Part shown: in pieces, positions 1-40,787 of the stretch | Layout: every line of letters begins with the position of its first letter | Position numbering within the stretch: position 1 is the first letter of the stretch | Assembly: GCA_009773735.1 (NCBI GenBank) | Contig: WSYG01000021.1 | Location: 1-40,787 of the forward strand | DNA from: Erysipelotrichaceae bacterium | GTDB taxonomy: Bacteria; Bacillota_I; Bacilli_A; Erysipelotrichales; Erysipelotrichaceae | Direction: 5' to 3' | DNA length: 40,787 nucleotides | Position numbers and translations under genes: made by a program | Notes under the pieces: model-generated | What the model saw: only the letters and a program-made list of their open reading frames with translations | Databases searched by the model: none | What the model was told of the DNA's origin: nothing

Positions 1-7
1 ATTGGAC

Positions 8-15
8 TCCTTTCG
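8..15 (-). promoter_or_regulatory. Shine-Dalgarno of a minus-strand gene starting just outside the window
   Basis: Read on the minus strand, the bases at the left edge give GAAAGGAG followed by TCCAAT and then the window ends. This is a strong ribosome binding site placed so that a start codon would lie within a few bases beyond position 1. I infer a divergently transcribed gene to the left; nothing of its coding sequence is visible. Confidence 0.5.
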
Positions 16-113
16 AATGAGTGTCGTAACTTTATTCTACGGCTTCCAATCCGTCTTTTACTACCCCTTCGAAAGTCTCACATCAATTGTAACTCTACAG
101 AATTTATCAAAAT

Positions 114-128
114 CACACTCATAGTGTG
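114..128. promoter_or_regulatory. Inverted repeat, possible operator of the XRE regulator
   Basis: CACACT and AGTGTG form a perfect 6-bp inverted repeat separated by CAT. It sits five bases upstream of a TATTAT -10-like box (133-138) that could drive the downstream regulator. Small XRE repressors often bind short palindromes at their own promoters, so autoregulation is a reasonable inference. A good -35 box was not found. Confidence 0.35.
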
Positions 129-186
129 TAGATATTATCTAATTTGAGCCCTATACTTGAATCAAGGATGTTGTTAGGTGAGATCG

Positions 187-441
187 ATGGCAAAAAATAT
201 GAAATACGAAAGCGTTAAACCGCTGGCGAATCGAGACTATGAAGCATTAAGGATCCAATTTGGGATCAGGGTCAAATATTTGCGCATCAGTTGTGCTTTG
301 TCTCAAGAAGAATTGGCGGTTAGAAGTCGCCTGCATCGTAATTATATTTCAGATGTTGAACGTGGAAGACGCAATATTTCATTTGAAGCGCTACAGAAAT
401 TAGCCGATGGATTTGGGGTCGGTATACAGGATCTATTCTAG
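187..441 (+). CDS. Small XRE-family (Cro/CI-type) transcriptional regulator
   Basis: This 84-residue protein is essentially a single helix-turn-helix domain. The HTH spans roughly residues 27-80: the VKYLR helix, the SQEELA turn and recognition helix, HRNYISDVERG, and the closing helix FEALQKLADGFGV. The pattern is that of the HTH_3/Cro-CI family, as in SinR-like repressors. No second domain is present, so it probably acts as a dimer on a short palindrome; one lies at 114-128. I chose ATG 187 over GTG 178 because AGGTGAG (176-182) then serves as ribosome binding site with normal spacing. It is followed at once by a terminator, so it is a single-gene unit. Its target and signal cannot be told from sequence. 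Confidence 0.85.
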   Translation: MAKNMKYESVKPLANRDYEALRIQFGIRVKYLRISCALSQEELAVRSRLHRNYISDVERGRRNISFEALQKLADGFGVGIQDLF

Positions 442-449
442 AAAGTCAT

Positions 450-472
450 AAAGCGCGATGCGCTTTTTCTTT
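450..472 (+). terminator. Intrinsic terminator after the XRE regulator
   Basis: AAAGCGC and GCGCTTT form a 7-bp stem around the loop GAT, followed by a T-rich tract. It begins nine bases after the stop codon of the regulator. Its downstream end runs into the promoter of the next gene. Confidence 0.8.
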
Positions 473-473
473 A

Positions 474-482
474 TGATATAAT
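474..482 (+). promoter_or_regulatory. Extended -10 promoter of the membrane protein/DUF2156/GNAT operon
   Basis: TGATATAAT is a perfect extended -10 element (TGn plus TATAAT). No good -35 is seen at 17 bp, as is usual for extended -10 promoters. The transcription start would fall around 489, leaving only about nine bases before the ATG at 498. Confidence 0.6.
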
Positions 483-497
483 GAACACGGTAAAAAT

Positions 498-743
498 ATG
501 AGAATTCTACAAACTTTCGCACTCTTGATATTAGCTTACTTCCTGTTGACTGCACTATGGCCGTTACTGCTGATACTCTTGGCAATCATCGTCTATCAGT
601 TCATCAAAGCCCGACGGATCATGCGTCAGGATTTTCAGCAAGCTCCCCCTGATCAAAATTTTGAAACGTATCGCCAAGATGAATCCGGTGATGTCATAGA
701 TGCTAGTTATACAGAAAGAAGTGAGTCCGATGGATCTAAATGA
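498..743 (+). CDS. Small membrane protein, unknown function
   Basis: This 81-residue protein has one long, or two closely packed, hydrophobic segments at residues 4-36. A positively charged stretch follows (KARRIMRQ), then an acidic, polar tail. The charge pattern suggests an N-terminal membrane anchor with a cytoplasmic C-terminus. I do not recognise a family. No Shine-Dalgarno sequence stands before ATG 498 and the predicted leader is very short, so initiation may be near-leaderless. Its last codons overlap the start of the next gene (730), indicating translational coupling. Confidence 0.65.
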   Translation: MRILQTFALLILAYFLLTALWPLLLILLAIIVYQFIKARRIMRQDFQQAPPDQNFETYRQDESGDVIDASYTERSESDGSK

Positions 744-1629
744 TGCTGACTTTATCCCAGTAACCACCAAAGATATCGCTTTAGTTCAACAATATCTTTT
801 AAAAGCAGATTATGAAGAAAGCAATCATAATATCGTTAATTTCTTTCAATGGATCAAACAATATCCCTTGTGGAAGTTTACCCACGACCATTACTTATTA
901 CTGTTAGGGGTCCATAAAGGTAAGTTTTTTACCTATATGCCTTTATGTGAACCACAATATTTTGATGAAGCCATATTGAAAGCACAAAGTATCTTTAGTT
1001 ACTATCAAACCCCTTTTGAGTTGAGTTGCTTTACACAAAAAGAAAAAGATAAGGCAATTGCCTTACTGCCCAATACAGTCGCCATTATGGAATGTGAAGC
1101 TTCTGATTATGTCTATGATGTGGATAAACTTAGAACTTTATCTGGAGGCAAACTTCAAAAAAGGCGTAATCACTACAATGCTTTTCTTAGAGCCAATCAT
1201 GGCAGAATTACCACCGAAGAAATCACACTAGACAATAAAGATGAAGTCAAAGCTTTCTTGTCCCAATGGAAAACAGATGAAACAGCAGAGTATTTTATAT
1301 ATGAAAAAGAAGGCGTTTTTGGGATACTTGATTTAATTGGACAATTGCCTTGTAAAGGGTTATTGCTAAGAATTGATCATGAGATCAAAGCTTTTTTGAT
1401 TGGATCAAAGACTTCTTCACGCATGGCTCAAATCAACATTGAAAAAGGAGATCCTTCCATTAGAGGGATCTATCAAGCCATAGAAGTGGCGTATCTTAAT
1501 GCATTTTATCCTGAGGCAACTTTGGTCAATCGTGAAGATGATATGGGACTAGAGTCCTTAAGACAGGCTAAGCGAGCTTTAGATCCATTGACCATGATCG
1601 AAAAATACAGGATCAAGGAACAGACATGA
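730..1629 (+). CDS. DUF2156 protein (phosphatidylglycerol lysyltransferase C-terminal-like domain)
   Basis: This 299-residue soluble protein resembles the DUF2156/LPG_synthase_C family, a tandem GNAT-fold family related to the catalytic domain of MprF and to FemAB-type aminoacyl transferases. The best landmark is the central SDYVYDVDKLRTLSGG followed by KLQKRRNH, a characteristic family signature. The C-terminal VNREDDMGLESLRQAK is also typical. It lacks the membrane domain of MprF, so a lipid-flippase role is unlikely. The substrate of stand-alone members is not established as far as I know. ATG 730 was chosen over the upstream TTG (700) because it has purine-rich AAAGAAG upstream and matches the family N-terminus. 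It overlaps its neighbours on both sides. Confidence 0.8.
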   Translation: MDLNDADFIPVTTKDIALVQQYLLKADYEESNHNIVNFFQWIKQYPLWKFTHDHYLLLLGVHKGKFFTYMPLCEPQYFDEAILKAQSIFSYYQTPFELSCFTQKEKDKAIALLPNTVAIMECEASDYVYDVDKLRTLSGGKLQKRRNHYNAFLRANHGRITTEEITLDNKDEVKAFLSQWKTDETAEYFIYEKEGVFGILDLIGQLPCKGLLLRIDHEIKAFLIGSKTSSRMAQINIEKGDPSIRGIYQAIEVAYLNAFYPEATLVNREDDMGLESLRQAKRALDPLTMIEKYRIKEQT

Positions 1630-2543
1630 AACTAAGATTGGCTAAACCTACTGAAGAACGAGTCATTTATAACTTATGGAAAGAGATCTTTGCCTTTGAT
1701 GATGGAGGATATACAGATTTCTATTTTCAGACACTTTATCCTTCCGCAAAGACCTATGTTTTAACGGATGAACAAGATGAACTTGTCTCTTGTTTAAATG
1801 TGCATTCTAAAGTACTGGTGTTCAATCAAGAGCGATTTAGAGCTAGTTTTATCGTAGGGATCTTAACGGTACCCAAACATCAACACAAAGGGTATATGCA
1901 TCAACTGTTAGATGGGGTCCTAGAAATCTTATCTGCGACTGAACTCTTTACACTGATCCAAGGTTATAAGGATCTAGCTTATGTGCCTTTTGGATTTGAA
2001 GATGCTTATTTTAGAAGACAGTTCATCATTGATCAAAATGCAATACCTGTCATGAGTGCGACAGGCGTTAGTTTTCATGAAGATCCTTTAGCGATGAGTC
2101 ATCTTTACCAACAATTTACCCAACATTTCAATGGGACACCACTTCGATCAAGCGAAGACTTTAAGATCTTGATCGAAGAAGTGAAATCCCAAAAAGGTAG
2201 GATCATATCGTATGCTTCAGACAATGCTTTAAAAGCCTATGCGATGATTTATCCTCATACTTCACACATCGATATCGATGAAATCATTTATACCGATACG
2301 AAATCTTTGCTGACACTGTTAAGTGCTTTAGGCAATTCAAACCCACATTTACTTTTAAAAGTCTCTCAAGCAGAAGACTTAAGTCGTTTACTACCCACTT
2401 GTCCTATGGAACTTAAAGCCTATACAGCCCTTAGGATCAACGATTTAGCTCTGTTTAATCAACACTTCAAACTTAATGTAAAGAACACCAAAGAAGCCCT
2501 ATATGCGTTTAAAGCCCCGTTTTGGATCAGGGAAAATGCTTAA
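1626..2543 (+). CDS. GNAT-family N-acetyltransferase, Eis-like
   Basis: This 305-residue protein resembles the Eis/Acetyltransf_9 group: an N-terminal GNAT domain, a second degenerate GNAT region and a C-terminal sterol-carrier-like region. The acetyl-CoA binding motif A is seen at about residues 78-95 (VGILTVPKHQHKGYMHQLL), where the usual R/QxxGxG/A appears as H-Q-H-K-G-Y. It would transfer an acetyl group from acetyl-CoA to an amine; the acceptor is unknown. ATGA overlap with the DUF2156 gene (ATG 1626 inside the stop codon) shows tight coupling. A terminator follows, so it is the last gene of this three-gene operon. Confidence 0.8.
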   Translation: MKLRLAKPTEERVIYNLWKEIFAFDDGGYTDFYFQTLYPSAKTYVLTDEQDELVSCLNVHSKVLVFNQERFRASFIVGILTVPKHQHKGYMHQLLDGVLEILSATELFTLIQGYKDLAYVPFGFEDAYFRRQFIIDQNAIPVMSATGVSFHEDPLAMSHLYQQFTQHFNGTPLRSSEDFKILIEEVKSQKGRIISYASDNALKAYAMIYPHTSHIDIDEIIYTDTKSLLTLLSALGNSNPHLLLKVSQAEDLSRLLPTCPMELKAYTALRINDLALFNQHFKLNVKNTKEALYAFKAPFWIRENA

Positions 2544-2550
2544 GTTAAAC

Positions 2551-2589
2551 AAACACGAACAACAGTTTTAAACGTTCGTGTTTTTATTT
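2551..2589 (+). terminator. Intrinsic terminator after the GNAT gene
   Basis: AAACACGAAC pairs perfectly with GTTCGTGTTT (10 bp) around a 13-base loop. T-rich sequence follows (TTTTTATTTG). It closes the operon at 498-2543. Confidence 0.85.
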
Positions 2590-2614
2590 GTTTATGGAAA
2601 CAAAAGGACCTTCT

Positions 2615-3357
2615 ATGAAAAACATCGTCATTACAGGTAGTACTAGAGGTATCGGATTAGCAATGGCCCAAGCATTTTTAAAAGCAGGTTGTAACGTAAC
2701 CCTTAGTGGTAGATATGAAGCCAATCCACAATTGATGGATGAACTTAAAGCCTATTCAACTAAAATTCAGTATGTGAGTTGTAACGTACAAGATCCAGTT
2801 CAACTAGAACGACTATGGGATCAAGCCATCAAACAATGGGGTTCTATTGACTGTTGGATCAACAATGCGGGACAAAATGCTCCTCATAAAATGGCGCATG
2901 AGACTGACTTTAAAGACACACATGCGGTGATTGCGACCAATTTAACAGGCATGATATATGGTTCACAGATTGCGGCCAGAAACATGATTAAACAAGGCCA
3001 TGGACAGATATGGAATATGGAAGGCTTAGGCTCAAACAACATGATCCAAGTTAAGACCATTCTGTATGGCACCACCAAACATGCTTTAACTTATTTCACG
3101 GACGATTATCTCCGGGGATGATGTTGACAGATTTCATCACCAAAGGACCAGATGGTCAAACTTCAGATGTCCTACAAAACAAAAATTTCCAGTTCATCTT
3201 TAATAATCTAGGGGATCATCCAGAAACGGTCGCTGAATTCTTTATCCCAAGGATCTTAAACAATACAAAAAACGATGCCCATCTTGTTTGGTTATCCAAT
3301 ATGAAAGCAGGTTGGCGTTTACTCAGTTCACCGCTTAAGAAAAGAAAGTTGATTTAA
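2615..3357 (+). pseudogene. Short-chain dehydrogenase/reductase (SDR), broken by an internal deletion and frameshift
   Basis: The first part (2615-3121) encodes a classical SDR N-terminus. It has the NAD(P) motif TGSTRGIG near residues 6-13, the NNAG motif and the active-site YGTTK. The reading frame then meets a stop at 3119-3121 just after LTYFT. The rest of the enzyme continues in another frame: codons 3106-3120 give L-S-P-G-M, the conserved SPG motif that normally follows the fifth strand, then MLTDF and onward to 3357. In intact SDRs roughly 15-17 residues separate these motifs; here almost none do. About 45-55 bases are therefore missing and the frame is shifted. ATG 2615 has AAAGGA at proper spacing. 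It probably once acted with the Rieske oxygenase that starts 15 bases later. A sequencing or assembly error cannot be excluded. Confidence 0.85.
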
Positions 3358-3371
3358 AAGGGAAGCAAGAT

Positions 3372-4352
3372 ATGATCAAGAACTTATGGTATGGCATACT
3401 GGATTCTAATGAACTAAAAGGATCAAGGCCTATTGGAGTCACTCGTCTCAATGAAAAGTTGGTCATATGGCGTAATACAAATGGATCAGTATCATGTATC
3501 GCTGATAAATGTTGTCATAGAGGCGCTGCGCTCTCTGCTGGTAAAGTTCAAAATGATCATGTCTTATGTCCCTTCCATGGCTTTGCTTATGATGCTTCAG
3601 GAAAAGTGGTTTTGATTCCTGCTAATGGAAAAGCAGCTGCGATATCAGAAAGATATAAAGTCAATGCTTATAAAGCGGTCGATAAATATGGACTCATTTG
3701 GTTATGGTCAGGTGACATAAAAGATGAAACACCAGAAATCCCTTTCTTTAAAGAATTAAGAGAAGGCTTTTCATATGGAGGCTTTAAAGAGGTCTGGAAC
3801 GTGCATTATACAAGGGCTGTAGAAAATCAACTGGATGTGGTTCATTTACCGTTTGTGCATACAGATTCAATTGGTAGAGGCAACCGGACTGTCGTAAATG
3901 GACCGGTTGTTGAATGGGAGGATAATTTAATGACCTTCTATGTGGATAATGTAGTGGATGATGCCAAGATTATTGCAAAAAAAGCCAGTGACATCCCTAA
4001 TTATAAAAACTTGTTTAGTCTACAGTTACAAATGCCCAATATGTGGCAAAATATCATCAGCGATAAAATACGGATCGTGGCTGTATTTGCCCCAATCGAT
4101 GATAAACATACCATGCTTTATCTTAGATTCTATCAAAGCTTCATGAAAGTACCGGGTCTAAAACAACTGGTCAACAGTCTTTCTAAGATTTCAAACAAAC
4201 ATATCCTTCACCAAGATCGACATGTGGTATTGACTCAGGTTCCTAAAAAGACTGAATTTATCATGGGTGAAAACCTGATTCCAGGGGATGCACCGATCCT
4301 ACAATTTAGAAAAAGACGCGCTTTTTTGAAAGGCGAGATTCCTAATCGATAA
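3372..4352 (+). CDS. Rieske [2Fe-2S] non-heme iron oxygenase (aromatic-ring-hydroxylating type)
   Basis: This intact 326-residue protein has both metal sites of a Rieske oxygenase alpha subunit. The Rieske cluster ligands are Cys47 and His49 (KCCHRG) and Cys66 and His69 (LCPFHG), with 16 residues between the pairs. The mononuclear iron site is NQLDVVHLPFVH at residues 152-163, giving His158 and His163; the conserved Asp155 of the bridge between the two centres is present. The short C-terminal domain resembles the pheophorbide a oxygenase/vanillate demethylase group more than two-subunit dioxygenases. Such enzymes use O2 and electrons from a reductase, and no ferredoxin or reductase gene is nearby. 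It follows the broken SDR by 14 bases and looks co-transcribed. The substrate is unknown. Confidence 0.88.
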   Translation: MIKNLWYGILDSNELKGSRPIGVTRLNEKLVIWRNTNGSVSCIADKCCHRGAALSAGKVQNDHVLCPFHGFAYDASGKVVLIPANGKAAAISERYKVNAYKAVDKYGLIWLWSGDIKDETPEIPFFKELREGFSYGGFKEVWNVHYTRAVENQLDVVHLPFVHTDSIGRGNRTVVNGPVVEWEDNLMTFYVDNVVDDAKIIAKKASDIPNYKNLFSLQLQMPNMWQNIISDKIRIVAVFAPIDDKHTMLYLRFYQSFMKVPGLKQLVNSLSKISNKHILHQDRHVVLTQVPKKTEFIMGENLIPGDAPILQFRKRRAFLKGEIPNR

Positions 4353-4379
4353 ACCAATCCTTGTGTGAAAAGAAGTGAT

Positions 4380-4410
4380 TTTACAGTTTTTTACCTCAAT
4401 GCGTTATAAT
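4380..4410 (+). promoter_or_regulatory. Promoter of the cohesin/cadherin-like gene
   Basis: TTTACA (4380-4385) and a perfect TATAAT (4405-4410) are separated by 19 bp, slightly longer than ideal. GGAG (4435-4438) and ATG 4443 follow. The promoter looks usable even though the gene behind it is damaged. Confidence 0.6.
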
Positions 4411-4442
4411 ACCTATATTAATTGAGAAATTTTTGGAGACCC

Positions 4443-5991
4443 ATGAAAAAACTTAAAGCAGCGACGCCAACTTTGACTATGTCTGCTCCAGCGACGATAA
4501 CAGCTGGGCAGCAGTTTACAGTTACAATTGGTGTTGCTAATGTTACTAATATGTTTAGCATCATATTTGATCTAAAATACGAATCTGCGAAATTGTCATA
4601 CGTATCCATTAAGGCGCTGGAAAAAGCTAAAAGTGTTGAGATAGTAAATAATCAAATACAAGCTGACTTTAATGTTAATACTGGACAATCTGGTACTTTC
4701 ACTTTTGTGACAGTAACATTTAAGGCAAAAACTACTTTTGAGGTAGGCCAATCAGCATATATTGAATTAGCTAATGCTGAATACTCTGACAATATAAAGG
4801 ATTTTTACCCACCAGATAAAAGAATCTACGTAAAAATGATTTCAAACAATACTTATTTAAAGTCACTTACTGTATCGAGTGGTACACTGAACTTCAGTAA
4901 ATCAACGACGAGTTATAATCGCTGCATCAGCAGAAGATGGCACATCATCGGTAGCAGGAGCTGGAACAAAAAACCTCTCTGTTTATACCAATGAGTTCAA
5001 TGTTGTCGTAACTGCGGCTAACGGTTCAACACGGAATTACTCTATCACTGTTGTTCGTAAAGATGCTAACGGATTGACTTCACCACCATCCACCAACAAT
5101 AACCTCAAAGAGATCACCATTGCTGGTTTTGCTGACTTCAACGCTTCCTTTAAAAAAGATCAGCTGGAATATACCTTAGAAGTCGGTAATCTTGTGACTG
5201 ACATTACTTTGACCGCAAGTGCTGAAGACTCAAAATCTAAAGTCGACATCACAAAAGCTCCACTGAATGTGGGTCCTAATACAATCACAATTGTTGTTAC
5301 TGCTGAGAGTGGCGCTGTAAAGACGTATACGATCACTGTAAATCGTAGCTCAGATGTACCAACTGTAAATGAAGATGAAATTATAGCAGCTTTGGCAAAC
5401 GTAACAACGCCATCCATTGGACTTAATGCTCCATTAAATGGTCAAATCAGTATTGCCATTCTTGATGCATTAAAAAGCAGCGGAAAGATCCTTGTGGTCG
5501 TTTATAAGGTCGAAGGTAGAACGATTTATGAATGGCGTATCGATGGCTCTAAAATAACCAATTCAGCCATCATCAACACCTTGGTCTTGTTTGACTCGGA
5601 AGATAAAGCCGCAATCGATGAATTGACCAATTATGCTAAAGGCATCTTATTGAATTTTGAAGAAAATGCAACTTTACCTGCTAACACAACGTTAAGACTT
5701 TATGTTTCCTCAATGTATAAAGATGGCGATAAAGTAACCCTCTATTATTATGATAAAACAAAAAACAAGCTCACTGTTTCCTCAAAAGATCTTCTGGTTG
5801 AAAATGGTCAAATAGAATTTGTACTTGATCATACTTCTATCTACTTCTTGAGTCAAACTGAAATAAAAACGGTTAGTAGTTTAGATTATGTCTTTATGAT
5901 TGTGAGTATTGTTGAAGCATGTATTATAGTCTTGCTTTTAATCATTAAAAGACGGCCTAGAAAAGCTAAAAGTGACTTGTCAATGAATTGA
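4443..5991 (+). pseudogene. Surface protein with cohesin-like and cadherin-like beta-sandwich domains, frameshifted and without signal-peptide core
   Basis: The 5' part (frame of ATG 4443, stop at 4992-4994) encodes a cohesin-type domain: TLTMSAPATITAGQQFTV, then FDLKYESAKLSYV, then TFTFVTVTFKAKT. A cadherin-like beta-sandwich repeat (Big_12/PF12733 type) begins at YLKSLTVSSGTLNFS. After TTSY (about 4916) the repeat continues only in another frame, from 4918 (IAASAEDG), through a second repeat to a C-terminal domain. A membrane anchor (residues FMIVSIVEACIIVLLLII) and a basic tail end the protein at 5991. Aligning the two repeats suggests about 12 residues (35 nt) are missing at the junction. 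The N-terminus reads MKKL then KAATPTL: charged start and AxA-like end of a signal peptide but no hydrophobic core. It was probably a cell-surface, carbohydrate- or protein-binding protein. Confidence 0.8.
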
Positions 5992-6016
5992 CAATAAGCA
6001 GGGATAAAACTATAAT
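5988..6016 (+). promoter_or_regulatory. Perfect-consensus sigma-A promoter of gapdh
   Basis: TTGACA (5988-5993) and TATAAT (6011-6016) are exact consensus hexamers with the ideal 17-bp spacer. The -35 box overlaps the stop codon (5989-5991) of the preceding pseudogene. Such a promoter fits the high expression expected of GAPDH. Confidence 0.92.
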
Positions 6017-6045
6017 TAAGATTGTCAAAAAAACGGAGGTATAAC

Positions 6046-7065
6046 ATGACAGCAAGAATTGCGATTAATGGATTTGGTCGTATTGGACGCTTGGCTTTCC
6101 GCATTATGTGGGGAAATCCAGCATTCGAAATCGTCGCGCTCAACGACTTGACCGATGCCAAGACTTTGGCTCATCTTTTGAAGTATGATACATCACAAGG
6201 TCGTTTCGACGGACATACAGTAACCTATTTGGGTGATGATCTCATCGTCGATGGACACACCATCAAAGTATTAAAAGAAAAGGATCCTTCATTACTGCCT
6301 TGGGCAGCATTGAAAGTTGATGTCGTTATCGAATCAACAGGTTTCTTTACTAAGAAAGACACAGCTGGTGCACACATCAAGGCTGGCGCTCGTAAAGTCA
6401 TCATCTCTGCTCCTGCAGGTGACGATGTTGATACCGTAGTATTTAATACCAATCATGAAATCTTAGACGGATCAGAAACCATCATCTCGGGTGCTTCATG
6501 TACCACAAACTGCTTGGCTCCAATGGCTAAATGCCTCAATGATAATTTCGAAATTATCAATGGCTCTATGACCACCATCCATGCTTATACCAATGATCAA
6601 AATACATTGGATGCTCCTCACAGAAACGGCGATCTACGTCGTGCCCGTGCAGCAGCTGCCAACATCATCCCAAATTCAACGGGTGCAGCCAAAGCCATCG
6701 GCTTGGTCATTCCTGAATTAAAAGGCAAACTAGACGGATCTGCTCAACGCGTTCCTGTCATCACCGGTTCCTTAACAGAATTGGTTGCTGTCGTTAAAAA
6801 GGTTTGTACCATTGAAGAAGTCAATGCCGCTATGAAAGCTGCTTCTGATGAATCCTTTGGTTATACCGAAGATCCAATCGTCAGTTCTGATGTTATCGGG
6901 ATCGCATTTGGTTCATTGTTTGATGCCACACAGACAAAAGTCCAGAATATTGGTGGAATCTGTTTGGTTAAAGTTGCTGCTTGGTATGACAACGAAGCCT
7001 CCTATACCCATCAGTTGGTTAGAACAGCCCAGTTCTTAGCTTCTCAAGCAAATTTCGTTAAATAA
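6046..7065 (+). CDS. gap: Glyceraldehyde-3-phosphate dehydrogenase, type I
   Basis: This 339-residue cytoplasmic enzyme oxidises glyceraldehyde-3-phosphate to 1,3-bisphosphoglycerate with NAD+ in glycolysis. The N-terminal Rossmann motif INGFGRIGR (residues 7-15) is present. Asp34 follows the second strand (ALND), the usual mark of NAD rather than NADP preference. The active-site [10 protein letters not shown] places the catalytic Cys at 152. The C-terminal WYDNEASY is canonical. ATG 6046 is preceded by GGAGGT (6035-6040); the upstream in-frame start at 6022 has no family match. It stands alone between a perfect promoter and a terminator, so it is not in an operon with other glycolytic genes here. 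Confidence 0.97.
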
Positions 7066-7069
7066 GTCT

Positions 7070-7095
7070 AAAGGGATCGCAAGATCCCTTTTTTT
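7070..7095 (+). terminator. Intrinsic terminator after gap
   Basis: AAGGGATC and GATCCCTT form an 8-bp stem with a GCAA tetraloop, followed by seven T. It lies between gap and the convergent hydrolase gene, overlapping the hydrolase stop codon (7094-7096). An A-run on the left side is lacking, so it acts mainly for gap. Confidence 0.88.
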
Positions 7096-8008
7096 ATAAT
7101 GTTGATTCACACCATTCTACAAGGCTATCCATCAACTCTTCGCGTGAGATATCATTATAGATCTCATGGCGACATCCTTCTACATAGGCATACTCGACTT
7201 TTTGATAACCTAAATCGTTTAAAGTTTTGGCTGCTCTTTCGATTCCTTTTGGTTTATGACAAGGATCTAATCTTCCACTTTCGAGCTTGATGGGAAGTTG
7301 TGGATTATGGATGGTCCAATCTTTAGTGCGATACACCTCTTGTATGCCACTCAACAAGTCAACAAACATCTTCGCGGTACAATCAAAACCACATAAGGGG
7401 TCTTCATTATACGCGATGATGTTTTCTTCATCGACACTGACCCAATCGAAAGGTGTTTTGGGATTTTCGATGTCTGCGTTAAATGGTCCAAAAGATAGCT
7501 TAGTTAAAAGTGGACTAGGATGACGTTTACCTTTAAAAGATACCACGGCCTTTGCGATAACACTGCCAATGGCTGCGATGGGACTTTCATCCGGTGATCC
7601 GCTTAAATATAAGGCGTGTAAATCATTTCCGTAATGTCTCAGATAACTTCTCGCAACGATCGATCCCATACTGTGCCCGAATAGAATCATTGGGTACTGA
7701 TCCTTACCATTGACCTGTTGGATGATGTTATGGATGTCTTCAAGGTTATGGAGCCATCCATCTTCATCTGCGAAATGACCTTTAAGATGACCATCATATA
7801 AGCTTTCCCCATGGCCTCGTTGATCAATCGTCAATACCCGAAATCCAGATTCATTTAAACGAAGAGCGAGTGGTCGAAAGCGACGCTGATGATCAGCCAT
7901 ACCATGTAAAACAACAACCAAAGCTTTAGGCTTTTCTACATCAAAAACATAGGCTTTTAACTTCTGCGAATCAAATGGCGAAACATAATTTAGTTCTGTG
8001 ATGCTCAT
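7094..8008 (-). CDS. Alpha/beta hydrolase, lysophospholipase/monoacylglycerol lipase type (Hydrolase_4)
   Basis: This 304-residue protein has the alpha/beta hydrolase fold with all three catalytic residues in place: nucleophile Ser113 in GHSMGS, Asp248 in GRLDPCHK and His281 in GCRHEIYND. The oxyanion region VVLHGMADH (residues 32-40) is typical of the YtpA/PldB lysophospholipase group. It probably hydrolyses monoacylglycerols or lysophospholipids at the membrane face, though it has no signal peptide. The start at 8008 (minus strand) is chosen because AAAGGGGA stands six bases upstream and MSITELNYV matches the family; an in-frame start 33 bases upstream lacks this. It is convergent with gap and divergent from cysS. 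Confidence 0.88.
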   Translation of the reverse strand: MSITELNYVSPFDSQKLKAYVFDVEKPKALVVVLHGMADHQRRFRPLALRLNESGFRVLTIDQRGHGESLYDGHLKGHFADEDGWLHNLEDIHNIIQQVNGKDQYPMILFGHSMGSIVARSYLRHYGNDLHALYLSGSPDESPIAAIGSVIAKAVVSFKGKRHPSPLLTKLSFGPFNADIENPKTPFDWVSVDEENIIAYNEDPLCGFDCTAKMFVDLLSGIQEVYRTKDWTIHNPQLPIKLESGRLDPCHKPKGIERAAKTLNDLGYQKVEYAYVEGCRHEIYNDISREELMDSLVEWCESTL

Positions 8009-8100
8009 AAATATCCCCTTTGATTTAATCATACACGCCAAAAGACTTTATTGACATATGAAATCGCACTTATCGTGTCTTTCTTATTGATCAGAGATGA

Positions 8101-8109
8101 TGATATAAT
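8101..8109 (+). promoter_or_regulatory. Extended -10 promoter of cysS
   Basis: TGATATAAT is identical to the extended -10 element in front of the membrane protein gene at 498. No convincing -35 is seen 17 bp upstream. The predicted leader is only about 13 bases, including AGGTGA before ATG 8129. No T-box antiterminator sequence is present in the 120-base gap, although cysS is often T-box controlled in Bacillota. Confidence 0.65.
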
Positions 8110-8128
8110 GATTATTAGCAGGTGAACC

Positions 8129-9460
8129 ATGCGATTATTTAACTCAAAAACAAACCAACTTGAAACGTTTAAACCCATTGAAACAGGCAAAGTAAAAATG
8201 TATGTCTGTGGACCTACTGTTTATGATGAGATCCATATCGGTAATGCGAGACCCATTATCGTTTTTGATACGCTCAGAAGAATCTTTGAAGCTCAAGGCT
8301 ATGAAGTCGATATGGTATCCAATTATACTGATGTAGACGATAAAATCATCAACAAGGCCATCAGTGAAAAGGTCGATGAGAAAACGATCACAGATCGTAA
8401 TATAAAGGCCTACAACGTCATTAAATCAAGACTCAACACAAGAACTTTATCAGCCAGTCTAAGAGTTACCGAAACCATGGATGAGATCATTGCGTTCATC
8501 AAAGCCTTGGTGGATGAAGGCTATGCCTATAATGTCAATGGCAATGTTTATTTCAGAGTCCTAAAGTCAGAAAACTATGGGGAAATCTCTAAACAACGCA
8601 TCGATGATTTATTGGTTGGAGCTCGAGTTGAAGAAGATCCTGAAAAAGAATCTCCCATTGACTTTAGCTTATGGAAGAAAACAGAAATAGGGATCCAGTG
8701 GGATAGTCCTTGGGGTAAAGGCAGACCAGGTTGGCACACTGAATGTGTGGTCATGATCGATCATCATTTCCATGGGAAAATAGATATTCATGGGGGTGGT
8801 ATGGATTTAAAGTTCCCTCATCATGAGAATGAATTGGCTCAAGCCAAAGCCTGTTATCACCATGATTTAGCGAATGTTTGGATGCATAATGGTATGTTGA
8901 ACATCGATGGTGAAAAGATGTCTAAATCCATCGGTAATGTCTTAAGTGCCAGAGATGTCATCGATAAAGTAGGCGCCAATACGGTAAGATGGATGATGCT
9001 GTCTGTTCATTACAGATCTCCTTTAAACATCAGTGAAGAAGTCATTGAACAAGCCAAAACAGAACTACAAAAAGCCCAATCGATCTTAACTCAAGTTGAG
9101 ATTCGCTATGATCTCGCAGATCAAAAAATAAAGGTGATGCAAGACGAGACTTTTGTTCAACAGTTTATAGATGCTGTATCAGATGATTTAAATACGCCTA
9201 ATGGAATGAAGATCATCTTTGATGTCATCAAAGCCCTTAATCAAGATCAACGTCAAAAGGATATTTCCGAGGAAATCCTTTTGAAACATTATGGAGCATT
9301 AAGAAAAATACTGGATATATTGGGAATCGCCTTTAAGCCTATTGTTTTAACATCTGCCCAAAAAGATCTCTTCGTAAAATGGAATCAAGCCAAAGCCGAT
9401 AAAGACTTTAATGCGGCTGATCTTTATCGTAAAGCTCTGATTGAGCAACAGCTCTTATGA
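8129..9460 (+). CDS. cysS: Cysteinyl-tRNA synthetase
   Basis: This 443-residue class I aminoacyl-tRNA synthetase charges tRNA-Cys with cysteine. The HIGH signature is HIGNAR at residues 36-41 and the KMSKS loop is at 263-267. Zinc-ligand landmarks are visible: Cys27 (YVCGPT), the Cys of GWHTEC and the HHEN motif. It is somewhat shorter than the 460-470 residues usual in Bacillota, mainly at the C-terminus. It opens the conserved cluster cysS-mrnC-rlmB-sigH and overlaps mrnC by four bases (ATGA type). Confidence 0.96.
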   Translation: MRLFNSKTNQLETFKPIETGKVKMYVCGPTVYDEIHIGNARPIIVFDTLRRIFEAQGYEVDMVSNYTDVDDKIINKAISEKVDEKTITDRNIKAYNVIKSRLNTRTLSASLRVTETMDEIIAFIKALVDEGYAYNVNGNVYFRVLKSENYGEISKQRIDDLLVGARVEEDPEKESPIDFSLWKKTEIGIQWDSPWGKGRPGWHTECVVMIDHHFHGKIDIHGGGMDLKFPHHENELAQAKACYHHDLANVWMHNGMLNIDGEKMSKSIGNVLSARDVIDKVGANTVRWMMLSVHYRSPLNISEEVIEQAKTELQKAQSILTQVEIRYDLADQKIKVMQDETFVQQFIDAVSDDLNTPNGMKIIFDVIKALNQDQRQKDISEEILLKHYGALRKILDILGIAFKPIVLTSAQKDLFVKWNQAKADKDFNAADLYRKALIEQQLL

Positions 9461-9837
9461 TGCAGCCTGAGCTCTTAAACGGCTCCTCATTGGCTTTTAT
9501 TGGGGATGCAGTACTAAGTCTATATGTCAGACAACACTTACTCGAATCCGGCTTAACCAAAGCCAAAGTCCTACAAGAAACAAGTACGAAATATGTCAGT
9601 GCTAAAGCACAAGCTCAATTCGTCCAGATCCTACTTGCGGAAAATACGCTGAGTGATGAGGAACTGTTGATTTATAAAAGAGGAAGAAACCATCGCAGCG
9701 ACAGTATTGCGAAGAATGCCGATGTCGTGACCTATCGTCAGGCAACTGGCTTTGAAGCCTTGATTGGCTATTGGTATCTTACTGAAAACAAAACACGCTT
9801 GGAACAGATTTGGAACCAAATGAAAACCACCATTTAG
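9457..9837 (+). CDS. mrnC: Mini-ribonuclease III (23S rRNA maturation)
   Basis: This 126-residue protein is a stand-alone RNase III catalytic domain without the double-stranded RNA-binding domain. The motif LAFIGDAVLSLYVRQHL at residues 12-28 is the RNase III signature, with the acidic metal ligand in GDA. RGRNHRSDSIAKNADV and the ATGFEALIGYWYL helix near the C-terminus are further hallmarks of MrnC. In Bacillus subtilis this enzyme trims 23S rRNA precursor ends, and the gene also follows cysS there. Initiation may be at ATG 9457 or the adjacent ATG 9460; both overlap the cysS stop region, implying coupling. Confidence 0.95.
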   Translation: MMQPELLNGSSLAFIGDAVLSLYVRQHLLESGLTKAKVLQETSTKYVSAKAQAQFVQILLAENTLSDEELLIYKRGRNHRSDSIAKNADVVTYRQATGFEALIGYWYLTENKTRLEQIWNQMKTTI

Positions 9838-9844
9838 GAGAAGT

Positions 9845-10564
9845 ATGGCACAATACATCTATGGGAAAAACGTTGTCAAGCAATGGATTCTCAATCACAA
9901 CAAAATTAATCGTCTGTATCTCAGTAAGGATAAAACCGATCGAGAAATCCTAGGCATTGCTCAAAAAGAGAACGTGCCGATTGTTTTATTGACCAACAAA
10001 GAATTTGATCGATTCGAAGGACTTCACCAACACGTCGTAGCTGAAATCGATGACTTCAAGACCTATACATTGAAGGAAGTTACCGACACCTTAAAAGAAT
10101 CTGCACTCTTGATCATCCTAGATGGTTTAGAGGATCCACACAATTTAGGTGCGATCTTAAGAACGGCAGATGCGACTGAAGTCGATGGGGTCATCATTCC
10201 TAAGCATGGTTCAGTTAGATTGACTCCAACCGTCGCGAAAGTGTCCACTGGAGCCATTGCCTTCGTCAAAACCATCGAAGTTGTCAATTTGACTCAAACC
10301 GTTGAAACCTTGAAGAAACAAGGTTTCTGGATCTTTGGGGCTGAATTTAGTCCTAAAGCAATCGATTATCGTAAAGCTGATTTCAAAGGCAAAGTTTGTC
10401 TTGTGATTGGGTCTGAGGGGAAAGGGATATCCCCACTCTTGCTCAAGCATGTTGATGTGGTCGTTAAACTACCGATGTATGGTCAAGTGACCTCACTGAA
10501 TGCATCGGTCAGCACAGCCGTCTTACTCTACGAAGTGCTTAATCAACGCCATCCCCTCAAATAA
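9845..10564 (+). CDS. rlmB: 23S rRNA (guanosine-2'-O)-methyltransferase RlmB (SpoU family)
   Basis: This 239-residue SPOUT methyltransferase has a short N-terminal substrate-binding domain (YGKNVVKQWI) and a C-terminal knotted domain. All three SpoU motifs are clear: ILDGLEDPHNLGAILRTA (motif 1), LVIGSEGKGIS (motif 2) and LPMYGQVTSLNASVSTAV (motif 3). It methylates the 2'-OH of the G2251-equivalent in the 23S rRNA P-loop in E. coli; in Bacillota the ortholog YacO sits in this same cluster. AGGAG overlaps the stop codon of mrnC. Paralogous TrmH/RlmB members differ little, so the exact target nucleotide is inferred. Confidence 0.93.
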   Translation: MAQYIYGKNVVKQWILNHNKINRLYLSKDKTDREILGIAQKENVPIVLLTNKEFDRFEGLHQHVVAEIDDFKTYTLKEVTDTLKESALLIILDGLEDPHNLGAILRTADATEVDGVIIPKHGSVRLTPTVAKVSTGAIAFVKTIEVVNLTQTVETLKKQGFWIFGAEFSPKAIDYRKADFKGKVCLVIGSEGKGISPLLLKHVDVVVKLPMYGQVTSLNASVSTAVLLYEVLNQRHPLK

Positions 10565-10582
10565 CCAAAAGGAGGAAGTGGT

Positions 10583-11194
10583 TTGAATCCGTCAGTCAGT
10601 GACTATGAATTGATTTATTACGTTAGACAAAATGATGAGGAAAGCCAAGCTTTGCTCATCCTACGATATCATCGTACCATTTGGGCCATTATCCATGCCT
10701 TGGTACCATCACCCAGACCTGCCTATATCGATCTGGATGATCTCTATCAAGAAGGCATGATTGGTCTACTAGAGGCCGTCAACAACTACAAAGAAAACAG
10801 AGAAGCCAGTTTTGGGACTTTCGCTAGAGTGTGTGTCGAACGCGAAATCCGATCACTTTTACGCAAGTATCGATCAGGTTCCTATAGTCTTCTATCCATG
10901 GCAATGAGTTTAGACATGAGTGTATCCGAAGATGACAATGTGGTGTTGATGGATACCGTTGCGTGCACAAAAAGTGAGTTTGATCCTGTCTATGCCACCT
11001 ATGTCTCATGGGCTCATGATCAGATCCCATTGATCAAAAAGACACTGAATGATTCAGAGTGGAAAGTTTATCAAATGCATTCGTTAGGATACAGTTATAA
11101 AGAAATAAGTAAGAAGGTAAGTTGTAGTGAAAAGGACGTCGATAACATCCTTCAGAAAATCAAGAAGAAACTACCCACACTGTTTGACACTTAA
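10583..11194 (+). CDS. sigH: Sigma-70 family factor, SigH-like
   Basis: This 203-residue alternative sigma factor has region 2 at about residues 20-95 (DLDDLYQEGMIGLLEAV, then FGTFARVCVEREI) and region 4 at about 155-200 (YSYKEISKKVSCSEKDV). Its place between rlmB and rpmG-secE-nusG is exactly that of SigH in Bacillus. There SigH drives competence and early sporulation genes. The yacP gene that usually lies between rlmB and sigH is missing. Start is TTG 10583, preceded by AAAGGAGG at eight bases. No sporulation gene is in the window, so the regulon is unknown. Promoters it would recognise (GAAT-type -10) were not found here. Confidence 0.88.
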   Translation: MNPSVSDYELIYYVRQNDEESQALLILRYHRTIWAIIHALVPSPRPAYIDLDDLYQEGMIGLLEAVNNYKENREASFGTFARVCVEREIRSLLRKYRSGSYSLLSMAMSLDMSVSEDDNVVLMDTVACTKSEFDPVYATYVSWAHDQIPLIKKTLNDSEWKVYQMHSLGYSYKEISKKVSCSEKDVDNILQKIKKKLPTLFDT

Positions 11195-11212
11195 TAGACT
11201 CTATGTTAGAGT
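11184..11212 (+). promoter_or_regulatory. Possible promoter of rpmG-secE-nusG, with an overlapping inverted repeat
   Basis: TTGACA (11184-11189) lies at the end of sigH. With a 17-bp spacer it faces TAGAGT (11207-11212), a weak -10. ACTCTA and TAGAGT make a 6-bp inverted repeat with three bases between (11198-11212), overlapping the -10. The repeat has no T-run, so it is not a terminator and could be an operator or chance. Confidence 0.4.
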
Positions 11213-11236
11213 AATTAAGCAACTAAGGGAGAACTG

Positions 11237-11395
11237 ATGAGCGATAAAAGCAAAAATGTCATTTTAACATGTAGTATTTGTCTCAATCGCAATTATTCTA
11301 CTCGTCGTAACAAAACCTCAGCAGGGACCCGTTTGGAATTGATGAAATTCTGTAAACACTGCAACAAGCAGACCCTGCACAAAGAAACCAAGTAG
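11237..11395 (+). CDS. rpmG: 50S ribosomal protein L33 (zinc-ribbon form)
   Basis: This 52-residue protein of the large ribosomal subunit has two CxxC pairs, CSIC at residues 12-15 and CKHC at 39-42, so it is the zinc-binding (C+) form. [10 protein letters not shown] is the typical central motif. TAAGGGAGA precedes ATG 11237. It is co-transcribed with secE, whose AGGAGG overlaps the rpmG stop codon. The rpmG-secE-nusG order is standard in Bacillota. Confidence 0.95.
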
Positions 11396-11406
11396 GAGGC
11401 AATCGT

Positions 11407-11592
11407 ATGCTTAAATGGTTTAGTCTCACAGGCATTTTCACTGAAATCAAAAGAATCCGCTGGCCCAAGGGATCAGAATTAGGCCGTAACATTACGGTCG
11501 TATTGATCTTTACCGTGGCTTTTGGAATCTTCTTCGTGTTTACTGAATTTGCCATCACTTTCATTTTAAAGTGGATCGGAATCGTTGCCTAA
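11407..11592 (+). CDS. secE: Preprotein translocase subunit SecE
   Basis: This 61-residue single-span membrane protein is the small essential subunit of the SecYEG channel. The conserved amphipathic motif EIKRIRWPKGSEL (residues 13-25) precedes one transmembrane helix at about 29-55. This is the short single-helix SecE of Gram-positive bacteria. AGGAGG lies upstream at good spacing. It ends two bases before the nusG ATG. Confidence 0.94.
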   Translation: MLKWFSLTGIFTEIKRIRWPKGSELGRNITVVLIFTVAFGIFFVFTEFAITFILKWIGIVA

Positions 11593-11593
11593 C

Positions 11594-12142
11594 ATGACAG
11601 AATCTAAACAGTGGTATGTCGTTAACACCTACTCCGGCCATGAAAACCGTGTCAAAGAAAATCTAGAAGCACGCGTTGAATCCTTTGGGATCCAGGAATT
11701 GATCTTTAAGATCCTGGTGGCAGAAGTTGAAGAAATCGAAATCAAGCCCAATAAGAAGCCTAGTGCTAAAATGACCAATCTTTTTCCTGGTTATCTGTTT
11801 GTTCAGATGATCATGACGGATGAAGCTTGGTACATCATTCGTAATACTCCAGGCGTTACCGGATTTATCGGTTCATCAGGGGGCGGTGCTAAACCTTTCC
11901 CAGTCTCCGAAGAGGAAATGGAAAACATCTTCAAGCGTTTGGGCATTTCTGAAATTGCGATCATCGTTAGCTTTGGTCTCAAAGACAGAGTACGGATCAC
12001 TTCAGGTCCATTCTCAGGCATGGAAGGTACAGTTGAATCCATGAACAATGATCTTCAGACAGCAGCTGTTCTGATCAATCTGTTTGGACGTGAAACCCCA
12101 ACCGAAATTGCCTACATCGACTTAGAAAAAGTAAACATCTAA
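11594..12142 (+). CDS. nusG: Transcription elongation/termination factor NusG
   Basis: This 182-residue factor binds RNA polymerase at the clamp and modulates pausing and Rho or ribosome coupling. The NGN domain is at the N-terminus (WYVVNTYSGHENRVKENL, then FPGYLFVQM). A KOW domain follows at the C-terminus (RVRITSGPFSGMEGTVESM). The start is taken at ATG 11594; an in-frame TTG at 11585 inside secE is less likely. No strong ribosome binding site stands before it, so translation is probably coupled to secE, whose stop is two bases upstream. A terminator follows immediately. Confidence 0.95.
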   Translation: MTESKQWYVVNTYSGHENRVKENLEARVESFGIQELIFKILVAEVEEIEIKPNKKPSAKMTNLFPGYLFVQMIMTDEAWYIIRNTPGVTGFIGSSGGGAKPFPVSEEEMENIFKRLGISEIAIIVSFGLKDRVRITSGPFSGMEGTVESMNNDLQTAAVLINLFGRETPTEIAYIDLEKVNI

Positions 12143-12164
12143 ACGCCTTAACCGGCGTTTTTTT
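12141..12164 (+). terminator. Intrinsic terminator after nusG
   Basis: AACGCC and GGCGTT form a 6-bp stem around TTAACC, followed by seven T. It separates the rpmG-secE-nusG unit from the rplKA operon. Confidence 0.85.
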
Positions 12165-12168
12165 ATCA

Positions 12169-12197
12169 TTGACTGTAAATCAATGATAGTGTACAAT
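12169..12197 (+). promoter_or_regulatory. Promoter of rplK-rplA
   Basis: TTGACT (12169-12174) and TACAAT (12192-12197) are separated by 17 bp, each one base from consensus. The transcript would start about 12205 and carry an 80-base structured leader. Confidence 0.82.
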
Positions 12198-12221
12198 GTG
12201 TAAGCCTATTATGGGCAAATT

Positions 12222-12257
12222 CGTGGGAGGACTTAGTAAAGTCCGTTCAAACCGCGG
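12222..12257 (+). promoter_or_regulatory. rplK-rplA leader hairpin, likely ribosomal protein L1 feedback site
   Basis: GGACTT and AAGTCC form an inner 6-bp stem with an AGTA loop. CGTGG and CCGCG form an outer stem, with the internal loop GA on one side and GTTCAAA on the other. L1 is known to repress its own operon by binding an mRNA structure that mimics its 23S rRNA site in this position, and similar GTGGGAGG leaders occur upstream of rplK in Bacillota as I recall. Assignment to L1 is an inference from structure and place. Confidence 0.6.
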
Positions 12258-12284
12258 CTTTCATTCAATAAGGAGGAATGTACA

Positions 12285-12707
12285 GTGAGTAAGAAAATTA
12301 CTAAAGTAGTCAAGCTCCAATTCCCCGCAGGCGGAGCACGCCCGGGACCAGCTTTGGCTTCTGCTGGGGTCAATATGCCTCAGTTCTGCAGCGCATTTAA
12401 CGATGCGACGCGTGATCGTGCAGGCGATATCATACCTGTCATCATCACAGCTTATGAAGACAAATCATTTAATTTCGTATTAAAGACCGTTCCGGCATCA
12501 GTTATGTTGCTTAAAGCAGCAAAACTAACCAAGGGATCCGCAAATGCCAAGACCACCAAGGTCGGCAAGATCTCCATCGACGATCTAAGAACCATCGCAG
12601 AATACAAAATGCCAGATTTGAATGCCAATGATGTAGAAGGTGCTATGGCGATTGTCGCCGGTACTGCTCGCAATATGGGTATTGAAATCGATGGCTACAA
12701 AAACTAG
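12285..12707 (+). CDS. rplK: 50S ribosomal protein L11
   Basis: This 140-residue protein of the GTPase-associated centre binds 23S rRNA helices 43-44 and is needed for factor-dependent GTP hydrolysis and stringent response sensing. The N-terminal [15 protein letters not shown] and FNDATRD match the thiostrepton-binding domain. The C-terminal rRNA-binding domain ends with [11 protein letters not shown]. It starts with GTG at 12285, preceded by AGGAGG (12271-12276). It is followed eight bases later by rplA. Confidence 0.97.
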
Positions 12708-12715
12708 GAGGCAAC

Positions 12716-13399
12716 ATGGCTAAAACAGGTAAAAAGTATTTAGCGGCTGCCAAACTGGTCGACCGTGAAAAACGTTATGAGATTACAGAAGCCATTACGC
12801 TTCTAAAACAAACATGTTTCGAAAAATTTGATTCCTCGGTTCAATTATCCTTGAACCTTAATGTAGATCCTCGTCATGCTGATCAACAGATCCGTGGTGC
12901 TGTCGTTCTTCCAAACGGAACCGGTAGAAGCCAAAAGGTCTTGGTCATTACACAAGGTCCTAAAGAAAAAGAAGCAACTGAAGCCGGCGCAGATTTTGTT
13001 GGAAACAAAGAAATTCTTGAAAAAATCAAAGGCGGATGGTTCGATTTCGACATCATCGTCGCTACCCCTGATATGATGGGTGATCTTGGTAAATTAGGGA
13101 AGATCTTAGGTCCTAAAGGCTTAATGCCGAATCCTAAGACCGGAACTGTAACCATGGATGTCGCCAAAGCTGTTAAAGACATCAAAAAAGGTAAAGTTGA
13201 ATACCGTGTCGATAAAGAAGGTAACATCTCCTGCTTATTTGGGAAAGTATCCTTTACCGATGAACAATTGGCAGAAAACTTAACAACTTTGTTGGATCTG
13301 ATCCGCAAAGCTCGTCCGGCTGCTGTCAAAGGCAACTATATGAAGAACGTCGTTATTTCTACAACAATGGGCCCAGGCATTAAAGTCACACACGAATAA
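12716..13399 (+). CDS. rplA: 50S ribosomal protein L1
   Basis: This 227-residue protein forms the mobile L1 stalk at the ribosomal E site. Signatures include [11 protein letters not shown] and [20 protein letters not shown] at the N-terminus, the [20 protein letters not shown] motif near residue 130, and RVDKEGNI. It likely feeds back on the rplK leader. It ends the two-gene operon; a terminator follows 5 bases after the stop codon. Confidence 0.97.
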
Positions 13400-13404
13400 A
13401 AACT

Positions 13405-13433
13405 AAGCGTTCACAAAAGTGAACGCTTTTATT
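13405..13433 (+). terminator. Intrinsic terminator after rplA
   Basis: AAGCGTTCAC and GTGAACGCTT form a perfect 10-bp stem with an AAAA loop and a following T-rich tract. It separates rplKA from rplJL. Confidence 0.9.
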
Positions 13434-13473
13434 AATGACCTATCCCTTAAGTCACTTTAATTCTAACTTTTCC

Positions 13474-13501
13474 TTGACTTTAACTTTTAATCCTATAGAA
13501 T
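13474..13501 (+). promoter_or_regulatory. Promoter of rplJ-rplL
   Basis: TTGACT (13474-13479) and TAGAAT (13496-13501) are separated by 16 bp. The RNA would begin near 13508, just ahead of the L10-leader-like structure. Confidence 0.68.
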
Positions 13502-13514
13502 AAGTAGTGTTCAA

Positions 13515-13583
13515 TATACCACAGACAGCAACTGCCAATATCTGGCTTAATTCGTTGCCGAGGTAAAAGTTAAGAAACTTTTT
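13515..13583 (+). ncRNA. Ribosomal protein L10 leader
   Basis: The segment contains the landmarks of the L10 leader found upstream of rplJ in Bacillota: AGACAGCAACTGCC, then TGGCTTAATTCGTTGCCGAGGT. Here the AGACAGC and TTGCCGAGG elements bracket a stem in which CAAC can pair with GTTG. In the known family L10(L12)4 binds this region and controls formation of a downstream terminator. The gap between rplA and rplJ (250 bases) is filled by terminator, promoter, this leader and an attenuator. Confidence 0.78.
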
Positions 13584-13610
13584 ACCCATGTCTGAGGACA
13601 TGGGTTTTTT
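13584..13610 (+). terminator. Attenuator terminator in the rplJ leader
   Basis: ACCCATGTC and GACATGGGT form a 9-bp stem with a TGAG loop followed by six T. It lies 40 bases before rplJ and directly after the L10 leader, so it is best read as a regulated attenuator rather than an operon end. Upstream AAAGTTAAGAAACTTTTTAC gives possible alternative pairings. Confidence 0.82.
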
Positions 13611-13649
13611 ATGACTTAGGTGTATTGATAAAAACAAGGAGGTAAGTCT

Positions 13650-14141
13650 ATGAACCAATCGATACTCGATGCTAAGAAGGCCATGGTCATTGAAGTTACA
13701 GAAAAACTGAAAGCTTCAAAATCAGCCATCATAGTCGAATATCGCGGGCTGACCGTCAAACAAGTAACTGATCTACGTCGTGAGCTACGTAAAGAAGGAA
13801 TCGAATTCACAGTCTATAAGAATTCATTCACTCAACGTGCTGCTGCCGATCTCGGTTATGATGCTTTGTCTTCATCCCTCACGGGTCCCAATGCCATCGC
13901 TTTTGGCGATGATGCTGTGGCACCAAGCCGCATCTTGGCAAAATTTGCTAAGAAGCACAAGAAGTTAGTCTTAAAAGGCGGTATCGTCGAAGGCACAGTG
14001 TGCAACGCCGAAAAAATCGCTGAAGTATCTGCTTTTCCTGGAAGAGATGGCATGTATTCACAGATCTTGGGGATGTTACAATCACCAGTCCGTAGTTTCG
14101 CCTATGCTTTACAGCAAATCGCAGATCAGAAATCTGTTTAA
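13650..14141 (+). CDS. rplJ: 50S ribosomal protein L10
   Basis: This 163-residue protein is the base of the L7/L12 stalk. The N-terminal rRNA-binding domain shows SAIIVEYRGLTVKQVTDLR and FTVYKNSF. The C-terminal helix that carries L7/L12 dimers follows VRSFAYALQQIA. Binding of surplus L10-L12 complex to its own leader is the likely control. AAGGAGG precedes ATG 13650 at good spacing. It is co-transcribed with rplL 19 bases downstream. Confidence 0.97.
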   Translation: MNQSILDAKKAMVIEVTEKLKASKSAIIVEYRGLTVKQVTDLRRELRKEGIEFTVYKNSFTQRAAADLGYDALSSSLTGPNAIAFGDDAVAPSRILAKFAKKHKKLVLKGGIVEGTVCNAEKIAEVSAFPGRDGMYSQILGMLQSPVRSFAYALQQIADQKSV

Positions 14142-14160
14142 TTAAACAAGGAGAAAAAAC

Positions 14161-14532
14161 ATGGCTAAATTAAATGCACAAGATGTAATTGCGTCCTTAA
14201 AGGATATGACCATTCTCGAATTGAATGATCTCATTAAAGCAATTGAAGTTGAATTCGGGGTCAGCGCTGCTGCACCTGTCGCTGCTGCTGCTGCAGTTGT
14301 CGAAGCTGCTCCTGCTGGACCAGTTGAAGTAGATGTTATCTTGAAAGAAGTTGGACCTTCAAAAGTCGGCGTCATCAAGGCTGTTCGTGAAATCACAGGC
14401 TTAGGCTTGGTTGAAGCGAAGGGCTTGGTTGATAAGACCCCAATGGCCATCAAAGAAAAAGTTAAACCTGAAGAAGCTGCTGAATTCAAGAAAATTCTTG
14501 AAGCTGCCGGCGCCGTCGTCGAAATTAAGTAA
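14161..14532 (+). CDS. rplL: 50S ribosomal protein L7/L12
   Basis: This 123-residue stalk protein recruits translation factors to the ribosome. The N-terminal dimerisation helix contains [19 protein letters not shown]. An Ala-rich hinge follows (residues 36-53), then the factor-binding C-terminal domain with [25 protein letters not shown] stands before ATG 14161. Transcription beyond it towards rpoB faces a hairpin inside the next gene (14600-14628). Confidence 0.97.
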
Positions 14533-14560
14533 TCCGGTCACTGAAAAGTGCTGGTAAAAC

Positions 14561-15154
14561 TTGACTCACTACTTTAAAAACTCAGAAAACACACCCAGTA
14601 ACCGGAAAGAACTGTCTTTCCGGTTTTTGGGCCATGATTTGACATTCATCAGCGATGATGGGATTTTTTCAAAGTCTAAACCCGATGAAGGATCACTTTT
14701 ATTGGCCAAGACAGCCATTGAACTAAAAATTTCAGGTCAGATCTTGGATATGGGTTGTGGATATGGGTTAGTGGGTTTGTTGGTTAAGAAATGTGATCCA
14801 TCGGTGTTGATCGATGGGATCGATGTCAATATCAAAGCTGTAGAGTGTGCCAATGCTTCTGCCCAAAGGTTAGAACTAGAAGCCAATTATACAGTGAAAG
14901 ACGCACGTGAAGATCTAGGTAAGCAATACGACTGTATCTTACTTAATCCTCCCATACGTACTGGAAAAGAAACCATCTTTGAGCTTTACCGCAATGCCTA
15001 CAAGCATCTAAACCCTCAAGGGTCGCTGATCATCGTGATCAGACGGCAACAAGGTGCGGCATCCAGCTTTAAAGAACTGCAGACGATCTTCCCGTTAGTC
15101 TCAAGAATAAAACTCCATAAAGGTTATGAGATAATTCAATCGAATAAAGATTGA
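14561..15154 (+). CDS. ybxB: Class I SAM-dependent methyltransferase, YbxB/RsmC-like
   Basis: This 197-residue protein has a Rossmann-type methyltransferase domain. Motif I is ILDMGCGYGLVGLL (residues 62-75), the acidic end of strand 2 is DGIDVN, and the catalytic NPP(I/F/Y)-type motif is LLNPPIRTG. The NPPIRTG form is typical of RsmC-type rRNA guanine-N2 methyltransferases. In B. subtilis the ortholog ybxB occupies this same place between rplL and rpoB. It starts with TTG 14561 and has a poor ribosome binding site, but MTHYF aligns with the family N-terminus. A terminator-like hairpin lies within codons 14-23. Confidence 0.85.
   Translation: MTHYFKNSENTPSNRKELSFRFLGHDLTFISDDGIFSKSKPDEGSLLLAKTAIELKISGQILDMGCGYGLVGLLVKKCDPSVLIDGIDVNIKAVECANASAQRLELEANYTVKDAREDLGKQYDCILLNPPIRTGKETIFELYRNAYKHLNPQGSLIIVIRRQQGAASSFKELQTIFPLVSRIKLHKGYEIIQSNKD
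14600..14628 (+). terminator. Terminator-like hairpin inside the start of ybxB, possible rplJL/rpoBC attenuator
   Basis: AACCGGAAAG and CTTTCCGGTT form a perfect 10-bp stem with loop AACTGT, followed by TTT to give five T in total. It meets the description of an intrinsic terminator but lies 40-68 bases inside the ybxB coding region. It could stop part of the rplJL transcripts and so set the ratio of L7/L12 to RNA polymerase subunits. Ribosomes translating ybxB could disrupt it. Confidence 0.6.
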
Positions 15155-15182
15155 CTTATTGAATAAACTTTGGTAATATAAT
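15151..15182 (+). promoter_or_regulatory. Promoter of rpoBC
   Basis: TTGACT (15151-15156) overlaps the ybxB stop codon. At 17 bp it faces TGGTAATAT, an extended -10 with TAATAT (15174-15179). A perfect TATAAT sits at 15177-15182 but with a 20-bp spacer. Either reading gives RNA polymerase its own promoter in addition to read-through from rplJL. Confidence 0.6.
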
Positions 15183-15260
15183 AAATTGCATAACTAACGA
15201 AATTAAACGGGATTTTAAGCCCTTTTAAGCGTTATGATACACTTCGAAAGGATGGCGCGC

Positions 15261-18200
15261 ATGAAGAAACAAGAATCCTACCGTATCACGCAATACGGTA
15301 AAAAGGCAGCACGTCGAGACTACTCCAAAGTCAGCGGCACCCTCGATTTACCCAATCTGGTTGAAATCCAGACAGACTCCTTCGACTGGTTTACCAAAGA
15401 AGGCATAAAGGAAGTATTCCAGGAAATTTATCCCATCGTCAATCATGGTGAAAATGTCCGTTTGGATTTTATGTCCTATGAGTTTGCGGCACCCAAATAT
15501 AGTGTTGGGGAATGCAAAGAAAGGGAAGCCAATTACGCAGCTCCCTTAAAAGCGCACATGAAGTTAGAAATCTTAAATAACGCAACCGGTGAAATCACGG
15601 AACGTCATGAAGATGTCTTCTTAGGAGAATTCCCGCTGATGACTGAAACCGGAACCTTCATTATCAATGGGGCAGAACGCGTTATCGTATCTCAGATCGT
15701 TCGATCGCCTGGTGCTTATTACTACTATGAACCGCTTAAAGATAAAGTAGGCAATCAACAGGACAAATACAATTCAGAACTGATTCCATCTCGTGGAACA
15801 TGGCTCGAATTCATGTCTGCGGTAAAGAAGACAACGGCAGCTTCAAAAGCATCTGCTGCAGACAACAACTTTGCGGATTCCGACTTCCAGATCAATGTCT
15901 CCATTGATCGTAAGCGTAAGATATTATCTTCCATCTTGTTTAAAGCCATTGGTTTCTCTTTCGATACTGAAAAAGCCGAAGATGCTTATGATACAACCGC
16001 CTTTAGAACATTCTTAGGGGCTCTAGGATACAACACGACACGCCAAGATATATTTGGCGATGAACGTGAATTCATCAACCATTATCTGTTGATGTTTACG
16101 TCGTTCTTTGGAGAATATCCAGATATGATCAATACCTTATTGTCGGATAAAGTCAGAACAACGCGTGAAGCTTTGTATGACATCTACAACAATCAACGCG
16201 CTGATGAAATTGCGACTGAAGAAGGCGCTAAGAATCTGATGAAGTCGAAATTCTTCGACAACAGACGATATGACTTAACCAAAGCTGGTCGTTATAAATT
16301 AGGTAAGAAACTCAGTGTCGTCGATCGTATGGTCGGCAACAAACTCGCCATGGACATCAGAGATGCTCAAGGCAATGAAGTCAAATATATCGATAAAGAT
16401 GGTAAAGAAGTCGTCTTAAAAGCCGATGTCATCATCGATCGTGAAGAAAAAGCGGCGCTATTAAAAGTCCTCAACAAGGGCCTTTATATGCAAGCTATGC
16501 CGTTTAATCCTTACTTTAGTTTCCCTGAATCAATTGCTGTCAAAACCGTTGATCGTGATGCTTTAGTGGGTCGTATATTGGCCAACAGTGTTGAAATCAA
16601 TGATTTCAGACTTGATAAAGGCAATGTCATTACATTTCAAGATGCGGTTACTTTAGAAACATTAGTCGATACAGTCTTGGTTTATGAAGGCTTGATCGCA
16701 CGTAAACTGACTTTAAACAAAGCCAACTTTAACAGTGTCATGTCTTATGGACAACGTTTGTTTGTGATCGGTAGAATCCTAATCAACAATAAAGATGCGA
16801 TGAGTAAAGATGAAGTCTTGATTCCTACCTTTGAACCTTCAAAAGATAGAATGGTCTTGTCGATCGACAAAGAACGTGAGTTGAAGTCAGAATTAGGCGA
16901 TAAAGATGCTGAATGTTGGTTGGTTGGTACAGCTGTTCAACAAGTCTATGTCAAAGCCAAAGAAAACGATGACCTGATCAAGATCATCGGTACAGATCCG
17001 TTATTGATCAAGAAAACAGTCACCATGAGCGATATGATCGCTTCTTATGACTATCTATTGAATTTACATACAGGTGTCGGAGAAACCGATGACATCGATC
17101 AATTGGGTAACCGAAGAATCCGTACTGTCGGAGAATTGATCCAAAATCAATTCCGTATTGGTCTATCCAGAATGGAACGTGTCGTTAAAGAAAGAATGTC
17201 CATCAATGCTGATTTAGGTGGTTTAACACCGAAGTCCTTGACCAACATCCGTCCTTTGACTGCTGCCATCAAAGAATTCTTTTCCTCTTCTCAGCTCTCC
17301 CAATTTATGGATCAAACCAATCCTTTGGCTGAGTTGACCAATAAACGTCGTATATCCGCTTTAGGTCCAGGCGGTTTGACCAGAGAACGTGCGGGCTTTG
17401 AAGTCCGTGACGTTCATGCATCCCACTATGGCCGTATCTGTCCGATTGAAACTCCTGAAGGACCAAACATTGGATTGATATCTAATCTTACATCGTATGG
17501 TCGTGTCAATGAGTATGGTTTTATTCAGACACCTTATCGTAAAGTCATGAAAGATGGCACCGTCAGTAACGAAGTCATTTATCTGTCCTCTGATGATGAG
17601 ATGGACTACAACATCGCTCAGGCCAATGAAGTCGTCGATGGGAAATTAGCTCATGATGAAGTTGTTGTCCGTTATAAAGGTGACCATATTAAAGTATTGA
17701 AAGATCAAGTTGAACTCGCTGATGTTTCCCCAAAACAGATCGTTTCGGTAGCGACAGCGTGTATTCCATTCTTGGAAAACGATGATGCTTCTCGTGCTTT
17801 GATGGGTGCCAACATGCAGCGTCAGGCGATTCCTTTGCTCAGACCTCGTTCTCCATATGTAGGAACTGGGATTGAACATCGTATCGCAGCCGACTCCGGA
17901 AGTGCTGTCATTGCGCATCATCAAGGTTTAGTAACCTATGTCGATGCCAACAAAGTCGTCGTCACAGCGGATGATGGGGCTCATACCTATGATTTGATGA
18001 AGTTTAAACGTTCCAATCAAGGAACCTGTATCAATCAGACACCTTTAGTTCGTAAAGGCGATATGGTTGATCGTGGGGATGTCTTAGCGGATGGACCTTC
18101 GATGCAGTCTGGCGAATTGGCTTTGGGCCAAAACGTCAAGATCGCGTTTATGACATGGTATGGCTATAACTATGAAGATGCGGTCATCATGTCTGAACGT

Positions 18201-19478
18201 TTGGTTAAAGATGATGTGTATACTTCGATCCATATTGAAGAATATGATCTAGAAGTACGTGATACTAAGCTCGGTGATGAAGAAATCACCCGTGATATTC
18301 CTAACGTATCCCAAGATGCTTGCCGTCATTTGGATGCTCAAGGCATCGTTATGATCGGGGCTGAAGTTAAAGAAGGCGATATCTTAGTTGGTAAAGTTAC
18401 TCCAAAAGGACAAAGCGAAATTTCTCCAGAAGAAAAATTGCTCTTGGCCATCTTTGGAGACAAGAGCCGTGAAGTCAGAGACAACTCCTTAAAAGTACCT
18501 CATGGCGGAAGTGGTATCGTTCAAGCGGTCAGAATCTTCGATCGTGAAGATGGACATGATTTGGCACCTGGTGTCAAACGTGTCGTTAAAGTCTATATCG
18601 TACAAAAGCGTAAGATCTCAGAAGGGGATAAAATGGCCGGCCGTCATGGCAATAAGGGCGTTATCTCAAAAATCTTACCGGTAGAAGACATGCCTTTCTT
18701 ACCTGATGGAAGTCAGGTCGATATCATGCTGAATCCTTTCGGTGTTCCATCTCGTATGAACATCGGACAGGTCCTAGAAATTCATTTGGGAATGGCTGCT
18801 GAAAAACTCGGTGTGAAGTTTGCGACACCAGTCTTCGATGGCATCAACAATGAAGAACTTAAAGACATCATGCGTGAAGCAGAGATGACAGAAGACGGTA
18901 AGACCATCTTGTTTGATGGCCGTACCGGTGAACAATTCGACGAACGTATTTCAGTTGGGGTCATGTATATGATCAAACTGGCACACATGGTCGATGATAA
19001 GTTGCATGCCCGTGCAACAGGTCCTTATTCTTTGGTTACGCAACAACCTTTGGGCGGTAAAGCTCAAAACGGTGGTCAGCGTTTCGGAGAAATGGAAGTT
19101 TGGGCGCTTGAAGCCTATGGGGCATCCAGTACCTTACAGGAAATCTTAACCATTAAATCTGATGACATCATGGGCCGTACGAAGACCTACGAAGCCATCA
19201 TCAAAGGTAAAGACATTCCAGAACCTGGTGTACCAGAATCCTTCAGAGTGCTTAAACATGAACTCAATGCCTTGGGTATTGATGTCAAACTTTTGGACGA
19301 AGACAAACAAGAAGTCGACATGAAAAAGATCGAAGTCGAAGACAACTCTGTATTGGATGTTGAACCCATCTTACCTACTGAATTAGGTCTGGATGATGAC
19401 GATATCCCTGAAGGGATCGAAGAAGAGATCCCAGAAGCAGCCGTTGTCGGCGCGGATGATCAGGAGGACTTAGTGTAA
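15261..19478 (+). CDS. rpoB: DNA-directed RNA polymerase subunit beta, enlarged
   Basis: This is the catalytic beta subunit of RNA polymerase, about 1405 residues against about 1190 in B. subtilis. Conserved landmarks are all present: [30 protein letters not shown], the rifampicin region [33 protein letters not shown] and the C-terminal [11 protein letters not shown]. The residue equivalent to E. coli His526 is Asn694 (LTNKRR). Extra length is concentrated in residues about 349-588 (nucleotides 16305-17024), roughly 240 residues where I expect about 105. Smaller additions occur near residues 190-215 and 235-290. ATG 15261 is used because AAAGGA (15247-15252) lies eight bases before it; in-frame ATGs at 15234 and 15252 are badly spaced. 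It ends overlapping the rpoC start. Confidence 0.96.
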
Positions 19479-22400
19479 TGAGTATCAACAATTTTGCCTC
19501 TATTCAAATTGGTTTGGCTTCTCCTGAACGTATCCGTGAATGGAGCCATGGCGAAGTCAAGAAACCAGAAACCATCAACTATAGGTCCCAAAAACCTGAA
19601 CGAGATGGCTTATTCTGCGAACGTATTTTCGGACCTTCCAAGGACTGGGAATGTTATTGCGGTAAGTATAAAAAAGTAAGATACAAAGGGGTCGTCTGTG
19701 ACCGTTGCGGCGTCGAAGTCACCAAAAGTTCCGTTCGACGTGAACGTATGGGCCATATCGATTTGGCTGCACCAGTTGCCCACATTTGGTATCTAAGAGG
19801 TATTCCTTCCAGAATGAGTTTACTCTTAGGTATATCCCCTAAGAATCTTGAAGAAGTCGTTTACTTCGTATCCTGGGTCGTCATCGATGCGGGAGATACG
19901 GATCTTTCCTACAAACAAATCATTTCCGAAAAGGAATACAGAGACTATACCCGTGAATGGGGCGTAGGTTCTTTCGTTGCGAAAACAGGCGCTGAAGCCG
20001 TTAAAGAATTGCTTGAACGCATCAATTTACCAAAAGAACACAAAGCAGTCATTGAAGAATTAAAGGATGCTCAAGGCGATAAACGTAAGAAATTGATCAA
20101 ACGTTTAGAAACCATCGATGCGTTCAGAAACTCAGACAATGAACCAGAATGGATGGTCTTGACCGTATTACCAGTCATCCCACCAGATCTTAGACCAATG
20201 TTACAGCTGGATGGCGGACGTTTCGCGACCAGTGATTTAAATGATTTGTATCGCAGAGTTATTACCAGAAACAGCCGTTTAAAACGCTTGATCGAAATGG
20301 GTACACCATCCATCATCGTTCAAAATGAAAAACGCATGCTTCAAGAAGCTGTCGATGCTTTAATCGACAATGGCCGTAGATCAAAACCGATCGCTGGTGC
20401 CGGACAACGTCCTCTGAAATCCTTATCCCACAGTTTAAAAGGGAAACAAGGCCGTTTCAGACAGAACTTGTTGGGCAAACGTGTCGACTTCTCAGGCCGT
20501 TCAGTTATTGCGGTAGGACCAGATCTTAGAATGTTTGAATGTGGTATTCCACGTGAAATGGCCATCCAATTGTTCAAACCTTTCGTCATCAATGAAATGG
20601 TTCATCGTCAACTCACCTCCAATCCAAAATCAGCAGAAAAATTGATCGAAAGACAGGATCCTCGTGTTTGGGATGTCGTCGAAGACGTCATCCATAATCA
20701 TCCAGTCCTGTTGAATCGTGCTCCTACGCTGCATAGACTCGGCATCCAAGCTTTTATGCCAAAACTGGTTGAAGGACGAGCCATTCGTCTACATCCTTTA
20801 GTTACACCTGCTTTCAACGCCGACTTCGATGGCGACCAAATGGCCGTCCACGTTCCTTTGAGCGAAGAATCCAGAGCTGAAGCTGAAGTTTTGATGCTGG
20901 GATCCAATAATATTCTTGGACCTAAAGATGGTAAACCAATCGTTACACCTTCCCAAGACATGGTCATGGGTAACTTCTATCTGAATATGGAAGAAACAGC
21001 TGCCGAATTTGTTGCGAAAGCTGAGCTATTAAAAGCTTTAGGCGATAATGATGGTTATCTGTTATGGAATCGTTTTGCGGATAATGAAGGTCATATCTAT
21101 AAAGACATCAATGAAGCATTGATGGCCTATGAATCCAAAGAGATCCATATCCATACCCGTATTGCGGTACGCGCAAGATCTTTAGGCAAAGACGGTTTCA
21201 CTGCTTCTCAAAATGTATCCTATTTAATTACGACCGTTGGGAAACTGATCTTCAATGAAATGTTCCCTAGCGATTTACCTTACATCAATGAAGTCTCCAA
21301 AGAGAACTTCATCGCAACACCTCAACGTTATTTTGTCCCACTTGGTGAAAACGTCAAGAAATACATCCAATCCTTAAAAATCAGCAATGACTTTAAGAAA
21401 AAAGACTTAGGGACCATCATCGCTGAAGTATTCAATCGTTATGGCACCTCAAAGACTTCCGAAATCTTAGATAAGATCAAAGACAACGGATTTAAGTATT
21501 CGACGGTTGCTGGGATGACGGTTGCGTTAAGTGACATTGTTGTATCCCCAAATACCGCCAATCTCGTTGAGATGGGCAAGATTCAAGAAGCCAGATTGAT
21601 GGATCTCCGTCAAACCGGTCGTTTGACTCCTCGTGAGTGGGAACGTCATGTGACCATTTTGTGGGATCGCATCAAATCCGACATCGGAAAAGATTTAGAA
21701 GCTCACTTACCACGTAAGAACCCGATCAATATGATGAAGACTTCCGGGGCTCGTGGTAATGCATCGCACTTTACTCAGTTAGCGGGTATCCGTGGATTGA
21801 TGGGGAAACCGATCTCATCCACCAAATCTCACCAAGCTGAAACTTCCCAGAATATGGAAGGCAAGAAGCGTGAATTTAGAAGTTTATTGAAAGAACACTA
21901 TTTAGACTTCGCTTTGGAACCCGCAGAATTGATCTTGATCAAAGAACGTGAAGAAGCCATCAAAACAGCTGAAGACACCAAAAAGATCAAGCTCTATGAA
22001 CTCTATGAAGATTTCAAAGGATTAGATGTCTATGCTCAAATCAAACACTTGAATGCATATGCGATCGACCTCAACGTCAAAGCTCGCAAAAAAGTTCAAG
22101 CGAATGTTGAAAAACTACAAACTACTGGTGAACTCGATCAAGATACCGTCTTGACCATGATCAAAAATGACGCAGTAAAAGGCGATCATCACTTTACGAT
22201 CACGACTCAAAACGAAGCCATCAAATTCGCCAAGACAGAATTCGAACAAGGTTTCGAAAAACTAACCACCAACTTCATGGGTCGTAACAGCACCGATGAA
22301 CTGATCGTTCAACTCGATAAAGCCTTGTGGATCAAAGAACAAAAAGACAGTGTTGCATTACGCTTAGATCAGAAAAACCCCTTCATCATGGTTAAATTGG

Positions 22401-24859
22401 ATGAGAAACAACTCAAACAAGCCGAAAAGAAACAGGGTTTAGTCGATTTAGCGAAAACCTTACTGACCAATACTTTGACCAAAGAAGATTTAGCTCAAGC
22501 TTCCTTATATGAAAACGTAAAGTTCCTTCTGAAGAAACAAAATCCGATCATCCTCAAAGTCTTATCCGACAAAGAAAAGATCACCCTTGAATCAGAAGGC
22601 GATAAACACATCGACAACATCGCATTTGACGTCGTTGATGATAACCGTGTCTTCCAATCCATCAATAAGATCAAGATGCTCTCTGAGATCCCAGTTGCCT
22701 TGTTGGACCACTTTACCTTGGCTTCGAAGTTTGTAGAACGCAACTTCACCAAACATGAGATTGAAATTTTAGGAAAAATCAAAGCATCGTATGATGATCT
22801 CGTACGTAAGATCTTTGATGAAAAGTGCGATCTCGGGTTGATGAAATATGCTGATCCGCTCAAAAACTTCACAAGTGTATTGTCTGAAGACCTTAAAACC
22901 AAAGCTGATTCATTGTTGGCGACCTGTGATGAAGCAGTCTTGGCCAAAGCCAATAGTCTGCTTGAACTAACACCGTTGGATGAAGCTGCCTGGGATGAAT
23001 TTGTCTTAGAAACCTACACCAACGATAAACAAGCCATCGATAAGCTATACTACAAAGACCAATATGACAAGAAACTGAGTGAAGTTAAAAAAGCTTTAAG
23101 CGTTCTCTTCAAAGAAGTCGTAAAACGTGGTCTAAGCCCAGAGAATGTCTCTGAAGCTGTGAAAGTCTCAGCTTTGGGTCTGAATACATTAGACATTAAA
23201 AACCTGTTTGATACCGCAGAAAGCTTCTATGCAGCAGCCATTAAGATCGCTGAAGCTTATGTAGAAACACCGGAATCCTTCTTCAAATATGTGGCCTCTA
23301 AGAGTGCTGGCGAAGAGAAGAAAGATGAAAAAGTCATCGGTAATGCGTTAAGCAATCTATCTAAGGCTGAATCACGTTATATTCCTTCAGTCTTCGAAGT
23401 GCCTATATATTCATCATTCCGTAAAGGACTCAATGTGTCAGAATTCTTTATTTCGACCCATGGGGTTCGTAAAGGTCTGACCGATACCGCCTTGAAGACC
23501 GCTGAATCAGGATATCTGACAAGACGTCTCGTCGATGTTGCGCAAGATGTCATGATCGTTGAAGAAGACTGTGGAACCGATACCGGCTATGTCATCGAAG
23601 ACATCCGTGATCGAAAAAACAACACTGTCATCGAAGATCTGAAAGATCGTCTGATTGGCCGTTACTCAAAAGAAGACATCATCAATCCTAAGACAGGTGA
23701 AGTCATGGTTGAAAGCGATGACTACATCTCAGAACCAATGGCGACCTTGATTGTCGAAGCCGGCATCATAAAAGCCAAGATCAGAAATGTATTTACCTGT
23801 AAATCAACCGATGGGATCTGTGTGAAGTGCTATGGCCGTAACTTAGCCACAGGCAAACCAGTCGAAGTCGGAGAAGCTGTTGGGATCATGGCTGCCCAAT
23901 CCATTGGGGAACCTGGTACACAGCTGACCATGCGTACCTTCCATACCGGAGGGGTCGCTGCAGCTGAAGGGGGAGACATCACACAAGGTTTACCTCGTGT
24001 CGAAGAACTCTTTGAAGCCAGACGTCCTAAACGTCCAGCGGTTCTAGCCAAGATCTCAGGTGTTATCTCTGCCATCGAATCGGTCAATACGGACTTCTTC
24101 GATCGTGAAGAAAACGATGCGAAAGAACTCTTGATCCGTATTGACGTAACCAACCACAACACCAATGAAGTAGTATCCCACTTTGCGAGTTTGACCCAAC
24201 ACATCAGACAAGACCTTAAGAAGGGCGAATATGTCGAGGCCGGTGAAAACCTGACCGATGACCATATCGATCCTAAAGAGCTCTTGGAAGTCGGTGGGGT
24301 TGAAAGCGTTCAGTTCTATATCTTAAAAGAAGTTAAGAAAGTCTATCAGTCCCAAGGGATCGAAATCTCCGATAAACATCTGGAAGTCATGATCAGACAA
24401 ATGCTGCGTAAAATCGTCATCACCGATGGCGGCGATGCGAAGCTCTCAATCGGTCAACAGATGAGCATCTCCCACATCACCAGACTCAATCAAAAGTATC
24501 TGATGAATGGTAAAACACCGGCAGCCTTCAAACCTTTATTGCTGGGGATCTCCAAGTCTTCCGTTGAAACCGATTCCTTCTTGTCGGCAGCTTCCTTCCA
24601 GGAAACCACCAAAGTCTTGACCGATGCATCCATCAAAGGAAAAATCGATCATCTCAAAGGCTTGAAAGAAAACGTCATCATCGGTAAACGTATCCCGGCA
24701 GGAACTGGCTCTAAAGTCGATCGTGAATCTTCACGTTTGATTCAAGCCAAAACCGCTTTATTAAGAGAAGCACGTTATGCGAAAAATGCCCGTCGTGAAG
24801 AGGAACAAAACTCTTTAGAAATCCTGAGAGATCAGGAAAAGTCAGACAAAGGCGAATAA
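19478..24859 (+). CDS. rpoC: DNA-directed RNA polymerase subunit beta' with a ~520-residue insertion
   Basis: At 1793 residues this is far longer than the ~1200 usual in Bacillota. Core landmarks are intact: the zinc ribbon (CYCGKYK, then CDRCGVEV), the active-site [12 protein letters not shown], the F-loop [18 protein letters not shown], the bridge helix ([18 protein letters not shown]) and the trigger-loop region [16 protein letters not shown], which has no SI3-type insertion. Between GLMGKP (ends at residue 778) and VFEVPIYSS (residue 1305) lie about 526 residues where other bacteria have fewer than ten. The insert (nt 21812-23392) is rich in Lys and Glu, looks mostly helical and stays in frame. 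It shows no intein signature. Start ATG 19478 overlaps the rpoB stop codon (TAATG). A terminator follows. Confidence 0.96.
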
Positions 24860-24865
24860 ACACTA

Positions 24866-24891
24866 AAAACGGTTGGAAACAACCGTTTTTT
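24866..24891 (+). terminator. Intrinsic terminator after rpoC
   Basis: AAAACGGTTG and CAACCGTTTT form a 10-bp stem with a GAAA tetraloop, followed by T. It ends the rpoBC unit twelve bases before the next promoter. Confidence 0.92.
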
Positions 24892-24902
24892 CTATTTTGT
24901 CA

Positions 24903-24931
24903 TTGACATTGCGTAACAAACGCATTAGAAT
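24903..24931 (+). promoter_or_regulatory. Promoter of the str operon (rpsL-rpsG-fusA)
   Basis: TTGACA (24903-24908) and TAGAAT (24926-24931) are separated by exactly 17 bp. The gap holds GCGTAACAAACGC, which could form a small palindrome. Confidence 0.88.
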
Positions 24932-24953
24932 ATGAAGGCTTATCGATGAATGC

Positions 24954-25012
24954 GTTCCGTGAAGCGGAACTAAACTTCAATTAGAAAAGATGGCACACCC
25001 GGTAATGTGTGC
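24954..25012 (+). promoter_or_regulatory. Structured leader of rpsL
   Basis: Two hairpins precede rpsL. GTTCCG and CGGAAC (24954-24970) enclose TGAAG. GCACAC and GTGTGC (24993-25012) enclose CCGGTAAT. The second ends three bases before the ribosome binding site GAAAGGGG. Ribosomal operon leaders of this kind often serve feedback control, here perhaps by S12 or S7; that is inference. Confidence 0.45.
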
Positions 25013-25028
25013 AAGAAAGGGGTACGAA

Positions 25029-25451
25029 ATGCCTACAATCAATCAATTGGTCAGCCAAGGCCGTACAGACAAAGTCTATAAATCAAAGTCTCCTGCTTTA
25101 AACAGAGGTTTGAATACTTTGGAACGTCGTCCGACTGACATCTCCTCTCCGCAAAAACGTGGAGTCTGCACCCGTGTCGGTACCATGACACCAAAGAAAC
25201 CGAATTCTGCTTTGCGTAAATATGCCCGTGTCCGTTTATCCAATGGGATGGAAGTTACCGCATATATCCCAGGAATCGGCCATAACCTTCAGGAACACAG
25301 CGTCGTCATGATTAGAGGCGGCCGTGTCAAAGACTTACCTGGAGTTCGTTACCACATCATCCGCGGTACTTTAGACTGTGCCGGAGTAGACAGCCGTAGA
25401 CAGGGTAGATCCCTCTATGGTGCCAAGCGTCCTAAAAAGGCCGCTAAGTAA
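25029..25451 (+). CDS. rpsL: 30S ribosomal protein S12
   Basis: This 140-residue protein lies at the decoding centre. It begins MPTINQLV, and the motifs [24 protein letters not shown] and [13 protein letters not shown] are intact. Both lysines whose mutation gives streptomycin resistance (in PKKPNS and GRVKDLP) are wild type. ATG 25029 follows GAAAGGGG; an in-frame ATG at 24990 lies inside the leader hairpin and does not match the family. It is the first gene of the str operon; the L7Ae-like gene (ybxF) often found before it in Bacillota is absent. Confidence 0.97.
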
Positions 25452-25468
25452 GAAAGGAGCGACAGAAC

Positions 25469-25939
25469 ATGCCAAGAAAAGGTTTTATAGCCAAAAGAGA
25501 CGTCCTGATCGATCCGATCTACAACTCAAAATTGGTTACCCGTTTGATTAATAAAATTATGTTGGATGGTAAGCGCGGTGTTGCTTCCAATATCCTCTAT
25601 GATGCCTTCGATATGATCGAAGAAAAAACAAGTCGTCAACCTATGGAAGTGTTTGAACAAGCACTCGCCAATGTCATGCCGATGTTAGAACTCAAAGCCA
25701 GACGTGTAGGGGGCTCCAACTACCAAGTACCGGTAGAAGTATCCGCTGAACGTAGATTGACTTTAGGTCTAAGATGGATCGTTAATTATTCTCGCTTAAG
25801 AAATGAAAAAACGATGCAACAGCGTTTAGCCAATGAAATCGTCGATGCCGCAAACGGCACAGGCGCTTCCGTTAAGAAAAGAGACGACATTCATAAGATG
25901 GCTGAAGCCAACAAAGCCTTCGCTCATTACCGTTGGTAA
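25469..25939 (+). CDS. rpsG: 30S ribosomal protein S7
   Basis: This 156-residue protein nucleates assembly of the 30S head and contacts the E-site tRNA. It begins [20 protein letters not shown], and carries [27 protein letters not shown] split across the usual central beta-hairpin region. It ends HYRW as in many bacteria. AAAGGAG precedes the start. In E. coli S7 is the feedback regulator of this operon. Confidence 0.97.
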
Positions 25940-25977
25940 GATATGCGTTTGTGCTTAACTAAGGAGGTGACCCGCTA

Positions 25978-28056
25978 ATGCCACGTGATTATTCACTAGC
26001 GAACACAAGAAATATCGGAATCATGGCTCACATCGATGCCGGTAAAACCACCACAACCGAACGTATCCTATTCTATACCGGAAAAACCCATAAGATTGGT
26101 GAAGTGCATGACGGTGCCGCCACTATGGATTGGATGGCCCAAGAACAGGAACGCGGTATTACGATTACTTCCGCAGCCACAACGGCTCAGTGGAAAGGCA
26201 ACCGAATCAACATCATAGACACCCCGGGTCACGTCGACTTCACCGTTGAAGTAGAACGTTCACTTAGAGTCTTAGATGGTGCCGTAACGCTTCTGGATGG
26301 TAAGAATGGGGTAGAACCTCAAACTGAAACCGTTTGGAGACAAGCAACCAAATACAACGTCCCCCGTATCGTATTCGTCAACAAGATGGATGCGACTGGA
26401 GCGGACTTCTACATGTCGGCTAAAACTTTGATTACCCGTTTGGGTGCCAAAGCCACTCCGATCCAATTGCCAATTGGCGTTGAAAATTATTTTGACGGAT
26501 TGGTCGACATCATCGAACGTAAAGCCAGAATCTTCTCAGGCGATAAGTCAAAGGAAGACACATTTACAGAAATCCCAGCTGAAATGAGAGAAAGCGTTGA
26601 AGAATATCGCGCTAAACTCGTTGAGATCGTTGCGGATTACGATGAAGAAATCATGATGAAATATCTGGAAGGCGATGAACTCACCGTTGAGGAAATCAAA
26701 AGAGCCATCCGTAAAGCCGTCATCACCGGCGAATTCTTCCCAGTCCTGTGCGGTGCAGCATATAAAAACAAAGGTGTTACAGCGATGCTGGATGCCGTTA
26801 TCGATTACTTGCCTTCTCCACTGGATGTTCCGGCCATTACCGGCATCAAAGAAGATGGCACCCCTGATGTAAGACATCCTGATGATTCGGAACCGTTTGC
26901 TGCTTTGGCTTTCAAAGTTATGACCGATCCATTCATTGGAAGATTGACCTACTTCAGAGTTTATTCCGGAAAAATTAGTTCCGGATCGTATGTCTTCAAT
27001 TCGACTAAAAACAATCGTGAACGTTTCTCCAGATTGGTTCAAATGCATGCCAATCACAGAAATGAAATCACCGATGTCTACTCTGGCGATATCGCCGCAG
27101 CTGTTGGACTAAAAGACACCACCACAGGGGATACCCTCTGTGATGAAAAATCCTTCATCATCTTAGAAAAAATGGTCTTCCCAGAACCTGTCATCAACAT
27201 CGCCATTGAGCCTAAAACCAAAGGTGAACTCGATAAGATGGGAATTGCTTTACAAAAGCTGGCTGAAGAAGATCCTACTTTCAGAACTTATACCGATCCT
27301 GAAACGGGTCAAACCATCATTGCTGGTATGGGCGAACTTCACTTAGACATCATCGTGGATCGTATGAAACGCGAATTCAAAGTAGAAGCCAACGTCGGTG
27401 CTCCGCAAGTTGCTTACCGTGAAACCATTCGTGGAACAGCGGAATGCGAAGGCCGTTTCATCCGTCAGTCTGGCGGTCGTGGTCAATATGGTCACGTATG
27501 GATCAAGTTTGAGCCCAATGAAGTTGGGAAAGGCTTTACATTCGTCGATGCGATCGTTGGGGGCACTGTTCCCAAAGAATACATCAAACCGACCATGGAA
27601 GGAATTGCTGCTTCATTACCTAACGGTCTGATCGCCGGTTATCCGATCATCGATATCAAAGCCACCCTATTTGATGGATCCTACCATGATGTAGACTCCT
27701 CAGAAATGGCTTATAAGATTGCTGCTTCCATGGCTTTGAAAGAAGCCGGAAGAAAATGTAATCCAGTCATCCTTGAGCCCATCATGGCCATCGAAGTGAC
27801 AGCCCCAAGTGAATACTTAGGATCTGTCATGGGCGATGTCAGTTCACGTCGTGGACAGATCAAAGACCAGGTGGAACGCGGTAACGCAACCATCGTCCAA
27901 GCCGAGATCCCGCTGTCTGAAATGTTTGGTTATGCAACCGATCTGCGCTCCTTTACACAAGGACGTGGCTCCTATTCTATGCAGTTTGACCACTATTCAG
28001 AAGTGCCTAAATCCATTGCTGAAAAAATAGCTAAAAAGAACGCTGAAGAAAAGTAA
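25978..28056 (+). CDS. fusA: Elongation factor G
   Basis: This 692-residue GTPase drives translocation and, with RRF, ribosome recycling. G1 is AHIDAGKTT near residue 18, G2 includes [12 protein letters not shown]3 is DTPGHVDF and G4 is NKMD. Domains II to V follow, with the domain IV marker [11 protein letters not shown] and domain [10 protein letters not shown]. Length is standard. AAGGAGGTG precedes ATG 25978. It is co-transcribed with rpsLG; tuf has its own promoter further down. Confidence 0.98.
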
Positions 28057-28060
28057 TGGC

Positions 28061-28089
28061 TTGATTTTGGGACTTGTTTAGAATAGAAT
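28061..28089 (+). promoter_or_regulatory. Separate promoter of tuf
   Basis: TTGATT (28061-28066) and TAGAAT (28084-28089) with a 17-bp spacer lie directly after the fusA stop codon. No terminator is seen between fusA and tuf, so tuf may be served by both read-through and this promoter. Confidence 0.7.
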
Positions 28090-28131
28090 AGAAGTGCTTA
28101 CTAACTAACCCATATTGGAGGAGAACAAATT

Positions 28132-29316
28132 ATGGCAAAAGAAAAATTTGACAGATCCAAGCCGCACGTAAATATTGGAACCATTGGCCACGTTGACCAT
28201 GGAAAAACAACACTGACTGCTGCGATCACCCGCTACCTGGCCAAAAAAGGTATGGCTAAGGAAATGCGTTACGACCAAATCGATGGCGCACCTGAAGAAA
28301 AAGCCCGTGGAATTACAATCAACACCGCTCACGTCGAGTATTCGACTGTAGCACGTCACTATGCACACGTAGATTGCCCAGGCCACGCTGATTACATTAA
28401 AAACATGATTACCGGAGCTGCTCAGATGGATGGCGCGATCTTGGTCGTTGCTGCTACTGACGGACCTATGCCTCAGACAAGAGAACACATCTTGTTGGCT
28501 CACCAAGTTGGTGTTCCACACATGGTTGTCTTCTTGAACAAATGCGACATGGTCGATGATGAAGAACTCATTGACTTAGTCGAAATGGAAGTTCGCGAAC
28601 TCTTGAGCAAAAACGGCTTTGACGGCGATAACGCGCCTGTCATTCGCGGTTCAGCTTTAAAAGGCGGCGAAGGCGATCCTAAGTGGGAAAAATCCCTCCA
28701 GGAATTGATGGATGCTGTTGATGCATACATCCCAAATCCTTCCCGTGAAACAGACAAGCCTTTCATGATGGCGGTCGAAGACGTATTCACCATTACCGGT
28801 CGTGGCACTGTTGCTACCGGACGTGTTGAACGTGGTCAGATCAAAGTCGGCGAAGAAGTCGAAATCATTGGTATCAAACCTACACGTAAATCCGTTGTTA
28901 CCGGTTTGGAAATGTTCCGTAAGTCGTTGGATTCTGCATTGGCTGGCGATAACTGTGGAGCTTTGCTTCGTGGCGTCAACCGTGAAGAAATCGAACGTGG
29001 CCAAGTTTTGGCTAAACCCGGTTCAGTAAAACCGCATACGACATTTACTTGCCAAGTTTACGTTTTGTCCAAAGAAGAAGGCGGTCGTCATACACCGTTC
29101 GTTGCGAACTATCGTCCGCAATTCTACTTCCGTACAACAGACGTAACCGGTGTCATTAAACTGCCAGCAGGCGTTGAAATGGTTATGCCGGGCGACAACG
29201 TTCAGATGGAAGTCGAATTGATTTCCCCGATCGCTGTTGAACAAGGAACCACCTTCTCCATTCGTGAAGGCGGCCGTACGGTTGGTGCCGGTAACGTCAC
29301 AACCATCATTAAGTAG
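28132..29316 (+). CDS. tuf: Elongation factor Tu
   Basis: This 394-residue GTPase delivers aminoacyl-tRNA to the ribosome. G1 is GHVDHGKTT, the switch I region includes [11 protein letters not shown]3 is DCPGHADY and G4 is NKCD. Domains 2 and 3 follow with [12 protein letters not shown] and [10 protein letters not shown] at the end. TTGGAGGAG precedes ATG 28132. No convincing terminator was found in the 68 bases after it. Confidence 0.98.
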
Positions 29317-29357
29317 TTTATGTGTTTGCCTCTTAACCTGTAGAAAACAAATCACTC

Positions 29358-29366
29358 TGTTATAAT
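29358..29366 (+). promoter_or_regulatory. Extended -10 promoter of the LacI-family regulator gene
   Basis: TGTTATAAT is a TGn-TATAAT extended -10. No good -35 is seen. The leader would be about 12 bases, including GAAGG before ATG 29385. Confidence 0.6.
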
Positions 29367-29384
29367 ATTTAATGAAGGTACACT

Positions 29385-30365
29385 ATGGCAACCATTATTG
29401 ATGTCGCTAAAAAAGCTGGGGTGGGGATCGCTACTGTTTCAAGAGTGATCAATCATTCTGGTTATGTTAAAAAAGAAACCAGGGAAAAAGTTGAGCAAGT
29501 CATAAGCGAGATCGGATTCGTTTCAAACGAGATCGCTAAAAGTATGGCACTTCAAAAGAATAATCTGGTCGCTTTTCTCTTGCCAAATAGTACCCATCTT
29601 TTCTTTGGAGAATTATTGAACAGTGTTGAAAAAGAGCTCTATCAAAGAGGCTATATGTTGATGCTTTGTAATTCTAGTGAACGCATCGAAAAAGAAATCA
29701 TCTATGTTGAAATGTTGAAAAAGAGTCGAGTAGATGGCTTGATCATGTTGACCAACAATAACATCGAACCATTCATTGAAAAGCAATTCCCAATCGTCTC
29801 ATTTGATCGTCGTTTTGAAGATGTACCCTGTGTCAGCAGTGATAATTACCAAGGTGGAGTCATGGCAGCTCGTTATTTACTAGATAATGGTTGTCATAAA
29901 TTTATGTTCATAGGGGATGATGCTCAAGGGGAACATACCAGTGTCAATACTGAGGTCAGTAAACGTCGCAAAGGATTTATTGAAGAGTTGCGTCGTCAAG
30001 GGATTCATCATGTTATCAACATTGAGTATCCTTTAGGCGATTATAATTATATTCCTGAAACAGTTTACCAATCTGTGATCGATCATCCTGAAGTGGATGG
30101 CATTTTCGCAAACAATGATAATATCGCAGCAGAAGTTGTTAAACATTTAGAGGATCAAGGAAGAAAAGTGCCTAAGGATGTTAAAGTTATTGGTTTTGAT
30201 GGAGGGCGAGGTGGTTATCGACTTAATAAGACAATAACTTCGATCTCGCAGGATCCAGATGCCATTGCCATTGCCCTAGTTGAAAGTGTCGTTTCCCGAA
30301 TAAACGGAAATAAAGTTAACGATAAGATCATACCGGTCAATTTCGCAACAGGAGAAACAGCCTAA
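29385..30365 (+). CDS. LacI-family transcriptional repressor of the sugar locus
   Basis: This 326-residue regulator has the LacI headpiece at residues 1-50 (TIIDVAKKAGVGIATVSRVI, with the hinge helix NEIAKSMA at about 46-53). A periplasmic-binding-protein-like effector domain follows, with VDGLIMLTNNN, DNYQGGVMAARYL and the C-terminal GFDGGRGGYRL. It lies directly before, and in the same direction as, the transporter and enzyme genes. It probably binds the site at 30406-30419 and releases it when the imported sugar or a derivative is present. The HTH IATVSRVI is the canonical form that recognises CG-centred operators. CcpA-like global action is less likely given the location. Confidence 0.93.
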   Translation: MATIIDVAKKAGVGIATVSRVINHSGYVKKETREKVEQVISEIGFVSNEIAKSMALQKNNLVAFLLPNSTHLFFGELLNSVEKELYQRGYMLMLCNSSERIEKEIIYVEMLKKSRVDGLIMLTNNNIEPFIEKQFPIVSFDRRFEDVPCVSSDNYQGGVMAARYLLDNGCHKFMFIGDDAQGEHTSVNTEVSKRRKGFIEELRRQGIHHVINIEYPLGDYNYIPETVYQSVIDHPEVDGIFANNDNIAAEVVKHLEDQGRKVPKDVKVIGFDGGRGGYRLNKTITSISQDPDAIAIALVESVVSRINGNKVNDKIIPVNFATGETA

Positions 30366-30404
30366 GAATCAGTTTTCCACTTGTGTTTTTTAGTGAAATA
30401 GTTA

Positions 30405-30433
30405 TTGACAGCGCTTACAAATAATGCCATACT
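30405..30433 (+). promoter_or_regulatory. Promoter of the sugar-utilisation operon
   Basis: TTGACA (30405-30410) is followed after 17 bp by CATACT (30428-30433), a fair -10. The -35 is overlapped by a cre/LacI-type operator. Confidence 0.65.
30406..30419. promoter_or_regulatory. LacI/CcpA-type operator overlapping the -35 box
   Basis: TGACAGCGCTTACA differs at one position from the cre consensus TGWAARCGYTWNCW and has the CG centre typical of LacI-family sites. It covers most of the -35 and the start of the spacer, so a bound repressor would block RNA polymerase. Either the adjacent LacI-family regulator or CcpA could bind. Confidence 0.75.
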
Positions 30434-30504
30434 TAACCTATATGAAGTAGAGTGGTGTTTTTATTTCAAGGAGCTCAAAATGAGCTTAATTATATAGCTG
30501 TATA

Positions 30505-30518
30505 TGGAAACCTTTCCA
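30505..30518. promoter_or_regulatory. Second palindrome in the operon leader, possible auxiliary operator
   Basis: TGGAAACCTTTCCA has perfect 6-bp arms (TGGAAA/TTTCCA) around CC. It resembles a LacI-family operator with an altered centre, 99 bp from the first site and just before the ribosome binding site of the permease gene. Two sites could allow looping. Confidence 0.4.
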
Positions 30519-30538
30519 CATTTGAGAAGGAGAACGGT

Positions 30539-31639
30539 TTGAAAACACTGATGCAAAAAATCTTGTATGGCGTAATTTCAGGAGTTATGTTTATTATAAT
30601 CCCCTTCATCGCATTGATAGCGCTGATCGCTCGCTTATTCAAGATCGATATTTATGCGTTTGATCCAATGAAACAAAGAAAACCGATCGCCACCTATGTT
30701 GTCTCTAGATGGATGGGCAATTCAGGAAAGGCTCAACACAATAGAACTTTTTCGCTTTTCTTGATGCCCTCCTTAAGTGCTTTTAGTTTGTTTGTTATGT
30801 TTACCTTTTTTCATGGCATTTTTCTTTCTATGACCAATTGGGATGGGCTGAATACTGGAAAAGAGATTTTTGTAGGATTAAGCAATTACATGTCAATGTT
30901 TAGAGATTATGGCTTTGTTTACTCTTTATACAAAACCATTATTTATTCAGTTCTTAATATTTTCGCCATTAATATTGTTGCCTTTTTTCTGGCAATCCTA
31001 GTTACACAGAACTTGAAACTTAAAAATTTATATCGTGCCGGATTCTTCCTTCCTAATCTGATAGGGGGATTGGTCCTTGGTTACATCTGGCAATTCATCT
31101 TCAATCGTGCAATCACCTCTTTGGGTGGCTCATTCGCAACCAGTTTACTTGTCAATGGAGACTCAGCCTTATTGGGCTTGATTATTGTCATTACATGGCA
31201 ATATGCTGGATACATCATGATGATATATATCGCTGCACTTCAAAATGTTCCGCAGGATCTTGTGGAAGCTAGTAAAATCGATGGAGCTAATGCTTATCAA
31301 CGTTTACGAACCGTTATTTTACCTTTGGTTGCGCAAGCCTTTACGGTGTCGATGTTTCTGACTTTAGTAACGTCGTTTAAACAATATGACACAGTTATCA
31401 GTTTGACCAATGGTGGCCCAGGAACCTTGTTGCCTCAATGGATCACAAGCTGGTTTGGTCTAGCTGCCCGGCCTGCAGTTGGTTCAAACAACTTGATTGC
31501 ACTGAATATTTATCAGGAAGCTTTTGCTCGGTATCAGTTGGGTGTTGGGCAAGCCAAAGCCATTGTATTTTTTGTCTTTTTACTGGCGGTCTCCCTTTTA
31601 CAAGTTTATTACAATAAAAGAAAAGAGGTCGAACTCTAA
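30539..31639 (+). CDS. ABC sugar transporter permease, MalF/UgpA type
   Basis: This 366-residue integral membrane protein has an N-terminal helix (about residues 9-33), a basic loop, then the usual core with the EAA loop EASKIDGANAYQRL near residue 250 that docks the ATPase. The remaining hydrophobic segments begin at FSLFLMPSLSAFSLFV, then IYSVLNIFAINIVAFFLA, LIGGLVLGYIWQFIF and others. It imports sugar as partner of the following permease and the lipoprotein at 35452. TTG 30539 is preferred over GTG 30452 because AAGGAG stands six bases before it and the longer version begins with non-membrane sequence overlapping the leader. The MalF-like N-terminal extension is unusual in length. Confidence 0.88.
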   Translation: MKTLMQKILYGVISGVMFIIIPFIALIALIARLFKIDIYAFDPMKQRKPIATYVVSRWMGNSGKAQHNRTFSLFLMPSLSAFSLFVMFTFFHGIFLSMTNWDGLNTGKEIFVGLSNYMSMFRDYGFVYSLYKTIIYSVLNIFAINIVAFFLAILVTQNLKLKNLYRAGFFLPNLIGGLVLGYIWQFIFNRAITSLGGSFATSLLVNGDSALLGLIIVITWQYAGYIMMIYIAALQNVPQDLVEASKIDGANAYQRLRTVILPLVAQAFTVSMFLTLVTSFKQYDTVISLTNGGPGTLLPQWITSWFGLAARPAVGSNNLIALNIYQEAFARYQLGVGQAKAIVFFVFLLAVSLLQVYYNKRKEVEL

Positions 31640-32511
31640 TGGAAAGATCATGGTTAAGAAAAACATTCACCCCCTTGTTTTTGTTGGAGATTTTGGGCTT
31701 TGGGTTAATGATCGCCTTCTTTCTGCCGATTGTTTTAGTCATCATCAATGCTTCTAAAGATGCGGCTGAAATTATAAGAACACCGCTCAGTTCGCCCACC
31801 GATTGGACAAATTTATTTAAGAACATCAAAGAAATCATGACTCGGGATAATATCAATTACCTTTCTGCTTTTATTAATTCATTTATCATCACTACATCGA
31901 GCTTGATTTTGATTGGGGTCTTTAGTGCCATGGCCGCATGGATATTAGTGCGAACTAAAACAAGATATTCTATGTGGATCTTTATGTTTTTCTTGGCTGG
32001 GATGGTCATTCCATTTCAGGTCGTTATGTTGCCTTTGGTTCGCTTATTGGAAACCTTACGTCATTTGACAGGGATACCTTTCAAAGATACCTATTATGGC
32101 GTTATCTTGGCATATATTGGATTTGGAACACCGTTAAGTGTTTTCATGTTCCATGGATTTATTAAGTCGATCCCAATCGATATCGAAGAAGCAGCGATTA
32201 TTGATGGGTGTTCAAAACCTCAGGTTTTCTTTAAAATCGTATTACCAATTCTTAAACCGATCTTTGTAACGATGTTGGTTCTAAATGGGATGTGGATCTG
32301 GAATGATTACCTATTGCCACTACTTGTGATCGGAATAGGAGGTGCAGTTAAGACCTTGCCTTTATCTGTAGCGAGTTTAGCTGGATTCTATGATAAAGAA
32401 TGGGCTTTGATTTTGACCAGTGTCTTGATGGCTGCATTGCCTGTATTGATCCTCTTCTTGTTTGCCCAAAAACATATTATCAAGGGAATGACGTCCGGTG
32501 CGATCAAATAA
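31639..32511 (+). CDS. ABC sugar transporter permease, MalG/UgpE type
   Basis: This 290-residue membrane protein has six predicted transmembrane segments, beginning at about residues 13-37 (LLEILGFGLMIAFFLPIVL). The EAA loop reads IEEAAIIDGCSKPQVFFKI near residue 190. It pairs with the MalF-type permease to form the channel. The ATG shares one base with the preceding stop codon (TAATG), so translation is coupled. No ATP-binding subunit is encoded in this window; a shared MsmK-type ATPase elsewhere is likely. Confidence 0.92.
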   Translation: MERSWLRKTFTPLFLLEILGFGLMIAFFLPIVLVIINASKDAAEIIRTPLSSPTDWTNLFKNIKEIMTRDNINYLSAFINSFIITTSSLILIGVFSAMAAWILVRTKTRYSMWIFMFFLAGMVIPFQVVMLPLVRLLETLRHLTGIPFKDTYYGVILAYIGFGTPLSVFMFHGFIKSIPIDIEEAAIIDGCSKPQVFFKIVLPILKPIFVTMLVLNGMWIWNDYLLPLLVIGIGGAVKTLPLSVASLAGFYDKEWALILTSVLMAALPVLILFLFAQKHIIKGMTSGAIK

Positions 32512-32513
32512 CA

Positions 32514-33173
32514 ATGATCAAACTGGTAATCTTCGATATGGATGGGGTATTGACCTCAACAACCCATGAACATTTCTCAGCTTGGGCGAGTTTATTCAAG
32601 CACCATTTCAATCTAGAGATTGATCCACTGCTTGAGGTGAAAACAAAGGGTGTGTCACGTCTAGAATCATTAAAGGTCTTATTGGATCACTATGGGATTG
32701 ACATCAATGAATCAGCAAGACTTAGTTTGGCTCAAGAAAAGAATATCGCTTATCAACAATTGATTGCTCAATTTGATGAGTCAAAGTGCCTACCGGGAGT
32801 CATAGAATGTCTTGAGGTACTAAAAAGACGCAAGATCTTATGTGCTCTAGGTAGTGCTTCAAAAAACGGTCCTTTCTTACTGAAAGCCATAAAACTAGAA
32901 AAGTATTTCGATTATGTGGTTGATCCCACACTGCTAAGAAGCAAACCTTATCCTGATATATTTCTGAAAGCCGCAAGTCATTTTGGAATCAGTCCTCAAG
33001 ATTGCTTGGGTATCGAAGATGCTGAAGCAGGAATAGAAGCCATCAAGCGAGCTGGGATGTTTGCGATAGGGATAGGACCTGAGCAACTTAATCAAGCTGA
33101 TCTTAAAGTGAAAACCTTTCCAGAAATATCGCAAAAATTATGGGATGAAATCCTAAGAGGGAAAAAAGAATGA
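32514..33173 (+). CDS. pgmB: Beta-phosphoglucomutase
   Basis: This 219-residue HAD-superfamily enzyme converts beta-glucose-1-phosphate to glucose-6-phosphate. Motif I is FDMDGVLTST, with nucleophile Asp8 and acid/base Asp10. The THEHFSAW that follows is the cap entry typical of beta-PGM. Motif II is ALGSASKNG, and motif IV is GIEDAEAGIEA after KPYPDIFLKAA. ATG 32514 starts two bases after the MalG-type stop. It overlaps the GH65 gene (ATGA), matching the known pairing in which the phosphorylase supplies its substrate. Confidence 0.93.
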   Translation: MIKLVIFDMDGVLTSTTHEHFSAWASLFKHHFNLEIDPLLEVKTKGVSRLESLKVLLDHYGIDINESARLSLAQEKNIAYQQLIAQFDESKCLPGVIECLEVLKRRKILCALGSASKNGPFLLKAIKLEKYFDYVVDPTLLRSKPYPDIFLKAASHFGISPQDCLGIEDAEAGIEAIKRAGMFAIGIGPEQLNQADLKVKTFPEISQKLWDEILRGKKE

Positions 33174-35410
33174 CGAGTGCCTTGCCAAAGACTCTAGAAA
33201 GAAATCAACGCTTTTCTAAAGCTGAATTAGCCGTAGATGAGACTATTTTTTCGCAATCTAATGGGATCTTAGGCATTAGAGGGAGCTTTGCTGAAGGATA
33301 TGGCTTGGATTCAGATGATCCCTATGCCTTGATCAATGGATTCTATAACACGATACCTTACCATTACGAAGAAAATTCAATTCATTTTCCTCAGTTTGGA
33401 CAAACCATCGTTAAACTGATGGATACTTCCTCCGTATGGATCGAAACTGATTGTGGCCAACTTCAATTAAGTAGTGCCAAATTAATCGATCTTAAACGTT
33501 GGTATGTTTTGTCTGAAGGATTAACACGTCGCAGTGCACAGTATGAATTATCAAATGGTCAACGATTGATCGTTCATGAGGAGCGTTTCGTTGCCCAGGA
33601 TGTAAAGCATTTGATCGTATCACACATCATTATTGAAAGCATAGATTATGAAGGACAGCTTAAGATCACCTCCGTCATCCAGATGCCTAAGGTTAAAGTG
33701 TTGAATCGAAATGATCCACGAATTGCTCAAGCCAGAAAGCATCTTCGATTTATCGGCAACGATTCTACTCACACATACGCGACACTCAGTGCGGTTACTG
33801 AAAATACAGATTTGTCGATTGAAGTGGCGATGACGCATGATGAAGTCTTCGACTATGCCTTGTCTGATCAAGGGGCATGCGCTGTTACTCACCAACATCT
33901 TAGTCCGAAACAAAGTTTTGGTTTTACGAAATTTCAGATTTTCAACACTGCTTTGACCAATCCTAAAGGATTGAGTACCTTAAATTTAATCGAAGACCTC
34001 GATACCTATAAGGAATTAAAGAAGAAGCAACAACGATTGACCCAAGCATTTTGGGATCTCAATAAAGTTTCGCTAAATGATCCTGAAAGCCTCTTGGCTT
34101 TTCAATACAGCATCTATCAGTTAAACAACAGTGGTGGAGAGCATGAACAACTTCAGATCGCTGCCAAAGGCATCAGTGGAGAAGGCTATGAAGGGCACTA
34201 TTTCTGGGATACTGAGATTTATATGATTCCTTACTTCATTCTAACCCAACCAGATAAAGCAAAACGGCTCTTAATGTATCGATATCACCATCTTGAAGAT
34301 GCGATACAGGAAGCCCGTAAATTAGGCATAGACCGAGGTGTTAAGATTCCTTGGCGAACGATCAACGGAACTGAAACCTCTCCATATTATCCCGCGGGAA
34401 GTGCTCAAATCCACATTAACTCAGACTTAGCGTATTCGATCATGCAGTATTATTATGCCTCTGAAGATGAAGCATTCATGATCGATTATGGTTTTGAGAT
34501 GATGCTTCAAACGGCGTTATTCATCTTAGATTACGGGGTTTTCGACCGTGGAGTATTTCATCTCAATACCGTAACAGGTCCCGATGAATATTCAACCCTA
34601 GTCAATGACAATTACTATACAAATGTGATGGCGCAACGTCATTTCGAAGCACTTGTCGCTTATGCGAAAGAACACAAGGATCAAATAAACCCAATCTTTA
34701 AAAAGTGTGATGTTGATGAATCGATTTTGGATGAATTTAGCTTAGCAGCCCAACAAATGAGCTTCAAGATTGATGAAAAGCATCATGTTGTAGCTCAAGA
34801 TGATAATTTCTTATCTAAAAGAAACTTAGACCTGGCAACGATCCCTGTGGATAAGCATCCCATGCTTCTGCATTATCATCCATTGTTTATCTACAGACAT
34901 CAACTATTGAAACAATCAGATACGTTATTGGCTATGGTTTTATTGAATAGAAAGACAGATGTGCTTTATAAAAACAGTTTTGATTACTATCTGTCTCGAA
35001 CGACCCACGATTCTAGTCTTTCGAAATGTATGTATGGGATAGCAGCATATGCGATAGGACTTAGTAATTTGGGTGATGAATTCTTTGAAGATTCGCTCCA
35101 AATCGATCTTCGGGATACCAAACATCACACTCAGCACGGGCTCCATATGGCTAATATGGGGGGGACCTATCTCTTGGTTGCGTATGGGTTGCTTGGGATT
35201 AGAATCGAAAAGCATCTTAGAGTCGCACCCGTTGCGCATAGTCGATTTACCCAAGTAACGCTTAGTTTCCGTTACCAAGGTCATCACGTGACCATCTCGA
35301 CCCACAAGGAACATTTCACTATTTCGACCGATGGTCCACTACTGATTCAACTTTATGATGAGTTAAAACTCGTTGAATCATCAACCCAGGAAATAATCAA
35401 GATATCTTGA
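33170..35410 (+). CDS. GH65 inverting disaccharide phosphorylase (maltose/kojibiose/nigerose-type)
   Basis: This 746-residue glycoside hydrolase family 65 enzyme has an N-terminal beta-sandwich (FSQSNGILGIRGSFAEG), a linker, the (alpha/alpha)6 barrel and a C-terminal sheet. The general acid is Glu473 in TGPDEYSTLVND. The phosphate-binding region near TTHDSSLSKCMYG is also present. It phosphorolyses an alpha-linked glucosyl disaccharide to beta-glucose-1-phosphate plus a sugar. The usual maltose/kojibiose motif is GPDEYHE; the DEYST variant here leaves the linkage specificity open, so I do not name it mapA. Cytoplasmic, with no signal peptide. Coupled with pgmB. Confidence 0.9.
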   Translation: MTSALPKTLERNQRFSKAELAVDETIFSQSNGILGIRGSFAEGYGLDSDDPYALINGFYNTIPYHYEENSIHFPQFGQTIVKLMDTSSVWIETDCGQLQLSSAKLIDLKRWYVLSEGLTRRSAQYELSNGQRLIVHEERFVAQDVKHLIVSHIIIESIDYEGQLKITSVIQMPKVKVLNRNDPRIAQARKHLRFIGNDSTHTYATLSAVTENTDLSIEVAMTHDEVFDYALSDQGACAVTHQHLSPKQSFGFTKFQIFNTALTNPKGLSTLNLIEDLDTYKELKKKQQRLTQAFWDLNKVSLNDPESLLAFQYSIYQLNNSGGEHEQLQIAAKGISGEGYEGHYFWDTEIYMIPYFILTQPDKAKRLLMYRYHHLEDAIQEARKLGIDRGVKIPWRTINGTETSPYYPAGSAQIHINSDLAYSIMQYYYASEDEAFMIDYGFEMMLQTALFILDYGVFDRGVFHLNTVTGPDEYSTLVNDNYYTNVMAQRHFEALVAYAKEHKDQINPIFKKCDVDESILDEFSLAAQQMSFKIDEKHHVVAQDDNFLSKRNLDLATIPVDKHPMLLHYHPLFIYRHQLLKQSDTLLAMVLLNRKTDVLYKNSFDYYLSRTTHDSSLSKCMYGIAAYAIGLSNLGDEFFEDSLQIDLRDTKHHTQHGLHMANMGGTYLLVAYGLLGIRIEKHLRVAPVAHSRFTQVTLSFRYQGHHVTISTHKEHFTISTDGPLLIQLYDELKLVESSTQEIIKIS

Positions 35411-35451
35411 TTGTTCATATTCAATTTATTTCAAATAAAGGAGGAATGAAA

Positions 35452-36702
35452 TTGAAAAAGCTAGTCTTATTAGTTATTATGCTTCTTGCCGTTTCAAGCT
35501 TAGCTGCTTGTACGCCAAAAAAAGAAGCCAAAACACTCATTATTTTCCAGAATAAAGTGGAAATCAATGACGTGCTCACTACGTATGCCACCGCTTGGGG
35601 TGCTGCGAATGATGTTACCGTAACTGTTAAAACGTGCGGTGGCGACGCTTGTGCCTATGGCACTCAGATCTTGGCCGAATTCCAGGCCGAAAAGCAACCT
35701 GATATCTTCGTCATTGAAGGTATGGGCGGCTACAACATCTACAAAGATAAAATGATGGAATTCTCAGGTGATGCTTGGATCTCAAACACTGACCTAGAAT
35801 TCAAAGTAGGTGGTAAGGTTTTTGGATTCCCAGTGGCTGTTGAAGGCTGGGGCATGGCATACAATAAGAAGATTTTGGATGCTGCCGGTGTTGACATCGA
35901 AGCATTAAAAGATGTTTCACAAGCTGAATATAAAGAAGCCTTTATCAAAATTCAAGCATACTATGATGCGAACAGTATGAGCGATTATGCCGTTGTCTCG
36001 ATGGCTGCTGCAAGTGGTATGTATTGGGTTACCGGACTTCATAACTTTAACGGTTATCTGTCCGCTGGTTTAGATTATGCTGACAACTCTGTCATCGCTA
36101 ACCTCAACAATGGGATAGTTGATGAAGCTCGCTTGGCACAATTAGCTGAATGGTTTGATTTGTTGAAAATGTACGGAGATCAAGCCATCTTGACGACTGG
36201 CACTTACGATGATCAAGTCGGTAAATTCGCTGATGGGAAAGCTGCTTTCTTACATCAAGGAAACTGGACTGACAGTTCCTATGCAGACTCCGATTTTGAA
36301 ATGGGATATTTACCTCATGCCACAATGACAGAAGGTAATGACTCCATCTTTATCGGTGCACCTTCCTACTACGTCATTAATAAAGGTTCAAAGATGACTG
36401 ACGTTGCTAAAGCCTTCTTGAACGACTTGGCTGCTTCTGCTGCTGGCCACGACTATATGGTTAATAAAGCACATATGGTTCCAGCGTTTAATTCTGTAAC
36501 CCTGATTCCAAGCACCCCGTTAAGTGCTTCTGTCATGAAATGGAATCAAGCCGGCAAGGCTTATGCTTGGTGGCAGAATGATATGCCATCAGGATTTGGT
36601 ATGGATACCTTAGGCCCGATCTATGAATTGTTTGCCAAAGGCACAACGACCAAAGCTGAGTTTATTGCACAGATTAAAACTGCTATTGAAGGTTTGAAGT
36701 AG
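35452..36702 (+). CDS. ABC transporter sugar-binding lipoprotein
   Basis: This 416-residue protein starts with a lipoprotein signal peptide, MKKLVLLVIMLLAVSSLAAC, with the lipobox LAAC and modified Cys20. The mature part is an extracellular solute-binding protein family 1 (MalE-like) fold: FQNKVEINDVLTTYA, EKQPDIFVIEG, GFPVAVEGWGMAYNKKILD, FADGKAAFLHQGNW, and FLNDLAASAAGHDYM near the C-terminus. It captures the sugar outside the membrane for the two permeases. TTG 35452 is chosen because AAAGGAGG lies seven bases before it; ATG 35446 is only one base after that site. Its place after the enzymes rather than before the permeases is unusual. Confidence 0.92.
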   Translation: MKKLVLLVIMLLAVSSLAACTPKKEAKTLIIFQNKVEINDVLTTYATAWGAANDVTVTVKTCGGDACAYGTQILAEFQAEKQPDIFVIEGMGGYNIYKDKMMEFSGDAWISNTDLEFKVGGKVFGFPVAVEGWGMAYNKKILDAAGVDIEALKDVSQAEYKEAFIKIQAYYDANSMSDYAVVSMAAASGMYWVTGLHNFNGYLSAGLDYADNSVIANLNNGIVDEARLAQLAEWFDLLKMYGDQAILTTGTYDDQVGKFADGKAAFLHQGNWTDSSYADSDFEMGYLPHATMTEGNDSIFIGAPSYYVINKGSKMTDVAKAFLNDLAASAAGHDYMVNKAHMVPAFNSVTLIPSTPLSASVMKWNQAGKAYAWWQNDMPSGFGMDTLGPIYELFAKGTTTKAEFIAQIKTAIEGLK

Positions 36703-36708
36703 TATTCA

Positions 36709-36732
36709 AAAGGGCATAGCAATATGCCCTTT
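36709..36732 (+). terminator. Hairpin after the binding-protein gene, weak terminator or mRNA-stabilising stem
   Basis: AAAGGGCATA and TATGCCCTTT form a perfect 10-bp stem with a GCAA tetraloop. The tail is CTTC rather than a T-run. Such hairpins behind binding-protein genes often protect or partly terminate the mRNA, giving more binding protein than enzyme. The downstream genes read on in the same direction. Confidence 0.6.
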
Positions 36733-36762
36733 CTTCACTTAGTAAAACAAAGGAAGATCACT

Positions 36763-37722
36763 ATGAAAATCTGCTCATTTGGAGAATTATTGTTGGATGT
36801 GACACCTTATGGAATCTCTGATAAAGGGTATCCTGTAAGTGAATTTAATCCTGGTGGAGCTCCTGCCAATGTGGCAGTGGCTTTAAGTAAGCTCGGGTTA
36901 GAATCATCATTTATCGGTCAAGTTGGAGATGACTTTTTTGGTCATTTTTTAAAATCAGTTTTGGATGAAAATAAGGTAGATACCCAAGGATTGAAACTCA
37001 ATCCAAACTTTCCAACATCTTTAGCGATCGTATCGTTGACAGATAAAGGTGAACGCTCTTTTTCTTTTTATCGGAAGAATGGAGCCGATGTTATGGTTGA
37101 TTTCAATTCTGACTTTCAATTGAAAATAGATGAGGCGGATGCTTTTCATTGCGGTTCTGTATCCTTAAGTGATGATCCTGCCCGGACTGCCACGATGGAT
37201 ATACTTAAGTATTCGCGTCAAAAAGAAAAGCAAATAAGCTTTGATGTCAATTTAAGAGTCTTACTTTGGAATGATTTATCTATCGCAAAACGATTAATAG
37301 AAGAAGCGCTCGACTATGTCGATATTTTAAAAGTATCTGAAGAAGAATTGGCCTTTATTAGACCCAATCTAAAAGAGGAAGAAGCGTTACATTCTTTAAT
37401 GAAAGATCATCCTCTTAAAGTGATTCTAGTGACTTATGGTGAAAAAGGCAGTGCTGTTTATACCAATGAGCACTGGATTCATGTCCCTTCATTCAAAGTA
37501 AAAGCCATTGATACTACAGGAGCAGGAGATGCATTTTTTGGGGCTTTCTTGGCGGGTATCTATGGTTTATCTCAAACCATGGATCATTTATCCGTTCAAG
37601 AACTAAAGACCCTGTTATACAGAGCCAACGCCTGTGGTGCCATCGCAACGCTTAAAAAGGGCGCCATTGGATCCTTACCTGAATTATCTGAACTTGAAGC
37701 CTTTCTTAAAGAACACTCATGA
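36763..37722 (+). CDS. PfkB-family fructokinase
   Basis: This 319-residue ribokinase-family enzyme phosphorylates a ketose, most likely fructose to fructose-6-phosphate. The N-terminal substrate motif is FNPGGAPANVAVALSKLG, the first PfkB signature. The second signature DTTGAGDAFFGAFL contains the catalytic base Asp256. Bacterial fructokinases of the ScrK/FrcK group share FGELLLDV and GGAPANVA. It overlaps the GH13 gene by four bases (ATGA), which supports a shared role: fructose released by that enzyme would be its substrate. A start at 36724 is inside the hairpin and is rejected. Confidence 0.88.
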   Translation: MKICSFGELLLDVTPYGISDKGYPVSEFNPGGAPANVAVALSKLGLESSFIGQVGDDFFGHFLKSVLDENKVDTQGLKLNPNFPTSLAIVSLTDKGERSFSFYRKNGADVMVDFNSDFQLKIDEADAFHCGSVSLSDDPARTATMDILKYSRQKEKQISFDVNLRVLLWNDLSIAKRLIEEALDYVDILKVSEEELAFIRPNLKEEEALHSLMKDHPLKVILVTYGEKGSAVYTNEHWIHVPSFKVKAIDTTGAGDAFFGAFLAGIYGLSQTMDHLSVQELKTLLYRANACGAIATLKKGAIGSLPELSELEAFLKEHS

Positions 37723-39542
37723 AAAAGGTCTTTGAACTTAAAACACTTTACACACAGATCTATGGGTCAAGTCAACATGTCTTAAGCACTTATGATGCAT
37801 TGCTTGAAATTATGCAAAAAGCAAAACAAAACCGTAAGCCAGAGTTGATTCGAATGGATCAAAATCAGGCTTTGTGGTACTTTAGTCAAGACAACATCGG
37901 GATGACGCTTTATGTGGATCTTTTTGCGAAAGACTTGAAAAATCTAGTTGATAAAATCGCGTATTTTAAAGATCTTGGGATTACCTATCTTCATCTGATG
38001 CCTTTGCTTAAACCTCGAAATGGCGAAAATGATGGTGGCTATGCGGTTGAAGATTATCGACAAATCGATCCACGTTTAGGATCCCTCGATGATTTTATCA
38101 ACCTATTGGATACCTATCGTCATGAAGGTATTCGAGTCTGTATCGATTATGTGGTAAATCATGTTGCGAAAGAACATGAATGGGCTAAAGGTGCTCTCGC
38201 TCACGACAAAGAAAAACAAGACTACTTCATCATGTATGATACCGATGAAATACCTAAGCTCTATAATCAAACGGTGCCTGAAGTCTTGCCGATTAAATGC
38301 CCGGGAAATTTTACTTACTATACTGAAATCGAGAAATATGTCTTTACTTCGTTTAGTGATTTTCAATGGGATCTAAATTTCAAGAATCCAAAGGTATTCA
38401 ATGGGATGGTTGAGAATTTACTTTATTTAGCTAATCTTGGGGTTAATATGATTCGTTTAGATGCGATCCCTTTTATGTGGAAAGAACTGAATACGACCTG
38501 TCGTAATCTAGAACCCATTCATGACTTATTAAGAATGTTTCATTTGATCAAAGGGGAGGTTTGTCCTTCATTAGCACTATTGGGTGAAGCCATCGTTCAA
38601 CCAGAAGAAATCGTAAAATATTTTGGATCAGAGGATCAAAGTGAATGTGAGATTATGTATAATGCAAACCTGATGGTCGATATCTATAATGCGTTTGCGA
38701 CCAGAGATGTTCGTTTATTAAACATCGATACCAATCGCTTTCAAATTCCGTCTCAAGCCACTTGGATGAACTATGTTCGATGTCATGATGACATAGGTTG
38801 GGGTTTCAATGAGGATGCGATTCATAGTTTTGGGTTTGATCCTTTTGCTCACAAACAATTCTTAATTCACTTCTATGATGGTGAAATTGAAGGTTCTTTC
38901 TCAAAAGGAGAACGATATCAATATAATCCACTCAATCATGATGCCAGAACCAATGGGACTTTGGCTTCACTCTTGGGTCTACAAGAAGCCCATGAGACGA
39001 AAGAAAGCTTCAAACGCATAGAAGCGTTACGACGGATCAATCTGGCGCATGCCTTGATTTTGGCTTATCGAGGGATCCCATTAATTTATTCTGGCGATGA
39101 AATTGCAACCTTAAATGATCAATCCTATTTATTGGATCCAGCCAAGAACCTGGAAGGTCGATGGGTCCATCGCCCAATCTTTGATTGGAAGCGCTCTAAA
39201 CTATCTCAACACATGGGTACCGATGAATATGAGATTTATCTGAACCTAAAGAAGATGATAGAATTGCGTAAGACCTTGCCTTTACTCGATGGGCAAGCCA
39301 GTCAGTTTGCCTTGGATCTCAATACAAACCATGTCTATTGCTTGATCCGTCATCGTGAGAATCAATCTTTCTTTGCGATGTATAACTTCTCAGAATTCCA
39401 CGAAAGAATCAATGTCGATCACTTAAGACAGTTGGTTAATGGGACACATTATACTGATCTTATTCAAGGGAGATCTTTCAATCTCAACAATTCAACGATA
39501 GAACTAAGTCCTTATGAAGTTATCTGGTGTAAAAAAGACTAA
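37719..39542 (+). CDS. GH13_4 amylosucrase/sucrose hydrolase-like enzyme
   Basis: This 607-residue alpha-amylase-superfamily enzyme follows amylosucrase closely along its length. The nucleophile is Asp248 (IRLDAIPFMWK), the acid/base Glu290 (GEAIVQPEEIV), and the transition-state stabiliser Asp357 in CHDDIGWGF. The sucrose-pocket Asp is in NDGGYAVEDYR, and the partner Arg is probably in EGRWVHRP. YNPLNHDARTNGT and GDEIATLND are also amylosucrase-like. It would cleave sucrose to fructose and either glucose (hydrolase) or an alpha-glucan chain (amylosucrase); sequence alone does not separate these. No signal peptide, so it acts on imported sugar. Fructokinase directly upstream fits. Confidence 0.87.
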   Translation: MKKVFELKTLYTQIYGSSQHVLSTYDALLEIMQKAKQNRKPELIRMDQNQALWYFSQDNIGMTLYVDLFAKDLKNLVDKIAYFKDLGITYLHLMPLLKPRNGENDGGYAVEDYRQIDPRLGSLDDFINLLDTYRHEGIRVCIDYVVNHVAKEHEWAKGALAHDKEKQDYFIMYDTDEIPKLYNQTVPEVLPIKCPGNFTYYTEIEKYVFTSFSDFQWDLNFKNPKVFNGMVENLLYLANLGVNMIRLDAIPFMWKELNTTCRNLEPIHDLLRMFHLIKGEVCPSLALLGEAIVQPEEIVKYFGSEDQSECEIMYNANLMVDIYNAFATRDVRLLNIDTNRFQIPSQATWMNYVRCHDDIGWGFNEDAIHSFGFDPFAHKQFLIHFYDGEIEGSFSKGERYQYNPLNHDARTNGTLASLLGLQEAHETKESFKRIEALRRINLAHALILAYRGIPLIYSGDEIATLNDQSYLLDPAKNLEGRWVHRPIFDWKRSKLSQHMGTDEYEIYLNLKKMIELRKTLPLLDGQASQFALDLNTNHVYCLIRHRENQSFFAMYNFSEFHERINVDHLRQLVNGTHYTDLIQGRSFNLNNSTIELSPYEVIWCKKD

Positions 39543-39559
39543 CGTGAGTTAGTCTTTTT
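39532..39559. terminator. Bidirectional terminator shared by convergent genes
   Basis: AAAAAGACTAAC and GTTAGTCTTTTT form a perfect 12-bp stem with a GTGA tetraloop. It has an A-run on the left and a T-run on the right, so it works on both strands. The stem lies within the last codons of both the GH13 gene and the aminotransferase gene, which overlap each other by four bases. Confidence 0.93.
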
Positions 39560-40732
39560 AATGGCTTCATTGAATACTTTAGCTAATCGTTGGACACCTT
39601 CATCAATTTCTTTAGGGGTCGAGTTCGTGTAATTCATCCTTAAGGTGTTAAGATCTTCTCCGACGGTATAGAACGGATCGCCCGGGACATAAACAATCTT
39701 TTGGACCACAGCACTCTCAAACAGTTTCATCGCGGAAACACCTTCAGGTAAGGTGACCCAGAGGAACATCCCGCCTTCAGGTTGGGTGTAAGTGATGGAT
39801 GGATCAAAGTATTGTTTCATAGACGTAAGCATCTGTTCTCTTTGTTTGAGATACATGGCTTTGATGGTTTCAATGTGTTTATCGATATCATTATCCATTA
39901 AGTATTGGGTAATGATTCTTTGAGTGAAATAATTGGAATGTAGATCTGAAGCTTGTTTCGCGATGACCAATTTCTCCATGATTTCTTTTTTAGCGACGAT
40001 CCAGCCCATTCTCATCCCAGGGGAGACGATTTTGGAGAAACTGCCTAAGAGGATCGTTTGCTCATCCAAGACACTTTTAATGGGTTGATGATCAATGCCT
40101 TTGAACCGAAGTTCCCCATAAGGATCATCTTCAATCAAGATCGTATCTGTTTTACGCAATAAGTCTGCGATGGCTATTCTATTCTCATTGCTATAAGTCA
40201 AGCCTGTTGGATTTTGAAAATTAGGAACGACATACATCAATTTTGGATTATCTTTTAAAGCATCTTTCAGCGCCACAAGATCCAAGCCTGTTTCAGTTAA
40301 AGGGACAACTTTGTATGTCGGTTCATAAAAGCCAAAGCTTTGAAGTGCACCTAAGTAAGCTGGTTTCTCAACGACCACAGTATCACCTATATCTAGAAAC
40401 ACTTTTGAGATCAAGTCAAAGGCTTGCTGAGAACCATTCACGATCAAGATCTCTGATGGATCAACCTTTAATTCAAAGCGAGCGAAATAGCGTTTGGCGA
40501 TATATTCACGTAAAGGCAGATAACCTTCGGTGGAACTGTATTGTAAGGCGTTGGCACCATCTGAATCCAATACTTTGATGGCTGCGGCTTTGATGCCTTC
40601 GATGGGGAAAGAACTGGGGTTAGGAAAACCACCTGAAAAAGAGATCATGTCTTTTTGTCCTAGTACCTTAAAAATCTCACGAATGAACGACTTTTTTGCA
40701 TTTGCTACACGTCTGGCAAATCTGAGTTGCAT
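39539..40732 (-). CDS. PLP-dependent aminotransferase, 2-aminoadipate/aromatic type (fold type I)
   Basis: This 397-residue protein is a class I/II aminotransferase of the MocR-catalytic-domain/LysN/ARO8 group. The N-terminal ISFSGGFPNPSSFP and LQYSSTEGYLPLRE are hallmarks. PLP contacts include NGSQQAFDL, NFQNPTG and IEDDPYGELRF. The Schiff-base lysine is Lys234 in GSFSKIVSPGMRMGW. It has no N-terminal GntR HTH, so it is an enzyme rather than a MocR regulator. Likely substrates are 2-aminoadipate, aromatic or branched-chain amino acids; the sequence does not decide. AGGA stands before the start on the minus strand. It is convergent with the sugar operon and looks unrelated to it. Confidence 0.88.
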   Translation of the reverse strand: MQLRFARRVANAKKSFIREIFKVLGQKDMISFSGGFPNPSSFPIEGIKAAAIKVLDSDGANALQYSSTEGYLPLREYIAKRYFARFELKVDPSEILIVNGSQQAFDLISKVFLDIGDTVVVEKPAYLGALQSFGFYEPTYKVVPLTETGLDLVALKDALKDNPKLMYVVPNFQNPTGLTYSNENRIAIADLLRKTDTILIEDDPYGELRFKGIDHQPIKSVLDEQTILLGSFSKIVSPGMRMGWIVAKKEIMEKLVIAKQASDLHSNYFTQRIITQYLMDNDIDKHIETIKAMYLKQREQMLTSMKQYFDPSITYTQPEGGMFLWVTLPEGVSAMKLFESAVVQKIVYVPGDPFYTVGEDLNTLRMNYTNSTPKEIDEGVQRLAKVFNEAIKKTNSR

Positions 40733-40787
40733 AAAGGGTCCTCACTTTTTTATTGGTGATAGTTTAACACAGAAAAGTGTGGTAAAA

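Follow-up and report, generated by a model that had tools for sequence, protein, structure and literature searches.

A candidate transcription attenuator within the ybxB coding sequence, between rplJL and rpoBC of Erysipelotrichaceae

How a cell obtains ribosomal stalk protein many-fold above RNA polymerase from a shared transcript is an old question that has been studied mainly in E. coli. For the attenuator between rplJL and rpoBC of that organism, partial termination was proposed, leaving rpoBC below L7/L12, as far as the work of Barry, Squires and Squires (1980) on rplL-rpoB attenuation and processing is conveyed by its citation in PMC5371410. Internal termination between ribosomal protein and RNA polymerase genes also sets stoichiometry in archaeal operons, and an internal-termination mutation in such operons of M. 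maripaludis raised the downstream RNA polymerase genes and slowed growth (PMC10450193). The L10 leader attenuator (RF00557), whose mechanism was described in B. subtilis (PMC4538822), provides an intrinsic terminator in the same operon, and premature 3' ends inside coding sequences are found in E. coli (PMC7815308). Each of these systems resembles in part the hairpin described here, which was found between rplL and rpoB in a window of 40,787 nucleotides, the whole stretch of Erysipelotrichaceae DNA that was analyzed.

The ybxB hairpin and its surroundings

The window has the gene order nusG, rplK, rplA, L10 leader, rplJ, rplL, ybxB, rpoB and rpoC (Table 1), in which nusG, rplK and rplA were named by position and translation. 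The product of the ybxB ORF gave a Pfam MTS methyltransferase match (5.5e-36). The RF00557 covariance model matched the window only at 13501-13619, and no Rfam family, including RF00557 at 14600, matched at the ybxB hairpin. The rpoC ORF (19478-24859) encodes 1793 aa with apparent large insertions, the usual size in low-GC Gram-positives being about 1200 aa.

Table 1. Coordinates of the features of the rplJ-rpoB region in the window
Feature	Position	Strand	Remarks
rplJ (L10)	13650..14141	+	
rplL (L7/L12)	14161..14532	+	highly expressed; upstream of the hairpin
Weak rplL-ybxB intergenic hairpin	14534..14554	+	no T-tract; stronger version in the genus, over the ybxB ribosome-binding site
ybxB	14561..15154	+	RsmC/RlmG-like methyltransferase; TTG start; host gene of the hairpin
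Outer clamp	14594..14631	+	CCCAG 14594-14598 with TTGGG 14627-14631, around a T-T mismatch
In-gene hairpin	14600..14625	+	encodes N R K E L S F R F; conserved in the family
Left arm	14600..14609	+	AACCGGAAAG
Loop	14610..14615	+	AACTGT
Right arm	14616..14625	+	CTTTCCGGTT
T5 tract	14624..14628	+	T14624-14625 in the stem; T14626-14628 free unless the outer clamp forms
rpoBC promoter	15151..15179	+	TTGACT-17-TAATAT, TG before the -10; overlaps the end of ybxB
rpoB	15261..19478	+	ORF opens at 15234; ribosome-binding site suggests a start at 15261

The original prediction had placed an intrinsic terminator, a perfect 10-bp stem with five T, at 14600-14628 within the first codons of ybxB. This structure was confirmed and has a six-base loop, two of the five T being part of the stem, and GGGCC follows directly 3' of the T5. 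The hairpin begins 39 nt inside the TTG-initiated ORF and occupies ybxB codons 14-22. When both strands were searched for perfect stems of at least 10 bp with at least four G-C pairs and an adjoining T5, one was obtained in the 40.8-kb window and none in 12 dinucleotide shuffles, and a pattern search found the hairpin sequence to be unique in its own genome. The segment 14590-14640 folds with -24.3 kcal/mol (z = -5.3), which was equalled by none of 200 shuffles. In the full fold, the CCCAG and UUGGG segments of the outer clamp pair and bury the U-tract in a longer stem of 16 bp with a mismatch; the clamp is present in members of the same genus and less so elsewhere. A d'Aubenton-Carafa-type terminator score was marginal for the hairpin (-1.65 vs +10.2 for the L10-leader terminator), and a generic terminator scan of the window did not list it because only three T lie beyond the full stem. 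Across the hairpin genomes the score falls below the usual cut-off in 96% and is similar to that of the intergenic terminators of the family. A marginal score is compatible with an attenuator, since such an element is expected to be weak.

Constraint on the stem and the U-tract

About 75 genomes across the Erysipelotrichaceae-type family carry the hairpin at the same ybxB codons (21/54 relatives in the first set examined), and in about 74 it is a G+C-rich stem-loop of 8-11 bp with a CCGG core. The contribution of codon choice was analyzed with a synonymous-codon null, in which codons were drawn by the usage of each locus itself and fold stability was compared. This resampling yielded p <= 0.005 in each of the 21 hairpin genomes tested and values near 0.5 in most others, a few genomes lacking the hairpin, including G055, folding better than the null expects. 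In G055, which belongs to the sister family, an unrelated strong stem (GTGACCCTGAAG...CTTTCAGGGTCAC, locus L028) was observed in ybxB codons 11-22; it also exceeds the codon null (p < 0.0005) and has no T-tract.

Both Arg sites of the hairpin use the rare codons CGG or CGA; CGR is a minor class of Arg codons in the hairpin loci (about 4-26%), with a single exception. The original prediction had named compensatory changes in relatives as a check, and the facing Arg and Phe codons were found to co-vary perfectly: 59 of 74 genomes combine Arg CGG with Phe TTC (G-C), including a pseudogene copy with AGG in place of CGG, and the other 15 combine Arg CGA with Phe TTT (A-U). A broken intermediate occurs in 0/74, although both changes are synonymous, and on a tree of YbxB built without its first 34 residues the double changes represent at least six independent events. 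Further double changes were detected from C-G to U-A in two genomes (G017, G289) and from C-G to G-C in G173. As the covariation is synonymous, protein selection is ruled out as its cause. The motif NRKE[I/L/F]xFRF is itself confined to hairpin genomes. On this comparative evidence, selection maintains the hairpin as an RNA element within the coding sequence of ybxB, and the YbxB protein conforms to it.

The bases that follow the stem are constrained as well. TTTT follows the stem in all hairpin genomes, ATTT being found in two, and the resulting U-tract of 4-5 T, conserved at the nucleotide level, is succeeded by G or C. In 61/61 alignable hairpin genomes FRF is followed by L, S or W, always with a T-first codon; the fourth T is thus present in 61/61 hairpin genomes vs 1/54 genomes without the hairpin at the aligned codon. 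Where T33 faces no A (28 genomes), T33-T34 are kept in every case. The codon of the Phe that follows the stem is TTT, while the Phe inside the stem is mostly TTC. As judged from these alignments, the constraint on the U-tract fits a terminator or a U-dependent pause, whereas a mere stem needs none.

Distribution of the hairpin and organization of the operon

With a loose cut-off, a covariance model of the hairpin matched 156/316 genomes of the order, nearly all of which belong to the family of the window; at E <= 1e-5 it matched 77/136 sampled family genomes. Automatic calls in G029, G256 and G277 were false and were removed by register; G281 and G173, which lie below the model cut-off, were added by inspection. 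A class-wide search outside the family returned only a weak match in G642 (7e-5), which on inspection lies outside ybxB and is an unrelated T-run hairpin.

All 77 model matches lie in ybxB directly upstream of rpoB and in the same direction of transcription, and rplL is located upstream of the hairpin-bearing ybxB wherever the flank was read and classified. None of the 26 family genomes without ybxB-rpoB linkage gave a match at the cut-off (Fisher 1.5e-13 for linkage vs hairpin in 136 family genomes, uncorrected for descent), and no hairpin is present in the ybxB genes that were observed elsewhere than next to rplL. In G173 (L159) rplL and ybxB are together, rpoB is on another contig and the hairpin is kept, as established by inspection; a strong terminator was also observed there 3' of ybxB.

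Three states of the operon can be distinguished. Fifteen tight operons, with rplL-ybxB gaps of 3-13 bp, a short ybxB-rpoB gap and no rpoB promoter, have neither the hairpin nor an intergenic terminator. Where an rpoB promoter region is present without the hairpin, an rplL-ybxB intergenic terminator is found in 22/22 genomes of the sister family, and 8/8 linked genomes of the family have an intergenic terminator. The third state comprises 74 hairpin genomes, most of which have a near-consensus rpoBC promoter; by the criterion used for the other states, an intergenic terminator is seen in only 18 of them. Where rpoBC has a promoter of its own, nearly all genomes contain either the hairpin or a canonical rplL-ybxB intergenic terminator, and the hairpin was exchanged for ordinary terminators in at least five lineages. 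This distribution indicates that the in-gene hairpin takes the place of an ordinary terminator. When kinship is considered, only 4-6 independent contrasts of the hairpin with promoter or linkage are left, which are not significant, so that the argument is strong in pattern and not in statistics. Three genomes (G011, G280, G022) keep the hairpin without a recognizable rpoB promoter, and it can be no full stop there.

The rpoBC promoter and leader (15151-15268 in the window) are highly conserved in the family (TTGACA..TTGACA..TGnTATTATAATAAATTGCATAATA..AAAATGGG..GCCCTTTTT), and the rpoBC start region AAATTGCATAA is near-invariant. A search for a conserved second hairpin in the rpoB leader gave only three weakly supported pairs; a short GGG/CCC hairpin in the rpoBC leader is likewise weakly supported. 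Two metagenome-assembled genomes have interrupted ybxB genes, which may be assembly errors: a stop codon directly precedes an intact hairpin in G294 (L145), and two in-frame stops accompany a decayed hairpin in G210 (L141). Three rpoB matches of equal score in G213:C1 (~2303382, 2374388 and 2445394) are exactly 71,006 bases apart, which suggests a triplicated segment or an assembly artefact.

Function of the hairpin and comparison with known systems

We consider it probable (roughly 0.7) that the hairpin is a partial intrinsic terminator, or attenuator, that ends the highly transcribed rplJL unit inside ybxB and insulates rpoBC. RNA polymerase from the rplJ promoter and L10 leader would transcribe rplJ and rplL and, about 65 nt into ybxB, encounter the hairpin with its U-tract, at which some of the complexes would stop. 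For rpoBC, the promoter that overlaps the end of ybxB would then be the main source of transcription, with read-through adding to it; the output of rplL would be set well above that of ybxB and rpoBC, and L10(L12)4 autoregulation would be uncoupled from polymerase synthesis. Termination at the hairpin, its strength and its effect on stoichiometry are deduced from sequence comparison, and the presumed lowering of rpoBC mRNA relative to rplL from the distribution. The attenuator between rplJL and rpoBC that was originally predicted is supported by the compensatory synonymous changes, by a U-tract preserved across different amino acids, by the linkage to rplL and by the terminator exchange. Two features were not part of that prediction, namely the rpoBC promoter a short way downstream and the hairpin that covers the ybxB ribosome-binding site in the closest relatives. 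Terminators whose hairpins are suboptimal or whose U-tracts are interrupted receive help from NusA and NusG in B. subtilis (PMC8060035). In low-GC Gram-positives, RNA polymerase reportedly runs ahead of the ribosomes (PMC13323073), which would make a terminator position within a gene tolerable.

The second part of the prediction, that translation of ybxB acts as a sensor, did not hold up as a conserved feature. In most relatives ybxB begins with ATG behind a good ribosome-binding site, and the hairpin is nevertheless retained, so that poor translation is no conserved part of the system, and with a polymerase that outruns ribosomes (PMC13323073) an in-gene terminator need not sense translation. 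In the genus of the window, ybxB starts with TTG and a hairpin covers the region of the ribosome-binding site. The weaker hairpin predicted before ybxB was indeed found, without a T-tract; it is weak in the window and strong in G004, G005 and G007, and such hairpins just upstream of ybxB (L004, L005, L006) reach z ~ -3.5 in three species. Comparable hairpins at the ribosome-binding site were also detected in G014, G022, G263, G303 and G309. A translation gate is thus possible at the level of this genus: termination at 14628 would normally prevail behind the TTG start and its hairpin, and ribosomes entering ybxB would melt the in-gene hairpin and release transcription into rpoBC. That the terminator doubles as such a gate, with polymerase supply tracking initiation capacity, seems quite doubtful.

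Other functions of a strong stem just 3' of rplL have to be weighed. Such a stem could protect the 3' end of the rplJL mRNA or be cut by an endonuclease, and rplL would then outlast rpoBC without any termination. The E. coli rplL-rpoB spacer contains an RNase III site, which lends this reading some weight. However, the hairpin lacks the double-stranded stem of about 20 bp expected of an RNase III substrate, being 10-12 bp in most species; its U-tract is conserved even where unpaired, which a pure stem would not need, and it is exchangeable with canonical intergenic terminators. A role in processing or stabilization is hence unlikely. Alternatively, the hairpin and U-tract could direct a NusA- or NusG-dependent pause that gives time for ybxB translation or another event. 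The U-tract is short and followed by G, and suboptimal U-tracts are sites of NusG and NusA action in B. subtilis (PMC8060035); yet ordinary terminators replace the hairpin in at least five lineages and a conserved downstream decision element was not found, which leaves a pause distinctly improbable.

The location of the hairpin in its own gene near the start codon would also suit autoregulation, in which the methyltransferase binds its mRNA at a mimic of its rRNA substrate. This idea is very improbable, given that ybxB genes found away from rplL have no hairpin and that the loop is conserved no further than coding requires. There is, finally, the question of whether the stem merely follows from the protein, as the NRKEISFRF motif encodes a near-palindrome. 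A functionless by-product of coding has a practically negligible probability in view of the codon nulls, the T-first codons across L, S and W and the restriction of the motif to hairpin genomes, and it is refuted in practice by the perfect covariation of two synonymous sites in at least six lineages.

If the hairpin is an attenuator, it most probably allows ribosomal stalk protein to be made in large excess over RNA polymerase. On the attenuator reading, a transcript step should be measurable in many species, and the exchange of in-gene and intergenic terminators can be tested. A direct report of rplL/ybxB/rpoB terminators in Bacilli was not found in a non-exhaustive search of the open literature; an attenuator at this place is known from E. 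coli, and, to the extent of that search, the placement in a coding sequence, the family-wide codon covariation and the constraint on the protein are new. The archaeal operons differ in their polymerase and termination signals and in the other genes involved (PMC10450193). The L10 leader is a separate element, as it lies upstream of rplJ, is non-coding and responds to a ligand, and the ORF-internal ends of E. coli (PMC7815308) are not known as a family-wide, codon-covarying terminator in early codons between ribosomal protein and RNA polymerase genes. The E. coli attenuator, as far as the cited account describes it, resides in a non-coding spacer without an intervening gene, whereas the Erysipelotrichaceae hairpin resides inside the ybxB coding sequence and is followed by an rpoBC promoter of its own. 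A whole family thus appears to place its attenuator in a coding sequence, where the RNA signal would dictate the rare codons and the amino acids NRKE[IL]SFRF[LSW] of an unrelated enzyme, providing a clean natural case of a transcription signal that overrides protein and codon choice.
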